Assembly (NCBI GenBank): GCA_003215555.1
Contig: QCKE01000007.1
Span: forward strand, 1 to 64,000
Length of the DNA: 64,000 bases
From: Prochlorococcus sp. AG-409-K04
GTDB lineage: Bacteria > Cyanobacteriota > Cyanobacteriia > PCC-6307 > Cyanobiaceae
Direction: 5' to 3'
In this document: positions 1-64,000 of the stretch, in pieces
Layout: each line of letters begins with the position of its first letter
Numbering within the stretch: position 1 is the first letter of the stretch
Position numbers and translations under genes: made by a program
Notes under the pieces: model-generated
Database searches by the model: none
The model's input: the letters and a program-made list of their open reading frames with translations, nothing else
What the model was told of the DNA's origin: nothing

Positions 1-81
1 ATACAACAACTCTAGTCAATAGTAAAATTAAAAAATTAATAAAAAAATTTTAAACCTTTCTAAGAAAAATATCAAAAAAAT

Positions 82-558
82 TTATTCACACAATAATGAT
101 TCCCTAGTATTTCTTTTGGTTTTCTGATTAACACCTTCGGCAATAGAACATAAATACTTAAGATCGTCTGGCCTTATAACTACATTAGTAAAATCTGCGC
201 CTTCTATATCGACATCTAAAAATCTAGCATTATATGCAAAAGCATCCTCTAATACTGCGTTTGACAAATTTGTTCCATCAAATACAGCAGAATCCAAAGT
301 TGCATTTTTTAAATTAGTATTTGATAAATCTGTATTTAATAATTTTGCTCCAAATAAAGATGCTCCTTCTAGATCACTAAAAGATAGATTGGCATCTTGA
401 AGATTTGTTAAATAAAAAGTAGACCCTTTTAAATCTGATTTTGAAAAATCTGCTCCAATTAATGTTTGCTTTCCATAATCTATGGATGCATTAGCAACAC
501 TTGCGGAAAACAAGAAAACTTGAACGATAAGAAATAAAGAAAAAAATCTTGATAGCAT
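82..558 (-). CDS. Secreted pentapeptide-repeat protein
   Basis: A 158-residue protein. Residues 1 to about 24 form a signal peptide (MLSRFFSLFLIVQVFLFSASVANA), so it is probably exported to the periplasm or thylakoid lumen. The rest follows the A(D/N)Lxx pentapeptide register for about 20 repeats (ADFSKSDLKGSTF, ANLSFSDLEGASLF), which folds as a right-handed quadrilateral beta-helix. The C-terminal 35 residues leave the repeat. Such lumenal pentapeptide proteins are common in cyanobacteria and mostly have no known function. It is transcribed away from the next gene at 734. Confidence 0.85.
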   Translation of the reverse strand: MLSRFFSLFLIVQVFLFSASVANASIDYGKQTLIGADFSKSDLKGSTFYLTNLQDANLSFSDLEGASLFGAKLLNTDLSNTNLKNATLDSAVFDGTNLSNAVLEDAFAYNARFLDVDIEGADFTNVVIRPDDLKYLCSIAEGVNQKTKRNTRESLLCE

Positions 559-733
559 AGTTCTTAGAAACCTTCCATAAGCTTAGAGCAAATACACAGA
601 AAAAAGATTAGACTCCTTTTATTCTTGTTAACACATTTTTAGCTTTAAAAAAAATTTAACAAATTTTTTATACTTTTCCAGTATTTTTGAAAAATATTTA
701 GCTAGAAATAAATTGGTGGAATTCATAAAGTAA

Positions 734-1036
734 ATGCTTTCATCAAAAAACTTCCAAGAAATCAAAATTATACTTTACAAATTAGCAAAAGGCCAAAACG
801 TTAGTTTAAAAGAAAGATTATATATAAAAAATGCAGCTGATCAAGATCAAAAAGTTAATTCCTGGCTAAGAAGAGCAAAAAGATTACAAAGAAATTCAAA
901 AGGGGCTGAACCTATTGATGAGCTATTGAATCAACTTGATCTTGACTCCAACGAGGAAGAAGTTTTTACCTATTCCAATCCAGAAGACTTAGGTCTATGG
1001 TTTACTGGAGCACCTTCATGGATAACAAGAAGCTAA
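734..1036 (+). CDS. Small conserved-type hypothetical protein
   Basis: A 100-residue soluble protein starting at ATG, with GGTGGA a few bases upstream in the Shine-Dalgarno region. The N-terminal half is basic and helical (KERLYIKNAADQDQKVNSWLRRAKRLQR). The C-terminal half is acidic and ends in a tryptophan-containing stretch (LGLWFTGAPSWITRS). I do not recognise a named family. Codon use and the clean start support a real gene. It stands alone between a divergent pentapeptide gene and a downstream GMC oxidoreductase. Confidence 0.7.
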   Translation: MLSSKNFQEIKIILYKLAKGQNVSLKERLYIKNAADQDQKVNSWLRRAKRLQRNSKGAEPIDELLNQLDLDSNEEEVFTYSNPEDLGLWFTGAPSWITRS

Positions 1037-1207
1037 AGCGCCTTTTTCAAAATCAGCTCAGAAGTCAGAGATTATTTTTACAATCTACAAAATGAATTTC
1101 TCTAGCTAAATCATATTTAAAGAATTTAGTAATATTAAAGTTTTTCTTTTTTAAGAAATAATCAGATATATAAATATAAAGTTAACATTAATTAAAAAAA
1201 TATCAAA

Positions 1208-2851
1208 TTGATTCGACATCCATTTGAAGCAATCGTCATTGGGTCAGGAGCAACTGGAGGTATTGCAGCATTAACCCTAGCAGAAAGAGGAATAAGAGTA
1301 CTAGTAATTGAAGCTGGTCCTAAATACACTTCAAAAGAGGCCTTTGGCTCAGAACCACAAAATATACTTAAAAGAATAAACGGTATTATCTCAGGAGAAA
1401 AGCGAATACAAGCTCAGCATCCAGGCTTTTGGAAAACTAACCCATCGTTATTTATCAATGAAAAAGAAAATCGATATTTCACAAAACCAAACCAACCATT
1501 TTTATGGACACAAGGACGACAATTAGGTGGAAGAAGTTTAACCTGGGGAGGAATAACTTTAAGGCTTTCAGATTCAGATTTTAAAGCTTCTAGAGAAGAT
1601 AGTTATGGTCCAGAATGGCCCATAGGCTATTCAGATCTCAAATCACATTATGCTTTTATTGAAGATTTCTTAAAGGTAAAGGGAAATAAAGATGGTTTTG
1701 ATCAAGTTCCTGATGGTATTTACGATGGAAACATTAGATTAACTGCTTCAGAAGAATTATTTAAAGAAAAAGTTGAAAATATTCTGAATTATCCTTTTAT
1801 TAATTCGAGAGGTTTTGGACCTCATCTTAAGGGAAAGGATGGAGAATGGCCAAGATCAAGTAGTTTAGGAAGTACTCTTAGAAAGGCTTTATCAACTGGA
1901 AATGTTGAAATTTTAGAAAACCATATTGTGGAAAGGTTAGTTTTAAATAATCAACAAAATGCAGCAGAAGGAGTAATTGTAATAGACAGATTAAATAAGA
2001 ATAAAATCAAACTCTCATCTAAATTAATTATATTTTGTGCTTCCACTATTCAAAGCATAAAAATTCTTTTAAATTCAAGCGAAAAGATCCAATCCAAAGG
2101 TCTAATTGACCCCTCCGGAGACTTAGGTTTATATCTAATGGATCATATCTCTACATGTCGTTTTTTTGCTCTTCCCAACGATTCCATAAAAGCAAAATAT
2201 GAAGAACAAACTTTGACAGGTGCTGGAAGCTTTTTTATTCCATTTGGAAAATATTTAGACAAAGATACTACTATTGACTTTATTAGAGGTTATGGAATAT
2301 GGGGAGCTATAGATCGATTTGAGCCACCTAATCTCCTTAAAAGGATATCAAATAGCAAAACAGGTTTTTTAATTGGACATGGTGAGGTTTTACCATACAA
2401 AGAGAATAAAGTGACTCTTACTAATGAATTAGATCAATGGGGAATACCTATTCCTGAAATTACTTTTACATGGAAAGATAATGAACTAAAGATGATACAA
2501 CATATAAATAAAACTATCGAAAAATGCATATTAGCCTCAGGAGGAGAGATGTATCCACTTTACAAAATTTTAAAAATACCTTTTCTAAAACAAGTTAGTA
2601 AAAATGCATTCGCATTGAATGAATCACCACCTCCTCCTGGTTATTACATTCACGAAGTTGGAGGCGCACGAATGGGTACTAATATTCAAAATAGTGTTTT
2701 AGATAAATGGAATAGAATGTGGACATGCAAAAATGTACTGGTAGTTGATGGTGCCTGTTGGCCTACTTCTGCTTGGCAAAGTCCTACCCTAACAATGATG
2801 GCAATAACAAGACGAGCCTGTCTAGAAGCAATTAAGCATCAGACAAGCTAA
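1208..2851 (+). CDS. GMC-family FAD-dependent oxidoreductase
   Basis: A 547-residue flavoprotein of the glucose-methanol-choline family. The N-terminal FAD-binding dinucleotide fold is clear (AIVIGSGATGGIAALTLAERG, then VLVIEAG at about residues 30-36). GRSLTWGGITLR near residue 115 corresponds to the GMC signature loop. The C-terminal GMC_oxred_C part carries HEVGGARMGT and NVLVVDGACWPTSAWQSPTLTMMAI, where the family's catalytic His lies. The start is TTG, which places the FAD motif at the usual distance from the N terminus; no better ATG lies upstream. The substrate, probably a sugar, alcohol or polyol, cannot be told from sequence. The last 20 bases overlap the convergent gene at 2832. Confidence 0.9.
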   Translation: MIRHPFEAIVIGSGATGGIAALTLAERGIRVLVIEAGPKYTSKEAFGSEPQNILKRINGIISGEKRIQAQHPGFWKTNPSLFINEKENRYFTKPNQPFLWTQGRQLGGRSLTWGGITLRLSDSDFKASREDSYGPEWPIGYSDLKSHYAFIEDFLKVKGNKDGFDQVPDGIYDGNIRLTASEELFKEKVENILNYPFINSRGFGPHLKGKDGEWPRSSSLGSTLRKALSTGNVEILENHIVERLVLNNQQNAAEGVIVIDRLNKNKIKLSSKLIIFCASTIQSIKILLNSSEKIQSKGLIDPSGDLGLYLMDHISTCRFFALPNDSIKAKYEEQTLTGAGSFFIPFGKYLDKDTTIDFIRGYGIWGAIDRFEPPNLLKRISNSKTGFLIGHGEVLPYKENKVTLTNELDQWGIPIPEITFTWKDNELKMIQHINKTIEKCILASGGEMYPLYKILKIPFLKQVSKNAFALNESPPPPGYYIHEVGGARMGTNIQNSVLDKWNRMWTCKNVLVVDGACWPTSAWQSPTLTMMAITRRACLEAIKHQTS

Positions 2852-3143
2852 ACAAATCATCAAGGTACTTTTCAACAACTGCTCTATCATCGCTCCCATT
2901 TTGAAAAAGGAAATTAGCAAGAGCTGAACTAAGCAAAGTGTATTGATCCCATTGAGGATTGGAACAAATAAATTCCTTCATACCTTTATAAAGAGCCTCA
3001 GGTATTTCCGTCTCTAGACTTACTGCGTTATCTATTAACTGATCACAGCTTTCTATTTCAAGGGAGGGCGCAAACTGAACATAATCAGATTTTGAGTCAA
3101 AAATCTTTTCTTCTTTACTAATTTTCAATTGAGATAAGTCCAT
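2832..3143 (-). CDS. DUF2811-type cyanobacterial protein
   Basis: A 103-residue soluble acidic protein. The block VSLETEIPEALYKGMKEFICSNPQWDQYTLLSSALANFLFQNG, followed by DRAVVEKYLDDLF, matches my memory of the small cyanobacterial family DUF2811, of unknown function. The N-terminal 35 residues are variable. The 3' end overlaps the convergent GMC oxidoreductase by 20 bp. The TTG-free ATG start lies in front of a 390-bp spacer. Confidence 0.75.
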   Translation of the reverse strand: MDLSQLKISKEEKIFDSKSDYVQFAPSLEIESCDQLIDNAVSLETEIPEALYKGMKEFICSNPQWDQYTLLSSALANFLFQNGSDDRAVVEKYLDDLFSLSDA

Positions 3144-3534
3144 CAGTTTTTCATTGGCTTTTACTTTGCAAAACCAATATCTACAAAATTCATAAAATCG
3201 TCAAAGGAGTATAAGAATTTATACTGATTGTCGAGATGGCATGAGACTCATTGCAACAGAGTCTATTTCAAGCACTATTAAAAAATAATATAGAAAGAGT
3301 AAAGAAAATATCAAGAAAACATTCATTCCATGGATCATAAAAAAAAACCACAAAAGTAAGTATTTATACCAATAAAAGAAAATTGCAGTGGAAAAACCTT
3401 AAACAGCTGTGGAAATGAGCTGGGGAAAAACATTAAAACAATTTTGATAAGCCCTACTTATCATTGGAGAGTCTAATGAGTCACGATGAGAAAGAGACTG
3501 ATGAGGTTACGATTTTAATGTATTTTTTTTAGAT
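3144..3534. other. 391-bp spacer without a clear gene
   Basis: This gap between the DUF2811 gene and cbiX holds no long ORF and no tRNA-like fold. It contains three plus-strand micro-ORFs. These are a 15-codon ORF near 3241, a 10-codon ORF near 3416, and an 18-codon ORF at 3476-3532 that follows GGAGA by 5 nt and ends two bases before the cbiX stop codon. The palindrome-like TGAGACTCA lies near 3240. The region may carry a small RNA, but nothing here proves one. Confidence 0.4.
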
Positions 3535-4590
3535 TTAAGACTCTTTTGAACTTTGAAGCGTGACAGGTCCAAAAGGGTGATCAGCATGAGGGTAATGAAC
3601 ATGATCGTGAGTATGTTCATTACCCTCATGCTGATGAAAAGAATTTTTAATTTCTTCGCATTCACCAGTGCATTCTTGCTCACACAAAGAACAGGCCTGA
3701 TCTATACCTTCAAAATGATCATGATGACTAGTCTGAGGCAATCCAACTTCATTTTCAAAACCTAATAAACTCGATCTATATTTACAAAGGGAACAATTCA
3801 TTGCATTTTTACCTTCTAAAGCCTCATAAATTCTTTCAAAAAATGTTTCTCTCACTTTTTGATGATTCCCTAAGTAACCAGCATTTATAAATTCAATTTC
3901 AGGGTATGCCTTGGAAACCACGTTAACGTATTTTTTTATACGGCTAACAAGTACACCAGAAAAAAGAAAATATGGGAAAACAACTATTCGTGAAAACCCA
4001 AGTCGAACTGAATGTCGTAATCCTGGTTCAACCAAAGGAAAAGTTACTCCTGAAAAAACAGTTTCTCCCCATGCAAAACCGATTGATTCAACAAGAATTC
4101 TAGTAATCTTAGAAACATTAGAATTAGCATCTGGATCAGAAGAACCTCTTCCAACTACTACTAACAATGTCTTGTTTAGAGCGACATTCTTTTTATTAAT
4201 AAGTGCTTCTTTTATTCTTTCACCAGCAGCACATATCATCAAATTATCAATTCCAAGTTCTCTACCATATATTATTTCAAGACCGGTTTTAGCAGAATAA
4301 GCATTTAGAACCGAAGGTATATCATTTTTCGCATGACCTGCAGCAAACAACATTGCCGGAATAGCAATGACCTTTTTAACGGACTTTTTCCGAAGAATAT
4401 CTAAAGCTTCTGTGATGACTGGACGAGAAAACTCAAGATATCCAAATTCCACATGATTAGAAGGAAACAAAAATTTTATTTCACCAACTAGCTCTGCAAA
4501 CTCCTTAGAAGCATGGATATTTCTACTACCATGTCCAACAATTAGGATTCCTATATTGGAATCAAGTTGATTTAAGAGCCCCGAAATCAA
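3535..4590 (-). CDS. cbiX: Two-domain CbiX/SirB sirohydrochlorin chelatase with His- and Cys-rich tail
   Basis: A 351-residue class II chelatase that inserts Co2+ or Fe2+ into sirohydrochlorin for (pseudo)cobalamin or siroheme. There are two CbiX repeats. The first carries VGHGSRN (about residues 18-24) and LFAAGHAKNDIP, the probable metal-binding His pair. In the second (VVVGRGSSDPDAN) the first His is replaced by Arg. The tail is unusual: CSLCKYR, then CSLCEQECTGEC, then a run rich in His (HQHEGNEHTHDHVHYPHADH), likely metal-storing or FeS-binding. Long CbiX forms with His-rich ends are known in cyanobacteria. The start is TTG; the nearest upstream ATG is out of frame. The His-rich codons contain a 23-bp perfect inverted repeat (see findings). 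Confidence 0.88.
   Translation of the reverse strand: MISGLLNQLDSNIGILIVGHGSRNIHASKEFAELVGEIKFLFPSNHVEFGYLEFSRPVITEALDILRKKSVKKVIAIPAMLFAAGHAKNDIPSVLNAYSAKTGLEIIYGRELGIDNLMICAAGERIKEALINKKNVALNKTLLVVVGRGSSDPDANSNVSKITRILVESIGFAWGETVFSGVTFPLVEPGLRHSVRLGFSRIVVFPYFLFSGVLVSRIKKYVNVVSKAYPEIEFINAGYLGNHQKVRETFFERIYEALEGKNAMNCSLCKYRSSLLGFENEVGLPQTSHHDHFEGIDQACSLCEQECTGECEEIKNSFHQHEGNEHTHDHVHYPHADHPFGPVTLQSSKES
3580..3635. repeat. 23-bp perfect inverted repeat inside the cbiX His-rich tail
   Basis: Arms at 3580-3602 and 3613-3635 are exact reverse complements, separated by 10 bases (GATCGTGAGT). The structure lies wholly inside codons for the His-rich C terminus of the chelatase. In mRNA it would form a long stable hairpin close to the stop codon. 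Confidence 0.95.
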
Positions 4591-4683
4591 AACTTTATGG
4601 CACTTTTAAAAACCATATCGTGATAATGGGCATAAATTCTAATTCACTCGCTAATTAATCTGATTTAATAACAATTAGATAGC

Positions 4684-5967
4684 ATGACTGAAAGAAACTC
4701 AATCTTCCCGAATCATCAAGCAAATTCCCAGGATGTTGCAGGTATATATTATAAAATCGATTCTAATTTACTAAATCTTATAAGAAAAGACCAAATACAT
4801 CCAAAGCCATTAATTTTATGTGGAGGTGGAACTTCAAGCAGATGTGCTTATAAAAATCACTGGACCCTTGATATGAGAAAAAATTACCAAGATATTAATT
4901 TCAATACACAATCAAATGAGATCTTGATCCAATCTGGAATAAATATGAAAAAACTTTCTAACAAGTTACTGGAATCTAATCGTTTTTTTCCAATAGGTCT
5001 CTCTGGATTAACAGGCATAGGATATATATTGACGGGTGGCATTAGTCCTCTAAGTAGAAAGTATGGATTAGCAATTGATCAATTATTAGAAATCAATGGT
5101 ATTTGGGGAAGTGGAGAATCGTTTAAATTATTCCGGCCTATCTCGTTAAATAAAACAGAAGATAAATTAAAATGGAAAGCTTTATCAGGTGCTGCGCCCT
5201 TTTTAGCAATAGTAACTAGTTTGAAACTAAAAACATACAAGTTAAAGACATTTTATGCTTGGGAAACATCCTTAACTCCAAAGCAATTAGCAGAAACATT
5301 AGTAATGGCAGAAGATTGGCCTAATTGTGCAAGTTTTTATTGGAACTGGGGTAATACGCTTAAATCCTATGGCTTATATGAATTAGATGATGATGATGAT
5401 GATACCAACTACACAAAATTAAAAAAAATTATCAATAAAATCCCTAAATCACATGACTTTAAGATTTTCAATTCTGCTAGTTTCAATGAAATTTTAGAGG
5501 CAATTTCACCAATTAATAAAAATAATTCATTAATACATTCTGAAGTAGTTGGTTTATTAGGTCCAGAATTAAATGGAAAAGCAGTTAAAGTAGTTAAAGA
5601 AATTGAAAAGTTAATCAATATCAGACCCACAAACGAATGTTATATTTCAGCACAACAACTTGGAGGAGAAACTAAGAAAAATAATTTAGATTTAACTTCA
5701 TTTATTCATCGGGATTCCATATGGAAACCATGGATTACAGGTTCATGGAATGCTGGAAATGATTTACAAAGAAAAAAAAGCTTATCTTGGATGAATATTT
5801 CTTGGGATTTGCTTAGTAGCTACTTTCCAGGAGTACATTTAGCCCAAATGCATCCTCACTTAGAATGGCATGACAAAGAAATGAACGCTGCTTTTCAAGA
5901 TTGGCTGCCAGAGCTCAAGCAATTGAAATTAAAATATGATCCAAAAGGTATTTTACCGCCCCTTTAA
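4684..5967 (+). CDS. FAD-linked oxidase (FAD/FMN-containing dehydrogenase)
   Basis: A 427-residue protein of the PCMH/FAD_binding_4 oxidase class. [12 protein letters not shown] (about residues 43-54) fits the FAD-binding entry. [37 protein letters not shown] (about 102-138) fits the second nucleotide-binding block, as in berberine-bridge and D-lactate-type oxidases. The C terminus ([19 protein letters not shown]) fits a BBE-like end. A run of six Asp at about 236-241 comes from a GAT trinucleotide repeat and probably sits in a loop. It is divergent from cbiX and runs 33 bp ahead of the SulP permease, which suggests cotranscription. The substrate is unknown. Confidence 0.82.
5386..5403 (+). 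repeat. (GAT)6 trinucleotide repeat
   Basis: Six tandem GAT codons inside the FAD-linked oxidase encode six consecutive Asp. In-frame expansion or contraction would alter only the loop length. Confidence 0.95.
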
Positions 5968-6000
5968 TAGTACGGTCTCTCAAAGAAGATTTTTAATCGG

Positions 6001-7584
6001 ATGCTAAGTAAAACAAATTCAGGTTTTATAAAACAATGGTTGTCATCTCCAAGACAAGATATTTTATCTGGCCTAGTTGTTGCATTTGCAATGATTCCAG
6101 AAGCAATCGCATTCTCAGGGATAGCAGGAGTTGATCCACAAGTTGGGCTTTATGGAGCTTTTTGTCTATCGGTCACTATTGCTTTAGTTGGCGGGCGCAT
6201 GGGCATGATCACTTCTGCCACAGGATCGACAGCTCTATTAATGACAGGTCTTGTGGTAACGGGAAATGCCAAAGGAGATGGGCTTGGACTTTCCTATCTA
6301 ATTGCTGCCGGACTTTTAACAGGAATTTTTCAAATCTTATGGGGATACTTACGTCTTGCCTATCAAATGAGATTTGTTCCAACTGGTGTTTTAAGTGGTT
6401 TTGTTAATGCACTAGCCCTATTAATTTTTCAGGCGCAGCTTCCACAAATGGGGATAAATTTACATCATGGTGAATCTAATTTTACAAATCACAAAGAACA
6501 AATTCTTGAAGGAATCCAATATCCAATTGTTTGGATATTAATTATTTTAGGTTTATTAATTATCTATGGACTGCCAAAGTTATCTAGAATTATTCCTTCT
6601 CAACTTGTAGCAATCATAGTAATCACAGCAATATCAATTGGTCTAAAAATAGACATACCAACTGTTAAAGATCTTAGTCTAGGAGGTGGACTGCCAGAAG
6701 GATTACCAAGTTTTTATTTGCCTTTTGGTTCTATTGAAAATGGAAAAGTACCATTCAATTTAGAAACATTTGGAATTATTCTGCCAACAGCACTAGCTAT
6801 ATCACTTGTAGGATTAATGGAAACATTCCTTACTCAAGATATCCTTGATGATATAACAGACACTAATTCAAATAAAAATCTCGAAGCAAGAGGTCAAGGA
6901 ATTGCAAATATAATATCTTCTTTATTTGGGGGAATGGCCGGATGTGCTTTAGTTGGTCAATCAGTTATGAATACAGAAAATGGAGGCAAAACACGACTAT
7001 CTACCTTCTCATCTGGAATTAGTCTTTTAATTATAGTTTTGCTCTGTAGGCAATGGCTAGAGCAAATTCCTATGGCTGCTTTAGTTTCAGTTATGATATC
7101 AATTGCTATTAGTACTGCTGATATAAATGGTCTTAAGAACATAAACAAAATCCCCAGAAGCGATACCGCTGTAATGCTTATGACCTTTTCTGTCACTATG
7201 CTTACAACACCTCACAACCTTGCTCTAGGTGTTATAGCAGGTGTTGCTCTTGCAGGTATATTATTTAGCAGAAAAGTAGCAAAAGTAATAAAAGTTGAAG
7301 CAATAAATATAACAAATAATGAAATAATTTACAAAGTAACTGGGCAATTATTTTTTGTTAGCAAAGTATATTTTTTACAAGGATTTGATACTCATAAGCA
7401 TCCATTACAAATAAAAATTGACATGAGCAAAGCCCATATATGGGATCAAAGTGGTGTTGCAGCACTTGATCAAATCATAAGAAAGCTTAGTTTGGGAGGC
7501 TCTGAAGTTGAAGTTATTGGTCTAAACAAGGAGAGTCTTGATCTCTTTGACAGGCTTGGAGGACAAGAATCTTCTCATGGATAA
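6001..7584 (+). CDS. SulP-family inorganic anion permease with STAS domain
   Basis: A 527-residue inner-membrane transporter. The SulP signature is near the N terminus ([35 protein letters not shown]), followed by about 10-12 membrane segments through residue 430. [17 protein letters not shown] and [24 protein letters not shown] are typical of the SLC26/SulP core. A C-terminal STAS domain begins about residue 440 ([21 protein letters not shown]). SulP proteins carry sulfate or, as in cyanobacterial BicA, bicarbonate with Na+. Sequence alone does not decide the substrate, although marine picocyanobacterial homologues are often discussed as BicA-like. It lies 33 bp after the FAD-linked oxidase. 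Confidence 0.9.
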
Positions 7585-7727
7585 AGATTTTCCTTAGGGA
7601 GAGAGAGTTAGAGAATTCAAAAGCTGTTCCTTTATCAATTAAATTCAAGAATTAATAAGACAATTCGATCAAAGTATTTTGTTCAAACATAAAAATGTAA
7701 AATAAGGTTATAGCTACATGTAACCAA

Positions 7728-7997
7728 ATGGCATACAGTCAAGCAGTAGTTCTTGCTGGGGGAGTTGCTCACGTACCAATTCTCATAACAGTATTAAAAT
7801 TTTTAGACAGTAAAACTCTAAAGCTCTACAACAAATCTAAAGCAGCTGCTGCAGTGGAAAAAGAAAAAGCAGCGGCTCAAGCACTTGCAGCAACTAAAGC
7901 AGCCGAAGAAAAAGCTGCCAGAGACAAAGCCCAAGAATTGGCAGCAGCAAAAAAATTAGAGGAGCAAAACTTTAACAACCAAGAAAATATTGAATAG
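7728..7997 (+). CDS. Small Ala/Lys/Glu-rich coiled-coil protein with an N-terminal hydrophobic segment
   Basis: An 89-residue protein. Residues 5-25 are hydrophobic (AVVLAGGVAHVPILITVLKFL) and could be a membrane anchor. Residues 33-80 are almost entirely A, K, E and Q (KAAAAVEKEKAAAQALAATKAAEEKAARDKAQELAAAKK) and should form a long single helix or coiled coil. The family is unknown. The ATG lies just after a small inverted repeat GGTTA-N10-TAACC at 7706-7725. It converges on the AlkB-like gene, two bases away. Confidence 0.7.
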   Translation: MAYSQAVVLAGGVAHVPILITVLKFLDSKTLKLYNKSKAAAAVEKEKAAAQALAATKAAEEKAARDKAQELAAAKKLEEQNFNNQENIE

Positions 7998-7999
7998 TT

Positions 8000-8563
8000 T
8001 TAATATTTATATTTTCGGAAAGTTAAATTTATTCTTTTTTCTTTGATTTTCCTTCTCCGAGGAATTGAGTGCAAACAATTATTTTGACATAAAGGATGCA
8101 TAATTAGCAAATCTCCATTGCCAAGTGAAACGCATTCTTTTTCTAGATTAAAATTATTTTTAAAATAAAGATCTCTTCGAACTCCTAGAGACAAAGAAGC
8201 AATACTTGATTTATTATCAAGTTCTTTTTCATTATCTGCGTGCCAACCCATACAATCACTTCCATTTCTATATAAATTTAGCAAACAACCATTAAATTCT
8301 GTATTGCAAAATGTTTGAACTCTTTCAACTAACGGAGTAAGCCAATCTGGCCATCCTTCACCAAGATGTGTGACTCCACTATATTGATATCTAATACCAA
8401 CATTTCCAAAAAAGGAAGTAAGCCTAGGGGCTTTATAAGCCTTCCCATAAATCTTAACTGTTGTTTGTTCCCACTTTACTCGTTTTTGTAAATGACAAAA
8501 TAATTTATTTGCATCTAATTCTTTCATCCATTTTGCAATTAAAGTATAATTTATGTTATCCAA
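8000..8563 (-). CDS. AlkB-like 2-oxoglutarate/Fe(II) dioxygenase
   Basis: A 187-residue protein with the complete AlkB signature. NLYRNGSDCMGWHADNEKEL gives His108 and Asp110 of the HxD iron pair. His165 (HSIPRR) is the distal iron ligand. RINLTFR (Arg177 and Arg183) binds 2-oxoglutarate. SLSLGVRRDLYF fits the nucleotide-recognition strand. AlkB homologues of this size repair alkylated bases in single-stranded DNA or RNA by oxidative demethylation. The start shown is TTG; an in-frame ATG 12 codons later is possible. No adaptive-response partner lies next to it; upstream is metA. Confidence 0.88.
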   Translation of the reverse strand: MDNINYTLIAKWMKELDANKLFCHLQKRVKWEQTTVKIYGKAYKAPRLTSFFGNVGIRYQYSGVTHLGEGWPDWLTPLVERVQTFCNTEFNGCLLNLYRNGSDCMGWHADNEKELDNKSSIASLSLGVRRDLYFKNNFNLEKECVSLGNGDLLIMHPLCQNNCLHSIPRRRKIKEKRINLTFRKYKY

Positions 8564-8588
8564 GTAGCTATTAAATATATTTATTTAG

Positions 8589-9479
8589 TCAACTTAGACT
8601 TACTCTTTGATAACAGAACCAAAGCCATTGCTGAAATAATAAATTACGATGTGCCCTCCATGATGTCTGTGGACTTTTAAAATTAAAATTTTCTGGAGGC
8701 ATCACATCTCCTCTAGATTTATCTCTCTCCATTTCCGAAATTAATCTTGAAACATTATATTCTGGATGCCCTAAATGCATAAGTTGACGTTGATCAGTCG
8801 TTTCAAAAATCGTATATCCTACTTTCTGTCCATATGAAAGTAATCTCAAAACACCATTCCTTTGTGCTTCTTCCATTGATTCATCTGCTAAGCCTGCATG
8901 TCTACTCTGAGGGCATAGAAAAGTATCATCTTGTGTTCCCATAATAGGATGAGAAGGAACAAGGCTCTTCATAGGGAAAACCCCAAAAAGTTTTTTTTCA
9001 AATACTTTTTTTTCTACACCAGCTAAATAAGCAAGAGCAAAACCTGCCCAGCAAAGTCCTAATGTACTAGCACAACTTTTACGTGCCTCATTTACCAACT
9101 CAACTAGCTCCCTCCAATATTTTACTTCTTCAAATGTCAAATGTTCGACAGGAGCTCCAGTTATAATCAAACCATCTAATGGAGATGGCTGCATAGCTTC
9201 CTCCCAACCTACATAATGTTTGGACAAGTGATCTAAATCCCAGGTTTTATAACTATGAGAAGTTAATCTGATCCATATTGGCTCAATTTGAAGTGGAGAT
9301 AATCCAAGAGGATGAAGAAGATTAAATTCATACTCTTTCCCCAAAGGCATGATGTTCAAGATCCCAATCCTTAAAGGTCTGATATCTTGTCTCTTTGCTA
9401 GTTCAGGCTCAATCCAAGAGATATGATTTTTCTCCACTGCGGATATCTTGTGATAACCACGCGGAAGAATTAAAGCCAT
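8589..9479 (-). CDS. metA: Homoserine O-acyltransferase, probably acetyl-CoA specific
   Basis: A 296-residue MetA-family enzyme that acylates homoserine as the entry to methionine synthesis. The catalytic Cys is Cys143 in GLCWAGFAL, and the His/Glu pair is in MHLGHPEYN. The specificity position reads GAPVE with Glu112. In characterised MetA proteins Glu here goes with acetyl-CoA use, and Gly with succinyl-CoA, so O-acetylhomoserine is the likely product. The gene directly downstream of metY on the same strand (16 bp gap) makes the enzyme that consumes O-acetylhomoserine, which fits. The start is ATG. Confidence 0.93.
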   Translation of the reverse strand: MALILPRGYHKISAVEKNHISWIEPELAKRQDIRPLRIGILNIMPLGKEYEFNLLHPLGLSPLQIEPIWIRLTSHSYKTWDLDHLSKHYVGWEEAMQPSPLDGLIITGAPVEHLTFEEVKYWRELVELVNEARKSCASTLGLCWAGFALAYLAGVEKKVFEKKLFGVFPMKSLVPSHPIMGTQDDTFLCPQSRHAGLADESMEEAQRNGVLRLLSYGQKVGYTIFETTDQRQLMHLGHPEYNVSRLISEMERDKSRGDVMPPENFNFKSPQTSWRAHRNLLFQQWLWFCYQRVSLS

Positions 9480-9495
9480 AAAACCCCTCCTATGA

Positions 9496-10842
<1,347 letters not shown>

Positions 10843-10867
10843 CTATATTTCTAGCTCAAGAATAGAA

Positions 10868-11566
10868 TTATGGTATCCAATCGTCAGCAGGATTAGGTTT
10901 ATCAAGATCCAATAATGAAGGGAAACAATCCCTTACAAATAGTACGCTTTCCTTTCTGACAATCATCCTACACTCTTCAACAAAAGCAGAACCAATGACT
11001 GGATAGGCATCCAAAGACTCTTCTATACCTTCTCTTAAAGGTTTCCAATTTTTGCTAAGCTTAGGATCAAGCGACTTAAATGCGAGTTCAAACTTAAAAT
11101 CAAAATCAAATATTTCTATATGATCATTAAATTTTTTACTGATCATAGAAATTATGTTTTCTCTAAATGGTATTAGTGCTTTTGCTTTCAAGGTATCTGG
11201 CAATCCTAAAACAGGTTGAAAATAATCAAGTGCTCTTAGCTCTTCTTCTAGCAAGATGCTCCATATCCCTTGGCTTTTAGGTAAAGAATCAAAACTCTCC
11301 TCTGCTTTTCTCATTTCACTAAGAAAAAATAAAATCCTACGATAATAAGATTTATCCTTAATTGGCTTTTTGACACTAGTCTTAGAAGGCTTTATATCAG
11401 GCAAAGAAGATTCTATTTTTTTCAAAAATAAGCGGTCCTCTCTTTCCAAATTTATTGCACCCCATCGTTGCCTGTAATCCCATAAATCAATATAACGAGA
11501 AATATCTTGCAAAGACCACCCAAGCTCTTTTAATTCTTCAGCTCGATGAGTTGTTTCTTTAGCCAC
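10868..11566 (-). CDS. Conserved-type hypothetical protein
   Basis: A 232-residue soluble, charged protein starting at GTG. The N terminus looks helix-turn-helix-like (AEELKELGWSLQDISRYIDLWDYRQRWGAINLERED). The rest is mainly helical with no motif I recognise, and no signal peptide or membrane segment. It lies 43 bp upstream of metY on the same strand and might be cotranscribed with it. The resemblance of the N terminus to a DNA-binding domain is only suggestive. Confidence 0.7.
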   Translation of the reverse strand: MAKETTHRAEELKELGWSLQDISRYIDLWDYRQRWGAINLEREDRLFLKKIESSLPDIKPSKTSVKKPIKDKSYYRRILFFLSEMRKAEESFDSLPKSQGIWSILLEEELRALDYFQPVLGLPDTLKAKALIPFRENIISMISKKFNDHIEIFDFDFKFELAFKSLDPKLSKNWKPLREGIEESLDAYPVIGSAFVEECRMIVRKESVLFVRDCFPSLLDLDKPNPADDWIP

Positions 11567-11648
11567 ATCAAAAATAAAATAAACTTTGAATTTATTATAT
11601 TACTTTTAAATTGCAAATGAAAAGATAATATGAATAATAAAATAAAGA

Positions 11649-12776
11649 TTATATTATTTCATGAGTTAATAACTGAATCTGCTCCCACTGTAATTTTATG
11701 CTATGAAGAAGTTTCAACTGAACATTTGCTCTTCGAAGGTTATGATAATAATCATCAACATTGAAATAGACATTTCCTCTTAAGAAATCAGTAGCAAATC
11801 TTACAGCCAGTTCAAAAGTAATAGCTCTAATTGAAAAAGGCAAATAATACAACTCATTTTTACTTATTATTTTATCATCATTAGATATATAACCTTCTAT
11901 AGCATTTTTATAAGAAAAAATATCAAATACGACATTTTCAATTTCATCAGTTTCTTCTCCAACGGGGTTACAACAAGACCTGGCACAATCTGCAAGATCA
12001 TACAATAAAAAACCTTCAGAACAAGTATCTAAATCTATAAGTGACAAAACATCTAAGGTCGATTTGTCAAGCAAAAAATTACTTGCTTTTGGATCACCAT
12101 GGATAATGCCAATAGATAGTAAATTCTTTTTCTTAGGCTCTTCAAGTAGAAAAGCTTCATTAAAATTCAAATTAATATAATTTATAATATGATTAATTAA
12201 ATCATCTATATTTTTATTTTGTTGTATGTAAGTAGTAAGAGAAGATCTATATTCTGATAAATAATAAGGTGTATTGTGAAAATTATTTATAGAAGTGGTA
12301 ATATCTTTTGGATTCAAATCAGAAACTAAATAGTGAAATTTAGATAGTCCAAAAAATATTTTTTTAACTAAGCCTGGGTCTTTTATTATATCATAATTAA
12401 TGGATAGATTAATATATTCAAAAGCTCGCCAATAAAATCCATAAGCCACACAAAAAGGATAATTAGTATGAATATCATAAAGCAACTTCGGATGAACCCA
12501 CTGATAAAGTTTATGAGAAGAAAGGCTATTTAATTTGATCCATATTGATTTCTCAATATTAATATAATTTTTAATCAAAACTTCTGGATTCGGAAATATT
12601 TCTGTATTAATACATTGCAAAATAAAAGGATCAATCCTGTCTGGAGATTGTGGCAATATAAGAAATGTATTGTTGATATTTCCAGAATCTAAAGTAGTTA
12701 TTTTTGGTCTGCTAGCAAAATTAAAAAAATTAAATACTACATCTTCTACTATATTAACATTTAGATTTGACTTCAT
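11649..12776 (-). CDS. NahK-like sugar 1-kinase (APH-fold phosphotransferase)
   Basis: A 375-residue protein with the aminoglycoside-phosphotransferase fold. The catalytic loop is IIHGDPKASNFLLD (His226, Asp228, Asn233) and the metal-binding segment is VLSLIDLD (Asp248/Asp250). The N-terminal block (GNINNTFLI, FILQCINTEIFPNPEVLIKN) resembles N-acetylhexosamine 1-kinase NahK more than antibiotic kinases, so a free sugar is the likely substrate. It lies 47 bp downstream of the Rossmann protein, in a cluster with a GgpP homologue. I infer a sugar or osmolyte role. Confidence 0.75.
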   Translation of the reverse strand: MKSNLNVNIVEDVVFNFFNFASRPKITTLDSGNINNTFLILPQSPDRIDPFILQCINTEIFPNPEVLIKNYINIEKSIWIKLNSLSSHKLYQWVHPKLLYDIHTNYPFCVAYGFYWRAFEYINLSINYDIIKDPGLVKKIFFGLSKFHYLVSDLNPKDITTSINNFHNTPYYLSEYRSSLTTYIQQNKNIDDLINHIINYINLNFNEAFLLEEPKKKNLLSIGIIHGDPKASNFLLDKSTLDVLSLIDLDTCSEGFLLYDLADCARSCCNPVGEETDEIENVVFDIFSYKNAIEGYISNDDKIISKNELYYLPFSIRAITFELAVRFATDFLRGNVYFNVDDYYHNLRRANVQLKLLHSIKLQWEQIQLLTHEII

Positions 12777-12823
12777 TTGAATACATTCAAAATTATAATT
12801 TAGAATTATTTAAAAATGAATTT

Positions 12824-14344
12824 TCAATTAAGTAATTCTATAAAATTACTCTTAACTTTGGCATAGTCAGAACCTACTGATGAACAATTTAGTAATGATT
12901 TTTTTGAAAGTATTTCTTCTGTACTAACTGGGTCAAAATGTTTATCTAAAATATATTTCGAAATATGTTTGATAATATCATCATCTTCTATTTGGTCAAA
13001 AAGCATATCCAGCATAAATGATGATTCAGGTCGGACAGATTCTTGGCAATATTTTGTAAGTTTTCGACTATTAGTTAAAATTCTATAGACATCTTTTTTT
13101 ATCTCCTCCGAAGAAAATATTGACATATATAGTAAGTTTATCATCGAAGATTCTTGATAAGGAATAGAGTATTTCTTAAGAATAAATGGCAAATATATAA
13201 GTGAATTAATACCTTCCAAGGCTCCCCTTGATAAACCTCTTTCTTCACACCAAAAAATTAATTCTTCTAAATTATTAGGACATCTTCCAAGCCTGGAAAT
13301 ATTACAAGCCATTATTTCTCCTACTTGGAAGTTGCGCGTTGGTTTACCACTAATAGGAAGCATCATGCTACCTTTAAGATCAGCAACCATAGGAATTAAT
13401 TGAGAAAAAGTATGATCTCTGACTTTTGAAAAACTTTTTTCTTTGGAAATTGCTGCTTCTATTCTTTGAACTCCATAACCAATCTCGGTGAGAGGCAAAG
13501 AACCCTTGGAATAAAAATTATTCCTATCTGGTCTACTCATAGAAACCGTAGCCGCTTGATCCAAGCATTGATTTAGTAACAAAGTTAAAAGCGTAGGCAA
13601 CAATCCAGGGTTATCTCGGTGTACGTAATGGGCAAATCCAGCAAAAATAGAAGAAATATTCTTGACTGCTTTTATATATTGACCTTCTATATTATGAACT
13701 CCCGCAGATACTTGAATATTTGGGGAAAGGTTATTAATTAATCTAGAAGCAAGCAAAGCATTTAAGGGATCTGGATGGCAAAAATTTGCTGTAAAACTGT
13801 CTAAAGGATTCCTTAAAGCTCCATGCCTATGAAAACCAGAAAAAAAAGCTAAATTTGTATACTTTTCACACAATAATGTAGGAGATTCATTCTTTTTATC
13901 ATAAGTAAATGAACCAACTAAACATGCAATTAATACTTCACTTCTATTTACAGTATCTCTAATAGACAAAGCCTCTATCAAATCATTTTCTATATGATTA
14001 CTATTGGCACTTAAAACAACAATCTCACAACTTTGAAACAAATCAGAAAGAGAATAATTATGGCTTTTCCCTCCTTTGTAATAACAAGACATATCCCGAA
14101 TTCTTTGAATGTACTCAGGCTTAAGCTCTGAGAACAATTCTCTAGAAAAAGCTCCAAAAAGTTCTCTGCCAGGTCGAGGTGCTAATAGTAAATTCTTCTC
14201 ATTTGAGTGCATTGCACAGTTATAAGCTAAAGATGCTGGATAAAGCCCTATACTATAAAAACCAACTTTAGCTTTATTTAATTGCTTCAATCTTTTGGCT
14301 ATAGATGATTCATCAGAGGATTTCGAAAAGAAATTATTCTCCAT
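12824..14344 (-). CDS. Unassigned Rossmann-type, dehydrogenase-like protein
   Basis: A 506-residue protein from ATG at 14344 (two more residues if TTG at 14350 is used). The N terminus has a degenerate Rossmann entry (VGFYSIGLYPASLAYNCAMHSNEKNLLLAPRPGRELF) lacking a full GxGxxG. Later blocks (IVVLSANSNHIENDLIEAL; GVHNIEGQYIKAVKNISSIFAGFAHYVH; NQCLDQAATVSM) follow the layout of the glycerol-3-phosphate / 6-phosphogluconate dehydrogenase superfamily. The C-terminal 150 residues are extra. I cannot name an activity. It is divergent from the GgpP homologue and precedes the NahK-like kinase, so a role in glycerol-phosphate or compatible-solute metabolism is an inference. Confidence 0.6.
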   Translation of the reverse strand: MENNFFSKSSDESSIAKRLKQLNKAKVGFYSIGLYPASLAYNCAMHSNEKNLLLAPRPGRELFGAFSRELFSELKPEYIQRIRDMSCYYKGGKSHNYSLSDLFQSCEIVVLSANSNHIENDLIEALSIRDTVNRSEVLIACLVGSFTYDKKNESPTLLCEKYTNLAFFSGFHRHGALRNPLDSFTANFCHPDPLNALLASRLINNLSPNIQVSAGVHNIEGQYIKAVKNISSIFAGFAHYVHRDNPGLLPTLLTLLLNQCLDQAATVSMSRPDRNNFYSKGSLPLTEIGYGVQRIEAAISKEKSFSKVRDHTFSQLIPMVADLKGSMMLPISGKPTRNFQVGEIMACNISRLGRCPNNLEELIFWCEERGLSRGALEGINSLIYLPFILKKYSIPYQESSMINLLYMSIFSSEEIKKDVYRILTNSRKLTKYCQESVRPESSFMLDMLFDQIEDDDIIKHISKYILDKHFDPVSTEEILSKKSLLNCSSVGSDYAKVKSNFIELLN

Positions 14345-14446
14345 TCTCAAATATAGTTAATGTAAGAAACACTATTAAACTCTTATATATATAATAGGAA
14401 CAAAATACAGCTTTGGCAAGCTAATTTCAATATATCAAATCATTTC

Positions 14447-15664
14447 ATGAGCAAAATCAGCAAAGTTAACAAGCTAGAAGTCATGAAGCAAATTATTAAT
14501 TGCAAAAATTTTCTGCTCATTCAAGATATAGATGGTGTTTGCATTCCATTAGTTAAAGATCCTTTAAATAGAACAATTGATTATGAATATATTAACTCTA
14601 TTTATAATTTAAAAAACAAATTTTTTGTTTTAACATGTGGAGAGCATGAAGGGCAAAGAGGTGTTAATCGAATAATCGAAACTGCTTTAAATAGCAAAGA
14701 TCTAGCAAAAATAGAGGGGTTATATTTACCTGGATTGGCAGCATGTGGAATTGAATATCAAAATAATTTTGGTAAAATAAAATTAATCGGAATCAACAAA
14801 AAAGAAATTGATTTTCTTCAAAAAGCTCCGATTATTATAAAAGAGCTTTTAACTAGAGAGTTGGAATTATTGTTTACGGAATTTTCCAAAGAAGAAATTG
14901 AAAACCATATAAATATAGCTGTATGTGATACAAGATTTTCTCCAGCTATAAATCTTAACAGCCTCTTTTTAATTATCAGGAATGATATAACTAAAATGAG
15001 AACTCTTCAGAAAACAATACAGAAAGTAATGGAAAAAGTCATAGAATTATCAAGAAATTATGGGCTTCAAAAATCCTTTTATCTTCATATATCACCAAAT
15101 CTTGGGAAACAAGGAGATAAGGAAATAATTAAACTTGCTACGCATGAAGATATAGGCACCACAGATATACAGTTAATAATAAATGGAGCACTAAAAGAAG
15201 CTGGCCTATTAGTACTTATCAACGAATCAATTAAGATCAAAAGTGGCACAAGGCCTTTTGGTGATGATTTTAATGTTAGGAATGCTCCTAAAACAATCGA
15301 TGGACTAATTTCACTATGCAAAGAAAAGGTGTCACCAAAAGCAATGCCTACTCTGATAGGAGTTGGTGACACAGTAACATCAAGCAAAATTAGTAGTTCA
15401 AATAAATGGTCAAGAGGAGGAAGTGATAGAGGTTTTTTGACATTGATTCAGGAACTTGGCAAGGCATATAATAAAGAAAATAGAATAATATTTGTTGACA
15501 GCAGTCATGGAGAAGTCAATAGGCCTTCGGTTATAAATGGAAATTTGAATGGTATATCTGACCCAGAAGATCCATTGAAATTCGATTTAATTATGAACGA
15601 AGGTCCAAAGGAATATATAAAATGGATTAAATTACTATCGAAAAGAATAGGGACTAAAATATAA
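14447..15664 (+). CDS. ggpP: Glucosylglycerol-3-phosphate phosphatase homologue
   Basis: A 405-residue protein clearly of the GgpP/StpA (salt tolerance phosphatase) family. FLLIQDIDGVCIPLVKDPLNR has the HAD-like DxD (Asp27, Asp29). VLTCGEHEGQRGVNRIIE and EGLYLPGLAACGIEYQ are close to the Synechocystis StpA blocks I recall. GVGDTVTSSK is the late acidic motif. In salt-tolerant cyanobacteria GgpP dephosphorylates glucosylglycerol-phosphate made by GgpS. No ggpS is present in this window, so the substrate here may be another glycosyl phosphate. It runs 16 bp ahead of arsS. Confidence 0.85.
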   Translation: MSKISKVNKLEVMKQIINCKNFLLIQDIDGVCIPLVKDPLNRTIDYEYINSIYNLKNKFFVLTCGEHEGQRGVNRIIETALNSKDLAKIEGLYLPGLAACGIEYQNNFGKIKLIGINKKEIDFLQKAPIIIKELLTRELELLFTEFSKEEIENHINIAVCDTRFSPAINLNSLFLIIRNDITKMRTLQKTIQKVMEKVIELSRNYGLQKSFYLHISPNLGKQGDKEIIKLATHEDIGTTDIQLIINGALKEAGLLVLINESIKIKSGTRPFGDDFNVRNAPKTIDGLISLCKEKVSPKAMPTLIGVGDTVTSSKISSSNKWSRGGSDRGFLTLIQELGKAYNKENRIIFVDSSHGEVNRPSVINGNLNGISDPEDPLKFDLIMNEGPKEYIKWIKLLSKRIGTKI

Positions 15665-15680
15665 AATAATTCTTATACAC

Positions 15681-16610
15681 ATGAATTTTCCAAATATTTC
15701 AAGAAATAAGCTAAGTACATTGCAAGTAAATCTTGGCTATAAATGTAATCAAGCATGCATTCATTGTCATGTAGATGCAAGTCCTTTTAGGAAAGAAATG
15801 ATGGGAATCGAAAATATCGCCTTAATTCCCAAAGTAATCAATCTATATCAAATAGAAACATTAGATCTTACCGGAGGAGCACCAGAGATGCATCCTAGCT
15901 TCAAAGACTTGGTAATAGAAGTTTCGAAGTTAAAGATTAATATAATCGATAGATGTAATCTAACTATTCTAACCGAAACTGGATATGAAAAATTTGCTGA
16001 ATTTTTAGCCGAATATAATATTAATATTGTTGCTTCTTTGCCTTGTTACCTTGAGGAAAATGTTAATTTACAACGAGGCAAAGATGTTTTCAAAAAAAGC
16101 GTTAAGGTTTTAAAATTATTAAATTCATTAGGCTATGGAAAGAGTAAGGAAAAGTTAAAACTAGATCTTGTATACAATCCTATAGGTCCAGTACTACCTC
16201 CTGCACAAGAGATATTAGAAAAAAATTACAAAGATGAGCTATTTAAAAGATACAATATTGTTTTCAACAACTTATTTGTTCTTGCCAATATGCCTATAAA
16301 GAGATTTTCGTTATATTTAGATAAATTGGGTAAACTCAATGAATATGAGATGCTACTGCAAAACAATCATAACAATATAAATCTCGATTCCGTAATGTGT
16401 AAAAACACATTAAGTGTTGATTGGAAAGGTAATCTATTCGATTGCGACTTCAATCAGCAATTAGGTTTAGCAAGTAATTTATTTCCTAAAACATTAAAAG
16501 ATTTGGCTGATAAAAAAATTGATCTAAATGGTATTAATATAAATGTAGGAAAACATTGTTTTGGATGCACAGCTGGAAATGGCTCCAGTTGCGGGGGTGC
16601 TCTAAGTTAA
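15681..16610 (+). CDS. arsS: Radical SAM enzyme of arsenosugar biosynthesis (ArsS type)
   Basis: A 309-residue radical SAM protein. The cluster-binding motif is CNQACIHC (Cys22, Cys26, Cys29), with the C-terminal Cys region of the DUF3641 type (CKNTLSVDWKGNLFDCDFNQQLG and CFGCTAGNGSSCGGAL). LDLTGGAPEMHPSF is the GGE-like SAM site. ArsS adds a deoxyadenosyl group to methylated arsenic to form arsenosugars. The length and layout match. No arsM methyltransferase is adjacent. It follows ggpP by 16 bp, probably in one transcript. Confidence 0.88.
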   Translation: MNFPNISRNKLSTLQVNLGYKCNQACIHCHVDASPFRKEMMGIENIALIPKVINLYQIETLDLTGGAPEMHPSFKDLVIEVSKLKINIIDRCNLTILTETGYEKFAEFLAEYNINIVASLPCYLEENVNLQRGKDVFKKSVKVLKLLNSLGYGKSKEKLKLDLVYNPIGPVLPPAQEILEKNYKDELFKRYNIVFNNLFVLANMPIKRFSLYLDKLGKLNEYEMLLQNNHNNINLDSVMCKNTLSVDWKGNLFDCDFNQQLGLASNLFPKTLKDLADKKIDLNGININVGKHCFGCTAGNGSSCGGALS

Positions 16611-16624
16611 TCTTTTCAAATTTT

Positions 16625-17077
16625 TTAAATACAATCAGGACATAATGCCCTTACATTTAATGTTGATTCAATTAATTTAAAACCTTTACTTTCAGCAGCT
16701 TTGCTTCCTGCTAAAACGACTTGATCACTTTCAAATTCTTCAGTTCGTCCACAATTTATGCAAACTAAATGATGATGGTCTGGATTATCCTTACTCAACA
16801 ACTCAAATCGATGTCCTCCCTCAGTTAATTCCAACTCATGCAAAAAACCCATTCTGACTAATAGTCTTAAAGTTCTATATATAGTAGCCAAAGATACTTT
16901 TGATTCTATTTGAATTAAATGTCCATGCACTTCTTCAGCACTTAAATGATTTCCAGTTCCTATTCGCTGAAATAGGTCTAATACCTTCTTTCTTTGTGGA
17001 GTTAACCTGAGTCCTTTTTTGTGAAGACTCAATTCTAAAGGAGAAGATAAAGTTGGATAACCAGACTTGAGGTTCAA
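16625..17077 (-). CDS. fur: Fur-family metal-dependent repressor
   Basis: A 150-residue winged-helix regulator. The DNA-binding part reads GLRLTPQRKKVLDLFQRIGTGNHLSAEEVHGHL and KVSLATIYRTLRLLVRMGFLHEL. The metal sites are HHHLVCINCGRTEEF and the C-terminal CPDC. This layout is closest to cyanobacterial FurA, the iron-responsive form, and less to Zur or PerR. The start shown is TTG. A Fur-box-like AT-rich inverted repeat lies 20 bp upstream (17097-17120), consistent with autoregulation. It converges on arsS. Confidence 0.9.
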   Translation of the reverse strand: MNLKSGYPTLSSPLELSLHKKGLRLTPQRKKVLDLFQRIGTGNHLSAEEVHGHLIQIESKVSLATIYRTLRLLVRMGFLHELELTEGGHRFELLSKDNPDHHHLVCINCGRTEEFESDQVVLAGSKAAESKGFKLIESTLNVRALCPDCI

Positions 17078-17221
17078 GTTAAGTCTTTTTTTATATTCTC
17101 AATAATAATAGCTAATGAGATAAGAGCAAATAATTCTGCTTGATGCTTTACTCTAATTAATGAGATTGCTTGTATGTTATACAGCTATCTTGACAGCAAA
17201 TACTAAAAATTTCGTCAAGCC

Positions 17222-17833
17222 ATGATTTTCAAGTCATTTAGTCTCATGGTTAAAAACAAAATCAAGGCATTTAAAAAGTCCAATTCATTTTTAAAAAAAG
17301 AAAGCACTGCATTAATTATAATAGATATACAAGAAAAGTTATTAAAAGTTATACCTGATAACAAGGACTATCTTTTCAAGATAAAAAAGATTGTTGATGC
17401 TGCTGAAATACTTGAGATTGATATATATATAACTGAGCAAAATCCATTAAAATTAGGTAAAACAGAACCATATATTTTACCATCAAAAGATTGTAATAAA
17501 TTCAGCAAATTAACTTTTTCATGCATTTCTTGTAAAGAATTAATTAAAAGACTAAATAAAAAAAAGACACAAGATATCATTATTGTTGGAATAGAATCTC
17601 ATATATGTGTACTACAAAGTTCTCTAGACCTTTTAAAGGCTGGCTTCAATGTGCATATAATGGCTGACGCTATCAAAAGTAGGCATAGAATTGACCACGA
17701 ACTGGCATTGGCAAGATTAAATAATGAAGGCTGCTTGATATCAACAATTGAAACAGCAATATTTGAGCTATGTAAAACATCTGAAAACAAGAAATTCAAG
17801 GATATTAGTCAAATAATAAAAAGAAAAAATTAA
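17222..17833 (+). CDS. Isochorismatase-family cysteine hydrolase
   Basis: A 203-residue protein with the isochorismatase-like fold. The catalytic Asp is in TALIIIDIQEKL, and a Lys lies in the FSKLTFSC region. The nucleophile Cys is in IVGIESHICVLQSSLDLLKAGF. Proteins of this class hydrolyse amides or enol ethers (nicotinamidase, ureidoacrylate hydrolase and others). The substrate is not predictable. There is a 30-residue basic N-terminal extension; a second in-frame ATG occurs at residue 9. It is divergent from fur across a 144-bp spacer, so Fur control is possible. Confidence 0.8.
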   Translation: MIFKSFSLMVKNKIKAFKKSNSFLKKESTALIIIDIQEKLLKVIPDNKDYLFKIKKIVDAAEILEIDIYITEQNPLKLGKTEPYILPSKDCNKFSKLTFSCISCKELIKRLNKKKTQDIIIVGIESHICVLQSSLDLLKAGFNVHIMADAIKSRHRIDHELALARLNNEGCLISTIETAIFELCKTSENKKFKDISQIIKRKN

Positions 17834-17984
17834 ATCAAATAAATCTCTAATAAATTAGATTTTATTGGCTCTAAAATATTTATTAATATTTTTAGACTTT
17901 GAGAACTATTTCAGAAATATAAGCCCTTAGCAAAATTGAATATTGATGTCATAATTAAATAGGTTTAGATTTATTCAAAGACAG

Positions 17985-19001
17985 ATGTATACCAAAGCAA
18001 TTATCTCAGCATGTATCTTTATAATAGGTTATATAATTACTATTATAGGATCAAAGATTTTAAAAAATATTTTCAAAAGAATATCTTCGAGGACAAAAAA
18101 TACGACTGATGATTACATCCTAAATGTTTTATTGGATACAATAAAACCTCTAGGAATCGCAATCAGTACTTTTTTTGCATGGAAAATACTAGCATTACAA
18201 ACTAATAATTTAGCTATAAATGAAGCAATCTTAGGTCTATTTAAATTCATTTTATTAATACTAATAGTTAGACTTGTAAATAGAGTTTTACTGAGACTAA
18301 TAAACAGTTGGTCACTAAGAGTCAATGATAATGCCGTAAGCACAATGATTAAATCATTGAGTCCAATGGTTAGAGCAGCTATTTGGTCAATAGGTGTTGT
18401 TTTTTACTTAAATAATATGGGTGTTCAGATGGCAGCATTGTGGGCACTTCTCAGTGCTGGTGGAATTGGTGCTGGGCTTGCATTAAAAGAACCTGTTCAG
18501 GAATTTTTTGAATATATAACAATTTTATTAGATAAACCATTCCAAAATGGTCAATTTATTCACATCGATGGAGTATGGGCAAAAGTAGAAAGAGTTGGAG
18601 TTAGATCAACAAGAATGAGAAGCATTAATGGAGAAATAATAGTAATGAGTAACAGCAACTTAACCAATGGAATTATTTCAAACTATGCAGAGATGGAAAC
18701 GAGAAGATTAGTCCACAAAATAGGAGTAGTTTATGGAACACAACATGCTAAAATGGAAAGAATACCTGAAATCATAAAATCAATTGTAGATAAAACAAAT
18801 AATGCAGTATTTGATAGATGCCATTTTATTAGTTTTGGAGATAGTAGTCTTGATTTTGAATTGGTTTACTACATACCAACCAATGATTACCTATTAGCAA
18901 TGAATGCACAACAACAAATAAACCTAGAGATAATGAAACAATTTGAAGAGTTAGAAATTGAGTTTGCATTTCCTACTCAAACAATACATATGGCAAAATA
19001 A
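17985..19001 (+). CDS. MscS-family mechanosensitive channel
   Basis: A 338-residue inner-membrane protein. Four to five membrane segments occupy residues 1-165. The pore-lining helix and cytoplasmic beta domain follow (LLSAGGIGAGLALKEPVQEFFEYITILLDKPFQNGQFIHIDG, then VERVGVRSTRMRSINGEIIVMSNSNLTNGIISNY), which is diagnostic for MscS. The C-terminal mixed domain ends with FAFPTQTIHM. Such channels release solutes on hypo-osmotic shock, which would fit the osmolyte-type genes 3 kb upstream. Confidence 0.9.
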   Translation: MYTKAIISACIFIIGYIITIIGSKILKNIFKRISSRTKNTTDDYILNVLLDTIKPLGIAISTFFAWKILALQTNNLAINEAILGLFKFILLILIVRLVNRVLLRLINSWSLRVNDNAVSTMIKSLSPMVRAAIWSIGVVFYLNNMGVQMAALWALLSAGGIGAGLALKEPVQEFFEYITILLDKPFQNGQFIHIDGVWAKVERVGVRSTRMRSINGEIIVMSNSNLTNGIISNYAEMETRRLVHKIGVVYGTQHAKMERIPEIIKSIVDKTNNAVFDRCHFISFGDSSLDFELVYYIPTNDYLLAMNAQQQINLEIMKQFEELEIEFAFPTQTIHMAK

Positions 19002-19014
19002 GCTTTTGTATAAG

Positions 19015-20043
19015 CTACAAGTTTATCAAGATATCTTCTCCCTTGATTTTTTCGATCAAGGCTTTAGAAAGATCCCAAAGTTCTTTTGCCTTAAGCTCAT
19101 CACTAGCTTCTAAACTTACATCAACTTCCTCAAAATGCATTTTACCAGGCATTTTTATTTGGTTTGAAAAATATCTAAAATCTTTTTTTAGATACTTATT
19201 TGATATAGATAAATCCTTAAGGATCCTTCCAGCAAAACGTGGATCTTCTGTTAATTTCAATAAATCTCTTGCAAAAAAAGCAAAAACCCTTTGACCGATT
19301 TCATTATATTTTCTACTGTATCTAAAAAACCCAGATTTACTTCGAGGTATTACTAATCCTGGTGCCCAGCATATTACTGGCATATAAATTTTATTTTTTT
19401 TCAATCTTCTAGATAATTCTTTTCCAAAAAGTACATTACATAATTTACTATCTTTATATGCTTTATCTGCATCAAATATAGAACTACCATCTACCATCAG
19501 AAAATCTTGATAATTCCTCAATCCATCCAAATTACCAAGATTTGCTTGATTTCCTATTCTACCACCAGAGGATTTAGGATTATGAACTTCTGATGCAGTT
19601 ATTATAATTCTTGGAGATTGAGAGTCTAATAATAAGGGTAGAACAGATAGACAAAGATAATAATGGCTAAGATGATTAACCGCAAAAGTTAATTCAATAT
19701 TTTGAGTTGATCTTTTAACATTTTTAGATCCAGTATATTGAAGTCCAGCATTTAAAACTAAAGTATCAATAACAATTTTACTATCAAGAATATAGTGAAT
19801 AAAATTATCTATGCTATTTAGATCTGACAAATCGACAATATGAAATGAAGCCAATTCATCTATAATATCTTGATTGATATTTTCTTTTAGAAGTGAAGAC
19901 TTTATAGAATCAACTCTTGATCTATTTCTACATAAAATAAGTAGTCGACTTCCAGCTCTTAAAAAATGAATAGTAGCCTGGTAGCCAATACCTGATGTGC
20001 CACCAGTAAGCATTATAAATCTCGTGTGTTCCTTAACAACCAT
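19015..20043 (-). CDS. Short-chain dehydrogenase resembling protochlorophyllide oxidoreductase
   Basis: A 342-residue SDR. The NAD(P) motif is TGGTSGIGYQATIHF, followed by LVLNAGLQYTG. Asn occurs in the AVNHLSHYYL block, and the catalytic Tyr/Lys pair is in AYKDSKLCNVLFG. The long C terminus (ELWDLSKALIEKI) and the NHLSHYYL block resemble light-dependent POR, but the POR-specific Cys residues are not evident. I call it a POR-like SDR and not the chlorophyll enzyme itself. It converges on mscS with 13 bp between stop codons. Confidence 0.75.
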   Translation of the reverse strand: MVVKEHTRFIMLTGGTSGIGYQATIHFLRAGSRLLILCRNRSRVDSIKSSLLKENINQDIIDELASFHIVDLSDLNSIDNFIHYILDSKIVIDTLVLNAGLQYTGSKNVKRSTQNIELTFAVNHLSHYYLCLSVLPLLLDSQSPRIIITASEVHNPKSSGGRIGNQANLGNLDGLRNYQDFLMVDGSSIFDADKAYKDSKLCNVLFGKELSRRLKKNKIYMPVICWAPGLVIPRSKSGFFRYSRKYNEIGQRVFAFFARDLLKLTEDPRFAGRILKDLSISNKYLKKDFRYFSNQIKMPGKMHFEEVDVSLEASDELKAKELWDLSKALIEKIKGEDILINL

Positions 20044-20205
20044 GTGATCAGAAATAAATCAAAATTATTTTTATATAATATAATTGATTTGTTGCCATAT
20101 CTTATTCAGACTTAAAAACCAAAAAGTATATTTAGTTGTAAAGAACATATACCTGATCATATCCTTATAAAATCAAGAAATAACAACATCTAGTAAAAAA
20201 AAGTT

Positions 20206-20271
20206 ATGGGTTCTAATTTTCATCGCCGAATCAGGTTAGTCTTGGAATCCAAGAAGGAAAGGAGGAAATGA
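20206..20271 (+). CDS. Putative 21-codon leader ORF 1 upstream of crtL
   Basis: An ATG ORF encoding a very basic peptide (six Arg and three Lys in 21 residues; begins MGSNFHRRIRLVL). Its stop TGA at 20269-20271 lies one base before the GTG of a second micro-ORF. No ribosome-binding site is evident before its ATG. It may be a leader peptide, a small protein or chance. Confidence 0.3.
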   Translation: MGSNFHRRIRLVLESKKERRK

Positions 20272-20334
20272 TGTGACTAAAAAAAGTCATACATACTTAT
20301 TAATAAGTGCCTTTAATCTAAGCAAAAAAGCTTA
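20241..20334 (+). promoter_or_regulatory. Structured leader of crtL: four short hairpins
   Basis: Within 100 bp of the crtL start lie CTTGGA/TCCAAG (20241-20253), TGACT/AGTCA (20274-20289), the perfect palindrome ACTTATTAATAAGT (20295-20308) and TAAGC/GCTTA (20319-20334). The series ends 7 bases before the crtL ATG. An unusually strong Shine-Dalgarno AAGGAGG lies at 20259-20265. This suggests a translated or structured regulatory leader, but no known riboswitch fold is recognised. Confidence 0.4.
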
Positions 20335-20335
20335 A
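20273..20335 (+). CDS. Putative 20-codon leader ORF 2 upstream of crtL
   Basis: A GTG ORF placed 7 nt after the strong Shine-Dalgarno AAGGAGG, which is the best ribosome site seen in this part of the window. It encodes MTKKSHTYLLISAF plus six more residues and stops at 20333-20335, six bases before crtL. The same Shine-Dalgarno also precedes a two-codon ATG ATG TGA. Its placement suggests translational coupling or attenuation of crtL. Confidence 0.35.
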   Translation: MTKKSHTYLLISAFNLSKKA

Positions 20336-20341
20336 CCCTGC

Positions 20342-21628
20342 ATGAATACTGCTCATGCTCCTATGGACGTATTGGTAATTGGTGCAGGTCCAGGAGGCCT
20401 TGCTATTGCTGCAGCTTTAGGTAAAGAAAAACTTAATTTAGGGGTTCTTTCTGCAAATGATCCATTAGAGCCATGGCCATATACCTATGGCATTTGGGGG
20501 CAAGAAGTTGACGAATTAGGCTTCGAAGAATTACTTGAACACAGATGGTCAAAAACTGTCAGCTTTCTCGGTGAAGGTTCAAGAAATTCAATTTCCCCAG
20601 AGAATAACTTTACTTCTCACAATAGAGACTATGGCTTATTTAATAAGTTTAAACTTCAAAAGCACTGGATAAATCAATGCAATGAAGCTAATGTCACATG
20701 GCACAGAGGAAAAGCAATTAATCTTGAAGTAAATGAACTTTTTAGCATTGTAAAAACATCAAGAGGAGCTGTTTTCAAAGCAAAGTTAATAATAGATGCA
20801 ACAGGTTATGAGCCCATATTTCTAAATATTCCTAAGGATAGAGAAATAGCAGTTCAAACTTGTTATGGAATAGTTGGGGAATTTAGTCAGCCTCCAGTTG
20901 AAGAAAACCAGTTTGTGTTAATGGATTATAGGAGCAATCACTTAAGTGAAATCGAGAGGCAAGAGCCACCTACATTCTTATATGCAATGGATATGGGAGA
21001 TGGAAAGTTTTTTCTTGAAGAAACCTCATTAGGACTTGCACCTCCCGTAAAGATAGAAACTCTAAAAGCTAGACTTCATTCAAGACTAAAAGAAAGAAAT
21101 ATCGAAATCTTAAAGATAGATCATGAAGAAAATGGCCTATTTCTACCAATGAATATCCCTATACCTGACTTAACTCAACCAATTTTAGGTTTTGGAGGTT
21201 CTGCAGGCATGGTTCACCCTGCATCGGGATATTTAGTTGGAGGGCTTCTTAGGAGAGCACCATCATTAGCCAAAGAAATAGCAATTGCAATTAAAGAAAA
21301 CAATTACACTCCAAAAGAAATCGCACAGAAAGGTTGGGAAAATTTATGGCCTAAAGAACTTAGAAGAAAACAAGCTTTATATCAATTTGGTTTGGAAAAA
21401 TTAATGCGTTTTGAAGAAGAGCAATTAAGACAATTTTTTACAGGATTTTTTAGTCTTTCTAATGATCAGTGGTACAGATTTCTGACAAATACATTAAGCC
21501 TCAATGAACTGGTAAGTGCTATGTGGACTATGTTTAAGAAAGCTCCATTAAGTGTTAAATGGGGCTTAATGGAAATGAAAGGAAGAGAATTGAATTTATT
21601 ATGGAATTTCTTAAAGCCAAACATCTAA
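20342..21628 (+). CDS. crtL: Lycopene beta-cyclase (plant/cyanobacterial CrtL type)
   Basis: A 428-residue FAD/NAD-dependent cyclase that closes lycopene ends to beta-rings for beta-carotene and zeaxanthin. VLVIGAGPGGLAIAAALG is the dinucleotide site. TYGIWGQEVDELG, DYGLFNKFKLQKHW, FVLMDYRSNHL, PTFLYAMDMG, FLEETSLG and HPASGYLVGGLLRRAP are the lycopene-cyclase blocks. The C terminus (WGLMEMKGRELNLLW) resembles Synechococcus elongatus CrtL, which favours beta- over epsilon-cyclase. A structured leader with two micro-ORFs precedes it. An SDR starts 5 nt after its stop codon. Confidence 0.92.
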   Translation: MNTAHAPMDVLVIGAGPGGLAIAAALGKEKLNLGVLSANDPLEPWPYTYGIWGQEVDELGFEELLEHRWSKTVSFLGEGSRNSISPENNFTSHNRDYGLFNKFKLQKHWINQCNEANVTWHRGKAINLEVNELFSIVKTSRGAVFKAKLIIDATGYEPIFLNIPKDREIAVQTCYGIVGEFSQPPVEENQFVLMDYRSNHLSEIERQEPPTFLYAMDMGDGKFFLEETSLGLAPPVKIETLKARLHSRLKERNIEILKIDHEENGLFLPMNIPIPDLTQPILGFGGSAGMVHPASGYLVGGLLRRAPSLAKEIAIAIKENNYTPKEIAQKGWENLWPKELRRKQALYQFGLEKLMRFEEEQLRQFFTGFFSLSNDQWYRFLTNTLSLNELVSAMWTMFKKAPLSVKWGLMEMKGRELNLLWNFLKPNI

Positions 21629-21632
21629 TCAA

Positions 21633-22340
21633 TTGAGAACGATTTTAATTAGCGGCGCCTCAAGAGGGATCGGTAGATGCGTAGCAGAACAAGCTCTTAA
21701 AGATGGACATCGCATTAGTTTAGGGTTAAGAAATATAGAAAGTATCAAAGGATCATCACTTGATCCTTTATATACATCAAATAAAAAAATATTGATCAAT
21801 AAATATGATGCTGAAAACATAGAGGATGCTAATGAATGGGTAAAAAATACTAGAAAAATCTTTTCTAAGATAGACACGATTATTCATTGTGCAGGTATTT
21901 TTAATAGAACATGTCTTAATTTTAAGAGTGGAGAGGAAAGCCAAATAAATAAACTTTGGAGAGTAAATGTATTAGGGCCATGGTTCCTGACTAGAGCATC
22001 ATGGAAAGATCTTTGCAAAAGCGACCACGCAAGGATCATAGTCCTGGTTTCGATGAGCGGGAAAAGATCTAAAGGTAAACTTGCTGGATATACATCATCC
22101 AAATTTGCCTTAATGGGCTTATGCCAAACAATTAGAAATGAGGGTTGGAGTGAAGGAATACGAGTTACAACAATATGTCCTAGCTGGGTTAATACAGATA
22201 TGGCAAAATCAATAAATACTATTAGAAAAGAAGAAATGACTCAACCAAAAGATATTGCAAATATAATTTCAAATATATTAAAACTACCAAATAGTAGCGT
22301 TCCTTATGATATACCGTTGAGCTGCAATCTAGAAATATAA
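21633..22340 (+). CDS. Short-chain dehydrogenase/reductase coupled to crtL
   Basis: A 235-residue SDR with TILISGASRGIGRCVAEQA at the N terminus, HCAGIFN, and the catalytic Ser (VSMSGK) and YTSSKFALMG Tyr/Lys motif. The TTG start begins 4 nt after the crtL stop codon and gives a conventional N terminus, so the two genes are likely translationally coupled. The substrate is unknown. A carotenoid link is an inference from position only. Confidence 0.85.
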   Translation: MRTILISGASRGIGRCVAEQALKDGHRISLGLRNIESIKGSSLDPLYTSNKKILINKYDAENIEDANEWVKNTRKIFSKIDTIIHCAGIFNRTCLNFKSGEESQINKLWRVNVLGPWFLTRASWKDLCKSDHARIIVLVSMSGKRSKGKLAGYTSSKFALMGLCQTIRNEGWSEGIRVTTICPSWVNTDMAKSINTIRKEEMTQPKDIANIISNILKLPNSSVPYDIPLSCNLEI

Positions 22341-22360
22341 TTTAATATTTAAATTATATT

Positions 22361-22618
22361 TCACGGATTAAGATTATTTTTTTTTTGAAACAAATTAATT
22401 AAACCATAGAAAAAAATACGAATATATCTATGAATAAAAGCTCTATAAAAAGATCCTACAGACTTCCCTACAAAAAAAATCCTTGAAATCAATCCTACAA
22501 TAAAGTTGATAACCCATAGTAAAATTAATATGGAAACTACTAATGTCGCAGTCGAATATACTCCTGAAAGTTGTTCTTGAACTGGCTGGAACAATTTAAG
22601 GTAACTTGAATAATTCAT
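22361..22618 (-). CDS. Small membrane protein of unknown function
   Basis: An 85-residue protein with one strong membrane helix (residues 22-46, ATLVVSILILLWVINFIVGLISRIFF). It is followed by a basic amphipathic stretch with Arg and Lys (FYRAFIHRYIRIFFYGLINLF) and a Lys/Asn-rich end. No family recognised. It converges on the SDR gene. Confidence 0.6.
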   Translation of the reverse strand: MNYSSYLKLFQPVQEQLSGVYSTATLVVSILILLWVINFIVGLISRIFFVGKSVGSFYRAFIHRYIRIFFYGLINLFQKKNNLNP

Positions 22619-22717
22619 ATAGAATAATCTTAAAATACTAATTATTTCTATAATCCAAGAATTTCTTTGATATGCAAGAGAAAATTAATAGTTTTTATTA
22701 CTAATCTGGAGGTAATG

Positions 22718-23266
22718 CTAACTGAAATAATTGAAACCTATAGAAAAAGACAACGCTAAAAAAATCAAAGCAAAAATCAAAGCCCTAATTCTATTAAACC
22801 ATGAAGAAAAAAGATTTAAATCACTACAATTATAACCACCAAAGTTACCTAAGAAAAATAAAAGGAACATTGGCAGCGAAGACAACGCAAATACAATAGT
22901 AAGAACCATTGAAAGAGAGGAAAGCAATTTAAATAAAATTGCAAAGGATAGAAAAAAGATTAGAACTGATCCTGTTAAAGCTATAAAGAACTCCTCTCCT
23001 AAAGTCTTATGAATATTACTTTTCAATCCAAACTGCCTTTTGCAATCTGAAACCTGCTTTTCATTAAATTTAAAATAGGATGATTCTGGAAGCCTATTAT
23101 TTTTATATCTTCTTAATAATCTTGCTTCAAAGGCCAAGGGATATTTTGTCTCTAATGATGCAATTACCTCATCGGGAGAAATCTTTCTCAATTGCTTATT
23201 CATATCTTTAGCCTTACTAATTAAATATAAATTATCTTTTCTTACAAAAAATACATGACCTGACAT
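22718..23266 (-). CDS. Hypothetical membrane protein
   Basis: A 182-residue protein. Residues 1-85 are soluble and basic (MSGHVFFVRKDNLYLISKAKDMNKQLRKISPDEVIASLETKYP). Three hydrophobic segments follow at about 90-115, 118-140 and 155-180. No motif recognised. It is divergent from the GST-like gene across a 120-bp spacer that contains a strong palindrome. Confidence 0.65.
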   Translation of the reverse strand: MSGHVFFVRKDNLYLISKAKDMNKQLRKISPDEVIASLETKYPLAFEARLLRRYKNNRLPESSYFKFNEKQVSDCKRQFGLKSNIHKTLGEEFFIALTGSVLIFFLSFAILFKLLSSLSMVLTIVFALSSLPMFLLFFLGNFGGYNCSDLNLFSSWFNRIRALIFALIFLALSFSIGFNYFS

Positions 23267-23343
23267 AATAGGATTATAAGCAAGTTATAAAGCGTATTGA
23301 TCTTATGCAAATTATAATTACTCAAATAACAAAGTCAATTCAC

Positions 23344-23369
23344 ATAAAATACTTGTTCAAGTATTTTAT
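23344..23369. promoter_or_regulatory. 12-bp-arm palindrome 17 bp before the GST-like start
   Basis: Arms 23344-23355 and 23358-23369 are perfect reverse complements around a TT centre, and Ts follow on the plus strand. The core is AATACTTGTTCAAGTATT. It could be an operator in the divergent promoter region or a terminator-like attenuator in the 5' leader of the gene at 23387. Confidence 0.5.
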
Positions 23370-23386
23370 TTTTCAAAAAAAATAAA

Positions 23387-24073
23387 ATGAGTTTACCAAT
23401 ACTTTTTTCTTTTAGAAGATGTCCATATGCCATGAGAGCCAGATGGGCCATATTAAACTGTGGATTAGATGTAATAATCAGAGAAGTAAGTCTTAAGGAC
23501 AAGCCTTTAGAACTTATTCAAGCTTCTTCCAAAGCTACTGTTCCAGTATTAATACAGTCAAATGGGGAAGTCATAGACGAAAGTGTTAATATTATTTCTT
23601 GGGCACTTAAGAATAGCCCCAAAAAAAATATTCTTCAAAAGTCAAATGCCAATAAAAATAAAGCTATAAATATGATAATTCAAAAAAATGATAAATTATT
23701 TAAATATCACTTAGATAGATATAAATATTCTAATAGATATCAAGGTATAGATCACGAAATTCATAAAAAAAAATCAAAAGCTATCCTAAAAGAATGGGAT
23801 CAAACTATTAAAAATTCCTCAAAAAATACCGGGAGCTTTTGGCTTTTAGAAGGCAAACAAACAATCGCAGATTGGTGCATTTGGCCATTTGTACGTCAAT
23901 ATCGTTTAGTCAATCCAATCGAATTTGATAATGATAACGATTTAACTAATATAAGGAATTGGTTAAATTATTTTTTAGAGAGTAAACTTTTTCCTATATT
24001 AATGACTAAATATAAATTTTGGAAAAATACTGATCAAAGCGTATACTTTCCCAAGTCAAGTATGAACAAATAA
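23387..24073 (+). CDS. Glutathione S-transferase-like protein
   Basis: A 228-residue protein with a thioredoxin-fold GST N-terminal domain. FSFRRCPYAMRARWAI carries Cys12, as in omega/glutaredoxin-like GSTs. ATVPVLIQ has the cis-Pro, and GEVIDESVNIISWAL has the Glu-Ser glutathione-binding pair. The helical C-terminal domain is rich in Lys and Asn and ends with TIADWCIWPFVRQYRL. Likely glutathione-dependent redox or stress function. Confidence 0.87.
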   Translation: MSLPILFSFRRCPYAMRARWAILNCGLDVIIREVSLKDKPLELIQASSKATVPVLIQSNGEVIDESVNIISWALKNSPKKNILQKSNANKNKAINMIIQKNDKLFKYHLDRYKYSNRYQGIDHEIHKKKSKAILKEWDQTIKNSSKNTGSFWLLEGKQTIADWCIWPFVRQYRLVNPIEFDNDNDLTNIRNWLNYFLESKLFPILMTKYKFWKNTDQSVYFPKSSMNK

Positions 24074-24077
24074 TCCT

Positions 24078-24335
24078 TCAACTTTCAAATCTACGTTTGT
24101 CAATAATTCTAGCTAATTCAAGAAAGTATCCTGCTGTACAAAATTTACCAATATTTCTCTCTCTATTACCCAAGTCACTTCTTAATTCTGCAGTTTCAGC
24201 CATAAGTAGGTCCAAATCTTGCTGGGACATTTCATACAATTCCTTAAGCTCAATTTCTCTTGAAAGAAGATGACTTTTAAACCACTTTTCTCTCGACTCC
24301 TGAGGAGGAATATCCTTGAAATTACCAGATCTCAC
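24078..24335 (-). CDS. Small conserved-type hypothetical protein
   Basis: An 85-residue soluble protein starting at GTG, mainly helical (LSREIELKELYEMSQQDLDLLMAETAELRSDLGNRERN), with a single Cys in KFCTAGYFLELARII. A weak coiled coil is possible. Family not recognised. The Shine-Dalgarno-like AGGAG occurs inside the gene, not before it. It converges closely on the GST-like gene. Confidence 0.6.
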   Translation of the reverse strand: MRSGNFKDIPPQESREKWFKSHLLSREIELKELYEMSQQDLDLLMAETAELRSDLGNRERNIGKFCTAGYFLELARIIDKRRFES

Positions 24336-24401
24336 AAGAATACTCCTAATTAAGTGTCTTTTTCAAACATAATATAAATCAATTTTTCTACTTTGATTAT
24401 T

Positions 24402-25793
24402 TCAAGAAAGATTATTATCAACATTAGGTTTTATTAACAATGAAATAAAGACAAAAAACAATGTAATCAAGCCACACACTTCCGTCCAACCTGTTATGCC
24501 AATTTTCATAATTGACAAGGGTGCAATTACTGTTATAAAACCACCTGAGAGCAAAGGTTGAAGAAACAATTGCTTTATAGAGAATATTGGTAACGTATTT
24601 GTATTATCCCTAGGATCCGCCAATCGCAAAATCAATATTCCGCTCGCCGCAACTCCTGTTGCATTGCCAAATTCAATAAGTGACCTTTCAAACCAATGTT
24701 CTTTAAATAAGACTTTTGCAAATGCAAACATGCCGAGCAAATTCCACATCAAACCACTTAAAGCAAGAACTAATAAAGGAATCCAGTTTTCAAAAAGAAG
24801 ATGTAGATCAAGTCCGGCCATTGCAGTTGTAATAAGTAAATCTGTAGAAAGTATGCCAATCTCCCTTTGGAGTATGTCTGAAACATAATCTGTGCGGCCA
24901 AATTTCTCTAACAAAAATCTAATAACTAGAGAACCTAATAAAGCCAATGGAAATACTGGAAATATAGATATAACCTCATAGAAAATGCCTCCAAAAGATC
25001 TACCTAATAACCTTAAGAATGAAAGAGCTAATACTCCAAAAAGCACAGCAAAGCCTACAAAAGCAAGATTGATAGCTAATAATTTTAATTGTTGCAAAAC
25101 AGATATTTGATTTTCTAAATGAAGTTCCTTCTTGTCTTGCTCTAAATCATCTTTAATCCAACCTAAGAGTCTACCCAAAACAACCAAAGCACTCCCTAAC
25201 AAGGTAGAAGCTAACAAGCCAATTGTCGCCATCGCTAATCCAAGATCTAGACCAGATGAAAATCCAACATTTTCAAAACTTCTTCCCATCACAGAGGCCG
25301 CACCATGTCCTCCCTCAAAACCTACTTCTATCAAACATCCCATTAAGGGATCAACATGAAAAAAAGGAATTAGAATAAAAATTACCGCAAGTCCTCCTAT
25401 CAAATACTGACCAAATCCCAACAGAAGGCCCATTAATGCCTGAGAAGCAACAGGCTCCCACAAATTTTTTCCATTAGGAATTGGCCTTCCAAGCATTAAA
25501 GTTGCGAAAACCACAGTCAGTAAAGGTGTAGGGATTTTTATCCAAATATCAGTGATTGATTGCGGTAAAAGAGTTGAGGGACCATATGGTCCTATTAAAA
25601 GAGCAAATATTCCAAATACTATAGAAATAGGTATACCTAATCTCTCTAGCTTTAATGCAGAGTCAAATTTTCTTCCAATTGTTAATAGTATTGCAAAAAC
25701 AATAAGCAGACCTGTAGCAACAAAAATCTTTGGAAGAGATTCAATAATGACAATGTTTTCAAAATGAATTTGAAAAGGTTTCATATAATTCAT
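24402..25793 (-). CDS. GltS-like sodium:anion (glutamate) symporter
   Basis: A 463-residue membrane protein from ATG at 25793; a further in-frame ATG lies at 25784 and a TTG at 25820. About 10-12 membrane segments are present. The pattern (LLLGFGQYLIGGLAVIFILIPFFHVDPLMGCLIEVGFEGGHGAASVMGRSFENVGFSSGLDLGLAMATIGLL, central) matches the cyanobacterial GltS/ESS-type glutamate:Na+ symporters, with the GGHGA reentrant loop at about residues 165-170. It lies downstream of pcb on the same strand, separated by a terminator. Confidence 0.82.
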   Translation of the reverse strand: MNYMKPFQIHFENIVIIESLPKIFVATGLLIVFAILLTIGRKFDSALKLERLGIPISIVFGIFALLIGPYGPSTLLPQSITDIWIKIPTPLLTVVFATLMLGRPIPNGKNLWEPVASQALMGLLLGFGQYLIGGLAVIFILIPFFHVDPLMGCLIEVGFEGGHGAASVMGRSFENVGFSSGLDLGLAMATIGLLASTLLGSALVVLGRLLGWIKDDLEQDKKELHLENQISVLQQLKLLAINLAFVGFAVLFGVLALSFLRLLGRSFGGIFYEVISIFPVFPLALLGSLVIRFLLEKFGRTDYVSDILQREIGILSTDLLITTAMAGLDLHLLFENWIPLLVLALSGLMWNLLGMFAFAKVLFKEHWFERSLIEFGNATGVAASGILILRLADPRDNTNTLPIFSIKQLFLQPLLSGGFITVIAPLSIMKIGITGWTEVCGLITLFFVFISLLIKPNVDNNLS

Positions 25794-25847
25794 CCATAAA
25801 TTTCTAATAAAAAAAAACAATTAAGATTATAGGAAAACTATAAATAT

Positions 25848-25877
25848 AAAAAAAGCTCACCATATGGTGAGCTTTTT
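25848..25877. terminator. Bidirectional Rho-independent terminator after pcb
   Basis: GCTCACCATATGGTGAGC forms a perfect hairpin flanked by seven A and five T. The minus strand reads as a stem followed by U7, just after the pcb stop codon. It should end the pcb transcript and separate it from the GltS-like gene. Confidence 0.85.
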
Positions 25878-25917
25878 AAGGTAATTCTCCAAGAAATATT
25901 AACCAGAGAATTCAGAA

Positions 25918-26973
25918 TCAATCGTTCAAAGTCACAGTTGCACTATCGATATTAGTGATAGCACTACTTACTCTCTTGAAGTCAAATCCCATTGCACGAA
26001 GAGCATGCCAAAGATGACCCTGGATATAGAAAAATCCTAGATAGTAATGAACATTAGTTAACCAAGCCCTAGAAGTATGTACTCCTAGATCCAGGTCAAC
26101 TGTATCAACCCAATAGGGGGAAATTCCAAATTTCAGATCCAATACCTCTCCAAAGAACTCAACTGGATAAACAGTGGTATTTGTTGCACACCAGAAAGCT
26201 GCAACTATTGCCATCCAGCCAATTCCTGCTAGAGACCATGAAAGAATTGCCTCAGCTGAAAGCAATCCAGCGCCTTTGAATTTGGTGTATTCACCAACTT
26301 GCTTAGTAGCAATATGAAAAGCACCACCTGTAATCATGAAGAATGCTAAGAAAGCATGCCCACCCATTACATCTTCCAAACTGTTAATAGAAAGGAAGTC
26401 AAATTGATGATTCCAAATAGCAGAAAGGTTTAGATTGTACTCAACCTGGCGAATAGAGCCTGCAGCCGCATCCCATATGCCATGTATTCTTGCCCATTCA
26501 ACAAACTGAATATTGGCTACACCTAGAAATATAAGGTGATGACCCAAAATAAAAGTTTGGTTATCAGGGTTGTCCCATTCAAGCTTAAACTTTCTTGCCT
26601 GAGCAACTTCAGAATCCTGTATATCTCCTGGGAATAAAAGAGAATGCAGAAGACCTCCTGCTCCATACACCATAGAAAGAATCAAATGAACAATCGCTAT
26701 TGATGTAACGGCAGTTCCTCCTACAAAAGTTCCTGTCTCATCAAAACCAATTCCAAGAGTGGCTAAATGAGGAAGAGCAATTAAAGGTTGATGACCCATA
26801 GGCACTGAAGGGTCAAAACGAGCTAATTCAAAAAGAGTAAAGGCACCAGCCCAGAAAGCAATCAGGCCGGTATGAGCGGCGTGAGCTGCAATAAATTTTC
26901 CTGAACGGTTGGTGACCCCAGAGTTACCAGCCCACCACCCGTAGGTGACGTCTGTATTTCCATAGGTCTGCAT
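25918..26973 (-). CDS. pcb: Prochlorophyte chlorophyll a/b-binding light-harvesting protein
   Basis: A 351-residue antenna protein of the CP43/IsiA/Pcb family with six membrane helices and a string of chlorophyll-binding His residues (AAHAAHTGLIAFWAGAFTLFELARF; LPHLATLG; HLILSMVYGAGGLLHSLLFPG; LGHHLIFLG; GHAFLAFFMITGGAFHIA; HYYLGFFYIQGHLWHALRAMGFDFKR). It lacks the large lumenal loop of CP43. In Prochlorococcus the Pcb proteins bind divinyl chlorophylls and form the main antenna of photosystem I or II. It is a single-gene transcript closed by a strong terminator. Which numbered Pcb this is cannot be told here. Confidence 0.95.
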   Translation of the reverse strand: MQTYGNTDVTYGWWAGNSGVTNRSGKFIAAHAAHTGLIAFWAGAFTLFELARFDPSVPMGHQPLIALPHLATLGIGFDETGTFVGGTAVTSIAIVHLILSMVYGAGGLLHSLLFPGDIQDSEVAQARKFKLEWDNPDNQTFILGHHLIFLGVANIQFVEWARIHGIWDAAAGSIRQVEYNLNLSAIWNHQFDFLSINSLEDVMGGHAFLAFFMITGGAFHIATKQVGEYTKFKGAGLLSAEAILSWSLAGIGWMAIVAAFWCATNTTVYPVEFFGEVLDLKFGISPYWVDTVDLDLGVHTSRAWLTNVHYYLGFFYIQGHLWHALRAMGFDFKRVSSAITNIDSATVTLND

Positions 26974-27021
26974 TAGATTGCACGAAGGTGGGAAAGCGGT
27001 GCGACACTAACGAAAAACGAG

Positions 27022-27027
27022 AATATA
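27022..27027 (-). promoter_or_regulatory. Candidate -10 element for pcb
   Basis: The minus strand reads TATATT about 50 bp upstream of the pcb ATG. No good -35 match lies at the usual distance, as is common in cyanobacterial type 2 promoters. Tentative. Confidence 0.3.
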
Positions 27028-27234
27028 ATGTGACCAAAATGAATACCTTTTACATTGTGTAAGTCTTTTGCCCTCTAAAACCGTCAAAAAAGGCAGTATT
27101 CTTTAGTTTTCTGACAAAACGTAGGATTCACTTCAGGGATTTCATGCAAAATTGTGGTAAAGCTTCTATAAAAAAGAAAGCCAAATACTTAAAGAATGCT
27201 TTAATATTGATTGTAAGCTAAATAAAGAAAAAGA

Positions 27235-27390
27235 ATGTTTCTAAAACTATGGGAGGTTATTTTACCGTTAGTAAAAGATATGAGGCTAAGATTTGCTCTA
27301 GCAATGTTAGGTAATCTTATAATTCTATGGATATTAATTAGTGTTTTCAAAAAATTTATTCCTAATTTACCTGAGACTTTTCCAACATAA
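27235..27390 (+). CDS. 51-aa small membrane protein
   Basis: An ATG ORF preceded by an AAAGAAAAAGA purine stretch. Its product has an N-terminal amphipathic part (MFLKLWEVILPLVKDMRLRF), one membrane helix (ALAMLGNLIILWILISVF) and a short Pro-containing tail. Arg/Lys flank both sides. The composition is protein-like, and it is divergent from pcb. No family recognised. It is not one of the photosystem small subunits I know. A minus-strand ORF across it is less convincing. Confidence 0.5.
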   Translation: MFLKLWEVILPLVKDMRLRFALAMLGNLIILWILISVFKKFIPNLPETFPT

Positions 27391-27475
27391 TCTTCTATCA
27401 CTAAAATAGAAACTTTTTATAAATAAAACTAATCTTATTTATTTTCCACAAATAGAATCTTTCAAATATTTTTTG

Positions 27476-27715
27476 TCATGCTGCCAAGTCAGAAAGAGGT
27501 GCATCTCTATTGCGCCAATATTCAATTATTTCTTTGCACCAACTAAAATGATAAATAACTTCGGGTTTCCATGGCATTGAATGCTGAACAGGAGCACTTC
27601 TCCAATGAGTTCCGGGCTTCAAATATCCCATTTCCCTCCAAATTTGCAATGTTTTAGAAGTTACACCTAGGCGTTTACTTGCCTCCTCCTCTAATAACCA
27701 TTGATTAGAAGACAT
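27476..27715 (-). CDS. Small MerR/excisionase-like helix-turn-helix protein
   Basis: A 79-residue protein. WLLEEEASKRLGVTSKTLQIWREMGYLKPGTHWR is a winged-helix, MerR/Xis-type DNA-binding region at residues 6-39. The remainder (HSMPWKPEVIYHFSWCKEIIEYWR) is aromatic-rich and positioned like a wing. A standalone regulator of this size is known in picocyanobacteria without a defined target. No phage or integrase genes are nearby to suggest an excisionase. Confidence 0.65.
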   Translation of the reverse strand: MSSNQWLLEEEASKRLGVTSKTLQIWREMGYLKPGTHWRSAPVQHSMPWKPEVIYHFSWCKEIIEYWRNRDAPLSDLAA

Positions 27716-27821
27716 TTAAAAAAATAATTTCCATATATCTTTAGTAACGCATCTACAAAAAAACGTAAGGGGTTCATACTAAAAATAGGTAAAAATACAC
27801 TTTGAGCCAATCAATAAATTC

Positions 27822-28184
27822 TTAGGGAGGGAACCAAGGCCTTATATTGTCATCGAGCAATGGAATCAAAAGCCCAGAATCAATTGAAGGATGAAGACAT
27901 GCATTATTTGAAAACTTTTTATTAATACTTGTATGACTTGTCTTTTTATTTCGTGAAATGGTAATTTTTGACAACTCATCTAAATCTATCCAACCTGGAA
28001 TCCAAAGTGAATCATCGGATAATTCTTTCAGATCCAATCCAAAAGATATTCTTCCATCTATAATTGAGACCATATTAATCCAATATTTTTCTTTTATAGA
28101 TCCATAATTAGTAGAAACAAAGTATCTTTCACCTCTAACTCCAAGAATACTAGTCCATGCTTTAACTGGGGGGCAAATTATCAT
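27822..28184 (-). CDS. Hypothetical protein
   Basis: A 120-residue soluble protein with Trp-rich segments (PPVKAWTSILGVRGERYFVSTNYG, WIPGWIDLDELSK) and a C-terminal IRPWFPP. There is no signal peptide. Family not recognised. It begins a minus-strand cluster downstream of hisS, 7 bp after the next gene. Confidence 0.6.
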   Translation of the reverse strand: MIICPPVKAWTSILGVRGERYFVSTNYGSIKEKYWINMVSIIDGRISFGLDLKELSDDSLWIPGWIDLDELSKITISRNKKTSHTSINKKFSNNACLHPSIDSGLLIPLLDDNIRPWFPP

Positions 28185-28191
28185 TTATAAA

Positions 28192-28431
28192 TTATTTTTT
28201 TACTTTTTTCTTATAATCAAGATACTCTTTTCTACCTTTTTCAATCAACTTTTTTTTTCTAGCTAAAATTCTTAGGTTATTATAATTTCCATATTCTAAC
28301 CTTTGCCCTTTGGTCATCACCATCCATTTATTAATAGAAAATTTACGTCTAAATCGGAAAAAATAAGAATAATTTGAAGTTACAAGAATCAAAGCAAAAA
28401 CAAATATTAACAAAACAATAATTTTATTCAT
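28192..28431 (-). CDS. Small membrane-anchored basic protein
   Basis: A 79-residue protein with an N-terminal hydrophobic helix (KIIVLLIFVFALILVTSNYSYFF) and a highly basic remainder (FRFRRKFSINKWMVMTKGQRLEYGNYNNLRILARKKKLIEKGRKEYLDYKKKVKK). It lies 19 bp downstream of hisS and may be cotranscribed. No family recognised. Confidence 0.6.
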   Translation of the reverse strand: MNKIIVLLIFVFALILVTSNYSYFFRFRRKFSINKWMVMTKGQRLEYGNYNNLRILARKKKLIEKGRKEYLDYKKKVKK

Positions 28432-28450
28432 TATTTTCTTAAAATGGATT

Positions 28451-29716
28451 TTATGAAGTAACTATATCAACAATTTCTTTTATATTTGATATATTAATAG
28501 AAATATTACTACCAAAATTTTCTTTATCAATTAATGATTTTAAAACAACTTCACCTTTATTCACCTCTTCTTCTCCAATCACTAATGCCCAAGAAGCATG
28601 AGATCTGCTTGCTCTTTTAAATTGTTTAGAAAAGGCTGAACCTGAATTATCTAATTCAACTTTTAGGTTTGCTAATCTTAAACTTCTTGCAAGACAAAGA
28701 GCTTCAAGCTCTGCTTTTTCTCCTTTATTAACTAAGTATATATCTGGTGTATTTTGATTTGGAATTTTATTAGCCAACAATATTAATAACCTTTCCATAC
28801 CAATTGCCCAACCTATTGAAGAGGTGGCCGAGCCTCCAAGTTGTTGAACAAGGCCATCATAGCGGCCTCCTCCACAAACTGTTGACTGTGAACCTAACTC
28901 GCCACTAGTTATTTCAAAAGCTGTATGACAATAATAATCTAAACCTCGAACAAGCTTTGGATTAATAGTAAATGGTATATCAAGTTCGCTTAAGAATTCC
29001 TGTAAATTTATAAATCTTCTTTTGCTAGATTCACACAAATAATCTATTAACATAGGTCCACCTTCAAGAATTTTTTTGATATTTTTATCCTTACTATCTA
29101 AAATTCTTAAAGGATTATTTTTTAATTGATTCATTGTATGTTCATCAAAATTCTTAGAATATTTTTCTAACCATGACACCAATTGACTGCGATATTTCTG
29201 TCTATCTTCCAAAGTACCTAAAGTATTAACCTGAAGAGTTATCCCTTTTAAACCTAATTGTTTTAAAAGATCCCATGCAATAGATATCAATTCAGCATCA
29301 CTCTTGATTGAAGATAATCCAAAAAATTCAACCCCTAACTGATGAAATTGTCTTTGACGTCCTGCTTGAGGCCTTTCATACCTAAACATTGGTCCTTGAT
29401 ACCAAAGACGCTGAGGTCCTTGACTTATAAGACCATTTTGAATAAGAGATCTGACAACCGAAGCAGTCCCTTCTGGCCTCAAAGTGCATGATCTATCTCC
29501 TCTATCAACGAAAGAATACATTTCTTTGTTCACTACATCTGTAGAACCACCAATTCCTCTATTAAACAATTCCGTAGTCTCAAGTAAAGGAGTCCTTATC
29601 TCATTAATCCCAGCTCTTTCAAAATGATGTCTTGCAAAAGTCTCAACGCTTTGCCATTGCCACGTCTCCGAAGGCAAAATATCAACCATTCCTCGAAGTG
29701 TCTGAAAATCAGCCAA
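28451..29716 (-). CDS. hisS: Histidyl-tRNA synthetase
   Basis: A 421-residue class II aminoacyl-tRNA synthetase that charges tRNA-His. Motif 1 is around [16 protein letters not shown]. Motif 2 is [17 protein letters not shown] with [24 protein letters not shown]. The His-specific motif is [15 protein letters not shown]. Motif 3 is [12 protein letters not shown] with [12 protein letters not shown]. The C-terminal anticodon-binding domain follows about residue 325. The start is TTG, giving the expected [16 protein letters not shown] terminus. Confidence 0.97.
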
Positions 29717-29870
29717 TACAGTCTAAAAAATAATTTTCTAATCAACTATAAATCATGATCAAAACATTTAATTAATAATCTTTAAAGAAAAGTACTAAAT
29801 AAGAACTAAAAATATTTAAAGACTTTTCTCTTACATTAGATAAATACCAAAACAATTTTGAGGAAATCTT

Positions 29871-30122
29871 TTAATCTCCTGATTCTCTACAATCGAACCT
29901 AGTACCTAGCGAAAATTTGATAAGCCAAAGATTAACTCTTCTTCTATAGGAAGGTGGTATCTCGTTAATCAACTGAGTCAATTCTAAAGCTCCAAGTCTC
30001 TTAAGCTCCTTTTGATCAAGCTTCCATAATATCTCTGCTTCTCTAATTAACCTCGCCCAACTTCTTACTTGCTGCCATTGTTGCAAACGCCTTTTTATTT
30101 TTTGCTTTTTCAAATGGATCAT
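29871..30122 (-). CDS. Small basic hypothetical protein
   Basis: An 83-residue Arg/Lys/Trp-rich soluble protein (MIHLKKQKIKRRLQQWQQVRSWARLIREAEILW, then PPSYRRRVNLWLIKFSLGTRF). It is strongly helical and basic, so nucleic-acid binding is possible but not shown. Family not recognised. It lies between hisS and a DnaQ-like exonuclease on the same strand. Confidence 0.55.
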   Translation of the reverse strand: MIHLKKQKIKRRLQQWQQVRSWARLIREAEILWKLDQKELKRLGALELTQLINEIPPSYRRRVNLWLIKFSLGTRFDCRESGD

Positions 30123-30244
30123 CCTTCAAAAAAGACAATATGTTTTTAGGTTGGCACAAAAAGACTTGTTTGCATCAAAACTACTTAGTCACTTCAAAGA
30201 TCTAAAAGAAATAATGTGAAAGCAAGAAGCTCTTGAAAATCTAA

Positions 30245-30982
30245 TTAAAATTCTATCTCTTTTACTTCAAACGATAAAACTTCAATTTCTCTTTTACTTA
30301 ATCTTCTGGTCCATGAACCTTTAACCGGATCATTCCATCGGAATCCTGCGTCTTTAGCTAAATTTCTTTGATCATATGAAACTAAAGCTTTAACCAAGCT
30401 TCTTGGCTCAAGTGCACGTTTTAAAAGAGTTTCAAGATCAATACATCTTCTAAGAACTTCAACCAAATAAATGCAATCTGTCAAAGCACGATGGGCTGTC
30501 CAAACTGGAACCTCATGAGCAATAGCAAGGTCTCTAACAGAAGGCCTAGGCTTCAATTGCAGATCCAATGGCCAAGCAATATCTTCCATTGAGCAGATCC
30601 ATGGCTTTGCAATAGCTGGTAGAGGTTTAATGCCAAACCATTTCCTATCAAAAGATGCATTATGAGCAACCACAGCATCCGATCTATCAAGTAATGCCTG
30701 AAAATATTTAACTCCTTCTTCCCAAGGTTGAGACAATCTTGTAATTTCTGAAGGAATTTTATTTATTGGCTCAGCAGGGTTATTTTCAACAGGTATTAAA
30801 AACGAATTTTGAGCAAGAATAGATCTACTATGAACATGAAACAAAATAGATCCAACCTCAACACATTGACTTGTCTCAGGATCAAGTCCAGTAGTTTCCG
30901 TATCAATAATCAAAAGCACTTCAGGCGATGAAATATGTTCATCACATTTCTTGTTATTAAACAGGTCTAGTTCTTTTTGCAT
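30245..30982 (-). CDS. DnaQ-like DEDDh 3'-5' exonuclease
   Basis: A 245-residue protein from ATG at 30982. LLIIDTETTGLDPETSQCVEVGSILF carries the first DxE (ExoI). AVVAHNASFDRKW is ExoII. AHRALTDCIYLVEVL gives the HxxxxD of ExoIII. The C-terminal 70 residues (RNLAKDAGFRWNDPVKGSWTRRLSKREI) resemble the small domain found after some cyanobacterial exonucleases. Roles in DNA repair or RNA trimming are possible. It differs from a replicative epsilon subunit by this tail. Confidence 0.88.
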   Translation of the reverse strand: MQKELDLFNNKKCDEHISSPEVLLIIDTETTGLDPETSQCVEVGSILFHVHSRSILAQNSFLIPVENNPAEPINKIPSEITRLSQPWEEGVKYFQALLDRSDAVVAHNASFDRKWFGIKPLPAIAKPWICSMEDIAWPLDLQLKPRPSVRDLAIAHEVPVWTAHRALTDCIYLVEVLRRCIDLETLLKRALEPRSLVKALVSYDQRNLAKDAGFRWNDPVKGSWTRRLSKREIEVLSFEVKEIEF

Positions 30983-31121
30983 CTGGATAAAATTCAAAAA
31001 AATTGCAGCTAAATATTAAAAATAACAAGATTCAAAAGTAAAATTCTTATTATCATATTGTTTTTGATAAAGCGCAGCATAAAGATGTATTTTTCGTTCT
31101 TCAACATGGAAAGGTTCTCAA

Positions 31122-31853
31122 ATGACTAACTGGAGAAAGATAAATCAAACATGGTGCAGTTGGCCATCAAAACCAAAAGCACTAATAGAAATGATTGGTG
31201 GCAGTTATTTAGCAGCAAGCCCCAATATTACTTACAAAAGGCTTTTGGAGAGACTTGTCGAGAAGAATATTGCAATACATGCTTGGAGTTATATTCCTGG
31301 CCTGGATCATCAAGCTCAAGCTAATGAAGCCTGGAAAGAATTTAGACAATGCAGGCTAAAATTAGAGTCTAGGATAGGAGAAACTTCATATAATCCTATT
31401 AGATTAGGGCATAGTCTAGGATGCAAACTTCATCTTATCGCTCCAGATGGAGGCAGAAAAAGCAAATCTTTTATTGGTCTTTCTTTTAATAATTATAAAG
31501 CAGACAAATCAATACCTATTCTATCAAAAGTCAAAAAAAGATTAAATTTTGAGACTGAATTTAGTCCTAGTCCAATAGAGACAATAAGTATTATTGTCAA
31601 AAATTATCTACAAAAACAGAATCTATTAATAAAATTTTCTAATGATAATCTTGATCAAACAAGTTTATTACTAGAAAACCTAAAAAAAAGACACAATGAT
31701 GATACAAGAGTAATAGAAATAAGCGGAAATCATCTTACCCCTGCAACCCAAAATATTAAAGACTATATACTAACTGATAAGTTAGAAAGCAATAATCAAA
31801 ACAATAATTTAAATACACTAGTAAATACAATATATAATTATATAATGGAGTAA
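31122..31853 (+). CDS. DUF1350-family alpha/beta-hydrolase-like protein
   Basis: A 243-residue protein of the DUF1350 type found in cyanobacteria and chloroplasts. ALIEMIGGSYLAASPNITYKRLLERL is the opening block. IRLGHSLGCKLHLIA has the nucleophile elbow GHSLG. SFIGLSFNNYKADKSIP follows. The late acidic and His residues of a hydrolase triad may lie in RVIEISGNHLTPAT. Activity is unknown. A downstream 84-aa gene begins 4 nt after its stop. Confidence 0.82.
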   Translation: MTNWRKINQTWCSWPSKPKALIEMIGGSYLAASPNITYKRLLERLVEKNIAIHAWSYIPGLDHQAQANEAWKEFRQCRLKLESRIGETSYNPIRLGHSLGCKLHLIAPDGGRKSKSFIGLSFNNYKADKSIPILSKVKKRLNFETEFSPSPIETISIIVKNYLQKQNLLIKFSNDNLDQTSLLLENLKKRHNDDTRVIEISGNHLTPATQNIKDYILTDKLESNNQNNNLNTLVNTIYNYIME

Positions 31854-31857
31854 AAAA

Positions 31858-32112
31858 ATGAAAAAAAACAAATCTATTTGGACAAATAGAACTGAAGCTC
31901 TTATTAACGATCTTCATACAGAATTAAGACTAAGCAACAATAACTGGCACAAATATAAATCAAATAAATATCGAAGGGCTGCTGAACTTTTAGCAAGTGC
32001 ACTATCACAAATAATAAGGAATGGTAAAGAAGCTGATATAGAAGCTCTGATCCAGCAATCACTGTGCTGGATCAGAGAGGAAGTCACTGATCCTGGTTGT
32101 CCTTCTCATTGA
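31858..32112 (+). CDS. Small conserved-type hypothetical protein
   Basis: An 84-residue helical protein (RTEALINDLHTELRLSNNNWHKYKSNKYRRAAELLASALSQIIRNGKEADIEALIQQSLCWIREEVTDPGCPSH). It starts 4 nt after the DUF1350 gene and is very likely cotranslated with it. The last 30 codons contain a 13-bp perfect inverted repeat (32045-32077). Two Cys near the end might be redox-active. It converges with the anti-sigma kinase gene. Confidence 0.72.
   Translation: MKKNKSIWTNRTEALINDLHTELRLSNNNWHKYKSNKYRRAAELLASALSQIIRNGKEADIEALIQQSLCWIREEVTDPGCPSH
32045..32077. repeat. 13-bp perfect inverted repeat near the 3' end of the 84-aa gene
   Basis: Arms 32045-32057 and 32065-32077 pair perfectly around the seven-base loop ATCACTG. 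The arms are CTCTGATCCAGCA and its complement. Because the stem lies between two convergent genes it may also act as a weak terminator, but no T-run follows it. Confidence 0.9.
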
Positions 32113-32119
32113 TTTCGGA

Positions 32120-32512
32120 TTAATTACGCCGACTTGCTATCTGCAAACGATTACCTTTCCTGCTCCATCGAACATCGTCGAAACATTCGTGAATTAAAAA
32201 AAGACCTCTCCCGTTTTCAGAATCCAATTGGGAAGGTAAGGAAAACTTTCTTTGAGATTCCTTTATCCCTTCACCATCATCCTGAATCTGCCAAATAAAC
32301 CAATTTGGCGTAATAATTCTACGAACTCTTACAAGCTTTTTAGGATCATTAGAATTACCATGAACCACTGCATTAACAAGAGCTTCATGTAAACCTAACT
32401 TGATACGTTTCCTCATTTTTAAAGAAGGAACCTGTTCCAAAAGAAGGGAAACCTTCAATTGTAATTGAAGAGTTGAATTGAAACTATAGTTAGTCCAGTG
32501 AAAAAAACTCAA
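32120..32512 (-). CDS. RsbW-like anti-sigma serine/threonine kinase
   Basis: A 130-residue GHKL ATPase domain protein. The N-box is LHEALVNAVVHGNSND, the G1 box is IQDDGEGI, and a G2-like motif is GRGLFLIHECFD. This is the single-domain layout of RsbW/SpoIIAB kinases, which bind a sigma factor and phosphorylate an anti-anti-sigma STAS protein. A free STAS protein occurs in this window at 57475. The start is TTG. It stands alone on the minus strand. Confidence 0.85.
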   Translation of the reverse strand: MSFFHWTNYSFNSTLQLQLKVSLLLEQVPSLKMRKRIKLGLHEALVNAVVHGNSNDPKKLVRVRRIITPNWFIWQIQDDGEGIKESQRKFSLPSQLDSENGRGLFLIHECFDDVRWSRKGNRLQIASRRN

Positions 32513-32635
32513 TAGAAAAAAAGCAAAAGAGTTAAAAACTAAAAAATTAGAAATTAGAAATTTACTCTAGAAAGATTTATAGCAGTTTCCTAATTAAAAT
32601 ATCATCATTCTTAATTCAAATTTAGGAGACGAAGC

Positions 32636-33364
32636 CTAACTCTTTTTAGTAAGTCGCGAAGTCAAAAATGGATGTTTTAAATAAGCATCCATTAATCGGA
32701 CTCCTCTCAACTGATTCACTAAAGGCATATGACCTTCAGGTGCATCTAATGACCAGGTAAAAGACTTTGGATACCTAGTCCAACCATTATCTGTTTTCCA
32801 TCCAATCCGAGGCCATAGTTTTTCATAACGACCTCCCAATGACTCTAAAAGTCTTGCTTGCACAGAAAAGCCAAATTTTCCTAATGAATATGCAATCCAT
32901 AAGCGATCCAAACTATTCAAATCAACACTACTCATATTTTCAACTTCACTGAAATAAACATATCCTCTTTGAATAGCACTTTTACCAGCCAATTTTCTTA
33001 AGGTTTCGCTTGTAATTCGATCAGCATCTTCAAAACGTTCTTCCAATAGACTTATTTGTAATGGCCTATGATCAATATCAATCAAAGAAGCTGTAAAAAA
33101 CAAAGGAGGATCTTCATTTTCTAAAAATCCTTTCAAATATTCTTTTTGGTGTCTATTCAACACTTGAAGAATCCAACCAAATGACCAATTGTCAGATTCC
33201 TGGTCAAAATTATCAAATAATTTTGACCCCAATTCCACTAATTCATTCGACCTTGACTCAATCTCCTTAACAAGTCGAAGTCGCTGTCTTAAGGAACTAC
33301 TTGAAAACTTTTCAAGCAGTTCTTCAATAGGAACACTGGTTGATTCAGATGTGTCAGATGGCAT
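32636..33364 (-). CDS. gun4: GUN4-domain regulator of Mg-chelatase
   Basis: A 242-residue protein from ATG at 33364. The C-terminal GUN4 domain (about residues 145-230) reads LDRLWIAYSLGKFGFSVQARLLESLGGRYEKLWPRIGWKTDNGWTRYPKSFTWSLDAPEGHMP, the porphyrin-binding region of the family. The N-terminal 140 residues are helical, as in Synechocystis Gun4. GUN4 binds protoporphyrin IX and Mg-protoporphyrin and stimulates ChlH/ChlI/ChlD in chlorophyll synthesis. It is divergent from mnmH, with 37 bp between starts. Confidence 0.92.
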   Translation of the reverse strand: MPSDTSESTSVPIEELLEKFSSSSLRQRLRLVKEIESRSNELVELGSKLFDNFDQESDNWSFGWILQVLNRHQKEYLKGFLENEDPPLFFTASLIDIDHRPLQISLLEERFEDADRITSETLRKLAGKSAIQRGYVYFSEVENMSSVDLNSLDRLWIAYSLGKFGFSVQARLLESLGGRYEKLWPRIGWKTDNGWTRYPKSFTWSLDAPEGHMPLVNQLRGVRLMDAYLKHPFLTSRLTKKS

Positions 33365-33401
33365 AACTAACAACCTATCTCAGAGTCATCTTCATTACAC
33401 T

Positions 33402-34445
33402 ATGTCAGGAAAGGGCATACCTTCATCATATTCTCTCAATACTTTCAGGAATCTAAAAGGACCTATAATAGATATTCGCAGTCCAAAAGAATACATTCAA
33501 GGCCACTGGCCAGGCGCTAAAAACATACCATTATTTAATAATGACGAAAGAGATTTAATAGGTAAAGCCTACAAAAGACAGGGGAAAGAGAAAGCAATTA
33601 TGTTGGGTATCAAACTAGTCTCTCCCAAGCTACGGACACTTAAAAACAAATTAAAAATTGTCAGTTCAAATACATCCAATTCTTTTCTAAGAATCTACTG
33701 CTGGAGAGGAGGCATGCGCTCAGCAAGCCTGGGGTGGTTTGCAAATTTACTTCAACTAAATCCAATCTTGTTGGAAGGAGGATACAAAAGTTATCGAAAA
33801 TGGGCATTAAATCAATTCGAAAAAGAATGGCCTTTGAGGCTATTAGGTGGAAAAACCGGGACCGGTAAAACTTCATTACTTTTAGAACTTAGAGAAATGG
33901 GTATATCAATAATTGATTTAGAGGGTATTGCTAACCATAAGGGAAGCAGCTTTGGAGGCCTTGGGGTGAACTTACAACCAACTAGTGAACAATTTGAGAA
34001 TATTTTGGCTCAAAAGCTCTATGAAACAGAAAGTATTACCCCTAAAGGTATCTGGCTAGAAGCTGAAAGTGCAAATCTAGGCAAATGCAGAATCCCAAAT
34101 AAACTTTTTCTTCAAATGAAAACTGCCCCTTTAATAGAAATAAAAAGGAGCAAAAAAGAAAGAGTCAAAACACTTGTCAATGAATACAGTTCAAACAATA
34201 AAATAGATCTTCAAAATGCAACACTTAGGATTAGGAAGCGTTTAGGACCTCAAAGAACAAAGAAAGCCTTGGATTCCATTAATGAAAGTCTTTGGGAAGA
34301 AGCATGTCTCGCAATTCTTGAGTATTACGATAAATGCTATGAATTTGAACTGGAAAAGAAGATCAAAAAAGCAAGTATTGATATTTCTGGCATGAGCAAC
34401 AAGGACTCTGCAAAGCAGTTAATAGAGTTAGGTCTTGTTTACTAA
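33402..34445 (+). CDS. mnmH: tRNA 2-selenouridine synthase / geranylating enzyme
   Basis: A 347-residue protein from ATG at 33402. The rhodanese domain (residues 8-125) carries PIIDIRSPKEYIQGHWPGAKNIP and the active Cys100 in RIYCWRGGMRS. A P-loop follows at 149-157 (GGKTGTGKT). The two-domain order matches SelU/MnmH, which modifies 2-thiouridine at position 34 of tRNA. Upstream in-frame sequence overlaps gun4 and is not needed. Whether the cell uses selenium is not shown here; the enzyme also acts with geranyl diphosphate. Confidence 0.93.
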   Translation: MSGKGIPSSYSLNTFRNLKGPIIDIRSPKEYIQGHWPGAKNIPLFNNDERDLIGKAYKRQGKEKAIMLGIKLVSPKLRTLKNKLKIVSSNTSNSFLRIYCWRGGMRSASLGWFANLLQLNPILLEGGYKSYRKWALNQFEKEWPLRLLGGKTGTGKTSLLLELREMGISIIDLEGIANHKGSSFGGLGVNLQPTSEQFENILAQKLYETESITPKGIWLEAESANLGKCRIPNKLFLQMKTAPLIEIKRSKKERVKTLVNEYSSNNKIDLQNATLRIRKRLGPQRTKKALDSINESLWEEACLAILEYYDKCYEFELEKKIKKASIDISGMSNKDSAKQLIELGLVY

Positions 34446-34508
34446 GTATTTTTTTCTCGCGTTTTGAATGCACTCTTAAGTACTATCAAGTACCAGTCGC
34501 TAAATCCA

Positions 34509-34862
34509 ATGTCTGAAACAAACAAAAATGCGACGATTAGTTTTGTCGATGGTATTTGTGAGCCTTGCGTACCAGAAATTCGCTTAACAAGAAGTAGCAA
34601 CGGAAGTACTGGGCAAGCTTTTTTTACTTTTGAAGAACCAGAAGCATTATCTTCAGTTAAAGATGGAAGTATAAAAGGAATGACAATGACAGATGAAGAA
34701 GGTGAACTAAAAACGAGAGAGGTTAAAGCTCGTTTTTTAAATGGAGTACCAAGTGCTATAGAAGCAACATTCGTATGGAAAAGCGAATCAGATTTTCAAC
34801 GATTTATGCGTTTTGCAAAGCGGTATGCAAAGTGCAATGGAATGGGATATACAGAGAAATAA
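34509..34862 (+). CDS. psb28: Photosystem II assembly protein Psb28
   Basis: A 117-residue protein from ATG at 34509. [38 protein letters not shown] and [58 protein letters not shown] are the Psb28 blocks. The protein binds the cytoplasmic face of PSII assembly intermediates near CP47. An in-frame ATG at 34464 would add a 15-residue extension that family members lack, so I prefer the later start. It overlaps the next gene by about 26 bp. Confidence 0.94.
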
Positions 34863-35928
34863 ATTGGAATTTTCTAATTTAATTGGTTTAGCTGCACTAA
34901 TAATTGCAATTTTTATAGCTTGGAGTCTTAAAGAAGTCATTATATTGATTTTTGTAGGAGTATTAATTGCAATGGCATTATGTACTCTTACAGGAAAAAT
35001 CAAGAAGACAGTTAAACTTCCTAGACAATTATGTTTAGGTATATCAATAAGCAGTCTTATTCTAATATTCTCTATAATAATTATAACAATTGTACCTCAA
35101 TTCACCAAGGAGTTCCAGGAATTAATAACACAATTACCTTCAGCTGCAAATGCATTCCGGGAGATAATTTTGAACTTAATAGATAATTTTAGCAGTTTTT
35201 TTATAAGCAATAATGAACAATTCACTAATAAAAATGAACTTGTTTATAAAGAGTTTATCTCTTTACCTGATGGTGTCACACTTGCTAGTGGAATTACTGA
35301 TAGCTTTAAGAAAATTTTAAATATAGCTGGGAATTTAGGGATAGGAATAATTCAAACACTATTTGTCTTATCTATCAGTTTAATGATTGCTATGCAACCT
35401 GAATCCTACAGGGAAATAATAATTAAATTGATGCCATCTTTTTATAGACGGAGAGCTAGATTTATACTTTTAAAATGTGGTGATGCACTTAGCAATTGGA
35501 TGACTGGAGTGCTTATAAGCTCAACTTTTGTATCTCTTTTAACAGGTTTAATACTTTATTTAATTGGTGTGAAACTTGTAGTAGCAAACGCTTTAATTGC
35601 TGGATTCTTAAATATAATTCCTAATATAGGACCTACAATTAGTACAATCTTTCCTATTTCAGTTGCTTTACTAGATGCACCCTGGAAATCAATAGTTATT
35701 CTCATTTCTTATATCATTATTCAAAATATAGAAAGCTATATAATAACACCATCCGTTATGCAATATCAAGTCAAGCTATTGCCAGGATTAACCTTAACCG
35801 CACAATTTGTTTTTACAATTATATTTGGACCTATAGGCTTATTAGTATCATTACCATTAACTGTAGTCATTCAAGTACTAACTAATGAAGTAATAGTCCA
35901 TGACATATTAGATAAAAAAACAAAATAA
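34837..35928 (+). CDS. AI-2E/PerM-family membrane transporter
   Basis: A 363-residue protein from ATG at 34837; ATG at 34825 is also in frame. About eight membrane helices are present, in the order of the family: three N-terminal segments ([15 protein letters not shown]), then a soluble loop of about 100 residues, then [23 protein letters not shown] and the PLTVVIQVL end. The [11 protein letters not shown] motif is the family signature. Substrates range from quorum signals to unknown solutes. The start is embedded in psb28, suggesting coupling. Confidence 0.88.
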
Positions 35929-35936
35929 ATTTGAAA

Positions 35937-36137
35937 TCATTTAAACATTCTATTTTTAATTCTAGGTAATAAAAGTAACACTGTTATTGCCAATGGATGC
36001 TTATAAATAGAAAAGAAGAAAGCAACAAAAGTGAAATTATCTAGCATCAATCTAATTTCATCCCACAGCTCATATATGCATAAAACAAACAGGATAATTT
36101 GTATTTTATATACTATAAAAATCTGACTATATCGCAA
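35937..36137 (-). CDS. Small hydrophobic protein downstream of secF
   Basis: A 66-residue protein with two hydrophobic stretches (FIVYKIQIILFVLCIYELWDEIRLML; FVAFFFSIYKHPLAITVLLLLP). It is read in the same direction as secF and lies just after the secF promoter-distal end on the other flank. Protein-like composition supports a real gene, but no family is recognised, and the codon bias does not prove it. Confidence 0.5.
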   Translation of the reverse strand: MRYSQIFIVYKIQIILFVLCIYELWDEIRLMLDNFTFVAFFFSIYKHPLAITVLLLLPRIKNRMFK

Positions 36138-36173
36138 TTTTTTTTTTAAATCTCATTTTTGATAAAGAAAAAA

Positions 36174-37139
36174 TCAGTCATCTGTACTTAGAGAGAGAAA
36201 TGATGGTACTAATGCAATACTAGACCAGCTTCCTATTACAACACCAATAGCAAGGGCAATAGAAAACCAATACAGAGAAGTTCCACCAAAAAAGATTAAA
36301 GCAAGAAGAGGCAAAAGAGTAGTTCCACTAGTATAAAGAGTTCTTGTTAATGTTGCTGTAACAGCAGAATCTATCTTTTGTTTATAAGGTAATTTAAGGT
36401 TTTGATTATTAATCTCCCTAATTCTGTCATATACAACAACAGTATCGTTAACTGAGTAACCAGCGATAGTTAACAATGCAACTGCAAAAAGGCTGTTAAC
36501 CTCTACATCCAATAAAATTCCTAGCCATGAAAACACACCACAGACAATCAAAACATCATGAATTAAAGCCAATATTGCATACAAAGAAAACTTTCTATCA
36601 AATCTTACTGAAATATAAATCGCAACACATGAGAAAGCAACTAGAAGAGACGTTAGAGTAGTTTTTAATAATTTAACTCCTAATGTTGGTCCTATGGTTT
36701 CTATAGATTGACCACCTTCTTCAAAAGGTCCAGCAACATCAATCATTGATTCAACAACTTTCTTACTTTCAAGTGCAGATAACGTTGGCATCCTTATCAA
36801 GACAGATTTATAGCCATCTAAAAACTGAATTCTTGAAGAGTAAATTTTTTGTTTAGTTTCTTTTTTAGAAAAATTAATCTCATTTAAAACCTCATTAAGT
36901 TCTAAAGAACTTAATGAGGTGCATTTGTTTAAACACTTTCTTTCAAGCTTAATCTGAGTGCCACCTGTAAAATCCAAACCTGGACGCAGAGGGAAGCGAA
37001 CCGTAGGGTTTAACCATGAAGTGATGAATCCTGCGAGACTTAAAATAATCGCAAAGCTTGACAAAATCCAAACCTTATTACGGTGCTTAGATAAATTTAT
37101 ATTTTTTTTGCCATTAAAAGTTTTTGAAGTAAATGTCAC
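36174..37139 (-). CDS. secF: Protein translocase subunit SecF
   Basis: A 321-residue six-helix membrane protein that works with SecD to drive Sec export using proton motive force. GLDFTGGTQIKLE (about residues 57-69) is the SecD/F periplasmic-domain motif. GPTLGVKLLKTTLTSLLVAFSCVAIY, AGYSVNDTVVVYDRIREIN and RTLYTSGTTLLPLLALIFFGGTSL are the TM signature blocks. It follows secD by 8 bp. A 15-bp near-perfect palindrome lies in codons for the periplasmic loop (36889-36920). Confidence 0.96.
   Translation of the reverse strand: MTFTSKTFNGKKNINLSKHRNKVWILSSFAIILSLAGFITSWLNPTVRFPLRPGLDFTGGTQIKLERKCLNKCTSLSSLELNEVLNEINFSKKETKQKIYSSRIQFLDGYKSVLIRMPTLSALESKKVVESMIDVAGPFEEGGQSIETIGPTLGVKLLKTTLTSLLVAFSCVAIYISVRFDRKFSLYAILALIHDVLIVCGVFSWLGILLDVEVNSLFAVALLTIAGYSVNDTVVVYDRIREINNQNLKLPYKQKIDSAVTATLTRTLYTSGTTLLPLLALIFFGGTSLYWFSIALAIGVVIGSWSSIALVPSFLSLSTDD
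36889..36920. repeat. 15-bp inverted repeat inside secF
   Basis: Arms 36889-36903 and 36906-36920 are exact reverse complements around two A. On the minus strand it codes for the periplasmic part CTSLSSLELNEVL. The tight two-base loop would give a near-perfect palindrome in DNA. Confidence 0.9.
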
Positions 37140-37147
37140 AGTCTTTT

Positions 37148-38632
37148 CTAATTAAGTTGATTAGGAAGTTGATTAAGAGACAAAAAGTTAGAAGCCCTTC
37201 TTAAGAATTTATAGCTCATGAAAAACCTAAGGAGAACACGAGTACAACTTAATGCTGTAAATAAACTAACAACAACACCAATACCAAGTGTTGCCGCAAA
37301 GCCCTTAACAAACCCTGTTCCCAAATAAAAAAGTGAAATACAGCTTATTAAAGTAGTTATGTGTCCATCAATTATTGAAGAAAATGCTTGTGAAAAGCCC
37401 TTGTCTATTGATCTAATCAATGTATTCCCTCTTCTAAGCTCATCTTTAACACGTTCAAAAATAAGAACATTGGCATCAACAGCCATACCAATGCTTAATA
37501 TAAAACCTGCAATTCCTGGAAGTGAAAGAGTTACTGGGATAAGAGCATAAACAGCAAAATTGAAGAGCGAGTAAAAAGAAAGAGCAATAATAGCAACACA
37601 GCCTGCGAGTCTATAAAAAACAACCATAAATATTGCAACCATTGCTAATCCAAAAAGAGCTGCCATAAGACTTCTTCTAATATTTTCCGCACCTAAAGTT
37701 GGCCCTATTGTTCTTATCTGGACAATTTCAACAGGTAACGGTAAAGCTCCTCCTCTAAGTTGAACCTCAAGTTCTCTTGCAGAATCTGCAGTAAAGTTTC
37801 CACTAATTGAAGCGGAACCACCTGTAATTCCAGCCAAACTAAACTGCTCACCAACACTTGCTTCACTAATAGACTCACCATCTAGAACTATTCCAAGAAG
37901 ACGATCTGAACCTGCAATTGTTTTTGTTAATCTAGCGAATTTTTCACCGCCCTCTTTATTGAATGAAAGTGTTACTTCCCAACTAGAAAGATTCTGTTCT
38001 TGTCTTCTCCCGGCAGTCAGCAAATCACTTCCTGTTAAATTAGCAGGCTCAAATAGATCAACAATTTTATTATTAATTTTGTTCCTAATTTGTTCTAATT
38101 CTTCCTCAATATTAGACGATGAAATGGTAATATTTAAATTATTTTTTATATCCTCAATTCGCTCCCTATTCTTTGCAATTTGATCCTTCTCTTGATTACT
38201 ACTACGAGAAAGTTCTTCAAATAAAGCAATACTTCTTACCTGATTACGAAGCTTTTGATATTTTTGCATTTCTACTCTTGTCCCAGCTTTTTGGGCACGG
38301 AATTCAAGCAATGCTGTTTTCCCTAATACTCTTGCAGCTCTTGATGGCTCTTGCTCTCCTGGAAGCTCCAAAAGCAATTGATTACCCCCAATTGTTCTAA
38401 GAGAAGATTCAGCAACTCCTAATCCATTTACTCTTCTTTCCAAAACTGATTGAACGGCCTCAAGTTGTTCTGGTTTAATTTTTTCTGAAGAATTAACAGA
38501 TTGCACTTCAAGAGTTAACTGACTACCTCCTCGAAGATCCAGACCTAATTGAAAAGGCAAATTAATACAAAGCAAAAAAGCAGAGATAACTAATGCCATT
38601 AAAAGGGCAAGCCACCCTTGTTGACGTGCCAT
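37148..38632 (-). CDS. secD: Protein translocase subunit SecD
   Basis: A 494-residue membrane protein. QLGLDLRGGSQLTLEV is the first SecD motif. Two periplasmic subdomains follow (P1 with LERRVNGLGVAESSLRTIG, then SLAGITGGSASISGNF), then the C-terminal six-helix part (GPTLGAENIRRSLMAALFGLAMVAIFMVVFYR, IGMAVDANVLIFERVKDELRRGNT, GFAATLGIGVVVSLFTAL). It is in the operon pdhB-secD-secF, with 2 bp and 8 bp gaps. Confidence 0.97.
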   Translation of the reverse strand: MARQQGWLALLMALVISAFLLCINLPFQLGLDLRGGSQLTLEVQSVNSSEKIKPEQLEAVQSVLERRVNGLGVAESSLRTIGGNQLLLELPGEQEPSRAARVLGKTALLEFRAQKAGTRVEMQKYQKLRNQVRSIALFEELSRSSNQEKDQIAKNRERIEDIKNNLNITISSSNIEEELEQIRNKINNKIVDLFEPANLTGSDLLTAGRRQEQNLSSWEVTLSFNKEGGEKFARLTKTIAGSDRLLGIVLDGESISEASVGEQFSLAGITGGSASISGNFTADSARELEVQLRGGALPLPVEIVQIRTIGPTLGAENIRRSLMAALFGLAMVAIFMVVFYRLAGCVAIIALSFYSLFNFAVYALIPVTLSLPGIAGFILSIGMAVDANVLIFERVKDELRRGNTLIRSIDKGFSQAFSSIIDGHITTLISCISLFYLGTGFVKGFAATLGIGVVVSLFTALSCTRVLLRFFMSYKFLRRASNFLSLNQLPNQLN

Positions 38633-38634
38633 TA

Positions 38635-39618
38635 TTATATGCCTGAATTCATGACCTGTTCTGCAGTCTCAACTATTTGATGAGGTTGAATAATTGTAAG
38701 ATTTTCAAGCTGCCCATTATATGGAGTCGGAATATCTTGACTAGAAAGTCTTACAGGGCGACAATCAAGTTCATCAAAACAATTTTCATTAATAAGAGCA
38801 ATCAATTCAGCTCCAATACCTCCTGTTTTCATACATTCTTCAACAATTATCACTCTATGAGTTTTCTTAATTGAACGAGCAATTGTTTCCATATCAAATG
38901 GCTTAAGAGTAATGAGATCAATCAATTCGACATCTATATTTTTCTTTTCAAGTTGTTCAACTGCTTTAATACAATGATGACGCATACGTGAATAAGTAAG
39001 TATTGTCAAATCCTTACCTTCTCTTACTAAATCTGCCTGATCAAGAGAGCATAAATATTCTCCTTCTGGCAATTCTTCGGAAAGGTTATAAAGAAGAACA
39101 TGCTCAAAGAATAAAACAGGATTGTTATCTCTTATAGCTGCCTTCATTAATCCCTTTGCATTAGTCGGAGTACTACAAGCAACAATCTTGATACCTGGAA
39201 CAGCATGAAAATAAGCTTCTAACCTTTGACTATGTTCAGCACCAAGCTGCCTACCAACTCCTCCTGGCCCACGAACCACTGCTGGAATAGTAAAATTCCC
39301 ACCACTGGTATAACGCAACATTCCCATATTATTTGAAATCTGATTAAATGCTAAAAGCAAAAAGCCCATATTCATACCCTCCACTATGGGTCTTAGCCCC
39401 GTCATGGCTGCACCAACAGCCATACCAGTAAAGCTATTTTCTGCAATTGGCGTATCTAAAACTCTTAACTCTCCATACTTTTCATACAAGTCTTTAGTGA
39501 CCTTGTAAGAGCCACCATATTGCCCAACATCCTCACCCATCACGCAAACATGAGGATCTATAGCCATTTCTTCATCTATGGCTTCTCGAAGAGCATCAAA
39601 AAGGAGTGTACCTGCCAC
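38635..39618 (-). CDS. pdhB: Pyruvate dehydrogenase E1 component, beta subunit
   Basis: A 327-residue E1-beta. [36 protein letters not shown] at the N terminus, [29 protein letters not shown] with the conserved Glu, and [32 protein letters not shown] are the family blocks. It binds E1-alpha and shares the thiamine diphosphate site, linking pyruvate to acetyl-CoA. It ends 3 bp before secD, so the two are probably cotranscribed. Confidence 0.96.
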
Positions 39619-39681
39619 AATTTTTCTGGAGTTTCTGTTGAACCAGCATAACTAAAACAAGCTATAACAAATTGGGGTCTA

Positions 39682-39777
39682 TTATCCGCCTGCAGCAAAT
39701 GTAGAAAGAATCAATACCGAAAGCAACATCCCGGGACATAGCAAAACAACAAGCAAACCAAGGTCGTGGAGAGTCAT
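39682..39777 (-). CDS. 31-aa hydrophobic micro-protein upstream of pdhB
   Basis: An ATG ORF about 11 nt after AAAGGGG on the minus strand. The product is a single hydrophobic helix (begins MTLHDLGLLVVLLCPGMLL, ends TFAAGG). It lies in line with ispE, the DUF3082 gene and pdhB. Size and composition resemble single-helix subunits of photosynthetic complexes, but it is none that I recognise. Confidence 0.45.
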   Translation of the reverse strand: MTLHDLGLLVVLLCPGMLLSVLILSTFAAGG

Positions 39778-39823
39778 CTAACTAAACCCCTTTAAACGAA
39801 AAAAAAAAGTTCGTATTTAAATA

Positions 39824-40177
39824 TTAATCATCTTTAATAGAATTGACAGTAAACAAACTTCGAATAAATACAATTGTCAGTCCAATACCTATGAACCCAA
39901 ATGTAAAGGTAGCCAAAAAACAAATTCCAATAGCCAGCGTTTTCATTGCAGAAGCTATGCTTTGGGCAATTGGAGAAGTGTAACTAGGAGAATGCAATGC
40001 AAAATATATAACGACTTTTTTACTTATAAAAAAAGAAAGCCATGTAAAAAAAATACTTGTTAAAGCTCCAGAAAGAAAACTCAATGGACCTTTTTCTTTA
40101 GAAAGGCTGCTTTTTTCATCAGCTTTATTTAATTTCTCCTCATCACTTGAATTGGAAGATTGTTGAAAAGGTTCCAT
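39824..40177 (-). CDS. DUF3082-family small membrane protein
   Basis: A 117-residue protein from ATG at 40177. Residues 1-40 are polar (PFQQSSNSSDEEKLNKADEKSSLSKEKGP). Two membrane helices follow (GALTSIFFTWLSFFISKKVVIYF; AIGICFLATFTFGFIGIGLTIVFI), the DUF3082 pattern of cyanobacteria. The start overlaps the ispE stop as TGATG, so translation is coupled. An upstream in-frame extension inside ispE is not credible. Confidence 0.8.
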   Translation of the reverse strand: MEPFQQSSNSSDEEKLNKADEKSSLSKEKGPLSFLSGALTSIFFTWLSFFISKKVVIYFALHSPSYTSPIAQSIASAMKTLAIGICFLATFTFGFIGIGLTIVFIRSLFTVNSIKDD

Positions 40178-41133
40178 CACTGAATGAACGAAACTCCCTT
40201 TGATCGAAAGCCACAACACCATCCTTTCAATCCTAACAATTTAAGTTGTTTTTTATTGCTTTCAAGTGCAAGTCTTGCTGTTTTTACATCTGCAAAGAGA
40301 CCAAAGCAGCTTGGTCCTGATCCACTCATAGAAAATGACATGACACCTTCTAGTGAAGAAATAAAATCCAGACCATTTTTCACTGCTGATGTAATAGGTT
40401 CTACTACTTCTTGTAAATCATTTCTTAGTGGGGGTGGATTCGATACATTTAATGGATTCAACCAATTCGCATCCTTCAATAATTTTCTTCTTTTCTCAAA
40501 ATCTTTTTCTAAAGTTAAATAGCGACTATTTTTTTTCTCTTTATACATTAAATAGGCCCAAGGAGTTGAAACTTCTACTGATGGATCTTTTACTAGCACT
40601 ACACCCATATCACTTTCCCCTTGATATGGCTCCAAAATTTCGCCGCGGCCAAAGCAAAATTGAGTCCCTCCATCCAAGCAAAACGGAACGTCAGATCCTA
40701 ATTCCGCAGCAAATTCTTCCAACTGTTTTTTTGAAAAACCTGCCTTCCATAAAACATTAAGACCCATCAATGAAGCTGCAGCATCACTAGACCCGCCAGC
40801 CAATCCTGCGCCAATAGGAATATTCTTTTTGAGACGAATTAAAGCCCCTAAGTTTTTATTACAAGACTTCTCTTTCAATAGTTTTGCTGCTTTAACAATT
40901 AAATTATCATCACCATTACTTAATTCAAAATCACTAGAAATAAGCTTGATTAAACCGTTATTAGTTTTCTCAAAATCTATTTGATCAAAAAGATCAATAC
41001 TTTGCATAACCATTGCTAATTCATGAAAACCATCTTCGCGCATACCTAGAACTTCTAAATGCAAATTAATTTTTGCTGGTGCAATCACTCTTAAAACATC
41101 TAATTTTGTAGGAAAATTCATTTCAATTCTCAT
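40177..41133 (-). CDS. ispE: 4-diphosphocytidyl-2-C-methyl-D-erythritol kinase
   Basis: A 318-residue GHMP kinase of the MEP isoprenoid pathway. APAKINLHLEVLGMREDGFHEL at the N terminus, the ATP loop NIPIGAGLAGGSSDAAA (about residues 96-112), and MSFSMSGSGPSCFGLF at the C terminus are diagnostic. The ATG at 41133 overlaps the ksgA stop by 11 bp; ATG at 41121 is an alternative. Isoprenoid supply links to carotenoids and chlorophyll. It is followed by DUF3082 with a TGATG overlap. Confidence 0.96.
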   Translation of the reverse strand: MRIEMNFPTKLDVLRVIAPAKINLHLEVLGMREDGFHELAMVMQSIDLFDQIDFEKTNNGLIKLISSDFELSNGDDNLIVKAAKLLKEKSCNKNLGALIRLKKNIPIGAGLAGGSSDAAASLMGLNVLWKAGFSKKQLEEFAAELGSDVPFCLDGGTQFCFGRGEILEPYQGESDMGVVLVKDPSVEVSTPWAYLMYKEKKNSRYLTLEKDFEKRRKLLKDANWLNPLNVSNPPPLRNDLQEVVEPITSAVKNGLDFISSLEGVMSFSMSGSGPSCFGLFADVKTARLALESNKKQLKLLGLKGWCCGFRSKGVSFIQ

Positions 41134-41968
41134 TTCTTTTCAGAAATTGTATTTTTCTCAAGCCCTTTGCTAATTCAATCCAAATAGCCGGAGATAATTC
41201 TTGAGGTCTTTGATCAAGACTAACGCCTTTTTCCTTAGCTAAAACTTCCAATTCATTCAAAGGACAAAGTGTGATCAAAGTATTTCTCAACTTCTTTCTT
41301 CTAGACAAAAATGCTGTTCTTACTAATGAATCTACTTTACTTTCGAGTTCAAAGTCCAAACGCTCTGTTTCCCTTAATGGGTCTAAAACTATTACCTGAG
41401 AGTACACCTTAGGCGGAGGACTAAAAGATCCCGGTGGAACCTCACAGACTTTTCGGCATTTTGCTAACAATTGAAGTCTGATACTCAACGCACTACAACT
41501 GCTTTGACCTGGTAAAGACAAGATTCTCTGTGCCACTTCCTTTTGTAACAACAAAACCAAACGTTGATAGCTAGTTTCAACACGTCTACCCAATCTCCCA
41601 ACCAATCTTGAAAGCAAAGGTCCTGTTATGTTATAGGGAATATTAGCCACAACCTTATTGGCTGGCTTGCCATCAGGAAGCATCAATGGAATTGAAAGAG
41701 CATCTCCTTCTTGCAAGGTAAATCTAGGCTGATCAGAAAAACGTCTTTTTAAACCAGCCACTAAATCAAAATCCAACTCAATTCCATGCACCAAACCAGC
41801 TCTTGATTGAAGCAACTTTTCAGTCAAAGCACCACGACCAGGGCCAATTTCAAGAATACGATCATTCTCAACAAGATCAGCTGCATCAACAATCTTGTTC
41901 AATACAGAAACATCTTTAAGCCAATGCTGGCCAAAGCGCTTACGTGTAATCATGCCTTGAGAAGCCAT
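41123..41968 (-). CDS. rsmA: 16S rRNA dimethyladenosine transferase
   Basis: A 281-residue methyltransferase (KsgA) that dimethylates A1518 and A1519 of 16S rRNA. RFGQHWLKDVSVLNKIVDAA is the opening block, ILEIGPGRGALTEKLL is the SAM site, and VVANIPYNITGPLL carries the catalytic NxPY. FSPPPKVYSQVIVL belongs to the C-terminal part. It heads the run rsmA-ispE-DUF3082-pdhB-secD-secF on the minus strand. Confidence 0.97.
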   Translation of the reverse strand: MASQGMITRKRFGQHWLKDVSVLNKIVDAADLVENDRILEIGPGRGALTEKLLQSRAGLVHGIELDFDLVAGLKRRFSDQPRFTLQEGDALSIPLMLPDGKPANKVVANIPYNITGPLLSRLVGRLGRRVETSYQRLVLLLQKEVAQRILSLPGQSSCSALSIRLQLLAKCRKVCEVPPGSFSPPPKVYSQVIVLDPLRETERLDFELESKVDSLVRTAFLSRRKKLRNTLITLCPLNELEVLAKEKGVSLDQRPQELSPAIWIELAKGLRKIQFLKRNEN

Positions 41969-42108
41969 ACCGCATCTTCTCCTTAATTAAGTCACTAAAA
42001 ATGCAACATCTGTATCAAGTCACAAAAGGAGATCTGATACAAAAAGAATCCATAAAACTTATCCTCGCTTATATTTGATCAAAGTTCAAGAAAGTATCCT
42101 TTTAAAGA

Positions 42109-42501
42109 ATGAGCTTAGATCCTAAAAGCCTTGAACGCCTACGCGAATTAGGTCGTAAGTTACCTAAATCACTACCTGTAAATAAGACAAGCTCAAGTCA
42201 AAAAAAACCTTCTAATCTCCATATCATCGAAACAGAATCAAGTCCTGACAATCTTTTCAAAGAATTAATCAATGTTAGTCAAGATGGAACAATACCGCCT
42301 CATTTAATTGAACGAATGAAAGAAATCGAGGCAGTTGCATTAGACAAACAAATAATTGAAAAACGCAAAAATGCGCCAGAAACTACAGATAAGAATATTT
42401 TTCACAAGAAGCAAAAGACTAAAAGGGATACTCAAATGGATGAACTTTATACCGAATTCAATCAAATCCTACTAGAAGAAGATAGTGACCAATCCTTCTA
42501 A
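42109..42501 (+). CDS. Hypothetical protein upstream of rlmH
   Basis: A 130-residue highly charged soluble protein (SLDPKSLERLRELGRKLPKSLP at the start; IIEKRKNAPETTDKNIFHKKQKTKRDTQMDELYTEFNQILLEEDSD at the end). Likely disordered in the middle. Family not recognised. It is divergent from rsmA and ends 25 bp before rlmH, so it may be in one transcript with it. Confidence 0.65.
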   Translation: MSLDPKSLERLRELGRKLPKSLPVNKTSSSQKKPSNLHIIETESSPDNLFKELINVSQDGTIPPHLIERMKEIEAVALDKQIIEKRKNAPETTDKNIFHKKQKTKRDTQMDELYTEFNQILLEEDSDQSF

Positions 42502-42526
42502 CTAACAAGCAAATAATTCACAAAAA

Positions 42527-42964
42527 GTGTTGAATCCATCTAGATATCGAATAATTGCCATAGGAAAAGTTCGCAAAGAGTGGATAAAAACTGGTCTGCA
42601 CGTATATCAAAAGCGACTTTCAAATCTATCAATCACAGAGCTACGAGATAGCAATCCCATCAAAGAAGCGGAAGCAATTCAAGGGGCCATAAAACAAAAA
42701 GAATTAGTAATAGCATTGTGCGAAGAGGGTGAAATACTCACCTCGCTTGAGTTCTATCATCGATTAAAAAATTTCGGATCGAAACGTCTTGTGTTTGTAA
42801 TTGGCGGAGCCAATGGCTTATCCTCAACAATAAAAAAATTGGCTCATTGTCGCCTTAGCTTATCTCCTTTAACTTTTCCTCACGAAATCGCTAGGCTTTT
42901 GCTTGCAGAGCAAATATTCAGAGCTATTACTATCGCACAAGGGGGCCCCTACCATCGCTCATAA
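42527..42964 (+). CDS. rlmH: 23S rRNA pseudouridine-1915 N3-methyltransferase
   Basis: A 145-residue SPOUT methyltransferase. YRIIAIGKVRKEWIKTGLHVYQKRL at the N terminus, LVFVIGGANGLSSTIKKLAHCRLSLSPLTFPHEIARLLLAEQIFRAITI, and the closing YHRS tail are the RlmH signature. It methylates position 1915 in helix 69 of 23S rRNA. The start is GTG; a TTG follows at once. Its 3' end is immediately before the umuDC palindrome. Confidence 0.96.
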   Translation: MLNPSRYRIIAIGKVRKEWIKTGLHVYQKRLSNLSITELRDSNPIKEAEAIQGAIKQKELVIALCEEGEILTSLEFYHRLKNFGSKRLVFVIGGANGLSSTIKKLAHCRLSLSPLTFPHEIARLLLAEQIFRAITIAQGGPYHRS

Positions 42965-42985
42965 GCCATAAGGCCACAACCAGCA

Positions 42986-43031
42986 AAATAGCTCAAGCTA
43001 TAGTATATTTGTACTATAACTTGAGCTATTT
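42986..43031. promoter_or_regulatory. Large palindrome with LexA-type SOS box controlling umuDC
   Basis: Arms 42986-43005 and 43012-43031 match at 19 of 20 positions as reverse complements, separated by six bases. At the centre (43002-43015) is AGTATATTTGTACT. This fits the cyanobacterial LexA box RGTACNNNDGTWCB, as I recall it, at all but one base. It ends two bases before the umuD start codon, so it would overlap the promoter and the start of the leader. Confidence 0.75.
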
Positions 43032-43033
43032 CA

Positions 43034-43474
43034 TTGGAGCCCTTGAAGCCTTTAACAGCAAATCAAAAGCTATCACTTCCGCTATTACATCAACATGTAC
43101 CTGCCGGTTTCCCTTCGCCAGCTGACAGCTATGCAGAAACGAGTATTGATTTAAATGAGGAATTAATTCGCCACCCAGCAAGTACCTTCTTTCTACGTGT
43201 TAAGGGTGAATCCATGCGCAATGCAGGAGTGCTAGATGGAGACCTCTTAATTATAGATCGTAGCTTAAACCCTCAACCAGGGCACATTGTGGTAGCCGTA
43301 TTAGATGGGAGCTTTACCTTGAAGAGATTGACTTACTCTAAAAATATTCCTTACCTAGAAGCAGAAAACCCGAAATACCAACCGATTGATCTACGTCATT
43401 ATAAAAATGTACACATTTGGGGTGTGGCAATTTATTCCATTCATGAACTGAGTAATAAAGTCAGTTCAAATTAA
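43034..43474 (+). CDS. umuD: UmuD-like S24 peptidase, SOS mutagenesis
   Basis: A 146-residue protein of the LexA/UmuD family. The scissile bond is Ala24-Gly25 (PAGFPSP). The catalytic dyad is Ser60 (KGESM) and Lys97 (FTLKRL), the same numbering as Escherichia coli UmuD. There is no helix-turn-helix, so it is UmuD and not LexA. On RecA activation it self-cleaves to UmuD' and binds UmuC. The TTG start lies 2 bp after the palindrome. umuC begins one base after its stop codon. Confidence 0.93.
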   Translation: MEPLKPLTANQKLSLPLLHQHVPAGFPSPADSYAETSIDLNEELIRHPASTFFLRVKGESMRNAGVLDGDLLIIDRSLNPQPGHIVVAVLDGSFTLKRLTYSKNIPYLEAENPKYQPIDLRHYKNVHIWGVAIYSIHELSNKVSSN

Positions 43475-43475
43475 A

Positions 43476-44741
43476 ATGTCAATAGCACTAATTGACAGCA
43501 ATAATTTTTATGCTGCTTGCGAGCAAAGCATTGATCCTTCACTTATCGGTCGCCCTTTGGTAATACTTTCAAATAATGATGGCTGCATAATTGCTCGCAA
43601 TGCAGAAGCCAAATCTCTTGGAATATCAATGGGTGAAGCATATTTCAAGATCCGTAAGAAATTAACAACATTATCAGTAGAAGTACGAAGTTCAAATTAT
43701 TCGCTATATGCTGATATGAGCCAACGTTTAATGAGTCTTTTAAGAGATAACTGCGAAGAAGTAGAGGTTTATTCGATTGATGAAGCCTTTATAAAGATTC
43801 CATCGAGATTTTTTAATATTAATGCCTGGGCACATGAGCTCAGAGAAAGCACTTACCAAAAGCTAGGTCTACCTATTGCCATAGGCATTGGGGCCACGAA
43901 AAGTCAATCAAAACTAGCAAATTACCTGGCAAAAAAAATAGCCTGTCATGCTGGAATATTTAATATCGAAGCCACGACAAACCAAGACTTATGGTTGGAA
44001 CAAATTGAGATAGAAAAGATTTGGGGCATCGGCCAAAAGTTAGCCTACTGGTGTCACAAACAAGGGATTCACAACGCAAGGCAATTTCGCGATGCACCAA
44101 GCAATATTCTTAAAGAAAAGCTTGGGATTATAGGCGTACGATTACAAAAGGAAATACAAGGAGAGCAATGTTTGAAATTATCAAAACAATTAGCTCCCAA
44201 ACAAGAAACTTGTGTCAGTAGAAGTTTTAGTCCTCCTATCACTCAAATAAATGAATTACGTCAAGCAATAGCCAATCATGTCATAAGTGCAAGTGAAAAA
44301 TTACGAAAACAAAAACAAAATGCCACTAAAGTCACAATATTTACACGTACGAGCCTATATTCGCCAAATTTTTATAGTCAATCGGCAACGCAATATCTAG
44401 ATATACCAAGCAACGACACACAAATTCTTCTAACGGAAACTCTCAGTCTAACTAAAAAGATATTTAAACCTAATCATTTACTCATAAAAGCAGGTGTAAT
44501 CATGCAAGGTCTTATCAGCGAAGATTTTCTACAACTACATTTATTTTCGAAAAGACAGCCTTACAAGTTACTCAAGCAGGAATATCTCATGAAAACTATC
44601 GATTATTTAAACAAGCGTTATGGTCGCAATACGATTACATGGGCAGCATCTGGAATTAATCAAAGCCATAACAGTCGACAAGGGCACCTAAGTACATCAT
44701 CGACAACTAACATCACGGAGATTCCTATTGTAATAGCATAA
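43476..44741 (+). CDS. umuC: DNA polymerase V catalytic subunit (UmuC)
   Basis: A 421-residue Y-family translesion polymerase, close in length to E. coli UmuC (422). ALIDSNNFYAACEQ has the first catalytic Asp, RPLVILSNNDGCIIARNAEAKSLGI the finger region, and VEVYSIDEAFIKI the second acidic pair. GIGATKSQSKLANYLAKK and WGIGQKLAYW (helix-hairpin-helix) follow. The C-terminal part holds QLHLFSKR, a beta-clamp-binding motif. It is coupled to umuD with one base between. Confidence 0.95.
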   Translation: MSIALIDSNNFYAACEQSIDPSLIGRPLVILSNNDGCIIARNAEAKSLGISMGEAYFKIRKKLTTLSVEVRSSNYSLYADMSQRLMSLLRDNCEEVEVYSIDEAFIKIPSRFFNINAWAHELRESTYQKLGLPIAIGIGATKSQSKLANYLAKKIACHAGIFNIEATTNQDLWLEQIEIEKIWGIGQKLAYWCHKQGIHNARQFRDAPSNILKEKLGIIGVRLQKEIQGEQCLKLSKQLAPKQETCVSRSFSPPITQINELRQAIANHVISASEKLRKQKQNATKVTIFTRTSLYSPNFYSQSATQYLDIPSNDTQILLTETLSLTKKIFKPNHLLIKAGVIMQGLISEDFLQLHLFSKRQPYKLLKQEYLMKTIDYLNKRYGRNTITWAASGINQSHNSRQGHLSTSSTTNITEIPIVIA

Positions 44742-44814
44742 AACCTCAAGAGAATAGTTAGATTTTATAATAAGATCTGAGCTATCATGATCAGAAGGAT
44801 CTCAAGGGGAAATT

Positions 44815-45276
44815 ATGTGGGAATTTCTCTTATTTCTTAACACCTCAGAAAAAAAAATTATACAATTAATTCAGGCAGCAAACTACAAAATAGAAGAAGA
44901 CACCCCATTGTGTCTTATAGGAGATAAATTCTTTGGTTTTCTAAAAAAAAGACAAAAGATAGTTGTCATATGTACAGAAAATGCAAAACGATATGGGGGA
45001 TATAGATATACACGAAATCCAAATTCAGGTGAATCCTTTATTACAGGTCTTATGATAAGGAGGGCCATTAGACACGAAGCCATACATGTAGCTCAAGAGT
45101 GTAACAATGGAAATTTAATTAACTCCAAAAGCAAATTAAAGATAAGTCCCTATAAACTTAATGCTTATAATAGATCTTCAACTTTAACAGGAAATTCAAA
45201 AGAAGAGTATGAAGCATACTCAATGGAAGATAAACCAAGAAAAATAATATCAGCTTTAAAAAAATTCTGTTTTTAA
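44815..45276 (+). CDS. HExxH-containing protein downstream of umuDC
   Basis: A 153-residue soluble protein with a good Shine-Dalgarno (AAGGGGA) 6 nt before ATG. His87-Glu88-x-x-His91 (RRAIRHEAIHVAQECN) is a zinc-metallopeptidase-type motif, and a later Glu-rich block (SKEEYEAYSMEDKP) could give the third ligand. CLIGDKFFGFLKKRQKIVVICTENAKRYGG precedes it. Lys-rich. No named family recognised. It lies 73 bp after umuC and could be part of the SOS transcript. Its hydrolase activity is inferred from one motif only. Confidence 0.65.
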   Translation: MWEFLLFLNTSEKKIIQLIQAANYKIEEDTPLCLIGDKFFGFLKKRQKIVVICTENAKRYGGYRYTRNPNSGESFITGLMIRRAIRHEAIHVAQECNNGNLINSKSKLKISPYKLNAYNRSSTLTGNSKEEYEAYSMEDKPRKIISALKKFCF

Positions 45277-45318
45277 ATTAGAAAATTAAATAAGAAATAA
45301 TATGATTCTATTTATTTA

Positions 45319-47379
45319 TTATGCACTTAATGTTTCCTTATCTTGGTCTGTCAAAGCACAACGTTGTTGGTCCAAATAAAGTATATGTTTACGCTCTGTA
45401 TAATATAATTTCTGGAAATTTAATGCTTCTGCATTTAAATTGTCGAACATTTCATCTATTTTTATTTCCATATCATATGAATTATTTGGTTGTTTTTGCT
45501 CTTGTTCAATAAGAGAAGAAATGCAAGTTTCAAGGGTTTCTAGTCTTTGGCCGCTCCAGGCTTCAATCAGATGTCTGCAACGCTTTAGTGATTTCTGACG
45601 TTCCAAAACAGCTAGCACTCCTCTTAATTGTAAGAGAGGTTGTTCAATTAACATCGATTGGAATTCATCAGGCTCCATAAGTGTTGTAAGAACGGAACTT
45701 AATGAAGTCTCGTTTTCAGCAAGAAACTGATCTAGCAACATTTTTGCTAGATCAATTTCAGCCAATTGATCTGTTGTGCTCTGACCTCTATTAATAGACT
45801 CAAAAAGTTGAGCACCTAAAGTATTTTCTTCTAAATCACTAATTGCTATCCAAAGCAATCGATATTGATGCAATGCAAACTCATCAAGTTCTCTCTCTCT
45901 TAACTCTTTTCGAATAAAAGCTCGATGATGAGGGTGATGAAAGTATAAACGAAGAATCTGAGTTTCAAGACGCTCTCTTATACTAGTTTCACTAGGAAGT
46001 GCAAATCGATTTGATCGGCCATGCCATCTATGACCTTTAATTTGCTTACGAAGGTCATCTTCCAACTGTAATGCCAGACGAGCTTGTCCTCCACTAAGAA
46101 GTTCAGCTACTTTCTGGAGATAATGCGATCGCAATGCCGACTGAGGCAATTTTCCTAGCAACTGAACCAATCCAGCAACAGCTTTCTGGAAATGTTCTGC
46201 CTTACTTAAATCACAATCTTTAAGGACTTGATCAATCTGCCAATCAACCCAAAGAGGAGATTTATCTATAAGGCTTTTATAATCTAAAGCTGTATGAGAT
46301 TGGAGATATTCATCGGGATCTTTTCCAAAAGGCAGTTGCAAAACTCTTAATTCCAACTGACCTTGCATAGCAAGATTTTCTACTTCGCCAATGGCTCTAT
46401 TAGCTGCGCGAACTCCTGCTCCATCTGCATCAAAATTAAGTATTATTCTTTTACTATCACTACATCGACATAATTGTTTGATTTGCAGATTACTAAGAGC
46501 TGTTCCCAAAGATGCCACAGTATTGTTAATACCTGCTGAATGAAGAGCTATAGCATCAAAGTAGCCTTCTACAACAACCGCTTGATCTTCTTTACGAATA
46601 GCATTGGCTGCTTTGTCTAATCCAAATAAATGTTTTCCTTTCTCAAAAATCTCAGTTTCTGGGGAATTCAAGTACTTAGGTTCTGTACCATCAAGACTTC
46701 TTCCTCCAAAACCAATTACTCGACCTTGACGATCATGTATGGGAACAATAAGACGGTTTCTAAAACGATCATAAAAACCATTGTTGCCTTTACGTGAAAC
46801 GATAAGACCAGTTGCAACTAACAAATCAAAAGGAATCCCTTCAACATGATTCATATATCCAACCAATGAATCCCACTCCTTAGGTGCATAACCCAGTTCA
46901 AATTGTTCTATGGTTCCCTTACTAAGTCGGCGAGTCTTAATCAAATAGTCCAACGCTTGGAACCCAGAGTCTTTGTTTAATTGATCGCGAAACCAGCCTT
47001 TAGCAAGCGCAAGAGTCTTATACAGCCTATCTCTACGGGACAATTCCTTCTGCAAACGTTCATTTTGAGGGCCATCCAATGTTTCTACAGGGAGGTGATA
47101 TTTTCTCGCCAAATCAAGGACAACATCAACAAAGCTCTGCCTATTAAGCTCCATAAGGAACTTAATAGAATTTCCACCGGCACCGCATGAAAAACAATAA
47201 TAAAATTGTTTCGCAGGGGAAACAGTCATAGAAGGCCTACTATCATTATGGAATGGGCATATACCTACATACTCCTTCCCTTTTTTCTTTAAAACAACGT
47301 GCTCACCAACAACATCAACTATATCTGCCCTTTCTTTAACGGCATCTAACGTACGTGGATGGAGTCTAGGGTTAAGCAT
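45319..47379 (-). CDS. dnaG: DNA primase
   Basis: A 686-residue primase from ATG at 47379. The N-terminal CHCC zinc ribbon is ICPFHNDSRPSMTVSPAKQFYYCFSCGAGG (about residues 40-68). The RNA polymerase domain carries FGGRSLDG and the TOPRIM core with VVEGYFDAIALHSAGI and ILNFDADGAGVRAANRA. The C-terminal helicase-binding part is shorter and divergent. It makes replication primers with DnaB. An in-frame upstream TTG would add only two residues. It is convergent with the HExxH gene. Confidence 0.97.
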   Translation of the reverse strand: MLNPRLHPRTLDAVKERADIVDVVGEHVVLKKKGKEYVGICPFHNDSRPSMTVSPAKQFYYCFSCGAGGNSIKFLMELNRQSFVDVVLDLARKYHLPVETLDGPQNERLQKELSRRDRLYKTLALAKGWFRDQLNKDSGFQALDYLIKTRRLSKGTIEQFELGYAPKEWDSLVGYMNHVEGIPFDLLVATGLIVSRKGNNGFYDRFRNRLIVPIHDRQGRVIGFGGRSLDGTEPKYLNSPETEIFEKGKHLFGLDKAANAIRKEDQAVVVEGYFDAIALHSAGINNTVASLGTALSNLQIKQLCRCSDSKRIILNFDADGAGVRAANRAIGEVENLAMQGQLELRVLQLPFGKDPDEYLQSHTALDYKSLIDKSPLWVDWQIDQVLKDCDLSKAEHFQKAVAGLVQLLGKLPQSALRSHYLQKVAELLSGGQARLALQLEDDLRKQIKGHRWHGRSNRFALPSETSIRERLETQILRLYFHHPHHRAFIRKELRERELDEFALHQYRLLWIAISDLEENTLGAQLFESINRGQSTTDQLAEIDLAKMLLDQFLAENETSLSSVLTTLMEPDEFQSMLIEQPLLQLRGVLAVLERQKSLKRCRHLIEAWSGQRLETLETCISSLIEQEQKQPNNSYDMEIKIDEMFDNLNAEALNFQKLYYTERKHILYLDQQRCALTDQDKETLSA
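46125..46132. other. HIP1 octamer GCGATCGC
   Basis: A single copy of the highly iterated palindrome of many cyanobacteria lies inside dnaG. Prochlorococcus generally lacks HIP1 enrichment, and I noticed only this one in the window. Confidence 0.9.
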
Positions 47380-47495
47380 TATCAACGTATTATGAACTAA
47401 GAATGGTTTTCCGTCTGATTCTAGTTAGGAGTCTTAAATCCAATAAAAACAACAATCCTTAAGCATCACTAGTGGAGAAAATCAATAAACGTTTT

Positions 47496-48383
47496 ATGAG
47501 TGTGAAACCATTAAAAAGTAACAAATGGAATTTAGAAGGATTCACAGCATTAGTTGGAAGTGCTTTTGCTTTTAGTCTAATGACAGTTTGTATAAAAAAA
47601 TTAGGAGGACGTATTCCTGTTGCAGAACTTGTATTTTTTAGATCAATATTTAGCTTATTAATTACTAAATTAATGATAAAAAATGCCAAGATAAGCCCTT
47701 GGGGGATAAACAAAAAATTACTTTTATTAAGAGGGGTAATAGGAACAGGAGCACTCCTATGTGTATTCAAAGCTATTGAATCTTTACCACTTTCCACTGC
47801 AACAATAATCCAATACACATATCCAACTTTTTTAGCTTGTTTTGCATGGTTATTAATTGGAGAAGCTATAAGAAAAAGAATATTTCTAGCAATAATTCTT
47901 GGCTGGGTGGGGATCCATTTTGTAGTCCAGCCACTGTGGATACAAAATGCAAACAATGAATTTACTATTTTTTCAATATGCATTGCTTTAATTGGAGCAA
48001 TACTCACAGCACTTGCTTACGTAACAGTTCGAAAATTATCAAAACAAGAAGATCAATTAGTTATTGTGTTTTATTTCCCGTTAGTTTCAATCCCAATCAC
48101 TTTGCCTTTCTTAATTATTGAAGGGGTCACGCCGACAGCATATGAATGGATATTTATTCTAGGGATAGGTGTTTTAACTCAAGCTGGACAACTACTAATA
48201 ACTCGCGGTCTTAGCCGTTTACCTGCCAGTTACGCAGGGGCTATAAATTACACGCAAGTAATATTTGCAACTTTTTGGGGATTACTTTTTTTCTCAGAGC
48301 CATTAAATACTTATATAATAATAGGAGCTGCATTTGTTCTTAGCGCTACATTGATCACTCTTAGCGATTTACCAAATTTTTGA
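47496..48383 (+). CDS. EamA/DMT-family transporter
   Basis: A 295-residue membrane protein from ATG at 47496; an in-frame GTG at 47472 is possible. Ten membrane helices occur as two EamA repeats (ALVGSAFAFSLMTVCIKKLGGRIPVAELVFFRSIFSLLI; then FSICIALIGAILTALAYVTVRKLS). It is likely a drug/metabolite exporter of unknown substrate. It is divergent from dnaG. Confidence 0.88.
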   Translation: MSVKPLKSNKWNLEGFTALVGSAFAFSLMTVCIKKLGGRIPVAELVFFRSIFSLLITKLMIKNAKISPWGINKKLLLLRGVIGTGALLCVFKAIESLPLSTATIIQYTYPTFLACFAWLLIGEAIRKRIFLAIILGWVGIHFVVQPLWIQNANNEFTIFSICIALIGAILTALAYVTVRKLSKQEDQLVIVFYFPLVSIPITLPFLIIEGVTPTAYEWIFILGIGVLTQAGQLLITRGLSRLPASYAGAINYTQVIFATFWGLLFFSEPLNTYIIIGAAFVLSATLITLSDLPNF

Positions 48384-48409
48384 AGAACTAAACCTACAAG
48401 CTAAATTAA

Positions 48410-48817
48410 ATGGCCATGAAATTTCTATTAGCTCTAATTTTTTCCATTAGTTTCAATTCTATTGCAACTGCTGATGAGTACCAGCCTGGATACTCAAGGA
48501 CTAGAACTTGTACAAGAAATGAATATAAAGAAGAATATTTCCCAGGCACAGAAGAATCTCCTGGTTATGTAGAAAGTTGGACTGAAACAGTAGTTGTACC
48601 ATGTTCGACAACAGGACGTTCAACAAAGCAGGCTCGTCCTAGTTCTAAACAAACTGACAACACGGACAACAATGACTGCAGAGATGGTTCAATTATTGGT
48701 GGATTACTAGGAGCTGGATTAACCATGTCAGGAACAAGAGGCAAAGATAGATGGTGGGCCGTACCAGCAGGAGGTGCTGCAGGGGCCATGGTGGGTTGTT
48801 CTTTGGATGGAGGCTAA
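48410..48817 (+). CDS. Secreted glycine-zipper protein
   Basis: A 135-residue protein. A signal peptide (residues 1-21, ending at ATA-DE) is followed by a Cys-containing domain (CTRNEYKEEYFPGTEESPGYVESWTETVVVPC) and a Ser/Thr/Gln-rich linker. A glycine-zipper segment (DGSIIGGLLGAGLTMSG, VPAGGAAGAMVGCSL) ends it. Rickettsia-17kDa-like surface antigens have the same end. A periplasmic or outer-membrane location is likely. Function unknown. Confidence 0.78.
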   Translation: MAMKFLLALIFSISFNSIATADEYQPGYSRTRTCTRNEYKEEYFPGTEESPGYVESWTETVVVPCSTTGRSTKQARPSSKQTDNTDNNDCRDGSIIGGLLGAGLTMSGTRGKDRWWAVPAGGAAGAMVGCSLDGG

Positions 48818-48841
48818 TAGAAGTTTATTTACTATTCTAAA

Positions 48842-49528
48842 ATGATCGGTTGGTTACAAGGAAAAGCAATAGATTATTGGAACAATGGAGCTCGTGCAGG
48901 AGTAATACTTTCTTGTTCAGGTGTTGGGTATGAAGTGCAATTACTTGTTAGAGACCTAAATGCAATAAGAGACTCAAAGGACTTGACGTTCTGGATTCAC
49001 CAAGTGCAAAAAGAAGATGGATCAAATTTAATTGGTTTTATTGAAAAATCAGATAGAGATTTTTTTCGGCAATTAATCAGCGTTAACGGAGTAGGACCTC
49101 AATTAGCAATTTCTCTTCTAAATGCTACTTCTGCGCATCAATTAATTGATGCTATAAATCAGAAAAATATTTCTCAACTTATTTCCTGTCCAGGTATAGG
49201 AAAAAGAACAGCCGAAAGGCTAATGATTGAATTAAAGAACAAAATCCCTCAACGAAGTAATTTAATTATTAATCTCAGCCAAAACAACAACGCCTTAGAA
49301 AGCAATATCCCTGTTGATCTCTACAATGATGTACAAAGTGCATTAATTAATCTTGGCTATACCGAATTAGAAATACATAGTGCTTTGAATGAGTTAAAAA
49401 AAGAATCAAAGTCCATCGCAGATAAAAAGGGTCATATCAAAGAAGTCTCTCAGAATCTTGATTTTCAGACTTTATTAAAAGACACTCTTCTTAGAATAAA
49501 TACAGAAACTGGAAAGAAAGCTACATGA
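48842..49528 (+). CDS. ruvA: Holliday junction DNA helicase subunit RuvA
   Basis: A 228-residue RuvA. MIGWLQGKAIDYW opens the OB domain. FRQLISVNGVGPQLAISLL and LISCPGIGKRTAERLMIELKNKI are the two helix-hairpin-helix motifs. The C-terminal RuvB-interacting domain starts about residue 158 (DVQSALINLGYTELEI). With RuvB it drives branch migration. No ruvB is adjacent, as usual in cyanobacteria. Confidence 0.95.
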   Translation: MIGWLQGKAIDYWNNGARAGVILSCSGVGYEVQLLVRDLNAIRDSKDLTFWIHQVQKEDGSNLIGFIEKSDRDFFRQLISVNGVGPQLAISLLNATSAHQLIDAINQKNISQLISCPGIGKRTAERLMIELKNKIPQRSNLIINLSQNNNALESNIPVDLYNDVQSALINLGYTELEIHSALNELKKESKSIADKKGHIKEVSQNLDFQTLLKDTLLRINTETGKKAT

Positions 49529-49581
49529 GGAGTTAGATTAGTTGATAGCAAAAGCCTTATCAAAGAACTTTCAATCCAAAC

Positions 49582-49851
49582 ATGGCTCTAAGTACCCAAG
49601 CAAAGCAGGAAATCATTAACCAGCATCAGACTCATGGAACTGATACAGGATCTGTAGAAGTGCAAGTTGCAATGTTAAGTAAAAGAATTGACCAACTTAG
49701 TCAACACTTGCAAAACAATGCCCATGATTTCTCTTCTAGACAAGGATTACTAAAAATGATTGGACAACGGAAAAGGTTGCTTTCTTATCTTAAAAATACT
49801 AAGAAGAATAGATACGAACAAATAGTCTCAAAACTAGGTATACGTGGCTAA
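49582..49851 (+). CDS. rpsO: 30S ribosomal protein S15
   Basis: An 89-residue S15, full length. [57 protein letters not shown] is the conserved four-helix core that binds 16S rRNA and S6/S18. It lies between ruvA and a PAM68-like gene. Confidence 0.98.
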
Positions 49852-49886
49852 AACAACAGGAATTTTTTCAAATTTTCAATAAATAG

Positions 49887-50282
49887 ATGGAAGAATCTAA
49901 AAAATCACTTAAAAGTCAAAAAACAACTTCAAAAAACAAAAAGTCCAGACGCTCTAAAGATTCTTACATACCAAAGGCAGTTGCAAACAGAATGGCAAGA
50001 CGGATAGCTTTTACTACAGGAATACCAACAATATTAGGAATGAGTGTATTTATAATAAGTTACTTACTTATTATAAAAGGAATTAAAGATATTCCACCAT
50101 CACTAACTCTAACAACTTCTGCTTTATTTTTCTTTGTTGGATTATTGGGCTTAAGTTATGGAATACTTTCAGCAAGCTGGGAGGAACTACCTGGGACAAT
50201 TTTAGGCTTGGAAAACATAAAACCAAACATATCTAAGATGCGTAGTGCATTTAAGCCAATATCAGATGAAGGTAAGAGTTAA
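49887..50282 (+). CDS. PAM68-like photosystem II assembly protein (DUF3464)
   Basis: A 131-residue protein. A basic, Ser/Lys-rich N terminus (about 30 residues) is followed by YIPKAVANRMARRIAFTTGIPTILGMSVFIISYLLI and ALFFFVGLLGLSYGILSASWEE, two membrane helices with the PAM68/DUF3464 pattern. Plant PAM68 and the cyanobacterial homologue aid early assembly of PSII and insertion of chlorophyll into CP47. It converges with dnaE, two bases away. Confidence 0.87.
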   Translation: MEESKKSLKSQKTTSKNKKSRRSKDSYIPKAVANRMARRIAFTTGIPTILGMSVFIISYLLIIKGIKDIPPSLTLTTSALFFFVGLLGLSYGILSASWEELPGTILGLENIKPNISKMRSAFKPISDEGKS

Positions 50283-50284
50283 TA

Positions 50285-53200
50285 CTAAATCACAAGACTT
50301 TTGCTACAAGATGCCTGAAAGGAAATTTTCCGCAGCGAATCAATTAAGGCATTAGGATCTTTAACGCAAAACTGATGACCTAGTCGAACATATTTAATAC
50401 TGTTGGCTGTCTTAATTGATGCAACAACAGGGACCTTAATGCCTAACTCATCTTTAGAAGGCCTATGCTTATATATACATTCTCGTAGTTTATGTTGATA
50501 TTCTATATCGCTGATCTGATTAGGCAGTAAATCAATTAATACAAATCTCATCTGATCTATTGATCTACAATCATCAACTATTAATTGAACATTGTCATCT
50601 CTTCGATCCACAGATGCCCAGAAAAGTAATCTTGCCTCCGTAAGCAAATGATCAGACAATCTGTAAAAACTTTTTGGGAATACGACCGCATCGCAGGATC
50701 CAGTTAGATCTTCAATTTGAAGAATAGACATTCTATCTCCCTTTTTAGTAGTAACTACTCTCATCTCTTTAATCATTGCGATTACACTAACTTTTGCTTT
50801 ATCCACCTGATCTTCTAAATCAATCAAACTGATAGGAGCAATTAACTTTGCAGGCTCAGAAAGTTGTTTTAATGGATGATCAGACAAATAAAATCCAAGC
50901 AACTCCTTTTCCAATCTAAGTTTTTCAGTAGGGCAATAATCATCAACTACTTTTCCCTTAGGAGCAGAAGAAATGTCACGATTATTTGTGTCTTCAGATT
51001 GAGTGGAGGAAGAAGAAGAAAAATCAAAAAGATTTCCTTGACCACTAGCTCTGTCTCGAGCCCTTGAACTTGCCCAATCAATAATCAAATCCAAATCAGC
51101 TATTAATTGAGCACGATTTGCATTTTTCTCAAAAGAATCAAGGGATCCAGAATGAATCAAAGATTCTAAGGTTCTTCTATTTAATACACTGGTTGGAATT
51201 CGGTCACAAAGATCTGGTAAAGACAAAAAAGAACCGCCCTCATCTCGAGAATGCATTAATTGCTTAATCGCGCTATCTCCAATATTTTTAACTGCTGATA
51301 ATCCAAAAAGTATACTATTGCCGACAGGCGTAAAATCTAGCCCCGATGAATTGATATCTGGAGGCAAAACTTCTATCCCCATAGAATTACAGTTTGAGAT
51401 ATATCGTTGTATTTTGTCGCTTGAACCTGCATTAACTGTTAACAACGCTGCCATATAAGCAACAGGGTAATGAGCTTTCAAATAAGCTGTTTGATAAGTA
51501 ACTGCACCATATGCAGTTGAATGACTCTTATTAAAACAATACTCAGCAAAAAGAACCATTTGGTCAAACAAATCATTTGCTATTTTTAAATCAACTCCTT
51601 TTTTGCCTGCTCCATCTACGAAAAAGCATCTATGCTTTTGCATTTCTGATACCTTTTTCTTACCCATAGCACGCCTTAATAAATCTGCCTGACCAAGAGA
51701 ATATCCAGCAAGATCTTGTGCTATTTTCATAATTTGTTCTTGATATATCATTATTCCATAGGTTTCACCTAGTATCGGTTTCAAAGAATCATGAGGGAAA
51801 TCAATCATTTCTTTACCGTGTTTACGATTAATAAACTTTGGTATTAATCCTGCATCTAAAGGCCCTGGTCTATAAAGTGCCAAAATAGAAGAAATATCTT
51901 CCAAGGAGGAAGGTTTAATGTCTCTAACTATTTGACGCATTCCACTTGATTCAAGTTGAAATATCCCTTCTAAATCTCCTCTAGATAACAAATCATAAGT
52001 TTCTTTATCTTCTAGGCCTAATGAATCTAAATTTACTTTTTCACCTATAGATTCTTCGACAAGATGAACTGTTCTTTGAAGCATTGTAAGATTTTTAAGA
52101 CCTAAGAAATCCATTTTCAATAGTCCTAAAGATTCAATATCTTCCATGAAGTATTGAGTAATAATTTGCCCATCATTATTTCTCTGCAATGGCACCAATT
52201 CATCCAAAGGGTCCGACGCTATAACAACACCCGCGGCATGAACACCAAAAGTTTTATTAGTACCTTCAATTCGAATAGCCATATCAATCCACTTCTTTGT
52301 CAAAGAATCTTTCTGATATCGATCTCTGAAATCACTATTAGGAGAATCCTTCCCAATCATTACTTCTAACTTTGCTGGCTTTCCTCGAACAACAGGAATC
52401 AATTTCGCAAGCTGATCAGCATCCCGATAAGGAATGTCTAATACTCTTGCGACATCTTTAAGCACTGCTTTCGAAGTCATTCTGTTAAAAGTAATAATTT
52501 GAGCAACTTTATTTTCTCCATAGCGCCTAGTAACATAATCAATAACTTCACCACGTCTATCAATACAAAAGTCTGTATCAATATCAGGCATAGATTTTCT
52601 TTCGGGATTCAAAAAACGTTCAAACAAAAGTCCATTCTGAACAGGGTCAATATTTGTAATGCCTAATGAATAAGCTACTAAAGACCCTGCTGCAGAACCT
52701 CTTCCAGGCCCAACAGGTATTAGTTGCTCTCTAGCGAATCTAATGTAATCCCAAACAACAAGAAAGTAAGTTGGAAAACCCATTTGATCTATAATTTTTA
52801 GTTCATTAGATAACCTCTGAGAATATTCTTTTTCGATGAGATCCTCTGAATCGAGTTTCAGTTTTTCAACCAAACCTTTCTTTGCTACTTCTTTCAAATA
52901 GTGAAGAGGTGTAGCATAACCTGCAGGAAGAGGAAATTCAGGCATTTTGTAACTTCCTAGAATTGAATATTCTTCAACCTTCTCTGCTACAGAAACCGTA
53001 TTTGCAATAGCCTCATAAACTATTTCTTCATCTAGATGGTCAAGAAATAATTTCCTCATCTGAGGTTCAGATTTCAAGAACTCAGTTCCTGTATAACGCA
53101 ATCTTTTTTCATCTTTTATCAACTTACCAGTAAGCACACACAGCAAAGCGTCATGAGCTTCAACATCGTTTTCCGTAAGATAATGAGCATCATTTGTTGC

Positions 53201-53812
53201 AACTAATTTAATATTCAAATCTTTTGCTATTTGAACAATAGCAACATTGACTATTCGATCCTCAATAGAACCATGATCTTGAATTTCTAAATAAAAATCT
53301 TCACCAAAAATGTCTTTATACCAAGCAGATACTTCTCTTGCTACATCAATTCTTCCTCGTAAAATCGCTTGAGGAATTTCCCCTCCCAAGCATGCTGTCG
53401 AGACTATTAAACCTTCCGAATATTTTTTAAGCAAATCTTTATCAATACATGCTCTGGAAAAAATTCCTCTGCCACGCATTCCTTGAAGGTGACTAATCGT
53501 AGTTAATTTAACAAGATTCTTATAACCGATAGAATTCTTAGCTAACACAACTAAATGGTAACGCTTTTCTTTCTTGGGCTGAGCATCCAAAATCGAACCA
53601 TTTATTACATACATTTCATTCCCAATAATCGGCTTTATTCCAGCTTGCTTACATAATTTCAAAAGCTCTATAGAACCATACATAACGCCATGATCTGTCA
53701 AAGCCAAAGCAGGAAAACCAAGCTCTTTAGCTCTTGCAACCATCAGTGGGAGCTGACTGGCTCCATCAAGAAGGCTGTAATCACTGTGATTATGTAAAGG
53801 AACAAAGCTCAT
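50285..53812 (-). CDS. dnaE: DNA polymerase III alpha subunit
   Basis: A 1175-residue replicative polymerase from ATG at 53812. The PHP domain is at the N terminus ([16 protein letters not shown]). [26 protein letters not shown] carries the catalytic Asp pair, and [14 protein letters not shown]-type palm blocks follow. The C terminus has the OB domain ([39 protein letters not shown]). The site used by split dnaE inteins in many cyanobacteria (between Tyr758 and Cys759 in [10 protein letters not shown]) is uninterrupted, so this gene is intact and intein-free. Confidence 0.97.
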
Positions 53813-53885
53813 AACCACATTTTAGCCGGAAACTCAATATGGAGCGTAGATATTAACTAATGCCACCATATATGTGGTACAAGGT

Positions 53886-55349
53886 TTAGTTCAAGATAAA
53901 ATCATTATTGGGGGCATGCTTCATAATTTCAGCATGTTGCTCATATTGATGCGCCACTTGTAACAAGCGATTCTCATCTAATACATTTGCTATTAACTGC
54001 AATCCGATAGGCAAACCTAAATTATCAAAACCGCAAGGAAGACTAATTGAAGGAAGACCAGCCAGATTGGCTGGAATTGTCAACAGGTCAGAAAGATACA
54101 TTTGCAAAGGATCATCTTTATGAGATCCTGCTTTAAATGCTGTAGTAGGAGACGTAGGAGTTAAAAGGATATCTACACACTCAAACGCCTTTTGAAAATC
54201 CCTACTAATCAATGTCCTTACTTGCTGTGCTTTCTTGTAATAGGCATCTCCATATCCTGCGGACAATGCATATGTTCCTATAAGAATCCGTCTTTGAACC
54301 TCAGGGCCAAAACCAGTAGCTCTACTTAAAGTAGTCATAGATAACAAATTATCCTTTTCTTCTGATCTATAGCCATACTTAACTCCATCATATCTAGCTA
54401 AATTTGCAGATGCTTCAGATGGAGCAATTAAATAATAAGTAGAGATTCCATCAACAAACCTAGGGCAAGAAACCTCAATTAGCTCTGCGCCCAATGATTG
54501 AAGCATATCTGCAGCTCGTAGGTTAGTTTCTTTTACTTCAGGACTTAAGCCATTTTGTTCGAAACACTCTTTGATCAAGCCAATGCGAAATCCAGAAATA
54601 GGCTTAGATAAATTAGCTACATAATTCGGGACAGGCTCATCCAGGCAAGTGGAATCCTTAGAATCTGCACCTGAAATAACCTGTAAGACTTCTGCTGCAT
54701 CAGCAACAGTATTAGCAAAAGGTCCTACCTGGTCAAGAGAGCTAGCAAAAGCAATCAAACCCCATCTACTTACACGACCGTAGGTAGGCTTTAATCCAAC
54801 TACACCGCAAAAAGAAGCTGGCTGCCTTATTGAGCCTCCAGTATCCGAACCCAATGAAGCCATACATAGCCCTGAAGCAACAGCAGCAGCACTCCCCCCG
54901 GAACTGCCTCCTGGGACTCTTGACACATCCCATGGATTTGCTGTAGCTCCAAAAGCAGAAGTTTCTGTTGAACTCCCCATTGCAAATTCATCTAAATTAG
55001 TTTTCCCTATTAATATTCCACCTGCTTGCCAAAGTCTTTTAGTAACAGTTGATTCATATGGAGGAACAAAGTTCTCTAACATCCTGCTTGAACATGTTGT
55101 AGGTATGCCTTTTGTACATAAATTATCTTTTATCGCAAATGGAACTCCTGCTAAAGGTGGCAAATCCTCGCCAGCAGATCTTGCCTCGTCAATTTTTATA
55201 GCTTCTGACTTTGCCTGTTCGTAGTTCAAATATAAATATGATCGAATCGAACCATCAATAGACTTAATTCTCGAAAACTGTTCATTCAACAATTCAAGAG
55301 AAGATACTTCTCCATTTCTTAGTTTCCGAAGCCACTCAGCTATGGTCAT
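53886..55349 (-). CDS. gatA: Glutamyl-tRNA(Gln) amidotransferase subunit A
   Basis: A 487-residue amidase. [23 protein letters not shown] carries the catalytic Lys, and [34 protein letters not shown] carries both Ser of the Ser-cisSer-Lys triad. In the GatCAB complex it releases ammonia from glutamine to make Gln-tRNA from Glu-tRNA. gatB and gatC are not in this window. Confidence 0.97.
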
Positions 55350-55402
55350 TATTCACTTGGAAAACTTCTTTCAATAAGTATCCTACTAAGAAAGGAAGAT
55401 TA

Positions 55403-55633
55403 TTAGTAAGTCAACGGTTCCACACGTCTACAACGCACAAAACTATGGTCAATAGATCCAACACCTTCTTCGGAAAGATCATCCATGAAACCTATAACCT
55501 TACTCTGAAGATTTTTCTTGGTTAAAAAAGGACCAAACCAATAAATTGAATTAGGATTATCAGTCTCGATTTTGGCCCACCAAGCCAAACCCAACCTGTT
55601 ACCTAAACTGCGAATCGCCCCGATTGGGCTCAT
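55403..55633 (-). CDS. DUF1816-family small protein
   Basis: A 76-residue protein with the DUF1816 pattern (AWWAKIETDNPNSIYWFGPFLTKKNLQSKVIGFMDDLSEEGVGSI). The family is found in cyanobacteria, is often linked by position to phycobilisome or stress genes, and has no fixed function. Here it lies between gatA and rlmB on the minus strand. Confidence 0.8.
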   Translation of the reverse strand: MSPIGAIRSLGNRLGLAWWAKIETDNPNSIYWFGPFLTKKNLQSKVIGFMDDLSEEGVGSIDHSFVRCRRVEPLTY

Positions 55634-55780
55634 GACTTGAAAAACGAGTTTTAATGATATTAGTACTTTATAAAAAAAAAACTGAGAAAGGATCTGCTTT
55701 TTCCCATTTAATGTTCAATCAAGCATTTTTCTATATCACACACAAACTAAATAAATTTAATTCTTTTTATTGAGAGTAAA

Positions 55781-57061
55781 CTAATCCAATTTATTATTTG
55801 GCATTGGTCTAGTAAATAATTTTGCCTTGACTGACTTAGGAGAAGGATCTTGACCTGACAAACCTTTCATCCAACCTTGACGAGCAATCTCATACAAACA
55901 AATTGAGGAAGCTACTGATGCATTCAAACTAGAAGTAACTCCTCTCAATGGAATTCTTAAAAGCACATCACAATGCCTCCTGGTTAATAAAGACAAACCT
56001 TTACCTTCAGAACCTATTACAAGAACAATAGCGCCATCAAAAGAAAACTCATTTATAGTTTTGTCCCCTTCTTCTGCAAGACCAACAACTGTATAACCAA
56101 AATCCTTTAATTCCTCTAATGCCCTATTCAAGTTAACAACTCTAGCCACAGGTAAATGCTCTAAGGCACCTGCCGCTACTTTTGCAACTGATCCAGTCAA
56201 TCCAGCACTTCGCCTTTGAGGAAGAACAATCCCATGAGCACCAAAAGCTTCAGCAGACCTGACAATAGCTCCCAAATTCTGAGGATCTGTAAGTCCATCA
56301 ACTGCAATCAAAACAGGAGACTCTCCAACACTTTTGCACCCATCGACCAAGGTCTTTAAATCAAAAGTTTCTGCTGCTGCAGTTTGAATTGCAATTCCTT
56401 GATGAACTCCTCCTTTAGTTACGTGCCCTAATCTTGCCCAAGAGACTTCCTCAACAAGAACACCCAAAGACTTTGCATCCTTTATCAACTGAAAAAAACT
56501 AGAAGAACTTCTTATTTCAGAGGTACACCAAATCCTATGAACAGGACGTCCTGACTCAAGTATTGACTGAGTTGAATGTCTACCCCAGAAAATATCATTG
56601 GATTCATTTTCGTACACAACCTTTTCTTCACCTGGATGAAGCTTTGTATTTGCTCGATGATTTTCTAATTGATTTTTTCTAGGAAGAGGAATGAATTGCT
56701 TTTTATCAAAATCCTGAGTTTTATTTTTTTCAGAAAAAGTTTTTTTTGAAAATCTATCTCCTTTTAAACTGCCTTGAAAACTTTTTGAATTACCATTTTT
56801 AGACTTTTTAAAATCTATTGAATTTCTTCTATTTTTAAAATCCCGCCTTGATTCTTTTACATTCTCTGAATTGTCTTTACAAGTCCATTCATTCAGCTGT
56901 GATGATTTTTTGAATTCACTTTTGCCTGATCTAGTTCTGTCATCTGTGACCCATTTTGAAGAAGCAGCCCTACGTCCTGGACCGCCTCTCCCTTTTGCTC
57001 TTTTCCCTCCAGAAGACAAATCTCTAGAGAAGTTTCTTCCAGGCCGATCATTAAAACTCAT
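55781..57061 (-). CDS. SpoU-family rRNA 2'-O-methyltransferase (RlmB-like)
   Basis: A 426-residue protein. The first 150 residues are a basic, Ser/Lys-rich and probably disordered extension (GGKRAKGRGGPGRRAASSK, KSKNGNSKSFQGSLKG). A SpoU substrate-binding part (FWGRHSTQSILESGRPVHRIWC) and the SPOUT methyltransferase follow, with LTDPQNLGAIVRSAEAFGAHGIVLP, VIGSEGKGLS and SLNASVASSICLYE, motifs 1-3 of TrmH/RlmB. It probably methylates G2251 of 23S rRNA. It overlaps nothing and follows a mini-RNase III gene by 10 bp. Confidence 0.9.
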   Translation of the reverse strand: MSFNDRPGRNFSRDLSSGGKRAKGRGGPGRRAASSKWVTDDRTRSGKSEFKKSSQLNEWTCKDNSENVKESRRDFKNRRNSIDFKKSKNGNSKSFQGSLKGDRFSKKTFSEKNKTQDFDKKQFIPLPRKNQLENHRANTKLHPGEEKVVYENESNDIFWGRHSTQSILESGRPVHRIWCTSEIRSSSSFFQLIKDAKSLGVLVEEVSWARLGHVTKGGVHQGIAIQTAAAETFDLKTLVDGCKSVGESPVLIAVDGLTDPQNLGAIVRSAEAFGAHGIVLPQRRSAGLTGSVAKVAAGALEHLPVARVVNLNRALEELKDFGYTVVGLAEEGDKTINEFSFDGAIVLVIGSEGKGLSLLTRRHCDVLLRIPLRGVTSSLNASVASSICLYEIARQGWMKGLSGQDPSPKSVKAKLFTRPMPNNKLD

Positions 57062-57070
57062 TTGTTTTAT

Positions 57071-57478
57071 TTAAGATCCTTTAGATTGAATTTGATCTAA
57101 TTGATCCAGTAGTTGTGCAAGGCGAGTTGGATTTTTCAAAAAAAGCCACCCTAGAAGTGTTTCAAATCCGGTTGCCTTTCCATAAATAGCAAGATTTACC
57201 TTACGAAAACCACGACCAACTTTATTTCTTCCACGTTTTACAAACTGTTTTTCTAAATCTGTCAATAAAGCATCTATGTTTTCAAGTGCCAAAGCTTGAG
57301 CTTCGGCTTTAACTTGAGAGACAACCGAAAGGTGCAAATCTTTTGTTCTCGCTGGTGCTTCACAAAAACGTAATCTTTGATGTAACTCCCATACTGAATC
57401 TCCTAACCACGCCAACTGCAGGGCTCCCAAATCATCGGGAGATCCAGATGGTTCCAAATTTCGAATCCAATTAGTCAA
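57071..57478 (-). CDS. mrnC: Mini-ribonuclease III
   Basis: A 135-residue RNase III catalytic domain without the double-stranded-RNA-binding domain. LQLAWLGDSVWELHQRLRF carries the catalytic acidic motif. KVGRGFRKVNLAIYGKATGFETLLGWLFL is the second conserved block. Mini-III matures the ends of 23S rRNA in Bacillus. The TTG start overlaps the STAS gene stop as TTGA. Its position beside an rRNA methyltransferase supports a ribosomal role. Confidence 0.9.
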   Translation of the reverse strand: MTNWIRNLEPSGSPDDLGALQLAWLGDSVWELHQRLRFCEAPARTKDLHLSVVSQVKAEAQALALENIDALLTDLEKQFVKRGRNKVGRGFRKVNLAIYGKATGFETLLGWLFLKNPTRLAQLLDQLDQIQSKGS

Positions 57479-57822
57479 GCGGCAATTTGACTAAGAGCCG
57501 AATTTAAATCCGATGTAACTCGTAAAAACTGCTCAAGTCGTACAAGTTTAATTGTTTGTATTACCCTTGCATTTCCTACAACAACAAAAGATCTTTTTGA
57601 TTTTTTACATTGCTTTGCCAAATGAACAATTGCGCCCAATCCAGAGGAATCAATAAAATCAATCTTCGTAAGTTCAAGCACAATGGGCAATGCATTAACA
57701 CTAAGAGCCTCTTCTACAAAAACATTAAACTGCTTTTCCGAATAAGCATCTAACTGACCTGTGAAATGAAAAATCAAACAGCCTCTTTTCCGCTCGGACC
57801 CACCACGTAAAGAAACGGTCAA
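57475..57822 (-). CDS. STAS-domain anti-anti-sigma protein
   Basis: A 115-residue single STAS domain. IVLELTKIDFIDSSGLGAIVHLAKQCKKSKRSFVVVG holds the phosphorylatable Ser (IDSSGLGA), as in SpoIIAA and RsbV. A short basic N-terminal tail (RGGSERKRG) precedes it. In partner switching the unphosphorylated form binds an RsbW-type kinase such as that at 32120. The TTG start is supported by the usual domain position. It is coupled to mrnC by TTGA. Confidence 0.87.
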   Translation of the reverse strand: MTVSLRGGSERKRGCLIFHFTGQLDAYSEKQFNVFVEEALSVNALPIVLELTKIDFIDSSGLGAIVHLAKQCKKSKRSFVVVGNARVIQTIKLVRLEQFLRVTSDLNSALSQIAA

Positions 57823-57903
57823 TCGTTTTAAATCGTTTATGAGACCAAACCTCCATTACTTCTCAAAGAAAGTGTAGTAATCAAAAAGAAACTAAACCAC
57901 GAT

Positions 57904-59046
57904 TCACCGTCTTTCTGACATTAGTTCAACAAAACGAGAAAAATGATGATCTGCATCATGTGGACCAGGACTGGCTTCTGGATGATATTGAATGCCAAAA
58001 ATTGGTCTGTTACACATTGCTATACCCGAAACAGTTTTATCATTCAAATTAAAATGTGTGATTTCTAAGATTTCTGAATCTATCGATGAAGCTTCTAATG
58101 CAAATCCATGATTCTGACTCGTAATTTCTATAGACCCACTTTCCCCGCATGGATGATTCAAACCTCTATGTCCATATGGAAGCTTAAAAGTTTTGCACCC
58201 TAATGCTAGTCCTAAGATCTGATGCCCTAGACATATTCCAAACATAGGCAAATCGTGTCCTTCAATTAGCTCTTTTGCTAATGAAATCCCCCCCTTAACG
58301 GCAGCAGGATCACCAGGGCCATTTGAGAAAAATATACCCTCAGGTTCTAACTCTAAAACATCTGACAATGAAGCTGTTGCTGGCAAAACATGCACTTTGC
58401 AACCATGCGCAACTAAACGATCAAGTATCGATCTTTTTATTCCAAAATCAATAGCAACAACCTTAAAGAGATCGGTTCGATTGTTAACAATTCTTTTGTC
58501 AAATTCAACTGAAGTAGTTAAATGCCATTCATATGCTTTTTTAGTAGTAACTTCACCTGTCAAATCAAGGCCTTCCATTAAGGGCCTCTTTCTTAACTCA
58601 TCCAATAAAACTGCAGGGGATGAAATTCGATCAGAAGAAATAACTGCATTCATTGTGCCAGAGCTTCTTAAGATACGAACAAGAGCTCTTGTATCAATAC
58701 CGAACACTCCAACAACTTTTTCATCAATAAGCCAATTCTCAAAACTTTTTTCTGAGCGCCAATTACTTGGCTGTGAAGAAAATCTTCTAGTGACAATGCC
58801 TTTTGCACAAGGCGAATCAGATTCCTGATCACAATGATTAACGCCAGTATTTCCTATTTCTGGAAAAGTAAATGTTATGAGTTGACCAAAATAACTTGGG
58901 TCAGTCAACACCTCCTGATAACCAGTAATACCAGTATTAAAAACCATTTCGCCAAATACTGTCCCTCTATAACCAAAAGACTTACCTTCCATCAAAGTAC
59001 CATCAGACAAAACTAAGATTGCATTTTCTCTTTGAAAAAAATTCAT
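57904..59046 (-). CDS. carA: Carbamoyl-phosphate synthase small subunit
   Basis: A 380-residue glutamine amidotransferase subunit. LVLSDGTLMEGKSFGYRG at the N terminus, GEMVFNTGITGYQEVLTDPSYFGQLITFT, and the class I GATase domain with the Cys nucleophile in MFGICLGHQILGLALG and the His/Glu of QYHPEASPGPHD define it. It feeds ammonia to CarB for arginine and pyrimidine synthesis. carB is not in this window. Confidence 0.97.
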   Translation of the reverse strand: MNFFQRENAILVLSDGTLMEGKSFGYRGTVFGEMVFNTGITGYQEVLTDPSYFGQLITFTFPEIGNTGVNHCDQESDSPCAKGIVTRRFSSQPSNWRSEKSFENWLIDEKVVGVFGIDTRALVRILRSSGTMNAVISSDRISSPAVLLDELRKRPLMEGLDLTGEVTTKKAYEWHLTTSVEFDKRIVNNRTDLFKVVAIDFGIKRSILDRLVAHGCKVHVLPATASLSDVLELEPEGIFFSNGPGDPAAVKGGISLAKELIEGHDLPMFGICLGHQILGLALGCKTFKLPYGHRGLNHPCGESGSIEITSQNHGFALEASSIDSEILEITHFNLNDKTVSGIAMCNRPIFGIQYHPEASPGPHDADHHFSRFVELMSERR

Positions 59047-59071
59047 TAGGCAAAACTAATTAAACGTGAAC

Positions 59072-60109
59072 TCATATCGTTTTTGAATCTAGAAAATCTT
59101 TTAACTCAACAAATTTTTTCCATGGCTTTCCTGATTCTAAAGCTTCTAAAGCAAGTTTGACTCCTTGAGCAAAATCAACTTCAATTCCTGATGCCCAAAA
59201 AGTCAAAGCAGAATTTAATGCAACAACCTCTTTTTGAGATTTAGTTCCTCCTCCTTGCAATAACGACATGAAAATATCTTGATTTAATGAAAGGTCCCCT
59301 CCTTTTAACTTGAGATTCGAAGAAGGAGTAAGTCCCAACTCTTTAACATCAATCAATTTAGATGATATCTCGCCATTTTCAAGCAATCTGACCTCATTAG
59401 TTCCTTCTAATGAAGCTTCATCTAAGCCACCTGAGCCATGAACTACAATTGCTCTTTCTAATTTTAAATTTTTCAAAGCCTCTGCCATTGGATCCAACAA
59501 TTCTCGACGAGCGACGCCCAATACCTGCGCTTTGGGTCTAAAAGGATTAACCAATGGACCAAGCAAGTTAAAAACCGTTCTTATTCCTAAACTTTTTCTT
59601 AATGGCGCTAAATTCACTAAAGAAGAATGCCAAACAGGTGCAAACAAAAAAGTTATTTTCTTTTCGTCAATGGCATCAGCAACTACTTGGAGAGAGGCAT
59701 TCAAATTCATTCCAAGTCCTTCTAAAACATCAGCAGATCCAACCTTTCCACTTGCACTTCTATTTCCATGCTTAGCAATAGTCACACCACAAGAAGATGC
59801 AGTGAATGCAACTGCTGTTGAAATATTAAAAGTGTCTGCACCATCGCCTCCTGTACCGCAAGTATCAACCAAAAAAGATTCAGTACCTTTATAGACAAAA
59901 GGACAAGCTTCTCTAAGCTCAAAAGCCATATTAGAAAGTTCTAAGCCAGTAACTTGTTTCGTTCGCAAAGCAGATAAAAAAGCCCCAGTTTGGACAGGTA
60001 GAAGTTCGTTGTTAAGCCAGGCATGCATTAAAGCTTTAGCTTCACCCGAGGTAAGGTCTTGAGAGCTTAAAAGCTTTTCAAGAAGTTTTGGCCAAGAAAC
60101 AACAGACAT
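59072..60109 (-). CDS. trpD: Anthranilate phosphoribosyltransferase
   Basis: A 345-residue type III phosphoribosyltransferase, the second step of tryptophan synthesis. [23 protein letters not shown] holds the PRPP-binding [26 protein letters not shown] and [20 protein letters not shown] are the further blocks. It lies 26 bp upstream of carA on the same strand, so the two are probably cotranscribed. Confidence 0.97.
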
Positions 60110-60222
60110 AAAATGCAGTGAGACAAAAACCTAGATGCTGCTTTGCAACCAGGAAAACTAAGAAGCCTTTCTATTATCTAAAAATTAATCTTAGAGAAGA
60201 AAAGTATCTTCAAAAACTCGCA

Positions 60223-60528
60223 TTAGTTAACACTATTTTCAGATGCATCAAAACCAGAACCAACAATTTCATTAGAGTTTTTGCCAGGTTTAAACCCCTT
60301 CTTCCAAATTTCTCGTGTTCTATGATGAAGATCCTCTTTTGAAAGCCCCCAAAATTTCAATGCCTTCTGCATATCGATTTTAATATCCTCTGCTCCTGGA
60401 AAACCTTCATATCTTATAAGCAAACGTGCTATATCAATTAAATCCTTCTCACTAGGTTTTTCTTGAGCCAACAATTTATTTACATGCTCACGATCCGAAG
60501 AGTACAAAGGATGGTTTTGTCCTTCCAT
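60223..60528 (-). CDS. DUF3288-family protein
   Basis: A 101-residue soluble helical protein (QNHPLYSSDREHVNKLLAQEKPSEKDLIDIARLLIRYEGFPGAEDIKIDMQKALKFWGLSKEDLHHRTREIWKKGFKPG) with the cyanobacterial DUF3288 pattern of unknown function. ATG start. It is divergent from the ABC transporter gene across 83 bp. Confidence 0.8.
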   Translation of the reverse strand: MEGQNHPLYSSDREHVNKLLAQEKPSEKDLIDIARLLIRYEGFPGAEDIKIDMQKALKFWGLSKEDLHHRTREIWKKGFKPGKNSNEIVGSGFDASENSVN

Positions 60529-60611
60529 TAAAAAAATGCATATTTCGTGAAAGAAATTTAATCTCTTTTTGCTCTAAAGCAATCTAAATTATTAAACATA
60601 CTTATAAAGCC

Positions 60612-62357
60612 ATGGCAACATTTAGAATTGATCTAATAAATAGATATCTAAAACCTCATAAGCGAACTTTATTTCTAGGTGCAATAAGCCTTGTATTAGT
60701 TAATATTTTTAGCGTTGCAATCCCTTTTGAGGTTCGTCGAATCATAGATACTCTTCAAGAAGATTTTACACTTAATGATGTCCTTAAGGAATCTGGATGG
60801 ATAATTTCTCTTGCAACCATGATGGCATTAATAAGGCTTTGGTCTAGACAACTTGTATTTGGAATAGGCAGAAAAGTCGAAGTTGATTTAAGACAACGTT
60901 TATTCAATCATATGCTCACACAAGATCCTGGTTGGGTTCAAGAAATCGGAAGTGGAGAAGTTATTACAAGAGCAACAAGTGATATAGAAAATATTAGAAG
61001 GTTACTTGGATTTGCAATCTTAAGTCTTACTAATACCTTTTTAGCGTATGTCCTAACTATTCCCGCAATGCTTGCAATAAGTCCATGGTTAACTGCAGCA
61101 TCAATTTCTCTTTATCCTTTAATGCTAGGAATTGTTAGACTATTTGGAGGGCGAATGGTAAATCAACGTAGACGTCAACAAGAAGCTTTATCTAGTCTAA
61201 GTGAATTAATCCAAGAAGATCTTTCAGGTATTAGTGCTATAAAGATTTATGGACAGGAGAAATCTGAGGAAAAAGCTTTTTCAGGATTAAATAAAAATTA
61301 TAAAAATGCTGCCATTAATCTTGCAAAAACTGCAAGTACATTATTCCCTTTACTTCAAGGCATTTCTTCAATTTCGCTTTTATTAATACTATCACTTGGT
61401 AGTGGATTAATCCAAAACGGATACCTAACTATTGGAGGCTTAATTGCTTTAATACTATATGTTGAAAGATTAGTTTTTCCAACTGCTCTTTTAGGTTTCA
61501 CATTAAATACATTTCAGTTAGGTCAAGTCAGTCTTGAAAGAGTAGAAGAATTATTAAACAACACACCAACTATTAAGGACAACATAAAAAGTAAAAAAAT
61601 AAATTCACCTGTCAAAGGAAAATTAGAAGCCAAAAAATTATCTATAAGTTATGAGAACAGTCAACAGAAAATTTTAAATGAACTAAATTTTATTATCAAC
61701 CCAGGAGAGTTGGTTGCGATAGTTGGTCCAGTTGGATGTGGTAAAACTACACTGGCAAGAGCATTGGGACGAATGGTCAATGTTCCCAAAAATCAACTAT
61801 TTATAGATGGGATTGACGTCACAGATTTAAAGCTCGAAGAACTACGAAAGAATATTTCTTTAGTACCTCAAGAAGGATATTTATTTACAAACACATTAGA
61901 AAACAACATCAGATATGGAGCTCCTGATTCCCCTATTGAAAAAGTTATAAAGTCCGCATCAGAAGCAAAGCTAGAAGAAGATATAAAAGGTTTTCCTGAT
62001 GGACTTAAAACACTAGTAGGCGAAAGAGGAATAACTCTAAGTGGAGGACAGCGTCAAAGGACTGCACTAGGAAGAGCTCTATTAATTAACGCACCAATAG
62101 TGGTACTAGACGATGCACTTGCAAGCGTTGATAACAAAACAGCCGCTGGAATCTTGTCTTCTATTAAAGGGAAAACCAACCGTACAATTTTAATGATAAG
62201 CCATCAACTTTCTGCTGCTGCTGCATGTGATCGAATTATAGTTTTAAATGAGGGCAAACTTGTTCAACAGGGAACTCATCAGAGGCTGATAAAAGTAGAA
62301 GGTGTTTATAAAAAGTTATGGGAGCGTCAAAAAGCCACAGAAGTACTTGATACCTAG
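60612..62357 (+). CDS. ABC exporter, half-transporter
   Basis: A 581-residue fused TMD-NBD ABC protein, of the type that works as a homo- or heterodimer. Six membrane helices occupy residues 20-300. The nucleotide-binding part carries Walker A (VGPVGCGKTTLARAL), a Q-loop (LVPQEGYLFTNTLENNIRYG), the signature LSGGQRQRTALGRALL, Walker B (IVVLDDALASVD) and the H-loop (MISHQLSA). Likely a lipid, drug or peptide exporter. A terminator-like hairpin follows it. Confidence 0.93.
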   Translation: MATFRIDLINRYLKPHKRTLFLGAISLVLVNIFSVAIPFEVRRIIDTLQEDFTLNDVLKESGWIISLATMMALIRLWSRQLVFGIGRKVEVDLRQRLFNHMLTQDPGWVQEIGSGEVITRATSDIENIRRLLGFAILSLTNTFLAYVLTIPAMLAISPWLTAASISLYPLMLGIVRLFGGRMVNQRRRQQEALSSLSELIQEDLSGISAIKIYGQEKSEEKAFSGLNKNYKNAAINLAKTASTLFPLLQGISSISLLLILSLGSGLIQNGYLTIGGLIALILYVERLVFPTALLGFTLNTFQLGQVSLERVEELLNNTPTIKDNIKSKKINSPVKGKLEAKKLSISYENSQQKILNELNFIINPGELVAIVGPVGCGKTTLARALGRMVNVPKNQLFIDGIDVTDLKLEELRKNISLVPQEGYLFTNTLENNIRYGAPDSPIEKVIKSASEAKLEEDIKGFPDGLKTLVGERGITLSGGQRQRTALGRALLINAPIVVLDDALASVDNKTAAGILSSIKGKTNRTILMISHQLSAAAACDRIIVLNEGKLVQQGTHQRLIKVEGVYKKLWERQKATEVLDT

Positions 62358-62372
62358 AAAAACTTATTATTT

Positions 62373-62394
62373 AAAATAACTGAAAAGTTATTTT
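62373..62394 (+). terminator. AT-rich terminator after the ABC exporter
   Basis: A nine-bp stem AAAATAACT / AGTTATTTT with a GAAA loop, ending in T5, lies 16 bp after the ABC exporter stop codon. Confidence 0.5.
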
Positions 62395-62455
62395 TCGAAA
62401 AAAATAGAGAAAAATTCTTTACTCTATTTACAAGGCTTATAAAGCTATGTTTTAA

Positions 62456-62701
62456 ATGACTCTTCCAAATAGATACACAATAAAATGTGACCTTACCTTT
62501 GGAGATATTTATCTTCAAATACTTGCTTGGATGGCTGTCATTTTTGTAAGTCTTGCTGGAGGACTGAGCCTAATGGGTGCATCAAGTCCCATTTTTGCTT
62601 TGATCGGTGTTGGTTTGATTTTAGTATTAAGTCTTCCTTTTTTGTTATTTGCTTTTGTTACTACATTGCTCAATCATATTCAAATAGAACCGCTTTCATA
62701 A
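62456..62701 (+). CDS. Small two-helix membrane protein
   Basis: An 81-residue protein. Two membrane helices (FGDIYLQILAWMAVIFVSLAGGLSLMGASSPIFALIGVGLILVLSLPFLLFAFVTTLL) lie between a soluble N terminus (NRYTIKCDLTF) and a short polar end. Family not recognised. It runs 34 bp before msrA and may share its transcript. Confidence 0.65.
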   Translation: MTLPNRYTIKCDLTFGDIYLQILAWMAVIFVSLAGGLSLMGASSPIFALIGVGLILVLSLPFLLFAFVTTLLNHIQIEPLS

Positions 62702-62735
62702 TCCATAATAATAATAACAATCACCAACTTGTTAA

Positions 62736-63455
62736 ATGCTACCCAATTGGTTGACTCCAAAAAAAACAAAAAAAAGCTCTTTAGGCTTAAAAGATGTTAA
62801 ACACTATATTTTACAAGAATATATTTCTATAGCACCCAGAGAAAACGAAGAAGAAATATATTTTGGATGTGGTTGTTTTTGGGGAGCAGAAAAAGGTTTT
62901 TGGAAATTACCTGGGGTCAAAGCGACTGCCGTTGGTTATGCCGGGGGGCAAACAGAAGATCCTACATATAGAGAAGTTTGTGCTGGCAACACAGGCCATA
63001 CCGAAGTGGTCAGAGTTGTATGGAATGAATTAGAAATTGATATAAGTGACCTACTAAAAATGTTCTGGGAATGTCATGATCCTACTCAAGGGAACCGACA
63101 AGGCAATGACTATGGAAGTCAATACAAATCAGCAATTTTTACAACTAAACAGAAACACACCGATTTAGCACTTAATAGTAAAGATGAATATCAAAAACTT
63201 TTAAAAGAGAATGGGTTTGGAAATATCACCACGCAAATTTCATCAAACAATGCTTTTTATTTTGCGGAAGAATATCATCAACAATACTTAGCAAAACCTG
63301 GAAGCAGACCATACTGTTCAGCAATGCCAACAAATATTTCCTTAGAAGAGTTTAACGGATCAAATTATAAACTCGATAAAATAATATGGGAAAATTTCAA
63401 TTGGAAGGAATCACATTGTGTATTAAGAAGTACTAATACACCTATATCCATATAA
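62736..63455 (+). CDS. msrA: Peptide methionine-S-sulfoxide reductase
   Basis: A 239-residue MsrA. IYFGCGCFWGAEKGFWKLPGVKATAVGYAGGQTEDPTYREVC has the catalytic Cys47 in GCFWG. CHDPTQGNRQGNDYGSQYKSAIF and the EEYHQQYL block follow. It reduces methionine sulfoxide with thioredoxin. The N-terminal 35 residues and the extended C terminus are typical of the cyanobacterial form. Confidence 0.94.
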   Translation: MLPNWLTPKKTKKSSLGLKDVKHYILQEYISIAPRENEEEIYFGCGCFWGAEKGFWKLPGVKATAVGYAGGQTEDPTYREVCAGNTGHTEVVRVVWNELEIDISDLLKMFWECHDPTQGNRQGNDYGSQYKSAIFTTKQKHTDLALNSKDEYQKLLKENGFGNITTQISSNNAFYFAEEYHQQYLAKPGSRPYCSAMPTNISLEEFNGSNYKLDKIIWENFNWKESHCVLRSTNTPISI

Positions 63456-63473
63456 GTACAACACTTAAAACAA

Positions 63474-63644
63474 ATGAACAATCAAATTGACGATAAAACA
63501 ATAATATTAATTATTATTGGGACTATCCTACTTGTTTTTATATTAATTTTCAATTTTATACCCTCAAAAGAGCAATTTTCTCAACCTATGCAGTGGAAAG
63601 ATCAAACCACTCAACCAAGCGATAATTACAATAACGAATTCTGA
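63474..63644 (+). CDS. 56-aa single-helix membrane protein
   Basis: An ATG ORF 18 nt after the msrA stop codon. One hydrophobic helix (TIILIIIGTILLVFILIFNF) is followed by a polar, Gln-rich tail with Trp (MQWKDQTTQPSD). The ribosome site is weak. Family not recognised. It could be cotranscribed with msrA. Confidence 0.5.
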   Translation: MNNQIDDKTIILIIIGTILLVFILIFNFIPSKEQFSQPMQWKDQTTQPSDNYNNEF

Positions 63645-63687
63645 TATAATAAATGTAAATATTTTTCACCAGCAAATCAAGGGATAA

Positions 63688-64000
63688 GTGAAAGAAGCAA
63701 ATGAATCTAAAAATCAAAATGGTTTAACTCATTCACCAAAAGTATTAATTAATTTATATGCTTTGCTAGCAATTTTAATAGTTTTAATACCTGAATGGAT
63801 AGCTGAAATAGCAATAACAATAGACAATAAAAGATCCAAAAAATCCCTGCCAAAATCAAATTCAATATGGGAAACACATCCTGAACTGAAGATTTCGACA
63901 ATGAATATCAAAGAATTAAGAAAAATGGCATCAATGCTTAATATAAAAGGTTATTCCAGAGATAATCGTAAATCTTTAACAAAAAGACTTGTGCAGAAGT
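63688..64000 (+). CDS. N-terminal part of a membrane-anchored SAP/Rho-N-like protein (runs off the window)
   Basis: An open reading frame from GTG, preceded by AAGGGA at good spacing, and still open at the window end (104 codons seen). One hydrophobic helix is present (VLINLYALLAILIVLIPEWIAEIAI). After a basic linker comes MNIKELRKMASMLNIKGYSRDNRKSLTKRLVQK, which resembles the SAP or Rho N-terminal helix-extended-loop-helix fold that binds nucleic acid. The rest lies outside. Small SAP-like proteins of this sort occur in picocyanobacteria; the function is unknown. Confidence 0.6.
   Translation, partial: MKEANESKNQNGLTHSPKVLINLYALLAILIVLIPEWIAEIAITIDNKRSKKSLPKSNSIWETHPELKISTMNIKELRKMASMLNIKGYSRDNRKSLTKRLVQK

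Follow-up and report, generated by a model that had tools for sequence, protein, structure and literature searches.

The closest described systems are the GgpS/GgpP system of Synechocystis, the bacterial enzyme GpsA (PF01210 plus PF07479), and the glycerol-3-phosphate dehydrogenase (GPDH) of Dunaliella salina, an osmotic enzyme that produces glycerol and in which the GPDH is joined to a phosphatase domain. Glycerol-3-phosphate is the start of glycerolipid synthesis and the backbone of membrane lipids, and to our knowledge GpsA is near-universal in bacteria. FAD enzymes of the GlpA/GlpD type normally oxidize glycerol-3-phosphate. A published survey left the glycerol-3-phosphate step without a gene in Prochlorococcus, with EC 1.1.1.94 lacking annotation there and in WH7803 (PMC3369817). 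A second survey described gpsA as a freshwater trait, reported brackish SC5.2 strains with both variants, listed glpA alongside gpsA as variants of a single step, and credited marine strains with an FAD enzyme for that step (PMC9361551). An orphan ggpP is already known: strain MIT 9303 has ggpP, lacks ggpS, and makes no glucosylglycerol (PMC11505929).

Gene content of the locus and the orphan ggpP

We analyzed a 64,000-nucleotide stretch of Prochlorococcus sp. AG-409-K04 (the window), in which an initial annotation had described four genes in a divergent arrangement, and all four were intact. The minus strand carries a NahK-like kinase gene (N-acetylhexosamine 1-kinase family; 11649..12776), which lies 47 bases downstream of a gene for a 508-amino-acid (aa) divergent glycerol-3-phosphate-dehydrogenase-like Rossmann protein (12824..14350). 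The plus strand carries a ggpP homologue (glucosylglycerol-3-phosphatase family; 14447..15664) and, starting 16 bases downstream of it, arsS, which encodes a radical SAM protein of arsenosugar biosynthesis (15681..16610). By open reading frame (ORF) coordinates and reading of the sequence, a 96-base intergenic region (14351..14446) separates the two divergent pairs. The dehydrogenase-like ORF opens with a TTG codon, and the ATG two codons further in, at 14344, is the likelier start.

GgpP scored 522.7 bits with TIGR02399 (cut-off, 365.5) and 530.5 bits with PF09506, and its DxDG motif was invariant in 21 sequences, so that profile and motif both place it in the GgpP family. Its median dN/dS in Prochlorococcus loci was 0.16, indicating purifying selection, and searching the sequences of solved structures with GgpP returned nothing. 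The initial annotation saw no ggpS in the window, and this extended to the whole genome, where searches with Glyco_transf_20 and TIGR02398 found no ggpS-like gene in the 75% complete assembly. Three same-genus assemblies that are 99 to 100% complete (G002, G049, and G070) also yielded no ggpS. We therefore call the window's ggpP an orphan. Across a survey sample of 120 genomes of the order (picocyanobacteria), GgpP was present in 100, of which 51 had no GgpS.

In five genomes (G011, G045, G086 [Synechococcus RCC307], G102, and G106), the dehydrogenase-like gene adjoins ggpP inside a full glucosylglycerol cluster with the order ggpS-ggtBCDA-Rossmann-ggpP-gghA-glpD-glpK. The earlier proposal of a glycosyl-glycerol osmolyte set thus stands in part, in that this RCC307-type cluster ties the dehydrogenase-like gene to ggpP and points to an origin of both in glycosyl-glycerol metabolism. 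The part that lacks support is that this genome makes a glycosyl-glycerol osmolyte in this way, since searches of it yielded no ggpS, glpK, or glpD and MIT 9303 makes no glucosylglycerol (PMC11505929).

The kinase scored 34.1 bits with the Pfam APH profile (cut-off, 23.2), and its family profile matched PDB NahK chains over the full length (E = 1.2e-70 to 4ocj, profile positions 4 to 379). It was present in 82 of the 120 genomes, including genomes without GgpP, and was absent from a large Prochlorococcus group (g2) that has the other genes of the locus. Because its presence does not track that of GgpP or the dehydrogenase-like gene, we rejected the kinase as a pathway member; it is a conserved neighbor and not an essential part.

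Fold and active site of the dehydrogenase-like protein

The window's dehydrogenase-like protein had no significant Pfam or NCBIfam family match. Searching 20 members of its family against Pfam gave no hit, including to the GpsA profiles PF01210 and PF07479, and the best result with NCBIfam NF000942 was a single member at E = 0.03, below the cut-off. Alignment of the family with 13 cyanobacterial GpsA sequences by hhalign was nonsignificant (E = 0.28), as it was in global mode, and the family likewise matched nothing among the sequences of solved structures. The fold gave a different picture. For the AlphaFold2 model (pLDDT, 84.1; pTM, 0.85), the top 11 PDB entries in Foldseek were all glycerol-3-phosphate dehydrogenases, and so were the best 16 in VIA-align (Z, 20.6 to 27.0; root mean square deviation [rmsd], 2.8 to 3.8; 299 to 334 residues aligned), with the next family at a Z of 14.9. 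The modeled protein therefore has the GPDH fold.

Since sequence profiles give no link to GpsA, we matched residues to the published GPDH active site (K204, N205, D260, T264, R269, and N270 in human numbering; PMC12874384) by motif order and a nonsignificant alignment, a correspondence that is not a per-residue structural alignment. On this basis, K230, N231, D324, R339, and N340 correspond to K204, N205, D260, R269, and N270 and were invariant in all 99 sequences, as was S328, a serine at the position of T264. E379, the glutamate of a Glu-Gly element, was likewise invariant in 99/99. Two elements of GpsA were missing. Residue 145, at the position of Lys120, was Ala in 45, Val in 42, and Ser in 12 of the 99 sequences, and the GxGxxG dinucleotide-binding loop was replaced by SxGxxP, with Ser33 and Gly35 invariant and Pro38 present in 97. 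An invariant His-Arg-His (residues 174 to 176) lies in the loop after SG. With the usual catalytic Lys120 and the GxGxxG loop missing, the protein may work like GpsA and yet form a new subfamily. The family is under purifying selection (median dN/dS, 0.15).

Distribution relative to GpsA, GlpK, and GlpD

The dehydrogenase-like gene was found in 99 of the 120 genomes. Of these carriers, 88 lacked canonical GpsA; of the 21 noncarriers, 20 had it, which leaves 11 genomes with both and 1 with neither; the loss of GpsA may be a single event inherited by descent, so the 88 GpsA-less genomes are not 88 independent tests. In the lone genome with neither (G089), the contig ends inside ggpP, just ahead of where the dehydrogenase-like gene is expected. 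GlpK was not found in 70 of the 120 genomes, and GlpD was likewise not found in 70. GpsA, GlpK, and GlpD were jointly missing from 51 genomes, 50 of which have the dehydrogenase-like protein, the exception being G089. The genomes with ggpS, with glpK, and with glpD form identical sets of 50, which points to a role of glpK and glpD in glucosylglycerol turnover.

Neither glpK nor glpD was found in the window's genome or in the same-genus assemblies G002, G049, and G070, and all 51 genomes with ggpP and without ggpS likewise yielded no GlpK or GlpD. No Prochlorococcus relative of the window yielded the FAD enzyme credited to marine strains (PMC9361551). A phylum-wide search for the dehydrogenase-like protein found only G189 outside the family, in addition to Xenococcaceae and MH1_Bin12 metagenome-assembled genomes in GTDB. 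None of 43 pattern matches in viral contigs encoded a relative, and a PHROGs search found none.

A putative replacement for GpsA and its alternatives

We propose that the 508-aa protein is probably a divergent NAD(P)H-dependent glycerol-3-phosphate dehydrogenase from osmolyte metabolism that took over from the lost GpsA for lipids, and so a non-orthologous GpsA replacement with predicted dihydroxyacetone phosphate reductase activity. The computed fold, conserved residues, distribution, neighborhoods, and purifying selection are the basis for this proposal, from which we infer the substrate, cofactor, direction, essentiality, and order of evolutionary events. The enzyme would reduce dihydroxyacetone phosphate to sn-glycerol-3-phosphate with NAD(P)H, and its original job may have been to supply glycerol-3-phosphate for glucosylglycerol synthesis beside ggpP in the ggpS-ggtBCDA-ggpP-gghA-glpD-glpK cluster. 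Canonical GpsA would then have disappeared in the ancestors of marine Synechococcus and Prochlorococcus, with the 508-aa enzyme taking over membrane-lipid glycerol-3-phosphate. Prochlorococcus would later have lost ggpS, glpK, and glpD and retained the enzyme, we suggest because lipids need glycerol-3-phosphate, together with GgpP, which may still act on some substrate there.

One alternative is that the protein has the GPDH fold and reduces another phosphorylated ketone, with glycerol-3-phosphate coming from another, unrecognized enzyme. The lost Lys120 and invariant His-Arg-His imply a rebuilt active site, and in the 11 genomes where the protein coexists with canonical GpsA it need not serve lipids. 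We nevertheless consider this reading unlikely, as neither the Arg/Asn pair that binds phosphate nor the catalytic Lys/Asn/Asp positions vary, the protein is the only candidate found in the 50 genomes without GpsA, GlpK, and GlpD, and it sits among glycerol-3-phosphate-using genes where glucosylglycerol is made. That marine strains instead draw glycerol-3-phosphate from an FAD enzyme (GlpA/GlpD) or glycerol kinase, leaving the 508-aa protein to osmolytes only, is a possible reading of the gene survey (PMC9361551), and the 50 ggpS-bearing genomes do have GlpK and GlpD. It appears highly improbable given the 51 genomes, the window's own included, and the three same-genus relatives in which neither was found, the identical ggpS, glpK, and glpD sets, and the oxidative direction in which such FAD enzymes normally run.

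The initial annotation also suggested a link to arsenosugars. ArsS is well supported (427.5 bits with TIGR04167 against a cut-off of 300; CxxxCxxC motif), 66 of the 74 loci that hold both genes have arsS directly after ggpP, and arsenosugars carrying glycerol are known in cyanobacteria; a pathway could be drawn in which dehydrogenase-made glycerol-3-phosphate is joined to dimethylarsinoyl-ribose from the ArsS product and GgpP strips the phosphate. However, ArsS occurred in all 120 genomes, 20 of them without GgpP, against 99 for the dehydrogenase-like gene and 100 for GgpP, and the GgpP-dehydrogenase pair stands without arsS in the glucosylglycerol cluster. The ggpP-arsS order is conserved as part of ordinary regional synteny, with several pairs of the same long syntenic block kept equally or better (housekeeping neighbors adjacent in 62/62 and 58/58). 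No genome reached the cut-off for ArsM (NF008823); most scored about 160 to 180 bits, and the window's genus gave only E values of about 7e-9 to 1e-13, in the generic methyltransferase range. We rejected an arsenosugar cluster as the main reading because of the synteny counts, universal ArsS, and lack of a clear ArsM in the genus, and the pathway itself seems very doubtful. For GgpP only, a role as a sucrose-phosphate phosphatase in Prochlorococcus, standing in for the missing Spp domain, is a tentative possibility. It was put forward in a study that reports a truncated spsA and no spp in most Prochlorococcus (PMC11505929), and in this genus GgpP remains intact and evolves under purifying selection. 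Against it, GgpP scores as a full GgpP on its profile and stays beside a dehydrogenase-like gene unneeded for sucrose synthesis, although synteny alone could explain the latter.

The proposed GpsA replacement offers a single testable candidate to close the glycerol-3-phosphate gap in a very abundant phototroph and gives metabolic models of Prochlorococcus a candidate gene for the reaction. The main point, which the initial annotation missed, is probably that the dehydrogenase-like gene fills the gap left by gpsA. On balance, and with less assurance, we also favor the wider view that marine picocyanobacteria swapped GpsA for an enzyme that comes from an osmolyte cluster, represents a new GPDH subfamily, and works without Lys120. 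If so, a classic enzyme has a second active-site solution, and the most abundant phototrophs of the ocean rely on a former osmolyte gene for their membrane lipids. The orphan-ggpP puzzle then splits into why its neighbor was kept (probably for lipids) and why ggpP was kept. In the open-access literature, we found no published reassignment of the 508-aa protein; databases such as Cyanorak lay outside this search.

The Dunaliella salina GPDH (PDB 6iuy) was the best Foldseek match of the model (E = 3.9e-9) and shares the GPDH fold, but its phosphatase partner is a fused domain, whereas here the phosphatase, GgpP, is encoded apart from the dehydrogenase-like protein by a divergent gene and belongs to another family. 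The window's GgpP clearly belongs to the family of the Synechocystis GgpS/GgpP system, and a glucosylglycerol cluster holds both ggpP and the dehydrogenase-like gene in five genomes, RCC307 among them; unlike in that system, the window's genome and its close relatives yielded no ggpS, glpK, or glpD. Relative to GpsA, the protein is longer (about 505 versus 306 aa) and has an extension of helices at its C terminus; it is 12 to 15% identical and carries Ala/Val/Ser for Lys120, SxGxxP for GxGxxG, and an invariant GFHRH loop. It nonetheless has the fold in common with GpsA over about 300 to 330 residues and the same Lys-Asn, Asp, Arg-Asn, and Glu-Gly active-site elements in the same order, and the distributions of the two proteins are complementary.

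A candidate dehydrogenase at the locus

The four genes named in the initial annotation are all intact in the window. They encode a NahK-like kinase (11649 to 12776, minus strand) whose family matches solved N-acetylhexosamine 1-kinases at ∼1e-70, a 508-aa Rossmann protein (12824 to 14350, minus strand), GgpP (14447 to 15664, plus strand), and ArsS (15681 to 16610, plus strand), the latter two above curated cut-offs. The window lies on contig C7 of a 1.41-Mb Prochlorococcus assembly in 38 contigs, 75% complete, and its closest named relatives are Prochlorococcus single-cell genomes.

Pfam and NCBIfam searches with the 508-aa protein returned nothing significant. We modeled it with AlphaFold2 from an alignment of 20 orthologues (pLDDT, 84.1; pTM, 0.85). 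The best 11 Foldseek matches of the model in the PDB were glycerol-3-phosphate dehydrogenases (GPDHs; E, 3.9e-9 to 3.5e-8), and VIA-align ranked 16 GPDH entries (Z, 20.6 to 27.0) ahead of every other family, the first being ketopantoate reductase (Z, 14.9). Sequence identity is 12 to 15%, and a common GPDH fold, as predicted here, is by itself no demonstration of function.

Canonical GpsA (PF07479) was found in 31 of 120 picocyanobacterial genomes by a search in which positive controls, Synechococcus elongatus among them, matched. The 508-aa protein alone occurred in 88 genomes, GpsA alone in 20, both in 11, and neither in 1 (G089), where a 3,152-base contig stops inside ggpP, exactly at the expected place of the dehydrogenase-like gene. 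Fisher's test of this distribution (P = 5e-14) overstates the evidence because related genomes have one loss in common. More weight falls on metabolic need: any cell producing glycerolipids requires a source of glycerol-3-phosphate, and no candidate other than the 508-aa protein was found. GpsA, GlpK, and GlpD are all missing from 51 genomes, 50 of which carry this protein. We consider it likely that it is the GPDH of Prochlorococcus and marine Synechococcus. Independent surveys also saw a gap at this step: one gives no annotation for EC 1.1.1.94 in either Prochlorococcus or WH7803 (PMC3369817), and another describes gpsA as characteristic of freshwater, with both variants in brackish strains (PMC9361551).

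A small number of other cyanobacteria also carry the family, with no adjoining ggpP (G189, Xenococcaceae MAGs, and MH1_Bin12; loci L120 [G189], L161, L193, L198, L200, L201, and L204), possibly through horizontal transfer.

Gene neighborhoods, glucosylglycerol, and arsenic

Across the order, the GgpP and dehydrogenase-like genes remain near each other, mostly divergent. Prochlorococcus conserves the entire block from SDR through MetA, so adjacency there is little proof. The neighborhood conservation that the initial annotation proposed to check holds in Prochlorococcus, but in the loci read ArsS-GgpP (66/74) and GgpP-dehydrogenase (63/80) were equaled or bettered by the comparison pairs F6-MetY (62/62) and MetY-MetA (58/58). 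In the same block, a 231-aa protein (10868 to 11566, minus strand), with no Pfam or NCBIfam match, adjoins MetY in all 62 loci holding both, and the SDR protein (19015 to 20043, minus strand) is a relative of light-dependent protochlorophyllide reductase, at 128 bits far under the TIGR01289 cut-off of 331. Three Gammaproteobacteria-labeled contigs bearing the picocyanobacterial block (L153, L176, and L195) are probably misbinned MAG contigs.

The informative loci are those organized otherwise, in G011, G045, G102, G106, and Synechococcus RCC307 (G086/L179). There, ggpS, ggtB, ggtC, ggtD, and ggtA (one ggt ORF is unlabeled in G106) precede the dehydrogenase-like gene on the opposite strand, followed by ggpP, gghA (assigned to a GH13 enzyme), glpD, and glpK; the last three were named from protein sequences, and family searches concur for glpD and glpK. 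These clusters do not include arsS. Their organization ties the dehydrogenase-like gene and ggpP to glucosylglycerol metabolism, not arsenic. The genomes with GlpK and those with GlpD are the same 50 of 120 that have GgpS above cut-off, suggesting that both proteins serve glucosylglycerol turnover in picocyanobacteria.

The link to arsenosugars raised in the initial annotation is also disfavored by the presence of ArsS in 120/120 genomes. An ArsM-like gene adjoins arsS in several freshwater and brackish genomes (e.g., G032, G046, G079, G080, and G091). The genus of the window (including G002, G049, and G070) gave weak methyltransferase matches only, and hence its retained ArsS is accompanied by no clear ArsM and has no demonstrated tie to GgpP. 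In seven genomes (G011, G045, G063, G086, G102, G106, and G115) the sole ArsS is divergent (40 to 43% identity to that of the window) and lies elsewhere, possibly a second type.

An orphan ggpP under constraint

The absence of ggpS noted for the window extends to its whole genome, searched with Glyco_transf_20 and GgpS profiles. Since that genome is incomplete, better evidence comes from three same-genus assemblies (99 to 100% complete), where ggpS was likewise not found, and from the 51 of 100 GgpP-bearing genomes missing GgpS. The orphan gene is the known part of this finding: in MIT 9303, ggpP is present without ggpS and glucosylglycerol is not made, and a role as sucrose phosphatase was suggested (PMC11505929). 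Sucrose-6-phosphate is the leading published idea for the substrate in Prochlorococcus, one that we regard as rather doubtful; this judgment and that on the dehydrogenase answer separate questions and need not sum to one.

For the dehydrogenase-like gene, ggpP, arsS, and the kinase, median dN/dS (120 pairs, 16 Prochlorococcus loci) was 0.15, 0.16, 0.10, and 0.27, respectively; the first two genes are therefore maintained. For these single-cell loci, ggpS absence is taken from the GgpS search of the same clade.

Comparison with GpsA

The conserved GPDH active site comprises K120, K204, N205, D260, T264, R269, N270, and Q295 (human numbering; PMC12874384). Alignment of the 508-aa protein to cyanobacterial GpsA, not significant at E = 0.28, orders SG, AxKN, AD, TRN, and EG like SG, ALKN, GD, SRN, and EG. 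Across 99 family sequences, K230, N231, D324, S328, R339, N340, E379, and HRH 174 to 176 are invariant, and the Lys120 position holds Ala, Val, or Ser. From these residues, the predicted phosphate-binding machinery looks retained, and the carbonyl-handling machinery partly retained and partly rebuilt. Arg59 and Arg62, past the second strand, are also invariant, which hints at NADPH as the cofactor.

The protein may work as GpsA does. We do not file it as GpsA, because a profile match above cut-off, Lys120, and GxGxxG were looked for and none of the three was found. The most fitting description is a new subfamily within the GPDH superfamily.
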